Assembly (NCBI GenBank): GCA_020248915.1
Contig: JADCGP010000015.1
Span: 62,001-126,000, forward strand
Reading direction: 5' to 3'
DNA from: Rubrivivax sp.
GTDB taxonomy: Bacteria > Pseudomonadota > Gammaproteobacteria > Burkholderiales > Burkholderiaceae_C
DNA: 64,000 bases
In this document: positions 1 to 64,000 of the stretch, piece by piece
Layout of the letters: every line of letters starts with the position of its first letter
Position numbering within the stretch: the stretch's first letter is position 1
Notes under the pieces: generated by a model
What the model saw: only the letters and a program-made list of their open reading frames with translations
Told to the model about the DNA's origin: nothing
Databases searched by the model: none
Program-made: the position numbers and the translations under genes

Positions 1-2
1 AG

Positions 3-134
3 GTCGCCGCCTTCATCGGGCAGCAGGAGATCTGGAAGGACATCGTGCTGCGCGCGGGCATCAAGCCGGACCAGCCCGACCGGGGCGGCCGCGCATGCGC
101 GGCTCCGCGGACCGGTCCGTTGCCGATGCTCTAG
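3..134 (+). CDS. C-terminal fragment of a Bug/TctC-like tripartite tricarboxylate transporter receptor (5' end outside window)
   Basis: Frame 3 reads ..VAAFIGQQEIWKDIVLRAGIKPDQ.. then TAG at 132-134; resembles the C-terminal 'W..VV..AGIK' motif of Bug receptors. Confidence 0.4.
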   Translation, partial: VAAFIGQQEIWKDIVLRAGIKPDQPDRGGRACAAPRTGPLPML

Positions 135-187
135 CATCAGGGAGAGCCGGCGTGTCGAGTGCCGGTGCCACTTCCAGGCCGCCAAGC

Positions 188-511
188 ATGTTCCGCCGTC
201 TCTTGGACACCAGCGAGATCGAGAGCCTCGCGACCTTCGTCGTCGATGGGTTGCGGCGAGAACTGCCGCCGGAGCGCCTCGGAAGGCGCACCGGCAAGGG
301 CGACGAACGCCTCGCCGCCCATGAGCTGCAGGTCGCACGCCGCCTGTCGGCGCTGGCCGAGGCGGGCGGGCTCAACCTCTACAAGAAGGCCAAGCTGGGC
401 GGCATCGTGAAGGAAGCTCTCGTCGGGGCGGGGTATCCGCAGGACTTCGTCGAGCGCTACGTCGGCGACCTGGTCGCGCTGGCAGCGACGGCCGGACTGC
501 GCAAGCGCTGA
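188..511 (+). CDS. small conserved-looking hypothetical protein
   Basis: ORF from MFRRLLDTSEIESLATFVVDGLRREL..; ends just upstream of the TPR glycosyltransferase. Confidence 0.6.
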   Translation: MFRRLLDTSEIESLATFVVDGLRRELPPERLGRRTGKGDERLAAHELQVARRLSALAEAGGLNLYKKAKLGGIVKEALVGAGYPQDFVERYVGDLVALAATAGLRKR

Positions 512-519
512 CGGCGGCG

Positions 520-2772
520 ATGCTCGACTGGCTGCGCAAGCGCGCCGAGGCGGCGCAGCGACGTCTTGCGGCCGCCCCCGGCCGCGACCTGCCGCCTGGC
601 GCGGCCTCGCCGCCGGCCTCCGGCGAGGCAGCCGCCCGGATCGCGACGCCGACACCCGCCGCCGTGCCGGACCGGCCGGCGCACGCCGCTGCGCTGGCCG
701 CCGGCCGACCGGCCGAGGCCCAGGCCCTGGCGCAGCGCGCGGTCGAGTCCGCACCCGACGACATCGAAGCCTGGGTCACGATCGCCCGCGTGGCCGTCGA
801 TCGCCGGCGCGCCGCCGACGCCAGGCGCGCGATCGAGCGCCTGCGCGCGCTGCCGGCAGCCGGCGGGCGCGCCGACTGGCTCGCGGGCCTGCTCGAGCAC
901 CAGGCGGGGCGTCGCGAGGCCGCCGAGGCGGCCTATCGCACCGCGCTCGGGATCGACCCGATGCTCGCCGATGCGCGCTTCCAGCTGGCGCGGCTGCAGC
1001 GCGAGGCCGGCCGGTGGGAGGAGGCCATCGATTCCTGCCGCGCCGCGGTGGCGGCCGATCCGCTCCACGCCGAAGCCCAGGCCGACCTGGGCGCGATGCT
1101 GCGTGACCGCGGGCAGGGCGACGCAGCGCTGCCGCACCTGAGGGCGGCGGTCGACGCCGACCCGCGCCTTGCCCGTGCGTGGTTCAACCTGGCGCTGGCA
1201 CAGATCGACGCGGCGCAGTGGGCGCCGGCCGCGCAGTCGCTCGAGCGCCTCGTCGCCCTCGAACCGCGCCAGGCCGAGGCGCACCACTGGCTCGGGCATG
1301 CCCGCATGGCGCTCGGCGAGCCCGACGCAGCGCGCGCGGCCTATGCCGCGGCGCTCGCGGCCGACGCCGGCTTCCTGCGCGCGCGCTGGGCGCTGGCCAT
1401 GGCGCAGATCGATCCGGTGCCGGGCAGCCTGCAGGCCGAGGCCACCTCGCGGGCCGCATTCGCGCAGGCCCTCGAGCGGCTGACCACCTGGATGCGCACC
1501 CGCGCCCCGGCCGACGCCTTCGAGGCCGTGGCGGTCGCGCAGCCCTTCTACCTCGCGTACCAGGACGAGAACCCGCGCGAACTGCTGGCGCAGTACGGCC
1601 GGCTGTGCGCCACCGCGATGGCCGCCTGGGCGCGCAAGGCCGGGCTGGGCGCGCCGCCGGCCGGCGCGCCAGGGCGTCGCCCGCTGCGCGTGGGCATCGT
1701 TTCGGCGCACCTGCACGACCACTCGGTGTGGAACGCCATCGTGCGCGGCTGGGTCGAGCACGCGGACCGCTCGCGCGTGGAGTTCCACCTCTTCGCGCTC
1801 GGCGGGCACGAGGACGACGAGACCGCCTTCGCGCGGCGGCGAGCGGCGGGCTTCCATCGCCTCGGCGCCTGGCCCGACGCGGCACGCGCGCTGGCGGCGG
1901 CGCGCCTGGACGCGGTCATCTACCCCGAGATCGGCATGCACACGGCCACCGCGAAGCTCGCCGCGCTGCGCCTCGCGCCGCTGCAGCTCGCGAGCTGGGG
2001 CCACCCCGTGACCACCGGCCTGCCCACCATCGACGTCTACATCGGCGCCGAGGCGCTGGAGCCGGCCGACGCCGATGCGCACTACACCGAGCGCCTCGAG
2101 CGGTTGCCACGCCTCGGGTGCACGCCCCGGCGCTACGGGGTTGCGCCGGAGCGGATCGACCTCGTCGGGGCAGGACTGCAGGCTGGCGAGCGCGTGCTGC
2201 TGTGCCCTGGCAACCCGTTCAAGTACGGGCCGGCCCACGACCCGCTGTGGGTCGAGGTGGCCCGCCGATCGCCGCAGGGCCGGCTCGTCTTCTTCCGCGG
2301 CGGGCCCGAGGGACTGGCCGACCGCTTCGAGCGGCGCCTGCGCGTGGCCTTCGAGGCCGCAGGCCTCGAATTCCACGCGAAGGTGTCGATGCAGCCCTGG
2401 CAGTCGCGAGCCCGCTTCTTCGGCTGGCTGGCGGCCGCCGACGTCTTCCTCGACAGCGCCGGCTTCTCGGGGTTCAACACCGTGATGCAGGCCGTGGAGT
2501 GCGGCACGCCCATCGTCACGCTCGAGGGGCCGTCGATGCGGACCCGCTTCGGCGCCGGGGTGCTGCGCCAGCTGGGGCTGGGCGAGTGGGTGGCCTCCGA
2601 CGCGGCGGGCTATGCCGAGCGGGTCGCGCGTCTCGTGGGCGACGCAGCGCTGCGCGCAGACGTGTCGGCGCGGCTCCGCTCCGGCGCCCGGGTGCTCTTC
2701 GAAGACCGCGCGGCCTCGACGGCGTGCGTGGACCTGCTCGAGCGGTTGGCCGCCGCGCCGCCCGCGCGTTGA
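520..2772 (+). CDS. TPR-repeat protein with SPINDLY/O-GlcNAc-transferase-like (GT41-type) C-terminal domain
   Basis: N-terminal TPR-like helices (..ADARFQLARLQREAGRWEEAIDSCRAAVAADP..) followed by RVGIVSAHLHDHSVWNAIVRGW, LQLASWGHPVTTGLPTIDVYIG, ..DVFLDSAGFSGFNTVMQAVECGTPIVTLEG. Confidence 0.8.
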   Translation: MLDWLRKRAEAAQRRLAAAPGRDLPPGAASPPASGEAAARIATPTPAAVPDRPAHAAALAAGRPAEAQALAQRAVESAPDDIEAWVTIARVAVDRRRAADARRAIERLRALPAAGGRADWLAGLLEHQAGRREAAEAAYRTALGIDPMLADARFQLARLQREAGRWEEAIDSCRAAVAADPLHAEAQADLGAMLRDRGQGDAALPHLRAAVDADPRLARAWFNLALAQIDAAQWAPAAQSLERLVALEPRQAEAHHWLGHARMALGEPDAARAAYAAALAADAGFLRARWALAMAQIDPVPGSLQAEATSRAAFAQALERLTTWMRTRAPADAFEAVAVAQPFYLAYQDENPRELLAQYGRLCATAMAAWARKAGLGAPPAGAPGRRPLRVGIVSAHLHDHSVWNAIVRGWVEHADRSRVEFHLFALGGHEDDETAFARRRAAGFHRLGAWPDAARALAAARLDAVIYPEIGMHTATAKLAALRLAPLQLASWGHPVTTGLPTIDVYIGAEALEPADADAHYTERLERLPRLGCTPRRYGVAPERIDLVGAGLQAGERVLLCPGNPFKYGPAHDPLWVEVARRSPQGRLVFFRGGPEGLADRFERRLRVAFEAAGLEFHAKVSMQPWQSRARFFGWLAAADVFLDSAGFSGFNTVMQAVECGTPIVTLEGPSMRTRFGAGVLRQLGLGEWVASDAAGYAERVARLVGDAALRADVSARLRSGARVLFEDRAASTACVDLLERLAAAPPAR

Positions 2773-2959
2773 GGAGCGTGCGCATGCAGGGCGGCATGCA
2801 CATCCCCGCCAGGATCGCCGGCGCCTCCGAAGCCGGCGTGCCGCACGACGGCCGCACGCGGGTCGACGACGATGGGTGCCGCGCCCACCTGCCGCCGCGA
2901 GGTTGCGCGCACCCAGCGCCGTGGCGGCGGGCCCGGCCCCGCACGCGAGCGGCGCTGCC

Positions 2960-4060
2960 ATGACCGCGCTCCCGGACGTGCTCTTGATCGGCGGCGGCAA
3001 CGCCGCGCTCTGTGCCGCGCCGACGGCGCGCGAGGCGCTCGTCGCCGGCGGGCCGGGCGCGCGCGTGCTGCTGCTCGAGGCAGCCCCGCGCGAGTGGCGC
3101 GGCGGCAACTCGGCCCACACGCGCAGCATCCCCTGCATGCACGACACGCCGCAGGACGTGCTGACCGGCGCGTACCCGGAGGAGGAGTTCTGGCAGGACC
3201 TGCACAAGGTCACCGGGGGCCGTACCGACGAGGCGCTGGCGCGGCTCGTGATCCGCGGGTCGCAGCACGTGCGCGGCTGGATGCACCGCCACGGCGTGCG
3301 CTTCCAGCCCTCGCTGTCGGGCACGCTGCACCTGAGCCGCACCAACGCCTCTTTCATGGGCGGCGGCCTGCGTCGTGGCCAGCAGCGGCTTCACCGCGAG
3401 GGGCTGCGCGAGGCCCGGGCCGACAACGGTCGCGGCGGATGACCGCGCCGACGCCTTCCTGATCCGCGGCACCCGCTACAACCAGGGCGTGCTGCTGAAG
3501 GACCTGCCCGCGCAGGGCGCCGACGCCATCGGCGACCCCACGCAGGCGCACATGGTGGCCATCGACGCGCGGGCGCCGCTGTACGACGGCGGCATCTGCG
3601 CGCGCGTGGACTGCGTGTCGCTTGGCATCGTCGTCAACCGCGACGGCGAGCGCGTCGTGCGGATGGCGGGCGACCACAACGCCGCGTGCCAGCCGGGCGC
3701 TTCGACCACGCCGTGCTCGACGACTGCGCCACCACCGGGCTGTCGCCTCCCAAGACGTACTGGGCGCGGCCGATCGACCTGCCGCCCTTCTTCGGCTGCA
3801 CGCTGCGGCCCGGGGTCACCTTCACCTGCTTCGGGCTCAAGGTCGATGTGCGCGCGGCGCTGCGCCTGCCCTGCGCGCCGAGACCCACCCTGTTCGCTGA
3901 CGGCGAGGTGATGGCGGGCAACGTGCCGGGCCTGGGCTACATCGCCTGCGTCGGCATGACGATCGGCACCGTGCTCGGGCGCCTGGCGGGGTCCGCGGCG
4001 ACTGCGGCGGCCGTGGCCGCGGGCTCGGGCCGGGCCGGTGCCGGGCCTGCCGCGGCAGCG
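2960..4060 (+). pseudogene. tcuA: decayed FAD-dependent tricarballylate dehydrogenase (TcuA-like)
   Basis: Recognisable fragments in three frames: MTALPDVLLIGGGNAALCAA..SFMGGG / ..RADAFLIRGTRYNQGVLLKDL..VVNRDGER.. / ..RFDHAVLDDCATTGLSPPKTYWARPIDLPPFFGCTLRPGVTFTCFGLKVD..GMTIGTVLGRLAG; apparent internal deletions at the junctions. Confidence 0.75.
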
Positions 4061-4089
4061 GGCGGCCCGGCGGCGACACGGGGGCGCGC

Positions 4090-4792
4090 GTGCAACCGCT
4101 CGAGCTGCTGGTGGCGGCTGCCGCGACCGAGGCCGAGCTCGCGTGGCAGCTGCAGATCTGCAATGCCCGCCGCTACTGCGAGGGCCGCTGCGTGATGTTC
4201 GCCGCCATGGCGCCCCGGTTCGAGATCCCGTCGGCCGACCTGCATCACCTCGCCAACCTCCGCCACCGCTGCGGTGCCTGCCTGCACGCCTGCCAGTACG
4301 CGCCCCCGCATGAGTTCGCCGTGGCGCTGCCGCCCGCGCTGTTGCTGGCCGGCGCTGGCGGGTGCTGGCGGGTGCTGACCCAGGGGTCGGCCGGTGCGCT
4401 GCTCCGCGCACGCGTCTCGGGCAGCTTCTGCGACATCCTGCCCCACGGCCCGATGGTCGGGCAGTTCGGGCCGGTGGTCGCGTTCGCGCTGCTCGCGGTC
4501 GGCGTCGGCGTGAGTCGCTCCTGGCGCGAGGTCGCGCCCGGCCCCGCGCCCGATGGACCTGGGCTGCGTCGTTCTCCTGATCCGGAGCGCCGCCAGCGGC
4601 CTGGCGCTGGCGGCGCTGCGCACCGCGGCGGCGATGCCGCTGCTGCGCCTGCACCTCGGCGTCGTGCTGGCGCTGCTCGCCAAGTTGCCCTACGGCAGGT
4701 TCGCGCACGGCGCGTACAGGGTGGCGGCGCTGTTGAGGTGGGCCATCGAGAGGCGCCAGCCGCCGCGCAACCGCCTGGCCGAAGGGGCCTGA
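4090..4792 (+). pseudogene. tcuB: decayed tricarballylate utilization protein TcuB-like (Fe-S membrane protein)
   Basis: N-terminal part ICNARRYCEGRCVMFAAM..LRHRCGACLHACQYAPPHEFAV and C-terminal part [44 protein letters not shown] are in one frame-broken locus, middle missing. Confidence 0.75.
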
Positions 4793-4910
4793 GGTCCGTC
4801 CGGCCGGCAGCCCCGGCGGCGCGGTCGGGCACGGTCCGTGGCCTGGGCCCTTGAAATCGCCGCCGCCGCCCCCAACATCCCGATCCCGCACGACAACCCC
4901 GCTGCACGCG

Positions 4911-6797
4911 ATGGACAAGCGCACCCAATCCTTCCAGGCCGAGGTCAAGCAGATCCTGCACCTGGTCACGCACTCGCTCTACAGCAACAAGGAGATCTTC
5001 CTGCGCGAGCTGGTCTCCAACGCCAGCGACGCCTGCGACAAGCTGCGCTTCGAGGCGCTGGACGACGCGTCGCTGTACGAGGACGCGCCCAACCTCGAGA
5101 TCCGCGTCTCGTTCGACGCCGCGGCCAGGACCCTCACGATCCGCGACAACGGCATCGGCATGAGCCTGGACGAGGCCGTGCAGCACCTGGGCACGATCGC
5201 CCGCAGCGGCACGCGCGAGTTCATGGCCGCGCTCGAGGGCGACAAGAGGAAGGACGCCAACCTGATCGGCCAGTTCGGCGTCGGCTTCTACTCCGGTTTC
5301 ATCGTCGCCGACCGCATCACCGTCGAGAGCCGGCGCGCCGGACTGCGGCCCGAGGAGGGCGTGCGCTGGGCGAGCGACGGCACCGGCGAGTTCGAGGTCG
5401 AGACGATCACGCGCGGGGAGCGCGGCACCGACGTCATCCTGCACCTGCGCGAGGACGAGGCCGAGTTCCTGTCGGCCTGGAAGCTGCGATCGATCATCGG
5501 CAGGTACAGCGATCACATCTCGCTGCCGATCCTGATGCCCGCCGAGAAGTGGGACGACGAGAAGAAGGCCCAGGTGCCCACTGGCGAGTGGGAGACGGTG
5601 AACAAGGCAGCGGCGCTGTGGACGCGCGCGCGCGGCGACATCACCGACCAGCAGTACCAGGACTTCTACAGGCAGATCAGCTACGACAGCGAGCCGCCGC
5701 TGGCCTACACGCACAACCGCGTCGAGGGCCGCACCGAGTACACGCAGCTGCTGTACGTGCCGGCCAAGGCGCCGTTCGACCTCTGGAACCGCGACAAGCG
5801 CGGAGGCGTCAAGCTCTACGTCAAGCGCGTCTTCATCATGGACGACGCCGAGGCGCTGATGCCGGTGTACCTGCGCTTCGTCAAGGGCGTGATCGACTCG
5901 GCCGACCTGCCGCTGAACGTCAGCCGCGAGCTGCTGCAGGAAAGCCGCGACGTCAAGGCCATCCGCGAGGGCTGCACCAAGCGCGTGCTGTCGATGCTCG
6001 AGGACGTGGCCGAGAACCAGAAGGACAAGTTCGCGGCCTTCTGGACGCAGTTCGGCACCGTGCTGAAGGAGGGCATCGGCGAGGACTTCGCCAACCGCGA
6101 GCGGCTGGCCAAGCTGTACCGCTTCGCGTCCACGCACGCCGGCGACGGCGAGCAGGTCGTGTCGTTCGCCGACTACGTGGCGCGGATGAAGGAGGGCCAG
6201 GACGACATCTACGTCATCACGGCCGACTCGCTGGCCGCGGCGCGGTCCAGCCCGCAGCTGGAGATCTTCCGCAAGAAGGGCATCGAGGTGCTGCTGCTGG
6301 TCGACCGCGTCGACGAGTGGCTGCTGTCGCACCTGAACGAGTTCGACGGCCACCCGATCACCAGCGTGGCCAAGGGTGCGGTCGACCTCGGCAAGCTGCA
6401 GGACGAGGAGGAGCGCAAGCAGGCCGACGCGGCGGCCGAGGCGGCACGGCCGCTGCTGGAGCGGCTGAAGAAGACGCTCGGCGAGCGCGTCAAGGACGTG
6501 CGCGCGACGACCCGCCTCGTGGACTCGCCGGCCTGCATCGTGGTCGACGAGGGCGACATGTCCTCGCACCTCGCGCGCATGCTCAAGGCGGCCGGGCAGG
6601 AGGCGCCGCGCAGCCGGCCGATCCTCGAGGTCAACCCGGAGCACGCGCTCGTGCGCCGGATCGACTCGCCCGAGGGCAGCGAGCGCTTCGACGACCTGGC
6701 GCACATCCTGTTCGACCAAGCCGTGCTCGCCGAGGGTGGCACCCTGGAGGATCCGGCCGCCTACGTGCGGCGCGTCAACGGCCTGCTGGCGGGCTGA
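4911..6797 (+). CDS. htpG: molecular chaperone HtpG (Hsp90 family)
   Basis: [47 protein letters not shown]..; full-length. Confidence 0.97.
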
Positions 6798-6819
6798 GCG
6801 AGGCCGCGCGGGCGGCGGA

Positions 6820-7860
6820 TCAGGGCGCCCGGTCCATCGCTTCGACCTGCTCGCGCAGCTGCGCCGCCTGCTGGCTCCAGTAGGCGGCGCTGCCGAAGAA
6901 CGGGAAGTTGAGCGGGAAGGTCGGGTCGGCCCAGCGCTCGGCGAGCCAGGCGCTGTGGCGCAGCATGCGCAGCGTGCGCAGGGGCTCGATCAGCATGCGT
7001 TCGCGGTCGTCGAACGGGGCGAACCGCTCGTAGCCGCCGAGCAGCTCGTCCAGCTGCGCCTGCATCGTGCGCGCATCGCCGGACACCAGCATCCACAGGT
7101 CCTGCACGGCCGGACCCTGCATCGCGTCGTCGAGGTCGACCAGGTGCGGCCCGTCGCGCCAAAGCACGTTGCCGGGGTGGCAGTCGCCGTGCAGCCGCAG
7201 CGTCGCCAGCGGCGCCGCGCGGCCGAAGGCGGCGGCCAACGCGTCGAGCGCGGCCTCCGCGGCGCCGCGCCAGGCGGGCAGCTGCTCGGGCGGCACGAAG
7301 CCGCCGTCGAGCAGCAGCTCGATCGCGCGCCGCCCGTCGCGCGCGCCATCGAGCCGGTGGCGGTGCTCGAAGGGCCGGCGCCGCCCGACGGCGTGCAGCC
7401 GGCCGATGAAGCCGCCGATCCGCTCGAGCGTTCCGTGACGTTCGAGCTCGGGCTCGCGGCCCGCGCAGCGCGGCGCGACGGCGAAGCGGTGCCCGCCCCA
7501 GTGCGCGAGCGTCGGCGGTGTGCCCTGCAGCCGCAGCCCCCCGCCCTCGGCCGGCGGGCCGGTCAGCGCCAGCGGCGCGACCACCGGCACCTCGGCGGCG
7601 GCGAGCTCCAGCGCGAACGCGTGCTCCTCCAGGATCTGCGCATCGCTCCAGCGCCCGGGGCGGTAGAACTTGGGCACCACCGCGCTGCCTTCTTCCAGGA
7701 ACACCTGGAAGACGCGGTTCTCGTAGGAGTTCAGCTGCAGGATGCGGCCGTCACCGTGCAACCCGACCGCGTCGAGCGCGGCGAGCACCTGGTGGGGCGT
7801 CAGGTCGTCGTAGACCAAGTTCGGGCTGGCGCCCGCGGCGGTGCCGGCGCTGCCGGTCAG
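6820..7860 (-). CDS. srkA: SrkA/RdoA-family serine/threonine protein kinase (non-ATG start; exact start uncertain)
   Basis: LTPHQVLAALDAVGLHGDGRILQLNSYENRVFQVFLEEGSAVVPKFYRPGRWSDAQILEEHAFALEL..RLHGDCHPGNVLWRDGPHLVDLDDAMQGPAVQDLWMLVSG; start near the DUF2726 stop, possibly CTG or TTG. Confidence 0.85.
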   Translation of the reverse strand: MTGSAGTAAGASPNLVYDDLTPHQVLAALDAVGLHGDGRILQLNSYENRVFQVFLEEGSAVVPKFYRPGRWSDAQILEEHAFALELAAAEVPVVAPLALTGPPAEGGGLRLQGTPPTLAHWGGHRFAVAPRCAGREPELERHGTLERIGGFIGRLHAVGRRRPFEHRHRLDGARDGRRAIELLLDGGFVPPEQLPAWRGAAEAALDALAAAFGRAAPLATLRLHGDCHPGNVLWRDGPHLVDLDDAMQGPAVQDLWMLVSGDARTMQAQLDELLGGYERFAPFDDRERMLIEPLRTLRMLRHSAWLAERWADPTFPLNFPFFGSAAYWSQQAAQLREQVEAMDRAP

Positions 7861-8666
7861 TGTCGCACCGGGGGGTTCGGGGTGTCGACCACCACGCCAC
7901 CCACGTCCTCGGGCACCTCCGGCACCGCGCCGACCTCGCGCATCGGAACCTCGCGGACCGTCACGCCGCTGCGCGGGTGGCCGAAGTTGCCCAGCGAGCC
8001 GAAGCTGCTGGCCGGCCCGGCATCGCCGCGCCCATCGACGCCGAAGAAGCTGTCCTGCAGGAACCCCGAGTCCTGCCACAGCGTCGTGCGCTCTCGCCGT
8101 GAAGAGGTCGAGCTGCCGGCCGCGGCCCCCGCGCGCACCTGCGCGGCCGCGGGCGCCGGTTGCGGGCCGCGCGCGGCGGCGCCGCTGGCCGGAACCAGCA
8201 GCTGCAGTTCGGGGATCGAGGGCAGGTGGTCGGGCGCGCAGCGCAGGTAGCGCACGCGCAGCGCCGCCAGCACCGACTGCTTGATCTGCAGCGCGCGTCG
8301 CGAGGTCCCGCGCTCCGTGTCCAGGTCGATCGCCGCCAGCACGCGCCCGTTGGCGCTGCAGACCGCGAAGGTCACGTGCGTGGCGCCGAGGAGTTCGTAC
8401 CAGTACCTGACCTCGTCCGGGTCGGTGGGCTGGCAGAAGCGCACCAGCGGCAGCTTGGACAGCACGATGTGGTGCGGCAGCGCCTCGCGCAGCTGACGGT
8501 ACACGCGCCGTTCGTCGGAGCTGAAGACCGGCCGGGGTGTGAGCGTCCACTCCGTCGGCAGCGGTTGCGGCAGGCTGCGCCGGCGTTGCTGCCAGCGCAG
8601 CAGCAACGCGCCGCAGAACAGCAGCGCGGAGAGCGACGCGAGGACCCAGGGGAGCGCTTGCTGCAT
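7857..8666 (-). CDS. DUF2726 domain-containing membrane-anchored protein
   Basis: N-terminal TM segment, then [72 protein letters not shown]. Confidence 0.75.
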
Positions 8667-8794
8667 CGGGAGACGCCAAAGTGGTGGCTGCGCGCCGTCC
8701 AGGTGCCTCCGGGCAGGCGTATCAGTCGGGGGCGATGTTAGCGGGGGACCGCAAGCGCGTGCCACCCCGCAGCAGCGGGATGTGCGTGCCGCAG

Positions 8795-8823
8795 TTTCCG
8801 GCCGGCGCCAAGCGGGCTATACT
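8795..8823 (+). promoter_or_regulatory. candidate promoter for rplM-rpsI
   Basis: TTTCCG (8795-8800) -17 nt- TATACT (8818-8823); weak -35, good -10; long leader to rplM. Confidence 0.35.
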
Positions 8824-9069
8824 CGCCGGCTTTTCCCGAAAACGGCCGGGGAAAGTGGTCGCGGCCTGGCAGCAGCCCGGTTCCCGCCCCGGCAACGGGT
8901 GCGGCGGGCCGACCGAGCTGCCCGACGCGACGGGCCCGCAGGGGCCGCAGAGCCGCACCCGCCCCGAGAGGCCGCCGAACGAGCGGTGCCGAGGGGTGCG
9001 GGCGCGGTGACGCCGTGCAACAGGGCGCAGCGCCGGCATCGGCCGGGCCGCGCCAACCAGAAGCTCCCC

Positions 9070-9498
9070 ATGAAGACCTTCAGCGCCAAGCCGGCCGAGG
9101 TGAAGCATGAGTGGTATGTGATTGACGCCACCGACAAGGTGCTCGGACGTGTCGCCAGCGAAGTGGCACTCCGTCTGCGCGGCAAGCACAAGGCCATCTA
9201 CACGCCTCACGTCGACACCGGCGACTTCATCGTCGTCGTCAACGCCGACAAGATCCGCGTCACCGGCTCCAAGGCCACCGACAAGATCTACTACCGCCAC
9301 AGCGGCTACCCGGGCGGCATCTACGCCACCGCCTTCAAGGACATGCAGGCCCGGCACCCCGGCCGCGCGCTCGAGAAGGCGGTCAAGGGCATGCTGCCCA
9401 AGGGCCCGCTCGGCTACGCGATGTTCAAGAAGCTGAAGGTGTACGCCGGCGCCGCGCACCCGCACACCGCGCAGCAACCCAAGCCGCTGGCGATCTGA
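9070..9498 (+). CDS. rplM: 50S ribosomal protein L13
   Basis: [61 protein letters not shown].. Confidence 0.98.
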
Positions 9499-9506
9499 GG
9501 ACGGCC

Positions 9507-9899
9507 ATGATCGGACAATGGAATTACGGCACCGGCCGTCGCAAGAGCTCGGTGGCCCGCGTCTTCATGAAGAAGGGCAGCGGGCAGATCGTCGTCAACG
9601 GCAAGGCGATCGAGCATTACTTCGGCCGCCAGACCTCGATCATGATCGTCAAGCAGCCGCTGCTGCTGACGGCCAACGAGGCGGCGTTCGACATCAAGGT
9701 CAACGTGCACGGCGGCGGCGAATCCGGCCAGGCCGGCGCGGTGCGCCTGGGCATCACGCGCGCGCTGATCGACTACGACGCCGCGCTGAAGGGCGACCTG
9801 AGCAAGGCCGGCTTCGTGACGCGCGACGCGCGCGAGGTCGAGCGCAAGAAGGTCGGCCTGCACGGCGCCCGCCGTCGCAAGCAGTTCAGCAAGCGCTGA
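9507..9899 (+). CDS. rpsI: 30S ribosomal protein S9
   Basis: [68 protein letters not shown]. Confidence 0.98.
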
Positions 9900-9944
9900 T
9901 CCCCCCAGGCGGTGCGGCGCCGCGGCGCCGCACCCCGGACTCCC

Positions 9945-10652
9945 ATGCGCTGGAAGCTGCTGCGCCGCCGGCTGTCGGTGTCGGCACCTCGGATGATCGT
10001 GCGCAGCCACCTGCCGTGGCCGCTGCGCTGGGCCGTGGCGGCGGTGGTGTTCGGCTTCTCCGCCGCGATCGCGTTGTGGGCCTTCGAGCTCGGCAAGGAC
10101 ATCGCCGGCCTGGATCGCGGCCACAAGAACGAACTCGCGCAGCTGCGCGCGGAAGCCGCGCGGCTGCGCGAGCAGTCCGAGCAGGCGCGCTCGCTGGCCA
10201 ACCGGGCCGACAGCCTGCTGAAGGCCGAGCGCGCCGCGCAGGAGAGACTGGCCGAGGAAGTCCGCCGCCTCGAGGCCGAGAAGGCCACGCTGCTGGCCGA
10301 CCTCGGCTTCTTCGAGCGCCTGCTGCCCGGCGCCGGGGACGGGCTGCAGCTGCGCGGCCTGACGGCCGAAGCCAAGAGTGCGGGGCGCCTGCGGTATCAG
10401 GTGCTGGTGATGCAGCCGGGCAAGGGTGCGCAGCCGTTCGTCGGCCGCTACGACCTGGTGCTAAGCGGCACCCTGGCCGGCCAGGCGTGGTCGCAGGGCC
10501 TGCCCGATGGACCGCAGGCGCTGCGGCTGCAACAGTATGCAAGGCTCGAGGGGGAGGTCGAGTTCCCTCCGGCGGCCGTGATAAAAACCGTGCAGGCGAG
10601 GGTGATCGACGCGCAGGGCGCGACCCGGGCGCAGCAGACGGTCAGGCCATGA
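9945..10652 (+). CDS. DUF6776-like membrane-anchored coiled-coil protein
   Basis: N-terminal TM, coiled coil (LRAEAARLREQSEQARSLANRADSLLKAERAAQERLAEEVRRLEAEKATLLADLGFFERLLPG); typical position between rpsI and bactofilin. Confidence 0.6.
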   Translation: MRWKLLRRRLSVSAPRMIVRSHLPWPLRWAVAAVVFGFSAAIALWAFELGKDIAGLDRGHKNELAQLRAEAARLREQSEQARSLANRADSLLKAERAAQERLAEEVRRLEAEKATLLADLGFFERLLPGAGDGLQLRGLTAEAKSAGRLRYQVLVMQPGKGAQPFVGRYDLVLSGTLAGQAWSQGLPDGPQALRLQQYARLEGEVEFPPAAVIKTVQARVIDAQGATRAQQTVRP

Positions 10653-10681
10653 CGGCACGACCTGGACCGAGGAGCCATGGC

Positions 10682-11086
10682 ATGAACTGGATGGGCAAGC
10701 GCAAGACGCCGCCGATACGCAGCCTGATTGGCGAGGGCACGGTCGTCCACGGCTCGGTGCTCTTCGGCGAGGGCCTCCGCATCGACGGCGAGGTGCACGG
10801 GGACGTCACCGCATCGGGCGGCGACGGCAACAGCATACTCGTGGTCGGCGAGAAGGCCACCGTGCGCGGGCGGGTCAGCGCGGCGCACGTCATCGTCAAC
10901 GGCGCGATCGACGGGCCCGTGCACTGCGAGCAGCTGCTCGAGCTGCACCCGAAGGCCCGCGTCGTCGGCGACGTGCGCTACGAACTGCTCGAGATGCACC
11001 CCGGCGCGATCGTCGAAGGGGAGCTGCGACCCTTGAAATCGGCGGACAAGCCCGCACTGAAGCTGGCGGCGTCCAACGATGCCTGA
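10682..11086 (+). CDS. bactofilin (polymer-forming cytoskeletal protein)
   Basis: SLIGEGTVVHGSVLFGEGLRIDGEVHGDVTASGGDGNSILVVGEKATVRGRVSAAHVIVNGAIDGPVHCEQLLELHPKARVVGDVRYELLEMHPGAIVEGEL. Confidence 0.92.
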   Translation: MNWMGKRKTPPIRSLIGEGTVVHGSVLFGEGLRIDGEVHGDVTASGGDGNSILVVGEKATVRGRVSAAHVIVNGAIDGPVHCEQLLELHPKARVVGDVRYELLEMHPGAIVEGELRPLKSADKPALKLAASNDA

Positions 11087-11164
11087 TACAAAGGCGGAGT
11101 TGCCGCCGGTCACCACGGCGGCGTTGCCGCCCGCAGGGGCGAAGCAGGCCCCAGGAGTTGTCGT

Positions 11165-11539
11165 ATGAGCGCCGTTGCCGAAGCCGCGATCCCCACCGCC
11201 GACGAGCTGCCGCCGCCGCTGGTCTTCACCGACAGCGCCGCCGACAAGGTCAGGCAGCTCGTCGACGAGGAGGGCAACCCCGACCTGAAGCTGCGCGTCT
11301 TCGTGCAGGGCGGCGGGTGCTCCGGCTTCCAGTACGGGTTCACCTTCGACGAGATCGTCAACGACGACGACACGCAGATGGCCAAGAACGGCGTCACGCT
11401 GCTGATCGACGCGATGAGCCTGCAGTACCTGGTCGGCGCCGAGATCGACTACAAGGAAGACCTGCAGGGCGCGCAGTTCGTGATCAAGAACCCGAACGCC
11501 ACCACCACCTGCGGCTGCGGCTCGTCTTTCTCCGTCTGA
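11165..11539 (+). CDS. erpA: iron-sulfur cluster insertion protein ErpA
   Basis: [61 protein letters not shown]. Confidence 0.96.
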
Positions 11540-11552
11540 GCTTCCCACACGG

Positions 11553-11576
11553 CCGCTGCCGCCATGGCGGCAGCGG
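11553..11576. terminator. candidate bidirectional terminator, perfect 24-bp palindrome between convergent erpA and anmK
   Basis: ccgctgccgccatggcggcagcgg equals its own reverse complement; no obvious T-run. Confidence 0.4.
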
Positions 11577-11630
11577 CGAGGGTCGCCGCGGAGATTGCCC
11601 GCGACCTCCCGGCTTCGGCCACAAAGTCGG

Positions 11631-12788
11631 TCAGGCTGGTGGTTCCCCCGCAGGGTGCAGTGCACCCAGCACGCGCGGGCCTGCTGCACCAGTGACAGCC
11701 GGCAGGTTGCCGGGCCGGCGCCCGACGAACTCGCGGGCGAGCCACGCGAAAGCAAGCGCCTCGACGCGGTCGGGGGGCACGCCGACGGCGTCGCTGCGCT
11801 GCACCAGGACCCGCGGTCCCAGCAGCGCACCCAGGCGCCGCAGCAGTTGCCCGTTGTACGCACCGCCGCCGCACACGATCAGCCGCACGGTGGCCGGCGC
11901 ATGGCGCTGCAGGGCCCCCGCCGCGGCGGCGGCCGTCAGCTCGCACAGCGTGGCCATCACGTCGCGCGGTGCCGGCGTCGGGTCGGCTGCCGAAGGGACC
12001 GCATGCCCGGACAGGCCGGCATCCAGCCAGCGCGCGTCGAACAGGTCGCGCCCGGTGCTCTTGGGCGGCGCGCGGTCGAAGTAGGGCTCGGCAAGCCAGC
12101 GCGCGAGGAGCCGCTCGTGCACCCGGCCGCCGGCGGCCCAGGCACCGTCGCGGTCATAGGGCTCGCCGAGGTGACGCCGGCACCAATCGTCCATCAGCAC
12201 GTTGCCGGGGCCGCAGTCGAAGCCGCCAATGCTGCCGTCCGCGCGCAGCAGCGTCAGGTTGGCGATGCCTCCCACGTTCAGCACTGCGACGTCCTCGCCC
12301 GGCCGGGCGAAGACGCTGCGATGGAAGGCCGGCACCAGCGGTGCCCCCTGGCCGCCGGCCGCGACGTCGCGGCCGCGCAGGTCGCAGACGACGTCGATGC
12401 CGGACAGCTCGGCCAGCAGCGCGCCGTTGAGGACCTGGACCGTGTAGCCCGTGCCGTCGAACTCGCGTGGGCGGTGGCGCACCGTCTGCCCGTGCGCGCC
12501 CAGCGCGCGCACGGCGGCCGGGCCGACATCGGCCGTGCGCAGCAGGGCCGACACCACCGCGGCGTACGCGCGCGCCAGCGCCGACGCGGCCAGCGCGCTG
12601 CGGTGCAGTTCGTCGTGGCCGGGCTGCTGCAGCGCGAGGAGTCCGGCGTGCAATGCCGGGTCGAAGGGGGCGTGCTCGAAGGCGAGCACCTCCGGGGCGT
12701 CGTCGCCCGGCCAGCGCGCGAGCACGCCGTCGACGCCGTCGAGCGAGGTGCCCGACATCAGGCCGATGAACAGGTCGCGGCCGGCCAT
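11631..12788 (-). CDS. anmK: anhydro-N-acetylmuramic acid kinase
   Basis: MAGRDLFIGLMSGTSLDGVDGVLARW..VLNVGGIANLTLLRADGSIGGFDCGPGNVLMDDW.. Confidence 0.95.
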   Translation of the reverse strand: MAGRDLFIGLMSGTSLDGVDGVLARWPGDDAPEVLAFEHAPFDPALHAGLLALQQPGHDELHRSALAASALARAYAAVVSALLRTADVGPAAVRALGAHGQTVRHRPREFDGTGYTVQVLNGALLAELSGIDVVCDLRGRDVAAGGQGAPLVPAFHRSVFARPGEDVAVLNVGGIANLTLLRADGSIGGFDCGPGNVLMDDWCRRHLGEPYDRDGAWAAGGRVHERLLARWLAEPYFDRAPPKSTGRDLFDARWLDAGLSGHAVPSAADPTPAPRDVMATLCELTAAAAAGALQRHAPATVRLIVCGGGAYNGQLLRRLGALLGPRVLVQRSDAVGVPPDRVEALAFAWLAREFVGRRPGNLPAVTGAAGPRVLGALHPAGEPPA

Positions 12789-12806
12789 CGGCGCCGCGGG
12801 CGCGCG

Positions 12807-14189
12807 TTACTCGAAGGCGACGCGGCGGCCGGCCTGCGACTCGGCCAGGTCGAGCTTGGCCTGCACGACGCGAAGCTGCTGCTCGAAGCGCGGGCGCGAG
12901 GCGGCGTCCAGTGCCACCGTCTCGGCCGCCTTGGCGATCTTCAGCGGATCCTGGTGCACGCCGGCGACGCGGAACTCGAAGTGCAGGTGGGGCCCGGTGG
13001 CCCAACCCGTGGCGCCGACCGCGCCGATGTGCTGGCCCTGCTCCACGCGCTGGCCACGGCGCACTTCGATCCGGGACAGGTGCGCGTACAGCGTCGTGCG
13101 GTCGTTGCCGTGCCGCACCTCGACGACGTTGCCGTAGCCGTTCTGCCAGCCCGCGAAGTCGACGATGCCGTCACCCACCACGCGCACCGGCGTGCCTTTG
13201 GGGGCCGCGTAGTCGATGCCGTTGTGCTGCCGCATGCGCTGCAGGATCGGGTGCATCCGCATCGCGAAGCCGCTGGTGATGCGCGAGAAAGCCAGCGGGC
13301 TGGCCAGGAAGCTGCGGCGCTTGCTCAGTCCGTTGGGGGTGAAATAGCCGCCACGGCCGTCGGCCCCTGCGAACCACACCGCCTGGTGAGTGGTGCGCCC
13401 GTTGATGAACTCGGCCGCCAGCACGCGGCCGGCGCCCTCGTTCCATGCGACCGGCTCCCCGTCGGCAGTGAGCGATTCGTAGACGAGGTGGAAGGTGTCG
13501 CCCTTGCGCAGCTCGCGATGGAAGTCCACGTCGGCCGAGAAGATCTCGGCGATCTGCGCGGCCACGGCGTCCGGGATGCCGGATTCGTCGGTGGCGGCGA
13601 ACAGCGTGCTGCGGATCGTGCCGCTGGCGAACCGCAGCTGCGTGCCGAGCGCGGCCAGCTCGCTGCGCGCGCCCAGGCCGCTGCCGGTGCGGGCGACCGT
13701 CAGGCGCTGGAAGTGGGTGCGCGCCAACGCCCCCTCGGCAGGGTAGCGCGCCACCAGTTCGGCCAGCATGCCGTCGCTGCCGGCGCGCGCCCAGACCATC
13801 TTCCCGCCGCGGCCTGCCAGCAGCTTGCGCGCGACCGGGTCGGCCCGCACGAACGCGGCAGCCTGCGCATCGACGATGCCGAGCCGGCCGAGCAACACCT
13901 CGGCGCTGTCGGTGCCGCGGGTCACGCCGCTGCGGGTCAGTTCCAGGTCGAAGGTGGCCAGCGCGTCGAGCTGGCCGGCCAGGCCGGGCGGCTGCACCGG
14001 CTCGGCGACCAGCCGCTGCGGCAGCAGCTCTGGCGCGGGGAGCAGCGGTGCCACGGCCACGGTGGCCACCGCGCTGATGCCGAAGCCACCCAGCAGCGTG
14101 ACGGCGACGACAACCAGCGCACGCCGATTCCGGGCGGCGAAGGCCTGCAGAGCCTGCAGATGACGGGGTGTGGCGGTGCGCGAGATCAA
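12807..14189 (-). CDS. M23 family metallopeptidase (LysM/OapA-type envelope peptidase), TTG start
   Basis: ITSGFAMRMHPILQRMRQHNGIDYAAPKGTPVRVVGDGIVDFAGWQNGYGNVVEVRHG..YAHLSRIEVRRGQRVEQGQHIGAVGATGWATGPHLHFEFRV; N-terminal TM. Confidence 0.92.
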   Translation of the reverse strand: MISRTATPRHLQALQAFAARNRRALVVVAVTLLGGFGISAVATVAVAPLLPAPELLPQRLVAEPVQPPGLAGQLDALATFDLELTRSGVTRGTDSAEVLLGRLGIVDAQAAAFVRADPVARKLLAGRGGKMVWARAGSDGMLAELVARYPAEGALARTHFQRLTVARTGSGLGARSELAALGTQLRFASGTIRSTLFAATDESGIPDAVAAQIAEIFSADVDFHRELRKGDTFHLVYESLTADGEPVAWNEGAGRVLAAEFINGRTTHQAVWFAGADGRGGYFTPNGLSKRRSFLASPLAFSRITSGFAMRMHPILQRMRQHNGIDYAAPKGTPVRVVGDGIVDFAGWQNGYGNVVEVRHGNDRTTLYAHLSRIEVRRGQRVEQGQHIGAVGATGWATGPHLHFEFRVAGVHQDPLKIAKAAETVALDAASRPRFEQQLRVVQAKLDLAESQAGRRVAFE

Positions 14190-14390
14190 GGTCGGCGGGG
14201 CCTCGCCGCGCGGGGGCGCGGCGGCGGCAACGGGTCGGTCTCGTGTTGTCGGCCGGAGCGGGCGCCTCTTCAGTCCGGGAGGCTGCAACCCGTCCACTAG
14301 AATCTTCGTCCCGCTCGAGCATGGCCCGACGCCGGACGGAGCGCCGAGTATAGCCACCGCCCCGGCCGGCCGTGTCCGGCCCAATCCCAG

Positions 14391-15674
14391 GTGCAACCAG
14401 TTCCTTCGACGAGTGTCCCTGCCCCTGCCGGGGTCTCCGCCCGCACGACCGCGCCCCCGCCCCATCCTGTCACCGACCGGGTCCGCGAGGCGCTGGCCCT
14501 GACGCGGCGCGGCTGCGAGGAACTGCTGCCCGAGGCCGACTGGCTGGCCAAGCTGGCCCGCAGCGAGGCCACCGGCGTGCCGCTGCGCATCAAGCTCGGC
14601 CTCGACCCGACGGCGCCCGACATCCACGTCGGGCACACGGTGGTGCTGAACAAGATGCGGCAGCTGCAGGACCTCGGCCACACGGTCATCTTCCTGATCG
14701 GCGACTTCACGTCGATGATCGGCGACCCGTCGGGGCGCAACGCGACGCGGCCGCCGCTGACCCGCGAGCAGATCGAGGCTAACGCCGAGACCTACTTCGC
14801 CCAGGCCGGCCTGGTGCTGGACCGATCCAGGACCGAGATCCGCTACAACAGCGAGTGGAGCGACCCGCTGGGCGCGCGCGGCATGATCCAGCTCGCCAGC
14901 CGGTACACGCTGGCGCGGATGCTGGAGCGCGACGACTTCACCAAGCGCTTCAAGGCCGGCACGCCGATCAGCATCCACGAGCTGCTGTATCCGCTGATGC
15001 AGGGCTACGACTCGGTGGCGCTGAAGTCCGACCTCGAGCTCGGCGGTACCGACCAGAAGTTCAACCTGCTGGTGGGCCGCGCGCTGCAGCAGGAGTACGG
15101 GCAGGAGCCGCAGTGCATCCTGACGATGCCTCTCCTCGAGGGCCTGGATGGCGTCGAGAAGATGAGCAAGAGCAAGGGCAACTACATCGGCATCACCGAG
15201 GATGCGAACACGATGTTCGCCAAGACGATGTCGATCGGTGACGCGCAGATGTGGCGCTGGTACACGCTGCTGTCGTTCCGGCCCGAGGCCGAGATCGCCC
15301 GGCTCCGCGCCGAGGTCGGCGGCGGCCGCAACCCGATGGACGCCAAGGTGATGCTCGCGCGCGAGATCACCGCGCGCTTCCACTCGGCCGCGGCCGCCGA
15401 CGCCGCCGAGGCCGACTTCCGCCTGCGCGCCGCGGGCGGCGTGCCGGAGGACATCCCCGAGGTGGCGCTGGCGGGCGCACCGCTGGCCATCGGGGCCCTG
15501 CTCAAGCAGGCGGGCCTGGTGCCGAGCACCAGCGAGGCGATGCGGATGATCGAGCAGGGCGGCGTGCGCATCGACGGCGCGCCGGTCAGCGACAAGGCGC
15601 TGAAGGTGGCCGCCGGCACCTGCGTCGTGCAGGTGGGCAAGCGCCGCTTCGCCCGCGTCACGCTGCGCGCCTGA
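14391..15674 (+). CDS. tyrS: tyrosine--tRNA ligase
   Basis: [72 protein letters not shown]..; C-terminal S4 domain. Confidence 0.97.
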
Positions 15675-15730
15675 GGCGCGCGGGGCACGCGCCGCGAACG
15701 GGTCGCGACAACCTGCGGGGACCCAGGGCG

Positions 15731-16621
15731 ATGCAGGTCGGCACCTACCTGAAGCTGTCGGTGGCGGTGGCGGTGGCCACCATCGTGCTGAAGACGGGCG
15801 CGTGGTGGGTCAGCGGCAGCGTCAGCCTGCTGTCCGATGCCCTGGAGTCGCTGGTCAACCTCGCCGGCGCGATGTTCGCGCTGACGATGGTCACCTGGGC
15901 GCAGCAGCCGCCCGACGCCGACCACCCCTACGGGCACCACAAGGCCGAGTACTTCTCGAGCGGCTTCGAGGGCGTGCTGATCTTCGTCGCCGCGCTGGCC
16001 ATCATCTGGGCGGCCGTGCATCGGCTGCTGGAGCCTCAGCCGCTCGAGCAGCTCGGCTGGGGCATGGCGCTGTCGATGGCGAGCACGGCGCTCAACGGCC
16101 TGCTCGCCTGGTCGATGCTGAAGAAGGCGCGCGAGGTGCGCTCGATGGCGCTGGAGGGCGACGCGCGCCACCTGTTCACCGACGTCTGGACCTCGATCGG
16201 CGTCGTCGCCGGGCTGCTGGCGGTGATGGCCACCGGCTGGCACTGGCTCGACCCGGTCGTCGCGATCGCCGTGGCACTGAACATCCTGCGCGAGGGCGGC
16301 TCGCTGGTGAAGCGCTCGGCCGACGGCCTGATGGACCGCGCCATCGAGCCCGAGGCCCAGACGAAGATCCGTCAGGTGCTGGACGGCTTCGCCCACCAGA
16401 CGATCCGCTTCGACCACGTGGTCACGCGGCGCGCCGGCGCGCGCCTGTTCGTCGACCTGCACATGCACATGCCGGCCGGCTGGACGCTCGGCCGTGCCGC
16501 GGCGCTGCGCACCTCGGTCGAGCAGGCGCTGATGAGCGCGGTGCCGGGGCTGCGCGCGACGATCCAGTTGCTGCCCTCCGACGTCGAGGGCCACTTCGAC
16601 GACGCCAGGGATCTGCTGTAG
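15731..16621 (+). CDS. cation diffusion facilitator family transporter
   Basis: SLLSDALESLVNLAGAMFALTMVTWAQQPPDADHPYGHHKAEYFSSGFEGVLIF..DARHLFTDVWTSIGVVAGLL. Confidence 0.93.
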   Translation: MQVGTYLKLSVAVAVATIVLKTGAWWVSGSVSLLSDALESLVNLAGAMFALTMVTWAQQPPDADHPYGHHKAEYFSSGFEGVLIFVAALAIIWAAVHRLLEPQPLEQLGWGMALSMASTALNGLLAWSMLKKAREVRSMALEGDARHLFTDVWTSIGVVAGLLAVMATGWHWLDPVVAIAVALNILREGGSLVKRSADGLMDRAIEPEAQTKIRQVLDGFAHQTIRFDHVVTRRAGARLFVDLHMHMPAGWTLGRAAALRTSVEQALMSAVPGLRATIQLLPSDVEGHFDDARDLL

Positions 16622-16629
16622 GCGCACCG

Positions 16630-17070
16630 GTGCTGGCCCTGGTCCAACGGGTGCGCGAGGCGCGCGTCGAGGTCGCCGGCGAGGTCGTCGGCGCGATCGG
16701 CCGCGGCCTGCTGGTGTTCGTCTGCGCCGAGCCGCAGGATGGTCCGTCCCAGGTGCAGCGGCTGGTGGACAAGCTGCTGAAGCTGCGCATCCTCGCCGAC
16801 GACAGCGGCCGCATGAACCGCAGCATCGTCGACACCGCGGGCGGCCTGCTGCTGATCAGCCAGTTCACGCTGGCCGCGGACACCTCGGGCGGCAACCGGC
16901 CCGGCTTCTCCGGTGCCGCGCCGCCCGAGCAGGGGCGGGCACTCTACGAGGCGGTGCTGGCGGAGTTCCGCGCCCGGCACGCCCCGGTCGCGGCGGGCCG
17001 GTTCGGCGCCGACATGCAGGTGCACCTGGTCAACGACGGGCCGGTGACGATCCCGCTGACGGTGCGCTGA
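16630..17070 (+). CDS. dtd: D-aminoacyl-tRNA deacylase, GTG start
   Basis: VLALVQRVREARVEVAGEVVGAIGRGLLVFVCAEPQD..GGLLLISQFTLAADTSGGNRPGFSGAAPP..GADMQVHLVNDGPVTIPLTVR. Confidence 0.96.
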   Translation: MLALVQRVREARVEVAGEVVGAIGRGLLVFVCAEPQDGPSQVQRLVDKLLKLRILADDSGRMNRSIVDTAGGLLLISQFTLAADTSGGNRPGFSGAAPPEQGRALYEAVLAEFRARHAPVAAGRFGADMQVHLVNDGPVTIPLTVR

Positions 17071-17077
17071 CCTCGGT

Positions 17078-17446
17078 TCAGGGCCGCTGTCGCGGCGGCG
17101 ATTCCAGCCAGGGCCTCAGCTGCCGCCCCGGCGTGGCGCCGAGATGGCGCGCGGGGGCGTTGGCATGCGCGATGCGGCCGTCGGACAGCGTCGAGGCAGC
17201 CTCGCCGATGCGTGCGCTCGAGTGCGCGACGGCGCAGGCCGCGATGCCGGCCACCTCGAGGGCGGCCAGCGCGGCGATGCCCGCCTGGTCCTTGCCGACG
17301 CCGGCGTCGTTGAACACCGCGAGGAGCGGACGGGACGCCAGCGTGTAGCGCACCACGCTGAGGCCGGCGTGCGAGCCCGTCACCAGCACGGCCCCGCGGT
17401 GCTGCGGGCCGGACTCCGTGATGCTGTCCAGCAGCACGAGCGGCAC
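17078..17446 (-). CDS. conserved hypothetical protein next to a Bug receptor; GTG start proposed downstream of a terminator (ORF track extends to 17506)
   Basis: VPLVLLDSITESGPQHRGAVLVTGSHAGLSVVRYTLASRPLLAVFNDAGVGKDQAGIAALAALEVAGIAACAVAHSSARIGEAASTLSDGRIAHANAPARHLG. Confidence 0.55.
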   Translation of the reverse strand: MPLVLLDSITESGPQHRGAVLVTGSHAGLSVVRYTLASRPLLAVFNDAGVGKDQAGIAALAALEVAGIAACAVAHSSARIGEAASTLSDGRIAHANAPARHLGATPGRQLRPWLESPPRQRP

Positions 17447-17460
17447 GCCCAGAACGCAAA

Positions 17461-17480
17461 GGCCGCCCGAGGGGGCGGCC
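17461..17480 (-). terminator. Rho-independent-type terminator downstream of the Bug receptor gene
   Basis: ggccgccc-gagg-gggcggcc, perfect 8-bp stem; TTT follows on the minus strand. Confidence 0.6.
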
Positions 17481-17588
17481 TGCAAACCGGCGGCGGCCAG
17501 GCTCATGTCGGCCGATGCCGCACCGGCGCCGCTCGGAGCGTCGACCCGCGTGGCGCAGCGCGGCGACCGGCAGCGGCAGCCGCTTTCA

Positions 17589-18557
17589 TCAGTCCGCGTA
17601 CTGCCCGGCGGCCCGGATCACCGGGCCCCACTTGGCGATCTCGGCCTCGACGAACCGCTTGTGCTCGGCCGGATTCGTGCGCGCATCGGTCACCATCACC
17701 GCACCCAGGCTCTCCATGCTGCGCACGAAGGCCGGGTCCTGCAGCGACTTCTTCAGCGCAGCGTTCATCTGGTCGAGAACGGCCTTGGGCGTGCCCCTGG
17801 GCGCATACAGCCCGTGCCAGACGCTGACGTTGAAGCCCTTCAGGCCCTGGGAGTCGAGCGTCGGAAGCTTGGCCAACGCGGGGGTCGTCAGCGGCTTGCT
17901 CGTCGTGACCGCGAAGGCCTTGATCTTTCCCGCCTCGATCTGCGTGGTCGTGTTCGTGGTCTGGTCGCACATCAGGTCGACCTGGCCGCCGAGCAGGTCG
18001 GTCATCGCGGGCGCGGTGCCTTTGTATGGGATGGTCGTCATGTCGATCTTCAGTGCCTGCTGGAACAGCAGTCCGCACAGGTGGCTGGCGGCGCCGAGCC
18101 CGGCGTTGGCGAGGTTGATCTTGCCCTTGTTGGCCTCGAGCCACTTGACCAGCTCGGCGTAGTTGTTGGCCGGCAGCGTGCTGCGCCCCACCAGGGTCAT
18201 CGGCACCTCGTTGATCATGCCGACGTACTCGAAGTCCTCGAGCGTCTTGTACGGCAGGCTGCGGTACAGCGCGGGGCTGGTGGCCATGCCGATGTGGTGC
18301 AGCAGGAAGGTGTAGCCGTCCGGTGCAGCCTTGGCGACGCGCGCCGCGCCGAGCGTGCCGCCGGCGCCGCCGACGTTCTCGACGACGATCGACTGGTTGT
18401 TCAGGTTCTTCTGCAGCGCGACGGCAAGGTCACGTGCCACCTTGTCGGTCGGACCACCGGCCGCGAAAGGCACGACCACCGTCACCGGCTTGTCGGGCCA
18501 GGCCAACGCGCTGCCGGCAAGGGCCAGCGCTGCGATCGCAAACAGGGTCTTCTTCAT
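17589..18557 (-). CDS. Bug/TctC family tripartite tricarboxylate transporter substrate-binding protein
   Basis: Signal peptide MKKTLFAIAALALAGSALA, WPDKPVTVVVPFAAGGPTDKVARDLAVALQKNLNNQSIVVENVGGAGGTLGAARVAKAAPDGYTFLL. Confidence 0.93.
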   Translation of the reverse strand: MKKTLFAIAALALAGSALAWPDKPVTVVVPFAAGGPTDKVARDLAVALQKNLNNQSIVVENVGGAGGTLGAARVAKAAPDGYTFLLHHIGMATSPALYRSLPYKTLEDFEYVGMINEVPMTLVGRSTLPANNYAELVKWLEANKGKINLANAGLGAASHLCGLLFQQALKIDMTTIPYKGTAPAMTDLLGGQVDLMCDQTTNTTTQIEAGKIKAFAVTTSKPLTTPALAKLPTLDSQGLKGFNVSVWHGLYAPRGTPKAVLDQMNAALKKSLQDPAFVRSMESLGAVMVTDARTNPAEHKRFVEAEIAKWGPVIRAAGQYAD

Positions 18558-18702
18558 CGTCGTCTCCGGGTGTGTGCTGGGCTTGGGCGGCGGGCGGTGC
18601 ACGCCGTTCGGGGCACGCCGCTCCAGCCGGCCCAGGATGGTAGTGGCGCGCGAGCGCGCGGCGCCCGCGGATACTACGTACCACCCTGGACCCCGAAGGG
18701 CG

Positions 18703-20748
18703 ATGCCCGGCCCGATGCCGATGCCCCCTGACCCATCCACCGGTGCCGGCGCCGGCGCGGCACCACCGTCACAGCAAGCGCGCTGGCAGCTGCTGGTGCT
18801 CGCGCTGCTCCTGCCGCCGTTGCTGACGGTGCTGCTGCACTTCCTGGCCGTGGCGCCGGGCGCGCGCCCGATGCCGGACCTGCTGGTGATCGACCGGGCG
18901 CTCTGGGTCGAGGACGCCTCGCTGCAGCCGCCGGTGGCGGTCGACGGCCGCGCTGCCGAGATGCGGTTGCCCCTGTACCGCGCCGTGGATGCGGCGCCGG
19001 CGGCTCCGGTGTGGTTGCTGTGCCGGTTCGAGCTGTCGCGCGCGGCCGATGCCACCTGGGTGCTGGCGCTGTCGCACCGCACCCCGGTGCTGGTCTACCT
19101 GAACGGCCGGCTGCTTGCAAACTCGGTGCCCCTGCCCGATGCCGACCTCCCGCCGCGCAACCTGCAGATCGGCGACCGCCCGCTGCTGGCCAACGTCCCC
19201 GCCGACTGGCTGACGGCAGGCGAGCACGTGCTGGCCGTGCGCGTGGGCATCGGCAGCGCGGCGGGCGTGTCGCTGTCGCGGGCGAGGCTCGGCCCGGCCG
19301 AGGCGGTGGAAGCGGCGGATCGCCCCCGGCGCTTCTGGGCGGCGCTGCGCACCGGCACGTCGCTGTCGGCGCTGCTGATCGGCACGCTGCTGCTGTTCAC
19401 CTGGATGGTCGAGCGGCGCGAGCGGCTGTACGTGTGGTCTGCGCTGCACCTGCTGATGCTGGCGCTGCTGCTGGCGCCCTACGCGCTCGAACGGCCGCTG
19501 CTGCCCGCGCCCTGGTGGCGCATGGCGCTGGACGCCGCGGACGTGCTGGCCAAGGGGCTGGCGCCGCTGGTGATCGCCTCCTGGGCCGGCGTGGGCCTGG
19601 GCTGGGTGCGTCGGCTCAGCCTGGGCTACCTGGCCGTCGCGCTGCCGTTCGACGTCGCGGCGGCCTACGTGAACCTGCCTTGGACCGACTTCGCGCAGCC
19701 GTGGCCCTGGTGGGCGCTGGGCAGCCGCTTCGCGATGCTGGCGCTTGCGGCGGGAGTGGCCTTGCATGCTCTGGCACGCCTGGGCGACGCACAGCGCCTT
19801 GCGCTCGCGCTGCTGGCCGGCACGGCGCTCTGGATCTGGGTCGCCGTCAGCCTTTTCGAGCTCGTGCTGCCCGGCATCGTCCGGGTGGTCGACCTCAACG
19901 TGGTGGCCTACGCGGGCTGGACGCTGTGGGTGGCGCTGCTGTTGCACCGCCGGCTGGTCGGCGAGCGCTGCCGCGAGCGGCAGCTGCGCGAAGAGCTTGC
20001 GGCGCAGCTCGATGCGCGCACCGACGAGCTGAAGGTGCAGTTCGCCGCGCTGCAGTCGGCCGAGCGCGAGCGCACCGCCGCCAGCGAGCGCGAGCGGCTG
20101 CTGCAGGAGATGCACGACGGGCTCGGTTCGGCCCTGATGACCGCCAAGATGCGAGCCGCCAGCGAAGACCTGAGCAGTACCCAGATGGTGGAGCTGCTCG
20201 ACGCCTGCCTGCGCGAGATGCGTCTGGCCGTCGACACGCTCAGCGTCACCGACGGCGACCTCGGCGTGCTGCTGGGCAACCTGCGGCACCGGCTCGGTCC
20301 GGGCCTCGCCGGCGCCGGGGTCGAACTGCGCTGGGCGGTGGGCTACACCCCTCAGGTGCCTGTGCTGCGGGGTACCGGCGGCCGCGAACTGGTCCGTATC
20401 GTCCAGGAAGTGCTCACCAACGTGATGCAGCACTCCGGGGCGGGCACGGTGACGCTGGCCACCGGACGTGTCGTGTCGGACGCGCCAGGCGCTGCCGACT
20501 GGGTCCGGCTGACCGTGTCCGACGACGGCCGCGGCATGCCCGACCAGCCGAGCCTGGGCCGCGGCGTGCGCGGCATCCGGCGCCGCGCGGCCGCTCTCGG
20601 CGCACGCGCCGAGTGGCGGGCGCCGTCGGGCGGGCCGGGCACGCTGTTCGTGCTCGACCTGCCGCTCGCAGCGGCGGTCGATGCCGCCGCCCCGGCGCCG
20701 CCGCTGCGTGGCGGGCCGGGCGCCGGGGGTGCGCGCGGCGCCCGCTGA
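18703..20748 (+). CDS. membrane sensor histidine kinase, NarL/DesK-type (HisKA_3-like + HATPase_c)
   Basis: Multiple TM helices; ERERLLQEMHDGLGSALMTAKM H-box; ELVRIVQEVLTNVMQHSGAGTVTLA; TVSDDGRGMPD; GIRRRAAALGA. Confidence 0.85.
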   Translation: MPGPMPMPPDPSTGAGAGAAPPSQQARWQLLVLALLLPPLLTVLLHFLAVAPGARPMPDLLVIDRALWVEDASLQPPVAVDGRAAEMRLPLYRAVDAAPAAPVWLLCRFELSRAADATWVLALSHRTPVLVYLNGRLLANSVPLPDADLPPRNLQIGDRPLLANVPADWLTAGEHVLAVRVGIGSAAGVSLSRARLGPAEAVEAADRPRRFWAALRTGTSLSALLIGTLLLFTWMVERRERLYVWSALHLLMLALLLAPYALERPLLPAPWWRMALDAADVLAKGLAPLVIASWAGVGLGWVRRLSLGYLAVALPFDVAAAYVNLPWTDFAQPWPWWALGSRFAMLALAAGVALHALARLGDAQRLALALLAGTALWIWVAVSLFELVLPGIVRVVDLNVVAYAGWTLWVALLLHRRLVGERCRERQLREELAAQLDARTDELKVQFAALQSAERERTAASERERLLQEMHDGLGSALMTAKMRAASEDLSSTQMVELLDACLREMRLAVDTLSVTDGDLGVLLGNLRHRLGPGLAGAGVELRWAVGYTPQVPVLRGTGGRELVRIVQEVLTNVMQHSGAGTVTLATGRVVSDAPGAADWVRLTVSDDGRGMPDQPSLGRGVRGIRRRAAALGARAEWRAPSGGPGTLFVLDLPLAAAVDAAAPAPPLRGGPGAGGARGAR

Positions 20749-20963
20749 GAAGCGCCACTCGGCGTCCCCCTGCGCAACGGGCCGGGTCCCCCGGCGTGCG
20801 GTCCGCGCCACGACGGCGCGGGCACCGAAGACCGGGATCAGGCACTCTTCACGCTCGACGCCCGCTCGTCGGTGGCGCGACGTCCACCGCGTGTCGCGTT
20901 GGCGCTAACGTCTTACCACGTCCCCCATCGGCTGTCCGCTGCCGCAGGGCCGCGCGCCACGAC

Positions 20964-22778
20964 ATGCCTGCCCGTCCCGCCCCGACCGACACGCCGCAGC
21001 CCGCCGAGGCCGACGGGATCGAGCCGCGCGTGCGCGCCGAGCAGATCGCGCAGCTGTACGAGACGACCCCGGTGCCTGCGCTCACCGGTGTGCCCTTCGC
21101 CGCGATCCTGGCCGCGATCGCGTGGGATCTCGCCGCACCGGCCGTGCTGCTGGGCTGGCTGCTGACCAAGTTCGCGCTGGCCGCGGTGCGCAGCACCGAG
21201 GTGCTGCGCTTTCGCGCCGACCCGACGCGCGCGCAGCGCGCGGACTACTGGAGCCGGCGCTACCTCCTGCTCGCGCTGGTCGATGCCCTCAGCTGGGGTG
21301 CCGTCGTGCACCTGTTCGTGCTGCCCGCCAGCGGCCTGACGATGGCGCTGCTGCTGTGCGGCGTGGTGGCCGTGGCCGCGCTCGGCATGTTCATGACCGC
21401 ATCCCACCTGCCGGCGGGGCTGGTGTGGAACGTCGCCACGCTCGGGCCGCCGGGCATCACGTTCGCCATGCAGGGCGGGGGCATCGGCTGGGCGGTCGCG
21501 GCCTCGGCCGCGATCTACTCGGGCCTGCTCGCATTCGAGGCCTGGCGCAACGAGCGCCGGCTGGCCGAGATGCTGCGGCTGCGGTTCCAGAATGCCGCGA
21601 TCGCCGAGGAGCGTGCGCGCGCGCTGCTGGCTGCCGAGGCGTCGAGCAGCGCGAAGACGCGCTTCCTGGCCTCGGTGAGCCACGAGATGCGGACCCCGCT
21701 CAACGGCATCCTCGGCATGGCCGAGGTCGTGCGCGCGGAGCTTCAGGACCCGGTGCAGCGCCACCGGCTGGACACGCTGGCGCGCTCCGCGCTGCACCTG
21801 AACCGGGTGATCGGCGACCTGCTGGACTTCTCGACGATCGAGTTCGAGCGCCTGCAGATGCACCCCGAGGTGGCACGCCTGGCCGCGTTGGTCGGCGAGG
21901 TCGGCGACCTGCTCGGACCGGCGGCGCGCGAGCGAGGGCTGCGGCTGCACGTCGAGCGCCTGCCTGGCCTGCCGGCCTGGGTGCTGGTGGACGCGTCGCG
22001 CGTCAAGCAGGTCCTGCACAACCTGATCGGCAACGCCATCAAGTTCACGCCTTCCGGCGAGGTGCGGGTGCGGGTGGAGCGGCCGTCGGTCGGCCGGCTC
22101 GCCTTCTCGGTGCGCGACAGCGGGCCCGGCATCGCCGCGGCCGACCAGGAGCGCATCTTCGACGCGTTCGAGCGCCTGTCGGCCACCGGCCACGTGCCGG
22201 GTTCGGGCCTGGGACTGGCGATCGCGCGCCGGCTCGCCCGGGCGATGGGCGGGGACGTGACCTGCAGTTCCACGCCGGGCGAGGGCGCCTGCTTCGTGTT
22301 CACTCTGGCGGCCCCCGAGGCGGCGGCGCCGGCCGCCAGCCCGCGCCAGGACGAGCTCCCTTCCGGGCTTCTTCAGGGCTGCCGTGTGCTCGTGGTCGAC
22401 GACAACGAAGTCAACGCCGTCGTCGCTCGCAGCATGCTCGAGCTGATGGGCGCGACGATCGAGGCCGCCTGCAACGGCGAGGAGGCGCTCGAGCGCCTCG
22501 CCCACGGGCACTTCGACGTCGTGCTGATGGACTGCCAGATGCCGGTGCTCGACGGCTTCGAGGCGACGCGCCGCTGGCGCGCGCGCGAGCGCGAGCGCGG
22601 CGGCCGCCGGCTGCCGATCGTCGGGGTCACGGCCAACGCCTCGCCGGCCGACCGAGCCGCCTGCCACGACGCGGGCATGGACGCCCACCTGGCCAAGCCG
22701 TACCGCATCGCGGACCTGGCCGCGACGCTGCGCCAGGTGCGGTCCGCCCGGGCGCCGCTGGACGCGCTTCAGTCGTAG
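20964..22778 (+). CDS. membrane hybrid sensor histidine kinase with C-terminal receiver
   Basis: FLASVSHEMRTPLNGILGMAEVV; NAIKFTPSGEVRVRV; GSGLGLAIARRLARAMGGDV; receiver VLVVDDNEVNAVVARSML..HFDVVLMDCQMPVLDGFEATRRWR. Confidence 0.92.
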   Translation: MPARPAPTDTPQPAEADGIEPRVRAEQIAQLYETTPVPALTGVPFAAILAAIAWDLAAPAVLLGWLLTKFALAAVRSTEVLRFRADPTRAQRADYWSRRYLLLALVDALSWGAVVHLFVLPASGLTMALLLCGVVAVAALGMFMTASHLPAGLVWNVATLGPPGITFAMQGGGIGWAVAASAAIYSGLLAFEAWRNERRLAEMLRLRFQNAAIAEERARALLAAEASSSAKTRFLASVSHEMRTPLNGILGMAEVVRAELQDPVQRHRLDTLARSALHLNRVIGDLLDFSTIEFERLQMHPEVARLAALVGEVGDLLGPAARERGLRLHVERLPGLPAWVLVDASRVKQVLHNLIGNAIKFTPSGEVRVRVERPSVGRLAFSVRDSGPGIAAADQERIFDAFERLSATGHVPGSGLGLAIARRLARAMGGDVTCSSTPGEGACFVFTLAAPEAAAPAASPRQDELPSGLLQGCRVLVVDDNEVNAVVARSMLELMGATIEAACNGEEALERLAHGHFDVVLMDCQMPVLDGFEATRRWRARERERGGRRLPIVGVTANASPADRAACHDAGMDAHLAKPYRIADLAATLRQVRSARAPLDALQS

Positions 22779-24058
22779 CGGCGGGCGTCCTCGATCACCT
22801 TGCCATCGTTGGGCAGGCTGCCCGGCGCGACGAGCACGACGTCGCAGCGCAGCTTGGTGACGTCACGCACGGTCGCCGTCAGGGCGTCGGCCAGGCCCGC
22901 GGCTGACGGCTCGGGCGCCTCGACGCGCAGCGTCATGCGGTCGTTGGCCATCTCGCCTTCCACCACCAGCCGGGCGCGGCCGAGCCCCGCGTGGCGCCGC
23001 AGCACCTCGGCGACCTGGCTAGGGTGCACGAACATGCCGCGCACCTTGGCGGTCTGGTCGGCGCGGCCCATCCAGCCCCGGATGCGCTGGTTGGTGCGGC
23101 CGGTGGGGCAGGCGCCCGGCAGAACCGCCGACAGGTCGCCAGTGCCGAAGCGGACCAGCGGGTAGTCGGCGTTGAGCATGGTGACCAAAACCTCGCCGAC
23201 CTCGCCCTCGGGCACCGGGTCGCCGGTTCCGGGGCGCACGATCTCGACGATCACGCCCTCGTCGAGCACCAGGCCCTCGCGTGCCGCGGTCTCGTAGGCG
23301 ATCGTGCCGACGTCGGCGGTGGCGTAGGCCTGGTAGGCCTCGACGCCGCGCTCACGCAGCCAGCCGCGCAGGCTGGGCGGGAAGGCCTCTCCGCTGACGA
23401 GGGCCTTCTTCAGTGCCGGCAAGGCGAGCCCGGTCTCGGCCGCCTTCTCGAGCAGGATGCGCAGGAAGCTCGGCGTGCCGGCGTAGGCGTCGGCGCGCAA
23501 TTCGCTCATCGCCTGCAGCTGCATCTCCGTGTTGCCGACGCCGCCCGGGAACACCGTGCAGCCCAGCGCCTGCGCACCGCTGTCCATGATCCACGCACCG
23601 GGGGTCATGTGGTAGCTGAAGCTCACGTGCACCAGGTCGCCGGCACGGATGCCGGCGGCGAACAGCGCCCGTGCCGAGCGCCAGTAGTCCGGCGTGCCGG
23701 CATCGGGTTCGTAGATCGGGCCGGGCGACTGGTACACCCGGCGTGCCGGCCGCAGCGTGCCCGCCAGCGCCCGCCAGCCGATGGCCGAGAAGCCGCCGAA
23801 CGGATCCCAGGGCGCGGCGCCGGGGGCCCGCGAGGCCTGCTGGCGCTCGAGCAGCTCGTGCTTGCGCGTCACCGGCAGGGCCGCGAGTGCGGGGCGGGAC
23901 GTGATCGATGCCGGATCGACACCGGCCAGCCGGCCGGCCAGCGCCGCGACACCCTGCGCCGCGGCCACCTGCGCGGGCAGCGCAGCCATCAGCGCCGCCT
24001 CGCGCGCCTGCGGGTCGCGCGTCTCCAGCGTGTCGAGGAAAGGTCCGGACGGTCTCAC
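22769..24058 (-). CDS. phenylacetate--CoA ligase (PaaK)-like AMP-binding enzyme, GTG start
   Basis: ..GDLVHVSFSYHMTPGAWIMDSGAQALGCTVFPGGVGNTEMQLQAMSELRADAYAGTPSFL..LVRFGTGDLSAVLPG..RIRGWMGRADQTAKVRGMFVHPSQV; GTG overlaps stop of upstream gene. Confidence 0.88.
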   Translation of the reverse strand: MRPSGPFLDTLETRDPQAREAALMAALPAQVAAAQGVAALAGRLAGVDPASITSRPALAALPVTRKHELLERQQASRAPGAAPWDPFGGFSAIGWRALAGTLRPARRVYQSPGPIYEPDAGTPDYWRSARALFAAGIRAGDLVHVSFSYHMTPGAWIMDSGAQALGCTVFPGGVGNTEMQLQAMSELRADAYAGTPSFLRILLEKAAETGLALPALKKALVSGEAFPPSLRGWLRERGVEAYQAYATADVGTIAYETAAREGLVLDEGVIVEIVRPGTGDPVPEGEVGEVLVTMLNADYPLVRFGTGDLSAVLPGACPTGRTNQRIRGWMGRADQTAKVRGMFVHPSQVAEVLRRHAGLGRARLVVEGEMANDRMTLRVEAPEPSAAGLADALTATVRDVTKLRCDVVLVAPGSLPNDGKVIEDARRYD

Positions 24059-24354
24059 TCCTCGCGCTCCCAGCGCTCGAGGCGCTTCTTCAGTTCGTCG
24101 AGCCACTTGCGCTGCTCGGCCGCGTTGCGGATCTGGACGCGGTCCCACTCGGGCGTCAGGGCCAGCTTGCGTGCGGTCTTCGCGGCGATCGCGCCGCCCT
24201 CGAGCTGCAACTCGGCGACACGCTTGCCGCGCAGCTCGAAGCCGGTGCCGCGCTCGGCGAGCCTCAGGTCGCGCAGCGCGCGCTTCAGGTGCGCGATCGC
24301 GCCCGCGGCGTCGAACGGCGGCGGCGCGAAGCCGAAGTCGGGCAGGTCAGGCAT
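24055..24354 (-). CDS. hypothetical 99-aa protein
   Basis: MPDLPDFGFAPPPFDAAGAIAHLKRALRDLRLAERGTGFELRGKRVAELQLEGG..; overlaps the next GTG start by 4 nt, embedded in the transport operon. Confidence 0.7.
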   Translation of the reverse strand: MPDLPDFGFAPPPFDAAGAIAHLKRALRDLRLAERGTGFELRGKRVAELQLEGGAIAAKTARKLALTPEWDRVQIRNAAEQRKWLDELKKRLERWEREE

Positions 24355-24420
24355 GGAGGACTCGAGCCAGGCGGGCGGCGCGACGCGGGCCCTGCCGGGC
24401 CGGGAGGCGCTGGGCGACGA

Positions 24421-25227
24421 TCACGACAGCCAGCGCTTGCGGCGCTTGTACGACTTGGCGTCGCGGAAGCTCTTGCGGTCGCCGCCGCCCATGCCGAGAT
24501 AGAACTCCTTGACGTCCTCGTTCTCGCGCAGCGCCTTGGCCTCGCCATCCATCACGATGCGGCCGTTCTCCAGGATGTAGCCGTAGTCGGCGTAGCGCAG
24601 CGCCATGTTCGTGTTCTGCTCGGCCAGCAGGAAGGTCGTCTTCTCCTTGGTGTTGAGGTCCTTCACGATCTCGAACACCTCCTCGACGATCTGCGGCGCC
24701 AGGCCCATGCTCGGCTCGTCGAGCAGCACCATCTTCGGGTTGGCCATCAGCGCGCGGCCGATGGCGCACATCTGCTGCTCGCCGCCCGAGGTGTAGGCGG
24801 CCTGCGAGGCGCGGCGCTGCTTCAGGCGCGGGAAGTAGGCGTAGACCTTCTCCAGCGTGGCCGCGACCGCGGCCTTGCCGTCCTTGCGCGTGTAGGCGCC
24901 GGTCAGCAGGTTCTCCTCGATCGTCAGGTGCGCGAAGCAGTGCCGCCCCTCCATCACCTGGATCACGCCGCGGTCGACCATCGCCGCGGTGCTGAGCTTC
25001 TCGATGCGCTCGCCGCGCAGCTCGATCGAGCCCTTGGTCACCTCGCCGCGCTCGCCGGCCAGCAGGTTGCTCACGGCGCGCAGCGTCGTCGTCTTGCCCG
25101 CCCCGTTGCCGCCGAGCAGCGCCACCACGCCACCCTCCGGCACCTGGAGGCTCACGCCCTTCAGCACCAGGATGACGTGGTTGTAGATGACCTCGATGCC
25201 GTTGACGTTGAGGAGGATGTTGCTCAT
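24421..25227 (-). CDS. livF: branched-chain amino acid-type ABC transporter ATP-binding protein (LivF-like)
   Basis: GVVALLGGNGAGKTTTLRAVSNLL..YTSGGEQQMCAIGRALMANPKMVLLDEPSMGLAPQIVEEVFEIV. Confidence 0.93.
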   Translation of the reverse strand: MSNILLNVNGIEVIYNHVILVLKGVSLQVPEGGVVALLGGNGAGKTTTLRAVSNLLAGERGEVTKGSIELRGERIEKLSTAAMVDRGVIQVMEGRHCFAHLTIEENLLTGAYTRKDGKAAVAATLEKVYAYFPRLKQRRASQAAYTSGGEQQMCAIGRALMANPKMVLLDEPSMGLAPQIVEEVFEIVKDLNTKEKTTFLLAEQNTNMALRYADYGYILENGRIVMDGEAKALRENEDVKEFYLGMGGGDRKSFRDAKSYKRRKRWLS

Positions 25228-25336
25228 GGCGGCGGAATGCGGGACGAGCGCGGCGATCGGCGTGACGGCCCGAGCGCAGCGCAGGGCCCCCTCACGCAGC
25301 CGCCGTGGATCCGGCTTCGCCGGTCCACTGGCGGCG

Positions 25337-25379
25337 CCCCCCTGGAGGGGGGAAGGCCGCGCCAGCGGCCTTCGGGGGG
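25337..25379. repeat. REP-like double-hairpin in the livF/livK intergenic region
   Basis: cccccc-tgga-gggggg (25337-25352) followed by aaggccgc-gcca-gcggcctt (25353-25372) then cgggggg. Confidence 0.55.
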
Positions 25380-25383
25380 TGGG

Positions 25384-26703
25384 TCAGGACTGGCAGTCCG
25401 CCGGCGTGCGGCGCTCGATCTTCTTCTCCGCGGCGTACTTGTCGGCGGCGGCGCGGATCATCGGCTTGATGAGCGCCTCGTCGGACTGGTACCAGTCGGA
25501 GGTGAAGTTCCACTTCTTGCCGTCCCAGGTGTGCATCCGGGCCCAGGTCGCGCCGCGGTGGTCGGCGCAGCTGGTGCTGATCGGGCGCATCACGCCGCTG
25601 AAGCCCAGCGCGTCGAGCTTCTTCTGGTCGAGCGCCAGGTTCTCGTAGCCCCAGCGCGCCTGCTCGCCCGTCATCACCTTGCCCTTGCCGAAGCGCTCCT
25701 GCGCGCGCTTGACGCCCTCGACGGCCAGCATCGCGGCGGTCAGGCCGCGCATGTACAGCACCTGGCCTACCTCGTCGCGCGGGCCCGTGCCCTGGCCCTT
25801 GTCGTGCACCTTGGCCAGCACTTCCTTGACGATGGCCGAGTTCGGCTCGGCACCGTGCTGCAGCGCGAGCGCGTTGTAGCCCCGGGCACCGTCGCCGACG
25901 TCCTTGACGTCGGGCTCGGCGCCGGCCCACCACACGCCATACATCTTGTCGCGCGGGAAGCCGGTGGCCACCGCCTCCTTCAGCGCGGTGGAGTTCATCA
26001 CACCCCAGCCCCACAGCAGCACGTAGTCCGGGCGCAGCTGGCGCACCTGCAGCCAGGCCGCCTTCTGCTCCACGCCCGGGTGCGTCACCGGGATCAGCGT
26101 CAGCTCGAAGCCGTGCATCTTCTGCCGCTCCTGCAGCAGCGGGATCGGCTCCTTGCCGTAGGGGCTGTCGTGGAAGATGTGGGCGATCTTCTTGCCGCGC
26201 AGCTTGTCCCAGCCGCCTTCCTTCTTGGCCAGGTGCTGCAGGATGATGTCGGCCGCATCCCAGTAGGTGCCGGTCAGCGGGAAGTTCCACTTGAACACCA
26301 TGCCGTCGGTGCTCTCGCTGCGGCCGTAGCCGGCGGTGATCAGCGGGATCTTGTCGGCCGGCGCCTTCTCGGTCAGCGCGAAGGTGATGCCGGTGGACAG
26401 CGGCTGGAACACGGTGGCGCCGCCGTTCTTGCCCTTCAGCCGCTCGTAGCACTCCACGCCGCGGTCGGTGGCGTAGCCCGTCTCGCACTCCTCCCAGATG
26501 ACCTTCACGCCGTTGATGCCGCCGCGCGCGTTGGTGAGCTTCAGGTAGTCGACGTAGCCGTTGGCGAACGGCACGCCGTTGGGCGCGTACGCGCCGGTGC
26601 GGTAGACCAGGACCGGGAAGAACTGTTCCTTGGCTTGCGCCCAGGCGGCGCTCACCGCGGACACCGCCAGCGCGGCGCCGAATGCGAGGGTCGTCAACTT
26701 CAT
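25384..26703 (-). CDS. ABC transporter substrate-binding protein (LivK-like)
   Basis: Signal peptide MKLTTLAFGAALAVSAVSAAWA; KEQFFPVLVYRTGAYAPNGVPFANGYVDYLKLTNARGGINGVKVIWEECETGYATDRGVECYERLK. Confidence 0.92.
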   Translation of the reverse strand: MKLTTLAFGAALAVSAVSAAWAQAKEQFFPVLVYRTGAYAPNGVPFANGYVDYLKLTNARGGINGVKVIWEECETGYATDRGVECYERLKGKNGGATVFQPLSTGITFALTEKAPADKIPLITAGYGRSESTDGMVFKWNFPLTGTYWDAADIILQHLAKKEGGWDKLRGKKIAHIFHDSPYGKEPIPLLQERQKMHGFELTLIPVTHPGVEQKAAWLQVRQLRPDYVLLWGWGVMNSTALKEAVATGFPRDKMYGVWWAGAEPDVKDVGDGARGYNALALQHGAEPNSAIVKEVLAKVHDKGQGTGPRDEVGQVLYMRGLTAAMLAVEGVKRAQERFGKGKVMTGEQARWGYENLALDQKKLDALGFSGVMRPISTSCADHRGATWARMHTWDGKKWNFTSDWYQSDEALIKPMIRAAADKYAAEKKIERRTPADCQS

Positions 26704-26798
26704 GTCTGCCTCCGAGGTGGGTTGCTCGAACAACGGTTGCACTCGTCAGTGCCGGGAAGGGGAAAGCGGCCCGTCGGCCGCCGGAACGCAAGCGAACT

Positions 26799-27875
26799 TC
26801 AGTGCGGGAAGGGCCACAGGCGCAGCTTCTCCTTGCCGATGGACCACAGGCGCGCCAGTCCGTGCGGCTCGACGATCAGGAAGAACACGATCAGCGCGCC
26901 GAAGATCATGAACTCGGTGTGCGCGACGGCGGCGGTGCTGATCGTCACGCCGACCAACGCGCCGAGCGCGGGAAGTGCCTGGTTCAGGAAGATCGGCAGC
27001 ACGACGATGAAGGCCGCGCCGAAGAAGCTGCCCATGATCGACCCGAGGCCGCCGATGATGATCATGAACAGCAGCTGGAACGAGCGGTCGATCGAGAACG
27101 CCGCCGGCTCCCAGGCGCCGAGGTGCACGAAGCCCCACAGCGCGCCGGCGACGCCGACGATGAACGAGCTGACGGCGAAGGCCGTGAGCTTGGCGTACAC
27201 CGGGCGGATGCCGATCACCGCCGCAGCGACGTCCATGTCGCGGATCGCCATCCACTCGCGGCCGATGTGGCTGCGCACCAGGTTCTTCGCCAGCATCGCG
27301 AACACGATGGCGATGCCCAGGCACAGCAGGTACTTCTCGTGCGGGGTGTCGATCTTCCAGCCGAGCAGAGACAGCCCGGACACGCTGACCGAGCCCGAGG
27401 CGGAATCGTTGGTGAACCACTTGATGCGCAGGAAGGCCCAGTCGCAGAAGAACTGGGCCGCCAGCGTCGCGACGGCGAGGTACAGCCCCTTGATGCGCAG
27501 CGACGGGATGCCGAACAGCACGCCGACGGCGGCGGAGAACGCGCCTCCGAGCAGGATCGCCAGCAGCATCGGCATGCCGTCGATGCGGACGAACAGGTTG
27601 TAGGCCGCGTAGGCGCCGACCGCCATGAAGGCACCGGTGCCCAGGGAGATCTGGCCGCAGTAGCCGACCAGGATGTTCAGGCCGAGCGCGGCCAGGGCCA
27701 GGATCAGGAACGGGATGAGGATCGCGCGGAACATGTACTCGTCGGCCAGCAGCGGCACGGCGAACACGGCGAAGGCGAGCAGCAACGCGATGCCGATGCG
27801 GTCCTGCGCGATCGGGAAGACCTGCAGGTCGCTGGTGTAGCTGGTCTTGAACTGGCCGTTCTCGCGGTAGAGCAT
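26799..27875 (-). CDS. livM: branched-chain amino acid-type ABC permease (LivM-like)
   Basis: ALAALGLNILVGYCGQISLGTGAFMAVGAYAAYNLFVRID..; TM-rich. Confidence 0.92.
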   Translation of the reverse strand: MLYRENGQFKTSYTSDLQVFPIAQDRIGIALLLAFAVFAVPLLADEYMFRAILIPFLILALAALGLNILVGYCGQISLGTGAFMAVGAYAAYNLFVRIDGMPMLLAILLGGAFSAAVGVLFGIPSLRIKGLYLAVATLAAQFFCDWAFLRIKWFTNDSASGSVSVSGLSLLGWKIDTPHEKYLLCLGIAIVFAMLAKNLVRSHIGREWMAIRDMDVAAAVIGIRPVYAKLTAFAVSSFIVGVAGALWGFVHLGAWEPAAFSIDRSFQLLFMIIIGGLGSIMGSFFGAAFIVVLPIFLNQALPALGALVGVTISTAAVAHTEFMIFGALIVFFLIVEPHGLARLWSIGKEKLRLWPFPH

Positions 27876-27891
27876 CGTCGTTCCCCTGGCC

Positions 27892-28821
27892 CTACACGCG
27901 GTCGATGATCTTCTCGCCGAACAGGCCCTGGGGCCTGACGAGGAGGACGAACAGCACGAGCACGTAGCCGAACCAGATCTCGATGCCGCCGCCGATCTTG
28001 CTGCCGATGTAGACCTCGGCGAGCTTCTCGCCGACGCCGATGATCAGCCCGCCGATGATCGCGCCGGGCACGCTGGTCAGGCCCCCGAGGATGACCACCG
28101 GCAGCGCCTTCAGGGCCACCAGCGCCAGCGAGAACTGCACCCCGAGCTTGCTGCCCCAGATGATGCCGGCGACCAGCGCGACGAAGCCAGCGACGCTCCA
28201 GACGATGACCCAGATGCGGTCGAGCGGGATGCCGATGCTCTGCGCGGCCTGGTGGTCGTCGGCCACCGCGCGCAGCGCACGGCCGGTGCTGGTGTACTGG
28301 AAGAAGAGGGACAGCAGGATCACCAGCGCGGCGGCGATGACGGCAGCGTACAGGTCCTCCTTGTTGACCAGCACGCCGCCCTGGAAGGTGCCCTCGAGCA
28401 GGAACAGCGGGTCCTTCGGCAGGCCGACGTCGATCTTGTAGATGTCGCTGCCGAAGACCGTCTGCCCGAAGCCGTCGAGGAAGTAGGTGATGCCGAGCGT
28501 GGCCATCAGCAGCGTGATGCCTTCCTGGTTGACGAGCTTGCCGAGCACCAGCCGCTCGATCAGCCAGGCCACCGCGACCATCAGCGCCATCGCGGCCACG
28601 AAGGCCATCACGTTGGCCAGCACCTTGCTGTCGAATTTGAGCAGCTCGGGGAACCACTCCGAGAAGCGCGCCATCGCGAGCGCGGCGAACAGCACCATCG
28701 CGCCCTGTGCGAAGTTGAACACGCCGCTCGCCTTGAAGATCAGCACGAAGCCGAGCGCGATCAGCGAATAGAGCATGCCGGCCATCAGGCCGCCGATCAC
28801 GGTTTCGAGGAAGAAGCCCAT
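27892..28821 (-). CDS. livH: branched-chain amino acid-type ABC permease (LivH-like)
   Basis: MGFFLETVIGGLMAGMLYSLIALGFVLIFKASGVFNFAQGAMVLFAALAMARF.. Confidence 0.93.
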   Translation of the reverse strand: MGFFLETVIGGLMAGMLYSLIALGFVLIFKASGVFNFAQGAMVLFAALAMARFSEWFPELLKFDSKVLANVMAFVAAMALMVAVAWLIERLVLGKLVNQEGITLLMATLGITYFLDGFGQTVFGSDIYKIDVGLPKDPLFLLEGTFQGGVLVNKEDLYAAVIAAALVILLSLFFQYTSTGRALRAVADDHQAAQSIGIPLDRIWVIVWSVAGFVALVAGIIWGSKLGVQFSLALVALKALPVVILGGLTSVPGAIIGGLIIGVGEKLAEVYIGSKIGGGIEIWFGYVLVLFVLLVRPQGLFGEKIIDRV

Positions 28822-28826
28822 GTGTT

Positions 28827-28883
28827 TCAGGCGGCCTGCGGGGAGGTCCTGCCGCCGATCACCGTTTCGAGGAAGAAGCCCAT
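28827..28883 (-). other. micro-ORF (18 codons) duplicating the livH 5' end
   Basis: ATGGGCTTCTTCCTCGAAACGGTGATCGGCGGC.. = MGFFLETVIGGRTSPQAA*, stops 5 nt before the livH ATG. Confidence 0.6.
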
Positions 28884-28895
28884 TGCCGCTGCCGC

Positions 28896-29756
28896 TCAGT
28901 GCGAAGTGCCGAGATAGGCGCTGATCACGTCCGGGTTGGCGCGCACCTCGTCGGGCGTGCCGTCGCCGATCTTCCTGCCGTAGTCGAGCACGACGACGCG
29001 GTCGGAGATGTCCATCACGACCCCCATGTCGTGTTCGATCAGCACGATCGTCGTGCCGTACTCGTCGTTGACGTCCAGGATGAAGCGGCTCATGTCCTGC
29101 TTCTCCTCGACGTTCATGCCCGCCATCGGCTCGTCGAGCAGCAGCACCTGCGGCTCCATCGCCAGCGCCCGGCCGAGGTCGACGCGCTTCTGCAGGCCGT
29201 AGGGCAGGCGACCCACCGGCGTCTTGCGGTAGGCCTGGATCTCGAGGAAGTCGATGATCCTCTCGACCACCTCGCGGTGCTCGGACTCCTCGCGCTCGGC
29301 CCCCGACCACCACGGGTTGCGGAAGGCCTGCTGCAGGATGTTGGTGCGCATCTTCAGGTTGCGGCCCGACATGATGTTGTCGAGCACGCTCATGCCCTTG
29401 AACAGCGCCAGGTTCTGGAACGTGCGGGCCACGCCCATCTCGGCGACCTCGCGGCTGTTCATGTGGTCGAAGGTGCGGCCGCGGAAGGTGATCCGGCCCT
29501 CCTGCGGCGTGTACACGCCGTTGATGCAGTTGAGCATCGAGCTCTTGCCGGCGCCATTGGGGCCGATGATGGCCCGCACCTCGTGCTCGCGCACGTCGAA
29601 GCTGATGTCGGTGAGAGCCTTCACGCCGCCGAAGCGCAGCGAGATGTTGCTGACCTCGAGCACGACCTCGCCCTGGCGGCGGCGGCGCGCGCCGGGCACG
29701 GCGGCAGGATCGGCCGCTGCAGCGGCGGTCGGGCCGACGGCGGTGTCGGCGCTCAT
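28896..29756 (-). CDS. livG: branched-chain amino acid-type ABC transporter ATP-binding protein (LivG-like)
   Basis: VRAIIGPNGAGKSSMLNCINGVYTPQEGRITFRGRTFDHMNSREVAEMGVARTFQNLALFKGMSVLDNIM..LPYGLQKRVDLGRALAMEPQVLLLDEPMAGMN. Confidence 0.94.
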   Translation of the reverse strand: MSADTAVGPTAAAAADPAAVPGARRRRQGEVVLEVSNISLRFGGVKALTDISFDVREHEVRAIIGPNGAGKSSMLNCINGVYTPQEGRITFRGRTFDHMNSREVAEMGVARTFQNLALFKGMSVLDNIMSGRNLKMRTNILQQAFRNPWWSGAEREESEHREVVERIIDFLEIQAYRKTPVGRLPYGLQKRVDLGRALAMEPQVLLLDEPMAGMNVEEKQDMSRFILDVNDEYGTTIVLIEHDMGVVMDISDRVVVLDYGRKIGDGTPDEVRANPDVISAYLGTSH

Positions 29757-31702
29757 GCGGCCTGCCTCAGCGCGGGCAGCACCTTCGCGTCGACGATCTT
29801 CAGCGTCGCCGACACCTTCCCGGTGCGCCCGTCCTCGAACCGGACGGCGGTCTCGATGTACTGCTCGGTGCGGCCGCCGTACATCGCGTCGAGCAGCGCC
29901 TGGTACTTGTCGCCGATGTAGCCGCGGCGGACCTTGCGCGTGCGGGTCAGCTCGCCGTCGTCGGCGTCGAGTTCCTTGTGCAGCACCAGGAAGCGGCTGA
30001 CCTGGCTGCCGGCCAGCTTGGCGTCGGCCGCGAGGTCGGCATTGACCTTCTCGACGCACTCCCGCACCAGCTCGAGCACCTCGGGCTTGCCCGCGAGGTC
30101 GACGTATCCCGCGTAGGGCAGGTTGCGCCGCTCGGCCCAGTTGCCCACGGCCTCGAAGTCGATGTTGACGAAGGCGCAGACCTTCTCGCGCCGGTCGCCG
30201 AAGGCCACCGCCTCCTTGATGAAGGGGAAGAACTTCAGCTTGTTCTCGACGTACTTCGGCGCGAACATCGCGCCGTCGTTCGGGCCGCCGAGCAGGCGGC
30301 CGACGTCCTTGGCGCGGTCGATGATCTTCAGGTGGCCGCCGGCGTCGATGAAGCCGGCGTCGCCGGTGTGGTACCAGCCCTCGGCGTCCTTGACCTCGGC
30401 GGTGGCCTCCGGGTTCTTGTAGTACTCCTTCAGCAGCCCGGCGCTGCGCACCAGGATCTCGCCGGAGTCGGCGAGCCTGATCTCGACGCCCTCGATCGGC
30501 ACGCCCACCGTGTCGGCGCGCACCTCGTGGTCGGGCTGCAGGCAGACGAACACCGCGGTCTCGGTGCTGCCGTACAGCTGCTTCAGGTTGACGCCGATCG
30601 AGCGGTAGAAGGTGAACAGGTCGGGGCCGATCGCCTCGCCCGCCGTGTAGGCCACCCGCACGCGCGACAGCCCCAGCGTGTTGCGCAGCGGGCCGTAGAC
30701 GAGCAGGTTGCCCAGGCCGTAGGCGATGCGGTCGGCCAGGCCGACGGCCTTGCCGTCCATGATCTGCGGCCCGACGCGGCGCGCGACCTCCATCGCGCGG
30801 CCGAACAGCCAGCGCTTGATCCGCCCGGCGTCCTCCATCCGGATCGTCACGCTGGTGAGCAGCCCCTCGAACACGCGCGGCGGCGCGAAGTAGTAGGTGG
30901 GGCCGATCTCCTTCAGGTCGATCATGACCGTGCTGGCGCTTTCCGGGCAGTTGACCACGTAGCCGCAGGCCAGCCACTGCGCATAGCTGAAGATGTTCTG
31001 CCCGATCCAGGCCGGCGGCAGGTAGGCGAGGACCTCCTCGCGCTCGGTCAGCTTGTCGAAGCGCGCACCGGCCCCGGCGCGGTCGAGCAGCGTGCGGTGC
31101 GTGTGCACGACGCCCTTCGGGTTGCCCGTGGTGCCGCTGGTGAAGAACATCGCCGCCACGTCGTCGGGCCGCGCCGCCTGCACCTGGCCGTCGAAGAAGC
31201 CGGGGTGCGCGGCGCCGTGCGCGCGCCCGGCCTCGACCAGCGCGTCGAGCGACTCGAGCCCCGGCTCGGCGTAGTTGCGCAGTCCGCGCGGGTTGTCGTA
31301 CCAGATGCGGGCGAGCGGGGGGTGCCCGGCGCGCACCTCGAGCATCTTGTCGACCTGCTCCTGGTCCTCGACGATGGCCATGCGCACCTCGGCGTTGCGC
31401 GCCGGGAACAGGTACTCGGCCGCGGCTGCGTCCTGGTACAGCGGCACGGGCACGGCGCCGAGCGACTGCACCGCCAGCATCGACGCATACAGCCTCGGCC
31501 GGTTCTCGCCGACCACGACCACGTGGTCGGCGCGCCGCACGCCGGCCTGCGCCAGCCCGCAGGCCAGATCGCGCACCAGCACCGCGAGCTGCGCCCAGGT
31601 GGTGGTCTGCCAGATGCCGTACACCTTCTCGCGCAGCGCCGGAGCCGTCGGCCGCTTGGCGGCATGCTCGAGCATCAATCGCGGGAAGGTCGTCTGCACC
31701 AC
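29753..31702 (-). CDS. AMP-dependent long-chain-type acyl-CoA synthetase; GTG start proposed (ORF track ATG at 31795)
   Basis: MFFTSGTTGNPKGVVHTHRTLLDRAGAG..QLYGSTETAVFVCLQPDHEVR..GWYHTGDAGFIDAGGHLKIIDRAKDVGRLLGG; AGGAGA RBS-like element (31706-31711 rc) precedes GTG GTG CAG ACG ACC. Confidence 0.9.
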   Translation of the reverse strand: MVQTTFPRLMLEHAAKRPTAPALREKVYGIWQTTTWAQLAVLVRDLACGLAQAGVRRADHVVVVGENRPRLYASMLAVQSLGAVPVPLYQDAAAAEYLFPARNAEVRMAIVEDQEQVDKMLEVRAGHPPLARIWYDNPRGLRNYAEPGLESLDALVEAGRAHGAAHPGFFDGQVQAARPDDVAAMFFTSGTTGNPKGVVHTHRTLLDRAGAGARFDKLTEREEVLAYLPPAWIGQNIFSYAQWLACGYVVNCPESASTVMIDLKEIGPTYYFAPPRVFEGLLTSVTIRMEDAGRIKRWLFGRAMEVARRVGPQIMDGKAVGLADRIAYGLGNLLVYGPLRNTLGLSRVRVAYTAGEAIGPDLFTFYRSIGVNLKQLYGSTETAVFVCLQPDHEVRADTVGVPIEGVEIRLADSGEILVRSAGLLKEYYKNPEATAEVKDAEGWYHTGDAGFIDAGGHLKIIDRAKDVGRLLGGPNDGAMFAPKYVENKLKFFPFIKEAVAFGDRREKVCAFVNIDFEAVGNWAERRNLPYAGYVDLAGKPEVLELVRECVEKVNADLAADAKLAGSQVSRFLVLHKELDADDGELTRTRKVRRGYIGDKYQALLDAMYGGRTEQYIETAVRFEDGRTGKVSATLKIVDAKVLPALRQAA

Positions 31703-31796
31703 TCGTCTCCTGAAGGGCGGCGTGGCGCGCACGCGAACGGGCGCACCCACCGGCTTGCGGCGGAGCGCGATTCTTGCAGCGGTCTTTGACGCCATG

Positions 31797-31814
31797 TTGT
31801 CGTTGAAACGACAA
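31797..31814. promoter_or_regulatory. perfect palindromic operator candidate for the divergent Crp/Fnr regulator
   Basis: TTGTCGTT-GA-AACGACAA, 8-bp arms exact. Confidence 0.65.
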
Positions 31815-31846
31815 TCTGCGGGTTAGCACTGACAGGCATTCCACCG

Positions 31847-32593
31847 ATGAGCAAGGCACAGGCGGCAGCCCGCGGAAGCGCTGCCCCGCGCAGCGGGCTG
31901 CTCGCGGCGCGGTCGCGCCGCGCCACCGCGGACGAGCTCGCCGGCATCCCGTGGCTCGCTCGCCTGGACGCGGCAGAGCGGTCGCGGGTGCGCGACGACC
32001 TGCGCGTGGTCCCCGTGGAGGCGGGCGAGTACGTCTGCCGCATCGGCCGGCCGGTCACCTACTGGTTCGGCGTGCTCGATGGCCTGCTGAAGATGAGCAA
32101 CGACAGCGCGCTCGGCATGCCGATCACCTTCACCGGCATGCCGCCCGGGGGCTGGTTCGGCGAGGGCACCGTGCTCAAGCGCGAGGTCTACCGCTACAAC
32201 ATCCAGGCCCTGCGGCGCAGCGTGGTCGCAGGCATCGGTGCCGACACCTTCCACTGGCTCGTCGACCGTAGCCTGGGCTTCAACCGCTTCGTGCTGGACC
32301 AGCTCAACGAGCGGCTCGGGCAGTTCATCGCCGCGCGCGAGATCGACCGCCTGACGCACCCCGACGAGCGCGTCGCGCGCAGCCTCGCGGCGCTGTTCCA
32401 CCCGCTGCTCTACCCGGGCGTGGGCGAACTGCTCCGGATCACGCAGCAGGAGCTCGGCTACCTCGTCGGCCTCAGCCGGCAGCGCACCAACGAGGCGCTG
32501 GCGGCGCTGCAGCGTGCGCGGCTGATCCGGGTGGAGTACGGGGGGGTGAGGGTGCTCGACAGGGAGCGGTTGAGGGTGTATCGGGTGGGGTGA
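31847..32593 (+). CDS. Crp/Fnr family transcriptional regulator
   Basis: cNMP-binding-like N-terminus (..VVPVEAGEYVCRIGRPVTYWFGVLDGLLKMS..GGWFGEGTVLKRE) and HTH (RITQQELGYLVGLSRQRTNEALAALQRARLIRVEYGGVRVLD). Confidence 0.88.
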   Translation: MSKAQAAARGSAAPRSGLLAARSRRATADELAGIPWLARLDAAERSRVRDDLRVVPVEAGEYVCRIGRPVTYWFGVLDGLLKMSNDSALGMPITFTGMPPGGWFGEGTVLKREVYRYNIQALRRSVVAGIGADTFHWLVDRSLGFNRFVLDQLNERLGQFIAAREIDRLTHPDERVARSLAALFHPLLYPGVGELLRITQQELGYLVGLSRQRTNEALAALQRARLIRVEYGGVRVLDRERLRVYRVG

Positions 32594-32701
32594 GGGTTCG
32601 TGCTGGGGTCTGCGGCCTGGCGTCCTGCTTGCTCTTGTGTCGGGGCGGGTGCGGGTCTCGCCCCTGCGGGGCGGGCGGCCGGGTCTCGCCCCGGCGGGCG
32701 A

Positions 32702-32733
32702 CCTACTTTCTTTGCTGGTGCAAAGAAAGTAGG
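32702..32733. repeat. intergenic palindrome, REP-like
   Basis: cctactttctttgc-tggt-gcaaagaaagtagg, perfect 14-bp arms with 4-nt loop. Confidence 0.7.
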
Positions 32734-33131
32734 CAAAGAAACACCCGGGATGTCTTGGGGAGTGTGTCTCGCTTCGGGGGCAGTGCGCATGGCACCTGCG
32801 CGCTTCGGGACTCGAACACCTCAGTGAGACCGCCGCGCGACACGGGCGCTCGAAAGTTCGGGGCCGTCGCCGTGCGTGCGGGCGGACGATGGCTTCACGG
32901 CGCAACGGCGCAACGGCGCGACAGCCCGACGGGTCCGAACTGTCGAGCGCAGCCCGAGCACTCCGACGTGTCGAGGGTGTTTGCCCGCCATCCCAGCGAG
33001 CGCCCTGAGGACCGCGTCCGAAGCGAGCCCCCGTGACCGGGCATCCACGTGTTTCTCTGCCCCGCCACCTAAACTCCTCCCGTCCCCGCGGACCCTGCCC
33101 CCCCGCCAACGCCCCCGCCCCCGGAGCCACC

Positions 33132-35891
33132 ATGACCCGCTTCCTCCCGGCCCTGGCCGCCGGCCTCGCGAGCCTGGCCCTGTCGTTCGCCGCCCTCGCG
33201 CAGGGCCGGCCCGCGGCCGCGCTGCCCCCGGGCGTAAGCGCCGGCGCCAGCGTCGAGGGCATCGTCGAGTACCGGCTCGCCAACGGCCTGCAGCTGCTGC
33301 TCGCGCCCGACCCCAGCAAGCCGTCGACGACGGTCAACCTGACACTGCGCGTCGGCTCGCGCCACGAGGGCTATGGCGAGACCGGCATGGCGCACCTGCT
33401 GGAGCACCTGGTGTTCAAGGGCACGCCGACCACGCGCAACCCGTGGGCTGAGTTCACGCGCCGCGGCCTGCGCGCCAATGGCACGACGTGGCTGGACCGC
33501 ACGAACTACTTCGCCAGCTTCACCGCCAACGACGCGACGCTGGAGTGGTACGTCGGCTGGCTGGCCGACGCGATGGTCAACAGCTTCATCGCCCGCGAGG
33601 ACCTCGCCAGCGAGATGACCGTCGTGCGCAACGAGATGGAGATGGGCGAGAACAACGCCGGCCGCGTGCTGATGCAGCGCACGCTGGCCACGATGTACGA
33701 GTGGCACAACTACGGCAAGAGCACGATCGGCGCGCGCAGCGACGTCGAGAACGTCGACATCTCGCGGCTGCAGGCGTTCTACCGGCTGCATTACCAGCCC
33801 GACAACGCGACGCTGATCGTCGCCGGCCGCTTCGAGCCCGCCGCGGTGCTCGCGCGCGTGGCCGCCAGCTTCGGCGCGATCCCGCGGGCGCAGCGCGCGC
33901 TGCCCGCGACCTACACGCTCGACCCCGCCCAGGACGGCGAGCGGCAGGTCACGGTGCGCCGCACCGGCGGGGCGCCGTTCGTGATGATGGCGCACCACGT
34001 GCCGCCCGGCGCGCATCCCGACTTCGCCGCAGTCACGCTGCTGGCCCAGGTGCTGGGCGACACGCCGGGCGGGCGCCTGCACAAGGCGCTGGTCGAGCAG
34101 CGGCTGGCGGCGGGCGCCTTCGGCTTCGCCCTGCCGCTGGCCGAGCCGGGCGTGATGCTGGTGGGCGCGCAGCTCGCGCCCGACCAGGACATCGACCGCG
34201 CCCGCGCCGCGATGGCGGCGCTGCTGGACGGCATCGCGCAGCAGCCGATCACGGCCGAGGAGCTGGAGCGCGCACGCCGCCAGTGGCTCAACTCGTGGGA
34301 GCAGGGCTTCGCCGATCCGGAGGTGGTCGGCGTCGCGCTGAGCGAGGCGATCGCGCTCGGCGACTGGCGCTTGTACTTCCTGCAGCGCGACCAGGTCCGG
34401 CGCGTGACGCTGGCCGACATCCAGCGCGTGGCCGTCGAGCGGCTGCGTCCGGACAACCGCACGGTCGGCCTGTACCGCCCGGTGACCGAGCCCCAGCGCG
34501 CCCCGGCGCCGGCGCGCGCGGACGTGGCCGCGCTGCTGCGCGACTTCAAGGGCGACGCCGACGTCGCGCAGGCCGAGGTCTTCGAGGCCACGCCGGCCAA
34601 CCTCGAGCGGCGCATCCAGCGCGGCCGGCTCGCCGGCGGGCTGGCCGTCGCGCTGCTCCCCAAGGGCACGCGCGGGCGCGCGGTGCAGGCGCGGCTGCAA
34701 CTGCACTTCGGCGACGAGAAGTCGCTGCAGGGCCAGGAGACGGTGGCCGCCGCGGCCGCCGGCCTGCTCGACAAGGGCGCCGAGGGCCTGAGCCGCCAGC
34801 AGATCGCCGACCGGTTCGACGCCTTGCGCGCCCAGGTCGGCTTCGCGTCGCGCGACCAGACGCTGACGGTGACGATCGAGACCGTGCGCGAGCACCTGCC
34901 GGCCACGATCGAGCTCGTCGGCCGGCTGGTGCGCACGCCCACGTTCCCCGACGACGCCCTCGAGGAGATGCGACGGCGCGCGCTGGCGAGCCTGGCCGAG
35001 AGCCGGCGCGAGCCCGAGGAGGTGGCGGCCAACGCGATCGACCGGCTGGGCAACCCGTACCCGCGCGGCGACCTGCGGTACGCGCCCAGCTTCGAGGAGC
35101 AGGAGGCCGACCTGAAGGCCGTCGGGACGGCGCAGGTGCGCGCCTTCCACCGCCGCTTCTTCAGCGCGGCCAAGGGCGAGTTCGCCGCCGTCGGCGACCT
35201 CGACGCGGCCGCGGTCACGCGCGCTCTGGAAGCCGCGTTCGGCAGCTGGAGCGGCCCGGCCGGCGGCGCGCAGCCCTGGATGCGCCTGCCGCGACCGCTG
35301 TACCCGGTGCCTGCCGTGCGGCTGATGCTGCCGGTGCCCGACAAGCAGAACGCGGTGCTGCACGCGGTGCTGCCGATGGCGCTGTCGGACAACCACGCCG
35401 ACTTCGTGCCGGTGATGCTGGCCAACCACATCCTCGGCGCCGGCGGCAGCTCGCGGCTGTGGAAGCGGATCCGCGAGACCGAGGGCCTGAGCTACGACGT
35501 GGGCAGCCGTCTGCTGTGGAGCAGCACCGACGAGAACACGCCGTGGGTGTCCACCGCCATCTTCGCCCCGGCCAACCAGCCGCGCGTGGAGCGGGCCTGG
35601 CGCGAGGAGCTCGAGCGCAGCGTGCGCGAGGGCTTCACCGCGGCCGAGCTCGAGGAGGCCCGCAGCAGCCTGCTGAACTTCCGGCGCCTGGCGCGGGCGC
35701 AGGACGCCGGCGTGGCGGCCTCCGCCGCGGGCCAGCTGCACCTGGGCCGCACCTTCGCGCTGACGCAGCAGGTCGACGAGCGGATCGCCGCGGCGACGCT
35801 CGAGCAGGTCAACGCCGCGTGGCGCCGCCACTTCGACCCGGCGCGCATCGCGGCGGCCTGGAGCGGGGACTTCGGGCGCAACGCGCCCTGA
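33132..35891 (+). CDS. M16 family zinc protease (two-domain pitrilysin-like, secreted)
   Basis: Signal peptide; GMAHLLEHLVFKGTP (HxxEH); two M16 repeats in one chain. Confidence 0.94.
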   Translation: MTRFLPALAAGLASLALSFAALAQGRPAAALPPGVSAGASVEGIVEYRLANGLQLLLAPDPSKPSTTVNLTLRVGSRHEGYGETGMAHLLEHLVFKGTPTTRNPWAEFTRRGLRANGTTWLDRTNYFASFTANDATLEWYVGWLADAMVNSFIAREDLASEMTVVRNEMEMGENNAGRVLMQRTLATMYEWHNYGKSTIGARSDVENVDISRLQAFYRLHYQPDNATLIVAGRFEPAAVLARVAASFGAIPRAQRALPATYTLDPAQDGERQVTVRRTGGAPFVMMAHHVPPGAHPDFAAVTLLAQVLGDTPGGRLHKALVEQRLAAGAFGFALPLAEPGVMLVGAQLAPDQDIDRARAAMAALLDGIAQQPITAEELERARRQWLNSWEQGFADPEVVGVALSEAIALGDWRLYFLQRDQVRRVTLADIQRVAVERLRPDNRTVGLYRPVTEPQRAPAPARADVAALLRDFKGDADVAQAEVFEATPANLERRIQRGRLAGGLAVALLPKGTRGRAVQARLQLHFGDEKSLQGQETVAAAAAGLLDKGAEGLSRQQIADRFDALRAQVGFASRDQTLTVTIETVREHLPATIELVGRLVRTPTFPDDALEEMRRRALASLAESRREPEEVAANAIDRLGNPYPRGDLRYAPSFEEQEADLKAVGTAQVRAFHRRFFSAAKGEFAAVGDLDAAAVTRALEAAFGSWSGPAGGAQPWMRLPRPLYPVPAVRLMLPVPDKQNAVLHAVLPMALSDNHADFVPVMLANHILGAGGSSRLWKRIRETEGLSYDVGSRLLWSSTDENTPWVSTAIFAPANQPRVERAWREELERSVREGFTAAELEEARSSLLNFRRLARAQDAGVAASAAGQLHLGRTFALTQQVDERIAAATLEQVNAAWRRHFDPARIAAAWSGDFGRNAP

Positions 35892-35903
35892 AGCGGGGCC
35901 GCG

Positions 35904-36803
35904 ATGCCTGCCGCGGCCTCTCGCGCCGCCTTCGCGACGCTGTTGCTGATCGCGCTGATGATGGGCGCCAACCACGTGGCGGCGCGGCTGGCGTTCGACC
36001 ACGGGCTGGACGTCACCACCGCGGTGGCGGTGCGCAGCGGCGTGACGGCGCTGGCGGTGGGTGGGCTGCTGCTGGCGGCCCAGGCCTCGTGGCAGCTCGG
36101 CCCGCGCGAGCGGCGTGCGATGCCGCTGATCGGGCTGCTGATCGCGGCGCAGAGCTTCTGCCTGTACTCGGCGGTGGCGCGGCTGCCAGTGGCGCTGGCG
36201 CTGCTGGCCTTCAACACCTACCCGCTGTGGACCGCGCTGGCGGCGCGGCTGCTGTACGGCCACCGCGCCGAGCGCCGCGTGCTGCTGGCGATGCCGGTGC
36301 TGCTGGCGGGTCTGGCGCTGGCGCTCGACGTCTCGGGGGCGGTCTCGGGCCTGGGCCTGGAAGCGCACTGGCAGCGCATCGGCGCCGGAGTGGCCTTCGG
36401 GCTGGCCGCTGCCGCGATCTTCGGCGTGGCCCTGGTGCTGACGCAGCACGAGGCGGGGCGGCTGGACGGCCGGCTGCGCACCGCGCTGACGATGGCCATC
36501 GTGGCGCTGCTGGCCGGCGTGGCGATCGTGCTGCAGGGCGGGCCGCGGCTGCCCACCGCACCGGCGGGCTGGGTCGGCCTGTGTGCGCTGACGCTGCTGT
36601 ACGGCACCGCGTTCACGATCATGTTCACCGTGCTGCCGCGGCTGGGCGTGGTGGGCAGCTCGCCGATCATGAACGTCGAGCCAATCTTCGCGCTGGTGCT
36701 CGCCTGGGCGGTGCTCGGGCAGGCGATCGCGCCGCTGCAGGTGGCCGGCGGCCTGGTCGTCGTGGCCACGGTGATGGTGCTCGGGTTGCGCCGCGCGTCC
36801 TGA
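35904..36803 (+). CDS. EamA/DMT superfamily transporter
   Basis: Ten-TM pattern; ALLAFNTYPLWTALAARLLYGHRAERR..SSPIMNVEPIFALVLAWAVLGQAIAPLQVAGGLVVV. Confidence 0.88.
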   Translation: MPAAASRAAFATLLLIALMMGANHVAARLAFDHGLDVTTAVAVRSGVTALAVGGLLLAAQASWQLGPRERRAMPLIGLLIAAQSFCLYSAVARLPVALALLAFNTYPLWTALAARLLYGHRAERRVLLAMPVLLAGLALALDVSGAVSGLGLEAHWQRIGAGVAFGLAAAAIFGVALVLTQHEAGRLDGRLRTALTMAIVALLAGVAIVLQGGPRLPTAPAGWVGLCALTLLYGTAFTIMFTVLPRLGVVGSSPIMNVEPIFALVLAWAVLGQAIAPLQVAGGLVVVATVMVLGLRRAS

Positions 36804-36837
36804 GCCGGCACGAGGCAGCACCGGAGGCAGGCCGGCA

Positions 36838-37455
36838 ATGGCGCTCGACACCTGGCTGATCTACCTCGTGGCGGCGATCGGCCTGTCGCTGTCGCCGGGG
36901 CCCAACGGGCTGCTCGCGCTGACCCACGGCGCGCTGCACGGCGCACGGATGACGCTGTGGACGGTGGCCGGCGGCACGCTCGGCTTCGTCGCGCTGATCG
37001 GCCTGTCGATGTTCGGCATCGGCGCGCTGCTGGCCAGTTCCGCAGGCTGGCTCACGCTGCTCAAGTGGCTGGGCGGTGCCTACCTGGTCTGGCTGGGCGT
37101 GCAGGTCTGGCGCTCGCCGCCGATCGAGCTCGACCCGGCCGCGCTGCGCGAGGTCGGCGCCGTGCGCGGCATCGTGCTGTTCCGCCAGGGGCTGCTGTCG
37201 GCGCTGACGAACCCGAAGGCGCTGCTGTTCTTCGTCGCCTTCCTGCCGCAGTTCGTGGACCCGCGGCGCGACCTGGTGCTGCAGTTCGCCGTGATGGCGG
37301 GCACCTTCGCCGCCATCGAGATCGCAACAGAGGTGTTCATTGCTGCCGGCGCGCAGCGCCTGCGGCCCTGGCTCGAGCGCGTCGGCCGCCGCTTCAACCA
37401 GGCCTGCGGCGGCCTGTTCGTGCTGATCGGCGCGGCGCTGCCGCTGCGGGGCTGA
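36838..37455 (+). CDS. LysE family translocator
   Basis: IGLSLSPGPNGLLALTHGALHGARMTLWTVAGGTLGFVAL..FRQGLLSALTNPKALLFFVAFLPQFVDP. Confidence 0.92.
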   Translation: MALDTWLIYLVAAIGLSLSPGPNGLLALTHGALHGARMTLWTVAGGTLGFVALIGLSMFGIGALLASSAGWLTLLKWLGGAYLVWLGVQVWRSPPIELDPAALREVGAVRGIVLFRQGLLSALTNPKALLFFVAFLPQFVDPRRDLVLQFAVMAGTFAAIEIATEVFIAAGAQRLRPWLERVGRRFNQACGGLFVLIGAALPLRG

Positions 37456-37509
37456 GAGGGCTAGAGGGCGAGAGGGCGACAGGGTAAGGGGCCGCGCCGG
37501 CGCCGCTCG

Positions 37510-38811
37510 TCAGTTGCGCATCTGCTCGGGCAGGAAGGTGACGATCTGCGGGAAAAACCAGATCAGCGCCACCGCCACCACCATCAGGAAGAAGAAGGGC
37601 AGCGTGACCTTGGCGATCCAGCCGATCTCGCGCCTTGTCATGCCCTGCAGCACGAACAGGTTGAAGCCCACCGGCGGCGTGATCTGTGCCATCTCGACGA
37701 CGAGCACGATGAAGATGCCGAACCAGACCGGGTCGATGCCGGCCTTCTGGATCGTCGGCATCAGCACGCCGATGGTGAGCACCACCATGCTGATGCCGTC
37801 GAGGAAGCAGCCGAGGACGACGTAGAAGACCATCAGCGCCAGCAGCAGCTGGAACTGCGACAGTCCGAGCGAGGCGATCCACTCGGCCAGGTGCCGCGGC
37901 AGGCCGATGTAGCCCATGGCCAGCGTCAGGAAGGCCGCGCCAGCCAGGATCATCGCGATCATGCAGTACAGGCGCGTGCCGCCGAGCAGGCTGTCACGGA
38001 AGGTCTGCCAGTTCAGCGAGCCCTGCGCCGCGGAGATGACGAGCGCTCCCACCACGCCCACCGCGGCGGCCTCGGTGGCGGTGGCGATGCCGCTGTAGAT
38101 GCTGCCCAGCACGGCCACGATCAGCAGCACCACCGGGATCAGGTGGCGCGACTCGCGCAGCTTGGCGCCGAACGACAGCTTCGCGTCGGCCGGCGGCACC
38201 AGCGACGGGTTGCGCAGCGCCCAGGCCGCGAGGTAGCCCGAGAACAGCAGCGCCAGCATGATGCCCGGCAGCACGCCGGCGATGAACAGCTGCGCGATCG
38301 ACACCTCGGCCGCGACACCGTAGACGATCATGATGATCGAGGGCGGGATCAGCAGGCCCAGCGTGCCGGCGCCGGCCAGAGAGCCGATGCTGATGCCGTC
38401 GGGGTAGCCGCGCTTGGCGAGCTCGGGCAGGCTCATCTTGCCGATCGTCGCGCAGGTCGCCGCGCTCGAGCCAGACACCGCGGCGAAGATCGCGCAGCCG
38501 GCGACGTTGACGTGCAGCAGGCGCCCGGGCAGCGACTGCATCCAGGGCGCCAGGCCGCGGAACATGTCCTGGCTGAGCCGGGTGCGGAACAGGATCTCGC
38601 CCATCCACACGAACAGCGGCAGCGCGGTCAGCGTCCAGCTCGAGGCGCTGCCCCAGATGGTGACCGCCATCGCGTCGCCGGCCGGGCGGCTCGAGAACAG
38701 CGTCATGCCGAGCCAGGCCACACCGGCCAGCGTCAGGCCGATCCACACGCCCGAGGCGAGGATCAGGAACAGCGCCGCGATCAGCAGCAGCGAGATGCCC
38801 AGGTCACCCAT
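37510..38811 (-). CDS. dctM: TRAP transporter large permease (DctM)
   Basis: GSSAATCATIGKMSLPELAKRGYPDGISIGSLAGAGTLGLLIPPSIIMIVYGVAAEVSIAQLFIAGVLPGI. Confidence 0.94.
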   Translation of the reverse strand: MGDLGISLLLIAALFLILASGVWIGLTLAGVAWLGMTLFSSRPAGDAMAVTIWGSASSWTLTALPLFVWMGEILFRTRLSQDMFRGLAPWMQSLPGRLLHVNVAGCAIFAAVSGSSAATCATIGKMSLPELAKRGYPDGISIGSLAGAGTLGLLIPPSIIMIVYGVAAEVSIAQLFIAGVLPGIMLALLFSGYLAAWALRNPSLVPPADAKLSFGAKLRESRHLIPVVLLIVAVLGSIYSGIATATEAAAVGVVGALVISAAQGSLNWQTFRDSLLGGTRLYCMIAMILAGAAFLTLAMGYIGLPRHLAEWIASLGLSQFQLLLALMVFYVVLGCFLDGISMVVLTIGVLMPTIQKAGIDPVWFGIFIVLVVEMAQITPPVGFNLFVLQGMTRREIGWIAKVTLPFFFLMVVAVALIWFFPQIVTFLPEQMRN

Positions 38812-38844
38812 CGCACGCCTCTCGTCGCCTTCTCGTCGCCCGCG

Positions 38845-39354
38845 TCACTCGTTGTGCGAGGCTTCGTCGCTGACCACCGCGACGCGCTGGCCACGCAGCT
38901 CGAGCACCAGCTCGTCGACGAAGGCCACCAGCAGGATCAGCGTGCCGGCCGCCATGGCCAGCTGCGGGATCCACAGCGGCGTGGCGTCGGTGCCGGTGGA
39001 GATGTCGTTGAACTGGCGCGACTGCCACACCAGCCGCACGGCGAAGAAGGCGAACAGGCCCGACAGCGCCACCGCGGCGGCCAGCGCCCAGACCTCGAGC
39101 GCCTTCTTCGCCCGCACGCCCAGGTACTGCAGCAGCAGCGTGACGCGGATGTGGTCGCCACGCTTGAGCGTGTGGGCCAGCGCCAGGAAGCCGGCCGCGG
39201 CCATCAGGTAGCCGGCGTAGGCGTCGGTGCCGGGCAGGTGGAAGTGCAGCTCGCGGCCGAGGATGCCGAGCAGCACCATCGCGAGCAGGCCCACCATCGC
39301 GAGCGCCGCCAGCCAGGCGGCGCCGTCGTAAAGCGCGTCGAGCAGCCTGCGCAT
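38845..39354 (-). CDS. dctQ: TRAP transporter small permease (DctQ)
   Basis: Four-TM protein in TRAP operon; GILGRELHFHLPGTDAYAGYLMAAAGFLALAHTLKRGDHIRVTLL. Confidence 0.9.
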   Translation of the reverse strand: MRRLLDALYDGAAWLAALAMVGLLAMVLLGILGRELHFHLPGTDAYAGYLMAAAGFLALAHTLKRGDHIRVTLLLQYLGVRAKKALEVWALAAAVALSGLFAFFAVRLVWQSRQFNDISTGTDATPLWIPQLAMAAGTLILLVAFVDELVLELRGQRVAVVSDEASHNE

Positions 39355-39393
39355 CGCGAGGGGCTTTGCAGTCGGTGCGCAGGCCGGGGGTGG

Positions 39394-40389
39394 CTACTTC
39401 AGGAAGGCGTCGACCAGCTGCTTGCCCTCGGGTCCGGCCTTGTCGAGCCATTCCTTCAGCAGCGTCTCGCCCACCTTCTTCATGTCGGCGGTGAGCTGCG
39501 GGCTCGGCGGCAGGATCTGCATGCCGCCGCCCTTCAGCCGGTCAAGGCTCTCGGTGTTGGCGCGCCGGCTGGCGGCCAGGCCGCGCACCTCGGCGTCGGC
39601 AGCGGCCTTCATCACCGCGGCCTTGGTCGGCGCGTCGAGCGCGTCGAACGCGGCCCGGTTGACGATGACGGCGTTCTTGGGCAGCCAGGCCTGGGTGTCG
39701 TACCAGAACTTGACGTGCTCGTGCAGCTTGGCGTCCCAGCCGGTGGAGCCGCTGCTCATCATGCTCTCGACCACGCCGGTGGCGAAGGCCTGGCTCACCT
39801 CGGCGGCCTGGATCGTGACCGGCTGCGCCCCGACGAGCTCGGCGATGCGCGCGGTGGCCGGGCTGTAGGCGCGCCACTTGATGCCCCGCAGGTCGGCCGC
39901 GCTGGCCAGAGGCCTCTTGCTGTAGATGCCCTGCGGCGGCCAGGGCACCGCGTACAGCACCATCATCCCCTGCTCGGCGAGCTTCTTCTCGAGCAGCGGC
40001 TTCTGCACGCGCCACAGCTTGGCAGCCTCGTCGTAGCTGTCGGCCAGGAAGGGGATGCCGTCGGCACCGAAGATCTGCCACTCGTTCTGGAAGTTGACGA
40101 GCAGGATCTCGCCGATCTGCGCCTGGCCGCCCTGCACCGCGCGCTTGATCTCGGGCGCCTTGAACAGACTGGCGTTGGCGTGGACCGTGATCTTCAGCTT
40201 GCCGCCGCTGGCCTTGTCGATGTCGTCGGCGAACTGCTGTAGGTTGACGGTGTGGAAGTTGGTGGCCGGGTAGGCGGCGGGCAGGTCCCACTTGGTCTGC
40301 GCGAGCGCAGGCGCGGCGGCCAGCACCGACGCGACGGCCAGCGCAGCCGTCAGGGCGGTGGAGGCGAGCAGGGAACGGATCGGACGCAT
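39394..40389 (-). CDS. dctP: TRAP transporter substrate-binding protein (DctP)
   Basis: Signal peptide; KWDLPAAYPATNFHTVNLQQFADDIDKASGGKLKITVHANASLFKAPEIKRAVQGGQAQIGEILL. Confidence 0.93.
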   Translation of the reverse strand: MRPIRSLLASTALTAALAVASVLAAAPALAQTKWDLPAAYPATNFHTVNLQQFADDIDKASGGKLKITVHANASLFKAPEIKRAVQGGQAQIGEILLVNFQNEWQIFGADGIPFLADSYDEAAKLWRVQKPLLEKKLAEQGMMVLYAVPWPPQGIYSKRPLASAADLRGIKWRAYSPATARIAELVGAQPVTIQAAEVSQAFATGVVESMMSSGSTGWDAKLHEHVKFWYDTQAWLPKNAVIVNRAAFDALDAPTKAAVMKAAADAEVRGLAASRRANTESLDRLKGGGMQILPPSPQLTADMKKVGETLLKEWLDKAGPEGKQLVDAFLK

Positions 40390-40511
40390 GGGCACTCCTG
40401 GCGAGGGCGGTGGATCCCGGCGGGCGGGGGTGAGGGGGCGGCGAACCGCGAGCATCGGGCGTGCCGGCCGTGCGGCCGATCGGGGTTTGCCGCAGGGCTG
40501 GCTCGACTGCG

Positions 40512-40554
40512 TTGAAGTCTAGAAACTTTGTCTATAAAGTGTCAACGTTTCTTC
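40512..40554. promoter_or_regulatory. candidate promoter/operator with nested inverted repeats between dctP and the regulator
   Basis: AGAAAC (40521-40526)/GTTTCT (40547-40552); ACTTT (40525-40529)/AAAGT (40536-40540); TATAAA at 40533-40538. Confidence 0.45.
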
Positions 40555-40563
40555 GAGGATTCA

Positions 40564-41193
40564 GTGAAAACACCGAGGCCCCGCAAGGCTGCCCCCGCGC
40601 ACACCGCGCCGCATCCCGCCCCGCGCCCGGCGCGGCAGGAGTCCACTCCGCAACCGGTGCCGGCGGGTGTCTCCCCGCGCGCGCCCGCTGCCAGCCGGCC
40701 GCCGGGCATCGTCTCGTCGTCGCACCTCGTCTCGCCGCAGAGCGTGGAGCTGTCGGAGTTCGAGTTCGGGCTGATCGTGGCCTGGAACGCGTTCTCGCGC
40801 TGGGCCGTGCGCTGCATGGCCGCCGCCGGCTGCCCCGACCTGACGATCACCGACGTGCTGCTGCTGCACCACATCAACCACCGCGCGCGCAACAAGAAGC
40901 TGGCCGACATCTGCTTCGTGCTGAACTACGAGGACACCCACGTCGTCGCGTACTCGCTGAAGAAGCTGATGGCGGCCGGCCTGGCGCAGGCCGGCAAGGT
41001 GGGCAAGGAGGTCTTCTACAGCCCCACCGAGCGGGGCGAGGCCTTCGTGCAGCAGTACCGCGCCGTGCGCGAGGAGTGCCTGGTGAAGAGCCTGGACACG
41101 GAGCTCAACGCCGACATCGGCGAGCTGGCGCGGCTGCTGCGCACGATGAGCGGCATGTACGACCAGGCGGCACGCGCCGCCACGTCGCTGTGA
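40564..41193 (+). CDS. winged-helix/MarR-like DNA-binding regulator (GTG start; alternative ATG at 40528)
   Basis: [99 protein letters not shown]. Confidence 0.85.
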
Positions 41194-41866
41194 CCGACGC
41201 GGCGCCGGCCGCGGCCGGCGCGCCGGGGCGGCTCGGCATCCTGATGCTCGACACGCGCTTCCCGCGCCCGGCGGGCGACGTCGGCAACCCGGCCAGCTGG
41301 CCGATGCCGGTGCGCTACCGCGTGGTTGCCGGTGCCTCCCCGCGGCGCGTGGTGCAGCAGGCCGACCGCACGCTGCTCGCCCCCTTCGTCGAGGCCGGGC
41401 GCGCGCTGGCCGCCGAGGGCGCGCGCGCGCTGGCCACCAGCTGCGGCTTCCTGGTGCGGTGGCAGCGCGAGCTGCAGGACGCGCTGTCCGTGCCGGTCTG
41501 GACCTCGAGCCTGCTCGCGCTCCCCGCGCTGCTCCGGCCCGGCGTGCTGACGGTCGATGCGACCAGCCTCGGCGCGGCCGAGCTGGCTGCGGCCGGCGCT
41601 GCGGCCGACACGCCGGTGGAGGGCCTGGCGGCCGACAGCCACCTGCGCCGCGTGCTGCTCGAGAACCTGCCCGCGCTGGACTTCGCCCGCGCCGAGGCCG
41701 ACACGGTGGCTGCGGCGCAGCGGCTGGTCGCGCGCGCACCCGCGGTGGCGGCGATCGTGTTCGAGTGCACCAACCTGCCCCCCTATGCCGCCGCGGTGCG
41801 GCGCGCCACCGGCCGCCCCGTGCACCACCTGACGACGCTCGTGACCGAGCGCTGGAGAACGCTGCA

Positions 41867-41870
<4 letters not shown>
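41190..41870 (+). CDS. aspartate/glutamate racemase family protein (GTG start)
   Basis: [93 protein letters not shown]. Confidence 0.85.
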
Positions 41871-45580
<3,710 letters not shown>

Positions 45581-45647
45581 GAGGCCGGCAGGCCGAGAGC
45601 CCCAGGGACCGACCGACCGGGCGGACCCGGCCGCGGCGCGCGGCGCG

Positions 45648-48203
45648 TCAGGCCGCGACGGCCATCGGCGCGCGCGCGCGCTCGGGGCTGCCGCCGCGCA
45701 GCGCGTCGAGCACGGCCTCCGGCGCCAGCGGCCGCGACACCACGTAGCCTTGGCCGAGCGGCACGCCCATCTCGCGCAGCGCCTGCAGCTGGGCCTCGGT
45801 CTCGATGCCCTCGGCGATGACGCTGCGGCCGAGCGTGGTGCCCAGGTTCAGCACCGCGCGCACGATCTCGGCGTTGTGCGGCGCCTGCTGCATGCCCTGC
45901 ACGAAGGAGCGGTCGATCTTCAGGCTGTCGATCGGCAGCGTGCCCAGGTAGGCGAGCGACGAGTAGCCGGTGCCGAAGTCGTCGATCGAGAAGCGCACGC
46001 CGATCTCGCGCAGCTGCCGCATGCACTGCAGCGCGTCCGTCAGCCGGCCCATCAGCGTCGTCTCGGTGATCTCCAGCGTCAGCAGCCGCGGCGCCAGCCC
46101 GTGGCGGGCCAGCATGCCCTGCACGTTGGCGGCCATCGTCGAGCGGCCGAGGTCGCTGCCGGAGATGTTGACGTGGATCGTCGGCAGGCGGTCGCGCGGC
46201 AGCTGCTGGTGCCAGCCGGCCAGCTGCGCCAGCGCGCGCTCGAGCACCCAGTCGGTGAGGGCGCCGATCTGGCCGGTCTCCTCGGCCAGCCGCACGAAGA
46301 GGTCGGGCGAGATCGACCCGGCGCGCGGGTGGTTCCAGCGCACCAGCGCCTCCAGGCTCTTGATGCGCCGGGTGGGCAGGTCGAAGATCGGCTGGAAGGC
46401 CAGCGACAGCTGGTCCTCGGCGATGGCGCGGCGCAGGTCGGCCTCCAGCGTCAGCCGGCGCGCCACCTTCTCGTTCAGGCGGTCGTCGAACACGACGTAG
46501 CGGCCGCGGCCCTGCGCCTTGGCCTCGTACATCGCCAGGTCGGCGTCGCGCAGCACCTCGTCGACCAGGGTGTGGCGCGGGTGGCCGATGGCCACGCCGA
46601 TGCTGGCGCTGGGCACGATCTCGATGTCACCCACCGTCACCGGCGCGGCCAGCGCCGCCTGCAGCCGCTCGGCCAGGGCCACCGCCACCGAGGCGTCGGC
46701 CAGCGGCGTCAGGATGATCGCGAACTCGTCCCCGCCCATGCGGGCCACCAGGTCGCCCGGGTCCACGCAGGTCACCAGCCTGTGTGCCACCTCGCGCAGC
46801 AGCCGGTTGCCGGTGAGGTGGCCGAGCGTGTCGTTCACGTCCTTGAAGCGGTCGAGGTCGACGAACAGCACCGCGAAGCCGTCGCGCGCGCCGTGCTGGT
46901 GCTCCTGCAGGATGCGCTGCAGCCGCTCGATGAAGCGGGGCCGGTTGGGCAGCTCGGTCAGGCTGTCGTGGAAGGCGATGTGCTCGAGCTTGGCCTCGGC
47001 CTCGCGCCGCGCCGTCATGTCCAGCACCTGGTACAGATGGCCCTGGCCGGCGTGGCCCGGGTCCTGGAAGGGGCTGCAGTGCACCGACAGCCACAGCCGG
47101 TCGCCGGCGTCGTTCTCCGTCATCAGTTCGGCCGAGTAGGCGTCGGTGCCGGTGTAGGGCAGGATGTCGCCGCGCCGCCGCTGCGGCGAGTCGGCCTCGG
47201 CCGCCGGCAGCAGCGCCGCCGGGAACTCCATGCCGGTCATGCGCTCGCGCCCGCGCTGCATCATCCGGCACAGCGCGTCGTTCACCTCGGCGATGCGCCC
47301 GTCGGGCCGCACGATGGCCATGCCGATGGCCGCGTGCTCGAACGCGGCCACGAAGCGCTGGTGGCTGAGCGCGGCCTCGCGCTCGGCGGCGGCCACCTTG
47401 GCGGCCTGCTGCTGGTGCTGCTCTTCCTGGCGCTGGACGGTGTGGCGCAGGAGCGCGGCCAGGGCGATGGCCACGATGCCGGCGATGGCAAGGACCTCGA
47501 GCCCGATCAGCAGCGCGAGCACGGCCATCGACCCGCCGGCCAGCGCCGTCACCAGGCTGGCTGCGAGCATCCAGTCGGTTTGCTTCAGCCAACTGAGGGG
47601 AGAGAGCGCTTCCCCGCGCTTCAGTGCGACGATGGTCAGCGTCAGGAAGACCGTGCTGAGCAGGTTGCAAGGCGCGGCGATGCAGATGGCGGCGACCACT
47701 GCGCCGCTCTCTCCGAGCAGAGGCGTCAGCCAGTGGCGCAGCAGCAGGAACAGTCCGCCCGCGAAGGCCATGCCCAGCGTCGAGATGCTGGGCGCCATCA
47801 GGCGGCTGGTGAGCCGCTTGGAGTTGCGGCAACTGACGATCACGCCCTCGGCAAACGAGGCCAGTACTGCGGCAGCGGGCCCGAAAACTCCAAGTGCCGC
47901 GAAGCTGACGGCGTCGGTGAGGGTGAACGTCGTGGTCGTTCGCGGCACCCGCACCGACAAGACCGAACTGGCTGCAGCAAGCATCATCGCTGCCGCAATG
48001 CCGATCTGGGTGCTGGTTGAGGCAAGGACCGCCGACCCGAACGCCCATCCGAGTGCGACGATGCCCGCCAGTACCGTCGCCGCCCACACCAGCGCCGCAG
48101 AGCCCGTGTAGTCGAAGAAGTGCGTGCGCCAGAAGCGACGCCAGAGCGGCGTCGCTTCATGCCAGCGCGGCTCTTCCATGTGCGCGGGAGGCAGCGGCTG
48201 CAC
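45648..48203 (-). CDS. membrane PAS-GGDEF-EAL protein (putative c-di-GMP cyclase/phosphodiesterase)
   Basis: N-terminal multi-TM domain; [43 protein letters not shown]; intact GGDEF and EAL motifs. Confidence 0.93.
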
Positions 48204-48239
48204 CCCTTGCTCCTGAGAGGGTCTTGGCTATCGGGCGGG

Positions 48240-50555
48240 TTACTGCGGGAGCGTGCCTTCGGTCAGCAGCAGCCCCTCCGTCAGCAACAGGCCTTCCGTC
48301 AGCAACAACCCCTCCGTCAGGAGTAGCCCCTCCGTCAGGAGCAGGCCTTCGGTCAGGAGCAGGCCTTCGGTCAGGAGCAGGCCTTCCGTCAGCAGGAGTC
48401 CTTCCGTCAGGAGCAACCCTTCGGTGAGCAGCAGCCCCTCAGTCAGGGACACGCCATCCGCCTGCAGCTGGCTCCCCGTCGTCGTCATCGGCGACACCTG
48501 GAACCCGAGCGACAGCGTCACCCCGGAGCTTGCCTTGCCGGTGCCGTGCCACTGCGTCACCGGTGCCAAGGCCATGCGCTGCAGGTCCGCGGAGTTCTTC
48601 CTGCCGCCGTCGAGCAGCTTCACGCCGCCCCCAAGCAGGTGCTCGCGCGTGCTCTGGCGTTCGACGATGCTCGCGGGCACCTGGTTGGCGCCCCAGTTGG
48701 CACCGGCCGGCTGGTAGGTGACGGTCGTGCGCGTGGCGAGCGAGCGCACCCAGGTCAGCCGGGGGTCGTAGACACCCTGGAAGGCCTCGAACAACACGGT
48801 GCCGGTGGCCGGCCGGTTACCGCCGGCGAGCACCATGCGGCTCCACGAGGCGTCGAAGGGCACCACCTGCCCGGCGGCCAGCAGCGGCGCACCCGGCGCC
48901 AGCGTGCCGGCCTCGAGCTGCTGGCGCACGTCGGTGCGCAGCGCGCGGGCCAGCCGCACGGCGCCTTCGGCGTTGAGCTGGCCGGTGCCCTGGTCGAGCA
49001 GGCTTGCCTCGCGCAGCGGGCGGGCGGTGTACTGCAGCACGGCCTTCACCAGCGGCGGCGTCAGGCCCGGGTTGGCCTGCAGCACCAGCGCCGCGGCGCC
49101 GGCCACCAGCGGGGCGGCGGCCGACGTGCCGCTCATCCGCATCAGCCGCGGCGCGGCCGATTGCACCTGGATCTGCGGGTGGCTCGCGGCCAGGAAGTTC
49201 AGCGTGCCGCTGGTGCTGGCGGCCATCGCGCCCACCAGTTGCCGGCCGGGTGCCACCAGGTCGGGCTTGAACAGGTTGTCGATCCAGCGGCTGCCGGTGG
49301 TCGTGCGCATCGCACCACGGGTGGGGCCGCGCGAGCTGAAGGCGGTCATCCTGTCGTCGCCGAGCCCGGTGGTAGCGGCGCTGTCGGCCGCACCCACGGT
49401 GATGACCGACGGGTCGTGCGCCGGCGAGCCGACGCTGCCGTACAGCGTGCGCCCGTCGGTCGCCAGGCCGTAGTTGCCGGCCGCGGCCACCACCACCAGG
49501 CCCGTGGCGGTGGCCGCCCGGGCCGCACGCGCCACCGGGTCGACCAGGTAGGAGTCGACGGAGGTCGAGGCGATGCTCAGGTTGACGACCTGGATGCCGT
49601 GCAGCCGCGAGCGCTGGATCACCCAGTCCATGCCCGCCACGAACTCCGAGAGCGATCCGATGCCACGCTCGTCGATCACGCGAACGTCGTACAGCGTGGC
49701 GCGCGGGGCGATGCCGCCGCTGTGCACGCCGGCGGCGCTGATCACGTTGTTGCCGGCCGCCATCGCGGCCACGTGCGTGCCGTGGCCGTACGGGTCGCCG
49801 ACGCTCAGCGAGGGGTCGAAGCGCTGCAGGTCCTGCGCCTGCGTGCCGCAGATCCGCATGGCCTGGGCGCTGCAATCGGTGGTGAAGTCGCTCGCCCTTC
49901 GGGACCACCCATCGACGTCGGCCATCGCCTTGCGCCGGCTGACGAAGTCGACCACCGCCCGCACCCGGGTCTGGCCGTTGGCGCCGGCGAATGCCGGGTG
50001 CCGGTGGTCGATGCCGGAGTCGAGCACCGCGATGCCGATGCCGGTGCCGTCCAGCGCCGCGTTGCTCGAGACGTTGCCGCCGAAGGCCACCGGCAGCAGG
50101 TTCACGGCCGAGGAGGCTGCCTGCTGCAGGCTCGCCTTGGGAGAGGCCGGGCGGTCCGGGATGATCCTCTGCACGTCGAGCCGCGCCTCGAGCGTGGACA
50201 GGGCCGCCAGCGGCACCTCGGCCGCCAGGCCCCGTACCGAGGCGTAGTTCCAGAACACGGTGCCGCCGTTGCGCACGATGGTGCCGCGCAGGGCCGCGAG
50301 CGACGGATCGGTCGACCCGGACAGGATCACGACCTTGACCCGGGCCTGGCCGTTCTTGTGGCCTGCCCAGCGCACCGCCTTCTCGCCGGTGGGCACGCCC
50401 TTGCTCCGCACCTCCTGCAGGTCGGCCGAGACCTTGCCCGACGAGATGCTCTGCAACGGCGCCTGCGCCTGGGCGGCGAGGCCCAGCGACACCAGCACCG
50501 ACCCCAGCATCGCGCGCAACGCGCTTGGCGCCGAAAGCCGCTTCATCAGATCCAT
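48240..50555 (-). CDS. secreted S8 subtilisin-like serine peptidase with C-terminal hexapeptide repeat tail
   Basis: Signal peptide region MDLMKRLSAPSALRAMLGSVLVSLGLAAQAQA; IAVLDSGIDHRHPAF (Asp), DPYGHGTHVAAMAAG (His), MSGTSAAAPLVAGAAAL (Ser); tail VSLTEG(LLLTEG)10TLPQ. Confidence 0.93.
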   Translation of the reverse strand: MDLMKRLSAPSALRAMLGSVLVSLGLAAQAQAPLQSISSGKVSADLQEVRSKGVPTGEKAVRWAGHKNGQARVKVVILSGSTDPSLAALRGTIVRNGGTVFWNYASVRGLAAEVPLAALSTLEARLDVQRIIPDRPASPKASLQQAASSAVNLLPVAFGGNVSSNAALDGTGIGIAVLDSGIDHRHPAFAGANGQTRVRAVVDFVSRRKAMADVDGWSRRASDFTTDCSAQAMRICGTQAQDLQRFDPSLSVGDPYGHGTHVAAMAAGNNVISAAGVHSGGIAPRATLYDVRVIDERGIGSLSEFVAGMDWVIQRSRLHGIQVVNLSIASTSVDSYLVDPVARAARAATATGLVVVAAAGNYGLATDGRTLYGSVGSPAHDPSVITVGAADSAATTGLGDDRMTAFSSRGPTRGAMRTTTGSRWIDNLFKPDLVAPGRQLVGAMAASTSGTLNFLAASHPQIQVQSAAPRLMRMSGTSAAAPLVAGAAALVLQANPGLTPPLVKAVLQYTARPLREASLLDQGTGQLNAEGAVRLARALRTDVRQQLEAGTLAPGAPLLAAGQVVPFDASWSRMVLAGGNRPATGTVLFEAFQGVYDPRLTWVRSLATRTTVTYQPAGANWGANQVPASIVERQSTREHLLGGGVKLLDGGRKNSADLQRMALAPVTQWHGTGKASSGVTLSLGFQVSPMTTTGSQLQADGVSLTEGLLLTEGLLLTEGLLLTEGLLLTEGLLLTEGLLLTEGLLLTEGLLLTEGLLLTEGLLLTEGTLPQ
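48255..48452 (-). repeat. 11 x 18-nt coding tandem repeat (LLLTEG units)
   Basis: Units such as ccttcggtcaggagcagg on the plus strand; ten translate to LLLTEG and the first-translated to VSLTEG. Confidence 0.95.
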
Positions 50556-50752
50556 GGCAACTCCAATGCAAGAGGATGCGGACCTATGCCCGCGCAAGTC
50601 CTCCTTCGGCACCATCGGACCACGACCTGAGGCCTGAATCCCCTCGAAAGAGGGGGGTCCGACCTCGAAATCCGGGCCGAGCGTGACGGAGTTCGCAGCT
50701 GGCGGGGCGGGCGCTTCGGGGCCGGTTCCGACCGGCCAGCCGAGATGGCAGG

Positions 50753-50766
50753 TTGAGGTGGGTCAA
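50753..50766. promoter_or_regulatory. FNR/CRP-like binding-site candidate upstream of hoxF
   Basis: TTGAGGTGGGTCAA (TTGA-N6-TCAA), 37 nt upstream of hoxF ATG. Confidence 0.45.
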
Positions 50767-50803
50767 GCGCGTCCGGCGCCCTGCCACGTGAAATGCCGCC
50801 GCC

Positions 50804-52651
50804 ATGATCGCCCCCGCCGATCGCCCCCGCCCGTCCGCCAGCGCCGAGGATGCCGGTGCCGACCCGGTTGCGCGGGTGCTGGCCGCGCACGGCGGCCGGC
50901 GCCAGCGCCTGGTGCAGATCCTGCGTGAAGTGCAGGCTCACACGCATTGGCTGCCGCGCGACGTGCTCGCGCGCGTGGCCGCGGGCCTGGGGCTGACGCC
51001 GGCGGTGGTGGAGGGGGTGGCCGGCTTCTACCGCTTCTTCCACCTGAAGCCGGTCGGGCGCCATCACCTGCTGTGGAGCGACAACGTCACCGACCGCTTC
51101 GGCGGCAGCCGCGAACTCGCCGGCGAGCTGTGCCGGCGGCTGGGCGTGGCGCCGGGGCAGGTGTCGGCCGACGGGCTGGTGAGCGTGGACTTCGCCTCCT
51201 GCACCGGGATGGCCGACCAGGGCCCGGCCCTGCTCGTGGACCAGCACCAGGTGCTGACGCGGATGGATGCCGAGCGCGTGGCGCAACTCGCCGACCTGAT
51301 CCTGGCCCGCGTGCCGGTGGCGCAGTGGCCGGCGGACTGGCAGCGCGTCGACGACAACGTGCAGCGCGCCGGCCCGCTGCTGGGCAGCCCGGCGCTGACC
51401 GGCGCGGCGCTGCGCGCCACGCTCGCGCGCGGCAGCGAGGCGACGCTGGCCGAACTGCGGGCGTCGGACCTGCGCGGCCGGGGCGGCGCGGGCTACGGCA
51501 CCGCCGCCAAGTGGGAAGCGGCGCTGCGCGCACCGCTGCCGCCGGGCGGCGGCCGCTTCGTGGTCTGCAATGCCGACGAGGGCGAGCCCGGCACCTTCAA
51601 GGACCGCGTGCTGCTGGCGCGGCGCGCGCACACGCTGTTCGAGGGCATGACGGTGGCGGCGCGGGTGCTCGGGGCGCGCCAGGGCTTCCTCTACCTGCGC
51701 GGTGAGTACCGCTACCTGCTCGAGGCGCTCGAGGCCGTGCTGGCGCGGCGGCGCGCCGCCGGGCTGCTGGGCGGGCGCATCCTCGGCGTGGCAGGCTTCG
51801 ACTTCGACATCGAGATCCACGTCGGCGCCGGCGCCTACGTGTGCGGCGAGGAGAGCGCGCTGCTGGAGTCGCTCGAGGGTCGGCGCGGCACGCCGCGCAT
51901 CCGGCCGCCCTACCCCGTGGAGCAGGGCTACCTCGGCCAGCCCACGGTGGTGAACAACGTCGAGACGCTGTGCGCCGCGGCGCTGGTGGCGCTGCACGGC
52001 GCGGCCTGGTGGCGGCGCGAGGGCGGCCCCGGCGGCAGCGGCACGCGGCTGCATTCGGTGAGCGGCGACGTCGAGCGGCCCGGCGTCTACGAGTTCCCCC
52101 TCGGGTGCACGGTGCAACAGGTGCTCGACGCGGCCGGCGCCCGCCACACGCAGGCGGTGCAGGTGGGCGGGCCGTCGGGCCGCTGCGTCGCGCCGCACGA
52201 GTTCGGCCGCGCGATCGGCCTGGCGCCCGACGAGCTGCACACCGCGGGCGCCTTCACCGTGTTCGACGACTCGCGCGACATGTTCGAGGTGGCGCGCGGC
52301 TACAGCCGCTTCTTCGCCCACGAGAGCTGCGGCTTCTGCACGCCCTGCCGCGTGGGCACCGAGCTGATCGTGCGGCGGATGGACAAGCTGGCCGACGGCT
52401 TCGGCAGCGCCTTCGACGCGCGCGAGCTGCGCGAGCTCGAGGCACTGCTGCACGGCGCCACGCACTGCGGGCTCGGCTCCACGGCCACCAACCCGCTGCG
52501 CGACACGCTCGAGCGCTTTCCGGCGGCCTACCGGCGGCGGCTGCAGCAGCCGCACTTCGTGCCCGCCTTCGATCTGGACGCCGAGCTCGCGCCAGCGCGA
52601 CGCGCCACCGGCCGCGACGACGAGGGCGCGCACCTGGCGCGCATCGGATGA
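50804..52651 (+). CDS. hoxF: NAD-reducing [NiFe]-hydrogenase diaphorase subunit HoxF (NuoE/NuoF-like)
   Basis: DLRGRGGAGYGTAAKWEAAL..VVCNADEGEPGTFKDRVLL..YVCGEESALLESLEGRRGTPRIRPPYPVEQGYLGQPTVVNNVET..ESCGFCTPCRVGTEL. Confidence 0.95.
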   Translation: MIAPADRPRPSASAEDAGADPVARVLAAHGGRRQRLVQILREVQAHTHWLPRDVLARVAAGLGLTPAVVEGVAGFYRFFHLKPVGRHHLLWSDNVTDRFGGSRELAGELCRRLGVAPGQVSADGLVSVDFASCTGMADQGPALLVDQHQVLTRMDAERVAQLADLILARVPVAQWPADWQRVDDNVQRAGPLLGSPALTGAALRATLARGSEATLAELRASDLRGRGGAGYGTAAKWEAALRAPLPPGGGRFVVCNADEGEPGTFKDRVLLARRAHTLFEGMTVAARVLGARQGFLYLRGEYRYLLEALEAVLARRRAAGLLGGRILGVAGFDFDIEIHVGAGAYVCGEESALLESLEGRRGTPRIRPPYPVEQGYLGQPTVVNNVETLCAAALVALHGAAWWRREGGPGGSGTRLHSVSGDVERPGVYEFPLGCTVQQVLDAAGARHTQAVQVGGPSGRCVAPHEFGRAIGLAPDELHTAGAFTVFDDSRDMFEVARGYSRFFAHESCGFCTPCRVGTELIVRRMDKLADGFGSAFDARELRELEALLHGATHCGLGSTATNPLRDTLERFPAAYRRRLQQPHFVPAFDLDAELAPARRATGRDDEGAHLARIG

Positions 52652-53508
52652 GCAACGCGGCCCCCGCGCCCGGAGCCGCCGCCGTAGCGGCCCCCGCGAC
52701 CGACGCCGCCGCCGGCGGCACCTTCACGCTCGACGGCGCCGAGGTGCCCTTCGCCCCCGGCGAGACGATCCTGCAGGCCGCGCACCGGGCCGGCCACCCG
52801 ATCCCGCACCTGTGCTGGCACGAGCGCCTCGGGCAGAGCGGGGCCTGCCGGCTGTGCGTGGTGGGCGTCGACGGCGAGCGCTTCGCCGCGGCCTGCACCA
52901 CGCCGGCCGCGCCCGGGGCCGTGGTCGTCAACCGCAGCCCCGAGCTCGACGCCCGCCGCCGGCTGCTGCTGCAGATGCTGTTCGTCGAGGGCAACCACTT
53001 CTGCCCGAGCTGCGAGAAGAGCGGCGACTGCCTGCTGCAGCAGAGCGCCTACGAGATGGGCATGCTTGGCCCGCGGTTCGAGGAGTTCTACCCGCAGCGC
53101 CCGGTCGACGCCAGCCACCCGCAGCTGTGGCTCGACACCAACCGCTGCATCCTGTGCAAGCTGTGCGTGCGCGCCAGCCGCGAGATCGACGGCAAGGACG
53201 TGTTCGCGATCGGCGGCCACGGCATCGCCACGCGGCTGCTCGTCAACTCGCCCGACGGCAGGCTCGGCACCAGCCGCCTGGAAGCGGACGACTTCGCCGC
53301 CGGCGTCTGCCCGGTGGGGGCCATCCTGCCCAAGCGGCGCGGCTTCGTGGTGCCGATCGGGGCGCGCAGGTTCGACCCCGCGCCGCTGGCGGCGCGGGGC
53401 GGCACCGGGGGCGCCAAGGGGCCGGTTGCCGCTGGCGACGCCGCGGGGGCCGGGGGCACCGCGGTCGGCGGGAGTGCCGAGGGTGCGGAGAGTTCGGAGA
53501 GCGCCTAG
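52648..53508 (+). CDS. hoxU: NAD-reducing hydrogenase diaphorase small subunit HoxU
   Basis: [2Fe-2S] HLCWHERLGQSGACRLCVVGV; LFVEGNHFCPSCEKSGDCLLQQSAYEMGM; CILCKLCVRASREIDGKDVFAIGGHG; ATG overlaps hoxF stop. Confidence 0.95.
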   Translation: MSNAAPAPGAAAVAAPATDAAAGGTFTLDGAEVPFAPGETILQAAHRAGHPIPHLCWHERLGQSGACRLCVVGVDGERFAAACTTPAAPGAVVVNRSPELDARRRLLLQMLFVEGNHFCPSCEKSGDCLLQQSAYEMGMLGPRFEEFYPQRPVDASHPQLWLDTNRCILCKLCVRASREIDGKDVFAIGGHGIATRLLVNSPDGRLGTSRLEADDFAAGVCPVGAILPKRRGFVVPIGARRFDPAPLAARGGTGGAKGPVAAGDAAGAGGTAVGGSAEGAESSESA

Positions 53509-53518
53509 GGCGGGTGAG

Positions 53519-54109
53519 ATGAGCGCGCCGCCCGCATCCGTGCCGTCCCCCGCCGCGCCCGCCGGCGCCGGGCGCAAGCACCGCATCGCCACCGTCTCGC
53601 TGGCCGGCTGCTTCGGCTGCCACACGTCGCTGCTGGACATCGACGAGCGGCTGTTCGAGCTGGCCGGCCGCATCGAGCTCGACCGCAGCCCGCTCACCGA
53701 CCTCAAGCGCTGCGGTCACGCCGACATCGGCCTGGTCGAGGGCGGCCTGTGCAACGCCGAGAACGTGCAGGTGCTGCGCGAGTTCCGCCGCCACTGCGAC
53801 GTGCTGGTGGCGGTGGGCGCGTGCGCGATCACCGGCGGGCTGCCGGCGCAGCGCAACGCGCTGGACATCGGCGCGATCCTGCGCGACGTGTACGTCGCCC
53901 GGCCCGGCCTCGCGCCGGGCAGCCGCGTGCCCGACGACCCCGAGCTGCCGCTGCCGCTCGCGCGCGTGCACCCGATCCACGAGGTCGTCCACGTCGACCA
54001 CTTCCTGCCCGGCTGCCCGCCATCGGCCGACGCGATCTGGGAGTTCCTGCTCGCGCTGCTGGACGGCCGCGAGCCGCCCGTCACGCGCGGTCGCCTGCGC
54101 TACGACTGA
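53519..54109 (+). CDS. hoxY: NAD-reducing hydrogenase small subunit HoxY
   Basis: IATVSLAGCFGCHTSLLDIDERLFELA..VGACAITGGLPAQRN..HFLPGCPPSADAIWEFL. Confidence 0.95.
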   Translation: MSAPPASVPSPAAPAGAGRKHRIATVSLAGCFGCHTSLLDIDERLFELAGRIELDRSPLTDLKRCGHADIGLVEGGLCNAENVQVLREFRRHCDVLVAVGACAITGGLPAQRNALDIGAILRDVYVARPGLAPGSRVPDDPELPLPLARVHPIHEVVHVDHFLPGCPPSADAIWEFLLALLDGREPPVTRGRLRYD

Positions 54110-55635
54110 TGACGATGAGCTCCGCCCCCGCCGGCGCTGCCGCCGCCGCTCCCGCACGCGGCCTGCGCCGCGTCGCCATCGACCCGTTGTCGCGCGTGGA
54201 GGGCCACGGCAAGGTGACGCTGCTGCTCGACGAGCACAACCGCGTGCGCCAGGCGCGGCTGCACATCGTCGAGTTCCGCGGCTTCGAGGCCTTCGTCTGC
54301 GGCCGCCCGTACTGGGAGGTGCCGGTGATGGTGCAGCGGCTGTGCGGCATCTGCCCGGTGTCGCACCATCTGGCGGCGAGCAAGGCCCTCGACGCCGCGC
54401 TCGGCCTGCGCGCGGTGCCTGCGGCGGCCGAGGCGCAGCGCCGGCTGATGCACCATGGCCAGATCCTGCAGAGCCACGCACTGCACTTCTTCCACCTGAG
54501 CAGCCCCGATCTGCTGTTCGGCTTCGGCAGCGACGCCGGCCGGCGCCACATCCTCGCCGTGGCCGAGGCGCATCCGCAGATCGCGCGCCAGGGCGTGCTG
54601 CTGCGCCAGTTCGGGCAGGACGTGATCTTCGCCACCGCGGGCAAGAAGGTGCACGGCACCGGCTCGGTGCCCGGGGGCGTCAACCGCGCACTGCCGCGTG
54701 CCGAGCGCGACGCGCTGGCGGCGCGGCTGCCGCAGGTGCTGGCCTGGTGCGAGCAGGCGGTGGACCTGGTGGCGCGGCTGCACGAGGCGGACGCGCCGCT
54801 GTACGACGGCTTCGGCGCGGCGCCGATGGCGCTGATGTCGCTGCTGGGCACAGGCGAACGCGATGGCGCGCTCGAGCTGTACGACGGCCGCCTGACGGTG
54901 CGCGACGCGGCCGGCGCGGTGACCGTCGACGGCGCCGACCCGGCCGGCTACCTGGGGCTGATCGACGAGGAAGTGCGGCCGTGGAGCTACATGAAGTTCC
55001 CGTACCTGCGCGCGCTCGGCCCCGAGGCCGGCAGCTACCGCGTCGGCCCGCTGGCACGGGTGCAGAACTGCAGCCGCATCGCCACGCCGCGCGCCGAGGC
55101 CCGCCGGCAGCAGTTCCGCGCGCGCGCTGTCGGGCTGCAGCACGGCGCGCTGGCCACGCACTGGGCGCGGATGATCGAGATGCTGCACGCGGCCGAGGTG
55201 ATCGGGCAGCTGCTGGACGACGAGGCCCTGCTCGGCACCGCGATCGCCGCCGCGCTGCCTGCCGAGCGCCCGGGCGAGGGCGTGGGCGTGATCGAGGCGC
55301 CGCGCGGCACGCTGATCCACCACTACCGCATCGGCCCCGACGAGCTGGTGCAGTGGTGCAACCTGATCGTCAGCACGACGCACAACAACCAGGCCCTGCA
55401 CGACACGGTGCGCGCGGTGGCCGACGCGCACTTCGACGGCCGCGAGGTGACCGAAGGGCTGCTCAACCACGTCGAGGTCGCCATCCGTGCCTACGACCCG
55501 TGCCTGAGCTGCGCGACGCACGCGCTCGGCTCGATGCCGCTCGAGGTGCGCGCGCAGGCCGCCGACGGCAGCGACCGCGGCGGCCTGCTGCGCGACGGCG
55601 ATGGCGGCGTGCACGCACTGCCGCCGGCGGCCTGA
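54109..55635 (+). CDS. hoxH: NAD-reducing hydrogenase large subunit HoxH
   Basis: Proximal RLCGICPVSHHLA and C-terminal DPCLSCATHALGSMPLEV Ni-ligand motifs intact. Confidence 0.96.
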   Translation: MTMSSAPAGAAAAAPARGLRRVAIDPLSRVEGHGKVTLLLDEHNRVRQARLHIVEFRGFEAFVCGRPYWEVPVMVQRLCGICPVSHHLAASKALDAALGLRAVPAAAEAQRRLMHHGQILQSHALHFFHLSSPDLLFGFGSDAGRRHILAVAEAHPQIARQGVLLRQFGQDVIFATAGKKVHGTGSVPGGVNRALPRAERDALAARLPQVLAWCEQAVDLVARLHEADAPLYDGFGAAPMALMSLLGTGERDGALELYDGRLTVRDAAGAVTVDGADPAGYLGLIDEEVRPWSYMKFPYLRALGPEAGSYRVGPLARVQNCSRIATPRAEARRQQFRARAVGLQHGALATHWARMIEMLHAAEVIGQLLDDEALLGTAIAAALPAERPGEGVGVIEAPRGTLIHHYRIGPDELVQWCNLIVSTTHNNQALHDTVRAVADAHFDGREVTEGLLNHVEVAIRAYDPCLSCATHALGSMPLEVRAQAADGSDRGGLLRDGDGGVHALPPAA

Positions 55636-55651
55636 GAGGGTGACCCCGGCG

Positions 55652-56392
55652 ATGGCCGCGCCCTGGCTCGTCGTCGCGATCGGCAACGCCAGCCGCGGCG
55701 ACGACGCGCTCGGCCCGGCGCTGGCCGCGCGGCTGGCGGAGACGGCTGCGGCGGCCGCGGTCCACGAGGACCGGGAGGACCAGGAGGTCCACAGGGCCCA
55801 CGCGACGGCCCGCGCGGACGATGCACACGGCGCCGACGACGCCGGCGGCGCGCTCGTCGAGATCGTGGAGCGCTACCAGCTCCAGCTGGAGGACCTGCTG
55901 CTGCTGCAGGGCCGCCGCGGCGTGCTGTTCGTGGACGCCGCGCGCACGCCCGCCGAGCCGACGTGCCGGCCTCTGGCGCCCGCAGCGGGCGCCACGGCCT
56001 TCACCCACGCGCTGGCGCCGGCCGTGCTGCTCGGCCTGTACCGGCGCGTGCTCGGCGCCGACCCGCCGCCGTCGTGGCTGCTGCCGCTGCCGGGTCGGCA
56101 GTGGGAACTGGGCGCGCCGCTGTCCGACCTCGGGCGGCGCAGCCTCGACGCCGGCTGGACCGCCGCGCGGGCCTGGATCGGGCAGCGCACGACCTGCGTG
56201 GAAGAATCCGCGCGACCGCCATGCTCGACCGCGCCGCCATCGCCCTGCTGCGCCCGGCCCTCGACCGGGCGGCCGGCGGGCTCGTGCGCTGGGGCATCGG
56301 CGCCGATGCGGTCACGCTCGCGGGCTTCGCCATCGGGCTCGGCGGCGCGCTCGCCATCGCGCTCGGCGCTCCGCTGGCGGGCCTCGCGCTGA
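55652..56392 (+). CDS. hoxW: hydrogenase maturation endopeptidase HoxW-like; 3' end uncertain (overlaps next gene)
   Basis: LVVAIGNASRGDDALGPALAARLAE..VEIVERYQLQLEDLLLLQGRRGVLFVDAAR; no stop until 56392 although next gene starts at 56221. Confidence 0.8.
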   Translation: MAAPWLVVAIGNASRGDDALGPALAARLAETAAAAAVHEDREDQEVHRAHATARADDAHGADDAGGALVEIVERYQLQLEDLLLLQGRRGVLFVDAARTPAEPTCRPLAPAAGATAFTHALAPAVLLGLYRRVLGADPPPSWLLPLPGRQWELGAPLSDLGRRSLDAGWTAARAWIGQRTTCVEESARPPCSTAPPSPCCARPSTGRPAGSCAGASAPMRSRSRASPSGSAARSPSRSALRWRASR

Positions 56393-56829
56393 TCCTGCTG
56401 TCGCGGCTGGCCGACGGGCTGGACGGCGCGGTGGCGCGGCGCACGCGGCCCACCGACCGCGGCGCCTTCCTCGACATCGCGCTGGACTTCGTGTTCTACG
56501 CCAGCATCCCGCTGGCTTTCGCCGTCGCCGACCCCGCGGCCAACGCGCTGGCTGCGGCGGTGCTGCTGGCGGCCTTCGTCGGCACCGGCTCGAGCTTCCT
56601 CGCCTTCGCGGTGCTGGCCGAGCGGCGCGGGCTGAAGAGCGAGGCCTACCCGAAGAAGGGCATCTACTACCTCGGCGGCCTCACCGAGGCCACCGAGACG
56701 CTGATCTGCTTTGCCGCGATGTGCCTGTGGCCCGGCGCCTTCGCGCTGCTGGCCTATGGCTTTGCCGCGCTGTGCGGCGTCACGCTGGCCACGCGCATCG
56801 CGGCCGGCTGGCGCGCGTTCCCGGTGTAA
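56221..56829 (+). CDS. CDP-alcohol phosphatidyltransferase family protein
   Basis: LADGLDGAVARRTRPTDRGAFLDIALDFVFY matches D-G-x2-A-R-x8-G-x3-D-x3-D. Confidence 0.93.
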   Translation: MLDRAAIALLRPALDRAAGGLVRWGIGADAVTLAGFAIGLGGALAIALGAPLAGLALILLSRLADGLDGAVARRTRPTDRGAFLDIALDFVFYASIPLAFAVADPAANALAAAVLLAAFVGTGSSFLAFAVLAERRGLKSEAYPKKGIYYLGGLTEATETLICFAAMCLWPGAFALLAYGFAALCGVTLATRIAAGWRAFPV

Positions 56830-56897
56830 CGTCGGGACGCCCGCGGCGAGCTGGGCCTGCCCCGATCCATGGTACGAACCCCCGCGCCGAGGCGCGC

Positions 56898-59060
56898 ATG
56901 AACCCGCGCAAGATCGCCCTGCTGCTCTTGGTGGCCGCCGCCGTGGCGGCCTTCTTCGCCCTCGACCTCGGGCGCTTCTTCAGCCTGGCCTACGTCAAGG
57001 GCGCCCAGGCGCACTTCGCGGCGCTGTACGCCGAGCGGCCGGCGCTGGTGCTCGGGGCGTACGCGCTCGCCTACGTGGCAGTGTTCGCGCTGGCGCTGCC
57101 GGTGGGCGCGGTCATGACGCTGATAGGGGGCGCCCTCTTCGGCTGGGTGGTGGGCACCGTCGTCGTGTCCTTCGCCTCGTCGATCGGCGCGCTGCTGGCC
57201 TTCCTCGCCGCGCGCTTCCTGCTGGCCGACGGGGTGCGGGCGCGCTTCGGCCCCCGGCTTGCCGAGGTCGACAAGGGCATCGCCAGGGACGGGGCCTTCT
57301 ACCTGTTCACGCTGCGCCTGATCCCGGCCATCCCGCCCGCCGCCATCAACTTGCTGTTCGGGCTGACCCGCATGCGGCCGTGGACCTTCTACTGGGTCAG
57401 CCAGCTCGGCATGCTGGCCGCCACGGTGGTGTACGTGAACGCGGGCACGCAGCTCGCGCGCATCGACTCGCTGGCGGGCATCCTGAGCCCGGCGCTGGTG
57501 GGCAGCTTCGTGCTGCTGGGCGTGTTCCCGCTGGCGGCCAGGAAGGGGGTCGAGGCGATGAAGGCGCGCCGGGTCTACGCGCGCTGGGCGTCCCGCCGGC
57601 CGCGGCGCTTCGACCGCAACCTGGTCGTCATCGGCGCCGGTGCGGCCGGGCTCGTCGCGAGCTACATCGCCGCGGCGGTGAAGGCGCGGGTGACGCTGGT
57701 GGAGGGCCACCGGATGGGCGGCGACTGCCTGAACTACGGCTGCGTGCCGAGCAAGGCGCTGATCCGGACCGCGACCCTGGCGCGCCAGATGCGGCACGCT
57801 GCCGACTACGGGCTGCGGCCGGCCGAGCCGGCACTGGACTTCGCCGAGGTGATGGAGCGCGTGGCGCGCGTCTTGCGCGACATCGAGCCCCACGACTCGG
57901 TCGAGCGCTACACCGGCCTGGGCGTGGACGTGCAGCTTGGCCGCGCGACCATCGTCGACCCCTGGCACGTGCAGATCGCGCGCGACGACGGCACGACCCA
58001 GCGGCTCAGCACGCGCGCCATCGTCGTCGCCACCGGGGCGCGGCCCTTCGTGCCGCCGCTGCCGGGCATTGAAGACGTGGGCGTGCTCACGAGCGACACG
58101 CTGTGGCATATGCGCGCGCTGCCGCAGCGTCTGCTGGTGCTGGGCGGCGGCCCGATCGGCTGCGAGCTGGCGCAGGCCTTCGCGCGGCTGGGCTCGCAGG
58201 TGACGCAGGTGGAGAGGCTGCCGCGGCTGATGGCGCGCGAGGACGAGGACGTGTCGGCCTTCGTGCAGCGTGCGCTGGAGGCCGACGGCGTGCGCGTGCT
58301 GACCGGGCACGAGGCGTTGCGCTGCGGCGTGGAGCCGGCGGCCGGCGGCGGGACCCGGTTCCTCGTCGCCGCCCAGGGCGGGGACGAGCGGCGGATCGAG
58401 TTCGACGCCCTGCTGTGTGCCGTGGGCCGCGTCGCGCGGCTGGAGGGCTTCGGCCTGGAGGAGCTGGGCATCCCCACCGGCCGCACGATCGCCACCGACG
58501 AGTACCTGCAGACGATCTACCCCAACATCCTCGCCTGCGGCGACGTGGCCGGGCCGTTCCAGTTCACGCACACGGCCTCGCACCAGGCCTGGTACGCGGC
58601 GGTCAACGGCCTGTTCGGACCGTTCAAGCGCTTCAAGGCCGACTACCGGGTGATCCCCTGGTGCACCTTCGTCGACCCCGAGGTGGCGCGCGTCGGGCTC
58701 AACGAGCAGGAGGCGCGCGAGCAGGGCGTCGCCTTCGAGGTCACGCGCTACGGCATCGACGACCTGGACCGCGCCATCGTCGACGGCGCCGCGCAGGGCT
58801 GGGTGAAGGTGCTCACCGCGCCGGGCAAGGACCGCATCCTCGGCGTGACGATCGTCGGCGCGCACGCCGGCGAGCTGATCGCCGAGTTCGTGCTGGCAAT
58901 GAAGCACGGCCTCGGGCTGAACCGCATCCTCGGCACCATCCACGTCTACCCGACGCTCGCCGAGGCCAACAAGTACGCCGCCGGCCAGTGGCGGCGCGCC
59001 CACGCGCCGCAGGGGCTGTTGCGCTGGGTGGAGCGCTTCCATGCTTGGCGCCGGGGCTGA
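56898..59060 (+). CDS. fusion of TVP38/TMEM64 (SNARE-associated) membrane domain with a pyridine nucleotide-disulfide oxidoreductase
   Basis: N-terminal AYVAVFALALPVGAVMTLIGGALFGWVVGTVVVSFASSIGALLAFLAARFL; then VVIGAGAAGLVASYIAAAVKARVTLVEGHRMGGDCLNYGCVPSKALIR. Confidence 0.93.
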   Translation: MNPRKIALLLLVAAAVAAFFALDLGRFFSLAYVKGAQAHFAALYAERPALVLGAYALAYVAVFALALPVGAVMTLIGGALFGWVVGTVVVSFASSIGALLAFLAARFLLADGVRARFGPRLAEVDKGIARDGAFYLFTLRLIPAIPPAAINLLFGLTRMRPWTFYWVSQLGMLAATVVYVNAGTQLARIDSLAGILSPALVGSFVLLGVFPLAARKGVEAMKARRVYARWASRRPRRFDRNLVVIGAGAAGLVASYIAAAVKARVTLVEGHRMGGDCLNYGCVPSKALIRTATLARQMRHAADYGLRPAEPALDFAEVMERVARVLRDIEPHDSVERYTGLGVDVQLGRATIVDPWHVQIARDDGTTQRLSTRAIVVATGARPFVPPLPGIEDVGVLTSDTLWHMRALPQRLLVLGGGPIGCELAQAFARLGSQVTQVERLPRLMAREDEDVSAFVQRALEADGVRVLTGHEALRCGVEPAAGGGTRFLVAAQGGDERRIEFDALLCAVGRVARLEGFGLEELGIPTGRTIATDEYLQTIYPNILACGDVAGPFQFTHTASHQAWYAAVNGLFGPFKRFKADYRVIPWCTFVDPEVARVGLNEQEAREQGVAFEVTRYGIDDLDRAIVDGAAQGWVKVLTAPGKDRILGVTIVGAHAGELIAEFVLAMKHGLGLNRILGTIHVYPTLAEANKYAAGQWRRAHAPQGLLRWVERFHAWRRG

Positions 59061-59844
59061 GGCCGTGCGGCGCGTCGCGGCGGCGCTGGCGGTCGTGGCT
59101 GCGTCGGCCACGCCGCCCGCAGCGGGGCAGCCTGCGCCCGTGCCGGTGCCGGTGCCGGCTCCGGTCGCGGACGGCGCGCTGCACCCGGCCTGGCGCGTGG
59201 CCGGGCTGCCGCAGCAGAAGCCGCCGCTCACGCAGTACGCGGCGGCAAAGGTCGATGGCGTGGAGGCCCTGCTGCTCGACGCCCGCGCCTCGTATGGCAA
59301 CCTCGTGCTCGACCTGTCCGGGCGTGCGCCGCCGCTGCGCATCGGCTGGCGCTGGCGGCTCGAGCAGGCCAACCCCGCGCTCGACCTGAGCCGCAAGGCC
59401 GGCGACGACAGCCCGGCCAAGGTCTGCCTCGCGTTCGACCTGCCGCTCGCGGCGGTGCCGATCGTCGAGCGGCAGCTGCTGCGGCTGGCCCGGGCGCGCA
59501 GCGGCGAGCCGCTGCCCTCGGCCACGCTGTGCTGGGTGTGGGGCCACGCCGAGCCCGTGGGCAGCGTGATCGACAACCCCTTCTCGCGCCGCGTGCGCTT
59601 CGTCGTGCTGCGTGGCCGTGGCGACGCCACCGGGCGCTGGTACGACGAGCTGCGCGACGTGGCAGCCGACTTCCGGCGCGCTTTCGGCGACGAGTGGACC
59701 GACCCGGCGCGGCTGCCGCCGCTGTCGGCGCTGATCGTCGGCGCCGACGCCGACAATACCGGCGCGTCCAGCCGTGCGCTGCTGGCCGGACCCTACCTCG
59801 AGCCCCGCGCCTTGACCGCCGCCCCACCGGCCCCGCCCCGTTGA
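59041..59844 (+). CDS. DUF3047 domain-containing protein
   Basis: RIGWRWRLEQANPALDLSRKAGDDSPAKVCLAFD..LCWVWGHAEPVGSVIDNPFSRRVRFVVLRGRGDATGRWYDELRDVAADFRRAFGDE. Confidence 0.85.
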   Translation: MLGAGAEAVRRVAAALAVVAASATPPAAGQPAPVPVPVPAPVADGALHPAWRVAGLPQQKPPLTQYAAAKVDGVEALLLDARASYGNLVLDLSGRAPPLRIGWRWRLEQANPALDLSRKAGDDSPAKVCLAFDLPLAAVPIVERQLLRLARARSGEPLPSATLCWVWGHAEPVGSVIDNPFSRRVRFVVLRGRGDATGRWYDELRDVAADFRRAFGDEWTDPARLPPLSALIVGADADNTGASSRALLAGPYLEPRALTAAPPAPPR

Positions 59845-60992
59845 AGCGCATCCTCCTGCTCGGCGGCGGCCACGCCCACGTCCACGTGCTGAAGGAGCTG
59901 GCACGGCAGCCCATTGCCGGCGCCGAGGTGCTGCTGGTCGCGCCGTTCGAGCGCGCGATCTACTCCGGCATGGTGCCCGGCATCGTGGCCGGCCACTACC
60001 GCGCCGCCCAGGCCGCGATCCCGCTGGCCCCGCTGGCCGCCGCGGCCGGCGTGCTGCTGGTGGAGGGCCGGGCGGTGGCGCTCGACCCGGCGCGCCGCGT
60101 CGTGCACCTGGCCGACGGGCGCGTCGCCGAGTACGAGCTGCTGTCGCTCGACGTCGGCGCCACGCAGGCGCGCGAGGCGATCCCCGGCGCGCGCGAGCAC
60201 GGGTTGTTCGTGCGCCCGATCGAGCACTTCGTGCGGCTGCTCGACGGCCTGGTCGGCCTGGCCCGGCAGCGCGTGCTCGACGTCGTGGTGGTGGGTGCGG
60301 GCGCCGCCGGCGTGGAACTCTCGCTGGCGCTCGCGCACCGGCTGGCCGGGACCGATGGGGAGCGCGCCCGTGTCGCGCTCGTCACCGGCGGGCCGCGGCC
60401 GCTGGCGGGCTATCCGCCGCGGGCCGTGGAGCACGCAGAGCGCGCGCTGGCACGCTCGCGCATCACGGTGTTCCGCGAGCCCTGCGCGCGCATCGACGCC
60501 GGCAGCGTGCTGCTCGCCTCGGGCGCCGGGCTGGCCTGCGATGCCCCGGTGATCGCCACTGGTGTCGACCCGCACCCGTGGCTGGCGGCCAGCGGACTGG
60601 CCGTCGACGCGCGCGGCTTCGTCGCCACCGGACCGACACTGCAGAGCCGCTCCCACCCCGCGGTCTTCGCGGCAGGCGACTGCGCGAGCCGCGACGACGT
60701 GGCCCATCCGCGCAGCGGCGTGTACGCGGTGCGGGCCGGGCCCCCGCTGGCCCGCAACCTGAGGCTCGCTGCGGGCGGCGGCACGCTGCTGCCCTACCAG
60801 CCTCGGCGCCGCACGCTCAACCTCGTGTCGTGCGGCGGCCGCCGCGCGATCCTCGCGTGGGGCCCGCTGGTGGCCGAGGGCCGCTGGGCCTGGTGGTGGA
60901 AGGACCGGATCGACCGCGGCTTCATTGCGCAGTACACCCTGCCGGCCGGCATGCCCGGCGGCCAGCCGGCCGCGGCCGAGGCCCGCAGATGA
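59841..60992 (+). CDS. FAD-dependent pyridine nucleotide-disulfide oxidoreductase (NDH-2/SelD-associated-like), TTG start
   Basis: RILLLGGGHAHVHVLKELARQPIAGAEVLLVAPFERAIYSGMVPGIVAGHY..VVVVGAGAAGVELSLALAHRL..VFAAGDCA. Confidence 0.9.
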   Translation: MKRILLLGGGHAHVHVLKELARQPIAGAEVLLVAPFERAIYSGMVPGIVAGHYRAAQAAIPLAPLAAAAGVLLVEGRAVALDPARRVVHLADGRVAEYELLSLDVGATQAREAIPGAREHGLFVRPIEHFVRLLDGLVGLARQRVLDVVVVGAGAAGVELSLALAHRLAGTDGERARVALVTGGPRPLAGYPPRAVEHAERALARSRITVFREPCARIDAGSVLLASGAGLACDAPVIATGVDPHPWLAASGLAVDARGFVATGPTLQSRSHPAVFAAGDCASRDDVAHPRSGVYAVRAGPPLARNLRLAAGGGTLLPYQPRRRTLNLVSCGGRRAILAWGPLVAEGRWAWWWKDRIDRGFIAQYTLPAGMPGGQPAAAEARR

Positions 60993-61020
60993 CCGATGCG
61001 TCCTCCCCGGACGTGCTGGC

Positions 61021-62150
61021 CCGCGCCGCCGACCCGGCGTGCTGGTCGTGCATGCGCACGGCGGGCCGGTGCTCGGTCCGCCGCAGGCCTCGCGCGCCGA
61101 CGAGGACGCGCGGAGCTGGGCCGTCACGGTGCAACTCGGCCACGCGTGGGCCGGCTCGGTGCTTCGCCAGGGCGGCTTCGCCGTCGCGACCGCCGCCGAG
61201 GACACCGAGCGCATGCGGCGGATCTTCGTGCAGCACGTGGCCAGCCGCGGCGCACGCTGCTGCACGGGCAGATCTGGGGCGCGATGGTGGCGGCGCGTGC
61301 CGGCGCGATGTACCCGAAGAGCTGGGAAGGCATCCCGCCGACGAGCGTCGTCGCCGGCCCGGCCGCCTACGACTCCCAGCTCGACCTGCGTGCCATCTAC
61401 CAGCTGCTGTGCGGCAACCACCCGCGGCCCGACGAGCCGGCGCATCCGCTGGCCATCGGGCTGCCCGCCGGCAGCGGCCTGACCGGCGCCGAGCTCGCGG
61501 CGCGGGCCGACGCCTGCCTCGGACTGCGCCTGCCCGCCGCACAGCGCACGCCCGCAGCGCAAGGTCCGCACCACATCCTCTCGGTGCTGAAGAGCCACGG
61601 GAACTCGATCGCGGGCCACCTGGACTGGGGCACGTTCACGCTGCGCGACGTGGTGCAGAAGGCCGGCGGCCCGCCGTTCGGCAACCCGCGCGTGCGCTAC
61701 GCGGGCTCGGACGACGACGCCGGGCTCAATGCCGGGATCGACGCGGCCGGCCTGCGCTTCGCGCCCGACCCCGCGGCCGAGCGCCGCTTCGTCGCCGACG
61801 TCGACCGCGGCGGCCGCTTCGCGGTGCCGGTGCCGACGACGCATGGCACCGCCGACTCCATCGTCTTCATCGAGGGGCACGACACGCTGCGCCGGCGGAT
61901 GGAGACGGCGGGCCATGGCGCGCGCCTGGTGCAGACCTTCGTCGATTCGGGCGAGCACGGCTACCTGGGCGACGCGATCTACCCGCCGCTGTTCGAGGCG
62001 CTGCTGGCGTTGGTGGAGCGCGGCACGAAGCCGACACCCGCTGGCATTGCCGAGCGCTGCCGCTCGCTGCGCGCGGCAGCGCCGGCCGAGTGCCGCTTCG
62101 TGGTGGACCATGCGGCCAGGCCGTTGGCGTCGCGGGTGGCGCCGCGGTGA
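61021..62150 (+). pseudogene. decayed alpha/beta-hydrolase
   Basis: VLVVHAHGGPVLGPPQASRADEDARSWAVTVQLGHAWAGSVLRQGGFAVATAAEDTERMRRIFVQHVA in frame 1, continued in frame 3 as RTLLHGQIWGAMVAARAGAMYPKSWEGIPPTSVVAGPAAYDSQLDLR..; N-terminus not found. Confidence 0.7.
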
Positions 62151-62198
62151 TGCCGCGGTGATGCCGCGGGGCCGTGCGGTCGGCGCGCACGCGTCGCG

Positions 62199-63032
62199 CT
62201 ATTCCTTCGGCCGGAAGGCGACGATGAGCGTCGACGGCACGCGGCCGTCGGTGTCGCGCGGCAAGGTGCCGACGCGGTCGATCGCGCGCAGCACCGCCTC
62301 GTCCCAGGGCGGATGCCCGCTGCTGCGCAGCAGCCGCCTAGCGATAATCGTGCCGCTGGCCGCCGCGCGCACCTCGACCTCGGCGGCCGGGTTGCCGGGG
62401 ACGTCGCCGCTGAAGACGGTCTGGCTGCGGATCAGGTCGGCCAGGCGCGCCACGTAGGCGGTCGAAGGCGGCGCGTCGATGGCGCTGCCCGCGGCGGAGG
62501 CGGCCACCTGCGGCGCGCCTGCCCCGGCGCCGGCCTGGGCCAGCATCCGGCGCAGCTGCTGCTGGCGCGCCTGCTCGCGCGCGGCCTCGGCCTCGCGCTG
62601 GCGTTCGCGCCGCTCGCGGCGTTCGCGCACAGCCTGTTCCCGCGCAGCCTGTTCGCGCGCAGCCCGCGCACGGTCGGCCTGCTCGCGTCGTGCCGCCGCG
62701 CGCTCCGCGGCTGCCTTCGCGGTGGTGATGTCCGGCTGCGGCGCCGGGGGTTCGGCTGCGGGCTCCTGCGCCGGTGCCGGGGCGGGCGGCTGGACAGGTG
62801 GCGCCATGGCCGCCGCCTCGGCGGCCGGCGCCGGTGCGGGCGCGGCGAGCTCGGGCAGGCTGGCCCACAACTCGGCCGTGACGACCTGCGGCGTGGTGGT
62901 GCGCCACTGGGTCGCCCAGGCCAGCGCCGCGATCAGCACCGCGTGGGTCGTCAGCGCGAGCAGCGCGCCCAGCGCGGTGCCGCCGGGCGGCCGCGGCAGC
63001 AGCGCGTCGTGGGGCAGGGCGCCAGTGGTCAT
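62199..63032 (-). CDS. tolA: TolA/TonB-family envelope protein
   Basis: N-terminal TM, Pro/Ala and Arg/Glu-rich linker, C-terminal AYVARLADLIRSQTVFSGDVPGNPAAEVEVRAAASGTIIARRLLRSSGHPPWDEAVLRAIDRV; adjacent to tolR. Confidence 0.88.
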   Translation of the reverse strand: MTTGALPHDALLPRPPGGTALGALLALTTHAVLIAALAWATQWRTTTPQVVTAELWASLPELAAPAPAPAAEAAAMAPPVQPPAPAPAQEPAAEPPAPQPDITTAKAAAERAAARREQADRARAAREQAAREQAVRERRERRERQREAEAAREQARQQQLRRMLAQAGAGAGAPQVAASAAGSAIDAPPSTAYVARLADLIRSQTVFSGDVPGNPAAEVEVRAAASGTIIARRLLRSSGHPPWDEAVLRAIDRVGTLPRDTDGRVPSTLIVAFRPKE

Positions 63033-63063
63033 CGTCGGCAGGCTCGCAGCCGGCGTGGCCCGG

Positions 63064-63495
63064 TCAGCCGCCGTCCGGGGCCGCCTGCCGGACCGCCAGG
63101 CCGACGCGGCGCACGCCGGCACGCTGCAGCGTGTCCATCACGCGGACGACCGCCTCGTAGCGCACCGTGCGGTCGGCACTGATCACCACCGGCACGTCGT
63201 CGCCGCCGGCCTGGCGCCGGCGCACTTCCGACGCGAGCGCGGCCAACGCCACCGTCGACGGCTCCTGCGCGTCGGCGCGCACGCGCAGCCGCTCGTCGCT
63301 GCCGACGATGACCTCGACCACCCGCACCGGCCGCTGCTGCGACTGTGCCACCGAGGGCAGATCGACGACACCGGTGGTGATCAGCGGCGCGGTCACCATG
63401 AAGATGATCAGCAGCACCAGCATCACGTCGATGAACGGGACCATGTTGATCTCGCTGATCGACCGGCGCCGCGCGCCGCGCGAGGTGGCCGGCAT
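63064..63495 (-). CDS. tolR: biopolymer transport protein TolR/ExbD
   Basis: SEINMVPFIDVMLVLLIIFMVTAPLITTGVVDLPS..VVISADRTVRYEAVVRVMDTLQRAGVRRVGLAV. Confidence 0.93.
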   Translation of the reverse strand: MPATSRGARRRSISEINMVPFIDVMLVLLIIFMVTAPLITTGVVDLPSVAQSQQRPVRVVEVIVGSDERLRVRADAQEPSTVALAALASEVRRRQAGGDDVPVVISADRTVRYEAVVRVMDTLQRAGVRRVGLAVRQAAPDGG

Positions 63496-64000
63496 CAGCG
63501 CCCCCCGGCGCCCGGCGCCGCTGCCGGGCCGGCCGCCGCGCCGACGTTGCGCTGCAGGATGTTGGTGAACTCCTCGATGAAGGTCTCGAGCTGGATCGCG
63601 ATGCGGTCGATGTCGCGCGCGAAGCGGTTGTAGGCGACCACCGCCGGGATCGCGGCGAACAGGCCGATCGCGGTGGCGATCAGCGCCTCGGCAATGGCCG
63701 GCGCCACGGTGGCCAGCGTCACCTGCTGCAGCGTGCCGAGGTTGACGAAGGCGTGCATGATCCCCCACACGGTGCCGAACAGCCCGACGTAGGGGCTGAC
63801 CGAGCCGACGCTGGCCAGGAAGCTGAGGCGGCTCTCGACCGCGTCGATCTCGCGCTGCAGGCTGGCGCGCATCGCGCGGCGCGCGCCGTCGAGCTGGGCC
63901 TGGCCGTCCAGGCGCCGCTCGCGCAGCTTCAGGAACTCGCGCATGCCGCTGGCGAAGATGCGCTCCAGCGGCGCCGTGCCGGCGGTCTTGGCGGCGATGG
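63495..64000 (-). CDS. tolQ: TolQ/ExbB proton channel family protein (5' end outside window)
   Basis: LSFLASVGSVSPYVGLFGTVWGIMHAFVNLGTLQQVTLATVAPAIAEALIATAIGLFAAIPAVVAYNRF. Confidence 0.93.
   Translation of the reverse strand, partial: IAAKTAGTAPLERIFASGMREFLKLRERRLDGQAQLDGARRAMRASLQREIDAVESRLSFLASVGSVSPYVGLFGTVWGIMHAFVNLGTLQQVTLATVAPAIAEALIATAIGLFAAIPAVVAYNRFARDIDRIAIQLETFIEEFTNILQRNVGAAAGPAAAPGAGGR

Follow-up and report, generated by a model that had tools for sequence, protein, structure and literature searches.

The window, as we call the whole 64,000-nucleotide stretch of Rubrivivax sp. DNA analysed here, carries on its minus strand a protease gene whose reading frame ends ADG-VSLTEG-(LLLTEG)x10-TLPQ-stop. 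This raises the question of what keeps ten consecutive hexapeptides identical when their codons differ, and of what such a tail does at the very end of a protease.

The protease and its repeat array

The positions of the protease, its tail and the gene that follows are collected in Table 1. The window protein scores 158.7 bits against Pfam PF00082 (cut-off 21.8) with a complete Asp-His-Ser triad, and D199, H278, N381 and S498 are each conserved in at least 90% of relatives, the last three being invariant. It is a member of the Peptidase S8 family and its sequence predicts proteolytic activity. The protein has in common with that family the catalytic D, H, N and S, a propeptide-like region and a probable signal peptide, and differs in having a C-terminal beta-rich region, for which no PDB match was found at E ≤ 0.001, and the hexad tail. 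In NCBIfam it falls below every curated cut-off, and Pfam Inhibitor_I9 was matched in 2 of 42 relatives and not in the window protease. A second in-frame ATG (M21, 50555) lies immediately ahead of the signal-peptide-like stretch. A motif RFxVLIER, or a near version of it, is conserved before this stretch in several relatives (L022, L023, L026, L028, L030 and L031); these N-termini belong to the non-F clade of proteases and may represent an extended signal region.

Table 1. Features of the protease gene and of the adjoining gene in the window.
Feature	Position	Strand	Basis or remark
S8 (subtilisin-type) serine protease gene, 791 aa from first ATG	48240..50615	-	Pfam Peptidase_S8, 2.5e-46
Probable Sec signal peptide, start MDLMKRLSAPSALRAMLGSVLVSLGLAAQAQ	50463..50555	-	Read by eye from the sequence
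I9-like propeptide region, residues about 80-160	50136..50378	-	Confident alpha/beta domain in AlphaFold2
S8 catalytic domain, residues 190-540; D199, H278, N381, S498	48996..50048	-	Pfam
C-terminal beta-rich region between catalytic domain and tail, residues 575-695	48531..48893	-	AlphaFold2, confident over most of length
Hexad tail, VSLTEG then ten LLLTEG units	48255..48452	-	
TLPQ and stop	48240..48254	-	Without the -GE(P/K) or GDNTxxM end that follows the array in most relatives
Membrane domain-PAS-GGDEF-EAL protein, 851 aa, immediately downstream of protease	45648..48203	-	Pfam
Its multi-TM membrane (sensor-like) domain	47409..48116	-	Homologous to that of Acidobacteriota partners (hhalign)
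Its GGDEF domain	46503..46976	-	Pfam, 4.9e-45
Its EAL domain	45729..46442	-	Pfam, 1.9e-75

The eleven units fill the interval in Table 1 exactly, as the first-pass annotation had described; Tandem Repeats Finder detects the array at period 18 (score 200) and period 54 (score 256). That annotation had also held that the tail is not a standard S8 accessory domain, and Pfam indeed has none there. The ten LLLTEG units are identical as peptide, with all 143 codon differences over all unit pairs being synonymous and none nonsynonymous, and the mean synonymous difference between units is pS = 0.55. Codon identity between units is 0.47, compared with 0.55 expected from random draws on the gene's own codon usage; the Gly codon GGA is used once, and ACT is confined to the VSLTEG unit. 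None of the 10 changed hydrophobic codons is a conservative change from Leu to Ile, Val, Met or Phe (p ~0.005, assuming that these replacements are as acceptable as synonymous changes). The codons are thus as mixed as the gene's usage allows, so that the identity of the peptides comes from selection and not from fresh duplication. The units in the window are old, and selection is required to keep their peptides the same.

Hexad tails across the protease subfamily

Full-length relatives with hexad tails occur in many of 81 genomes of the genus, often several per genome. A back-translated DNA pattern of three consecutive units matched 29 of these 81 genomes and 26 of 401 genomes of the family, spread over 13 of 141 genera; the reversed control pattern matched none in either set. 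The array is therefore neither a chance match nor an assembly artefact, the latter being a concern of the first-pass annotation. Every array inspected from the pattern searches sits, within the limits of the fetched DNA, on an S8 protease of the subfamily. Scanning GTDB species genomes brought in Piscinibacter, Rhizobacter, Ideonella, Methylibium and Aquabacterium as well as many Acidobacteriota (Blastocatellia, Pyrinomonadaceae, Terriglobia); that scan searched with peptide patterns of the catalytic domain, and so did not select relatives by their tails in the first instance. A C-terminal period-six tail was present in 96 of 100 complete relatives from Burkholderiales and Acidobacteriota, the other four comprising three with WG-type repeats and one that is apparently truncated. 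The tail is hence a feature of the subfamily and not of this one protein; homologues lacking it or carrying disrupted units, a prospect raised by the first-pass annotation, are not what this survey found. A plasmid search returned generic S8 matches alone, all below 60% identity and none spanning 80% of the query.

The unit varies from protein to protein (FVLTEG, LVLSEG, GVLIGD and others; in Acidobacteriota GVLIGD, GVLVSD, SAVWGD and similar) and is uniform inside each. Across 107 arrays, the probability of the same residue at positions 1 to 5 is 0.88, 0.92, 0.90, 0.94 and 0.99 within a protein and 0.28, 0.33, 0.40, 0.49 and 0.56 between proteins. Arrays in Burkholderiales mostly have 7–11 units, and in most relatives the array is followed by a conserved end, -GE(P/K) or GDNTxxM. 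We considered whether the window protein had lost this end by frameshift, as the +1 frame past TLPQ reads SNPPDSQDPL and resembles the ADPATTQDPALLGE of relatives; 262 of 1000 shuffles score equally, and the idea was dropped.

The mean pN/pS between units is 0.095 (81 arrays). In the protein repeats surveyed by Persi, Wolf and Koonin in 2016, individual repeats are conserved between close species, as they are here, and divergence between copies inside a protein is accelerated (PMC5120217), whereas in the hexad tails it is suppressed. The tail is thus a clean natural case of the reverse of the general pattern, with repeats identical inside a protein and different between proteins. Conservation by position is clearest in close pairs: in all four pairs at 93–95% gene-body identity the copy number is kept and units are most like their positional counterparts (similarity 0.96–0.97, against 0.77–0.85 to other units). 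At 89% identity or less this positional orthology is mostly lost, and between L013 and L014 the entire array differs in its unit, LFMSEG in one and FIMSEG in the other. Stasis with occasional wholesale turnover fits these data best. The earlier view of the tail as a copy-number-variable module consequently finds no support over the short term, and the view that the repeat does not reflect fresh slippage, right as to selection on the peptide, applies only to the recent past, since arrays appear to be replaced at 89% identity or below.

At the DNA level, a unit resembles the next but one more than its direct neighbour (over 81 arrays, combined Z is 5.7 at lag 2 and −4.2 at lag 1). This was noted in L045, L081, L117, L016 and others, and suggests that arrays turn over in units of two hexads. 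A three-hexad rung as the unit of DNA duplication, hinted at by the 54-base period, was rejected, as the same 81 arrays have an excess at lag 2 and none at lag 3. Scrambling of codons against recombination was also rejected: although adjacent units are less alike than shuffled ones, codon identity within arrays averages 0.61 against a codon-usage expectation of 0.54, so there is no general scrambling.

The adjoining membrane protein

The hexad tail is real, conserved and selected, and the protease subfamily that carries it has a conserved partner in signalling. This partner, a membrane protein with GGDEF and EAL domains encoded directly downstream in the window, lies in the genomic context that the first-pass annotation had missed. 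Its family was found in 33 fetched loci, mostly straight after the S8 gene, and in one locus (L109) the order is protease-sensor-protease-sensor in tandem. The partner directly downstream of the protease was noted in the window and in loci L090–L112, a pair conserved across Burkholderiales. Most of the membrane proteins beside the protease are c-di-GMP enzymes. With the membrane domain of the window protein as query, matches were obtained in all 35 genus genomes that have the protease and in 3 of the 46 that do not (Fisher p = 8e-20, a value that overstates independence because the genomes are related). Of the 87 membrane-domain hits in the genus, 43 lie immediately downstream of an S8 hit, and 61 have one within 8 kb. 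In three genomes (G030, G041 and G051) the sensor domain is present and no protease of the subfamily was detected. Conserved adjacency and co-occurrence suggest a protease-sensor pair that may be functionally coupled; the pairing is drawn from gene order and co-occurrence, which are phylogenetically non-independent within one genus. Neither the pair nor the tails were found described earlier in the open-access literature, of which our coverage is incomplete.

In Acidobacteriota, the gene next to the protease often encodes a homologous membrane domain (hhalign with the window domain: probability 99.85, E 6.5e-31) joined to varied outputs, namely GGDEF-EAL, HD-GYP-GAF, HD-GYP-GAF-GGDEF and HisKA-HATPase-REC. 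The arrangement is like that of MASE-type sensors such as MASE9, with a multi-TM N-terminal domain before GGDEF, EAL, HD-GYP or kinase domains. Three of 12 Acidobacteriota partner homologues match MASE9 (PF20972) at E ≤ 1, the best at 2e-7; L167 scores 23.6 (cut-off 24.3), and the window partner has no match to MASE9 or any other MASE model. In many Acidobacteriota (L113, L115, L116, L121, L126, L128, L129, L133 and others) a protein of ~300 residues follows the S8 gene in place of the membrane sensor; the single one tested, in L128, is a GNAT acetyltransferase.

The genetic link between a secreted protease and a c-di-GMP protein of the membrane is reminiscent of LapG, a periplasmic cysteine protease bound by the periplasmic domain of LapD, itself a membrane GGDEF-EAL protein. 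Here, by contrast, a serine subtilase stands in place of the cysteine protease, and the multi-TM domain of the partner is combined with variable outputs. A review of c-di-GMP sensing counts MASE1 among the putative sensory domains without discernible purpose, and the word subtilisin is absent from its text (PMC8846402). A protease gene tied to MASE-type sensors in two phyla, with interchangeable outputs, would offer a concrete candidate input.

Fold and role of the tail

The six-residue period is common to the tail and to the hexapeptide repeat (PF00132) of the left-handed beta-helix enzymes LpxA, DapD and CysE, and the hexapeptide signature is present in distant relatives of the window protein. 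The tails of two Acidobacteriota relatives (L117 and L148) reach 50.5 and 54.7 bits against Pfam Hexapep, well above its cut-off of 27; at E ≤ 0.01, Hexapep is matched by 14 of 42 relatives and LbH_EIF2B by 20. Taken in isolation, the tails form a rough gradient that runs out at the window tail. The GVLISD tail reaches 28.1 bits with Hexapep, above the cut-off; GVMLAD, GIVLSE and GLVLSE tails match LbH_EIF2B with E of 0.006, 0.002 and 0.02, all below its cut-off; the isolated LLLTEG tail has no Pfam hexapeptide match, and the window tail and the tested Burkholderiales tails are below every Pfam hexapeptide cut-off. With ten exact units, the window tail does consist of contiguous six-residue repeats. 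In interrupted arrays of relatives, the spacing from one copy of the commonest unit to the next is divisible by six residues in 64 of 85 cases, against an expected 14, with filler that is often degenerate; the six-residue phase is thus kept across the filler, as a solenoid needs.

The textbook motif [LIV]-[GAED]-x2-[STAV]-x fits the Acidobacteriota repeat, I-G-D-G-V-L. The window unit departs from it, reading L-T-E-G-L-L with T at i+1, where the motif has Gly, Ala, Glu or Asp, and Leu in place of a small residue at i+4. Compared with the LbH enzymes, the protease tail is also far more uniform and is without an acyltransferase context. An AlphaFold2 model of the full-length protein (mean pLDDT 76, tail ~50) has short strands every six residues in the tail; a model of the C-terminal 217 residues is of low confidence, with tail pLDDT ~50 and no strands in the tail, and Foldseek found no PDB match for it. 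Because the window tail falls below the Pfam cut-off and departs from the textbook motif, we do not class it as a proven left-handed beta-helix.

We favour, with a probability of roughly 0.55, the reading that one subfamily of secreted S8 proteases is characterised by a C-terminal beta-solenoid of hexapeptide repeats, of which the window tail is the divergent form found in Burkholderiales, and that the protease works with the adjoining membrane protein. A beta-solenoid is also the best of the readings offered by the first-pass annotation, because the Acidobacteriota tails match the hexapeptide-repeat family, even though the window tail itself is unmatched. In such a fold the rungs would stack in register, like side chains lying one above another from rung to rung, and a substitution would be tolerated only when every rung changes; in-register stacking would thus account for units that are uniform inside a protein and varied from one protein to another, and wholesale replacement of the array could supply the changes of unit. 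The protease would most likely mature in the periplasm or at the cell surface, where a rigid tail might dock it or position it relative to the membrane domain of the partner, and its proteolytic activity or a processed product may be passed on to the cytoplasmic output (here GGDEF-EAL, and so c-di-GMP). The acetyltransferase found beside the protease instead in some Acidobacteriota counts against this explanation.

Several other roles for the tail were weighed against the solenoid. Its place at the extreme C-terminus in nearly all relatives, together with the conserved end past the array, would suit a module for secretion or surface attachment, for instance a C-terminal signal for sorting or retention that ends in GE(P) and keeps the protease at the outer membrane or in the matrix. 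A general sorting signal should, however, occur on other proteins, and the inspected arrays are all on this S8 subfamily; the window protein, moreover, is without the conserved end, and no dedicated processing enzyme caught our attention among the nearby genes. We think this role unlikely. The hydrophobic triplets are beta-prone and in register, and identical repeats favour in-register stacking, as would be expected of an amyloid-like module that associates with itself and so gathers the protease into clusters. Against such a module speak the Glu-Gly at every sixth residue, the usual array size given above, the conserved motif at the end and the fact that relatives match a soluble repeat fold, and we consider it distinctly improbable. 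That the tail is a recent, functionless expansion of a DNA repeat might be argued from the tandem 18-base repeat, the dimeric periodicity of the array DNA and the apparent replacement of arrays over longer times. This is contradicted already by the synonymous pattern, in the window and over the 81 arrays, and by conservation of the tail across the subfamily and two phyla, and has hardly any likelihood.

The remaining proposals link the tail to the sensor. The unit covaries with the membrane domain of the sensor (Mantel r 0.54) more than with the catalytic domain of the protease (0.37, 36 pairs); given the catalytic domain, the partial r is 0.44 (p 0.0005, 36 pairs, in a partial Mantel test that runs liberal). 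The output domain of the sensor covaries with the unit nearly as the membrane domain does, except in the F-unit clade, where covariation is confined to the membrane domain (0.42, compared with 0.20 for the output domain); the larger clade shows no such specificity for the membrane domain. As a link between tail and sensor this covariation is suggestive only. The uniform hexads could conceivably be a repeated cognate ligand read by a MASE-like receptor, either as a docked solenoid or as released peptides, although we would not count this as likely either. Were it so, the unit type would set the specificity between paralogous pairs in one cell, and the receptor would feed c-di-GMP or kinase outputs.

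A narrower version holds that the tail is a multi-copy peptide signal, cut by the protease itself or by another one to release identical hexapeptides for the neighbouring sensor, in the manner of repeated pheromone precursors in fungi. Identical units with synonymous codons, a unit that differs between proteins, a linked membrane sensor and the covariation, above all that of the F-unit clade, are all in its favour. The degenerate fillers nevertheless hold the six-residue phase, which is needless in a precursor, the units have neither a spacer nor a consistent cleavage site, the Acidobacteriota tails match a structural repeat family, and the covariation is subject to the limits just given. We therefore regard release of peptides as rather improbable and retain the solenoid as the preferred reading.

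Among the relatives, rare units with Arg at position 4 (FILREG, LVLREG) were noted in L015 and L099 and are nearly uniform in each protein. In L167, a related S8 protease adjoining an HD-GYP-GAF gene has a tail of eight-residue period (DSIFWGQS).
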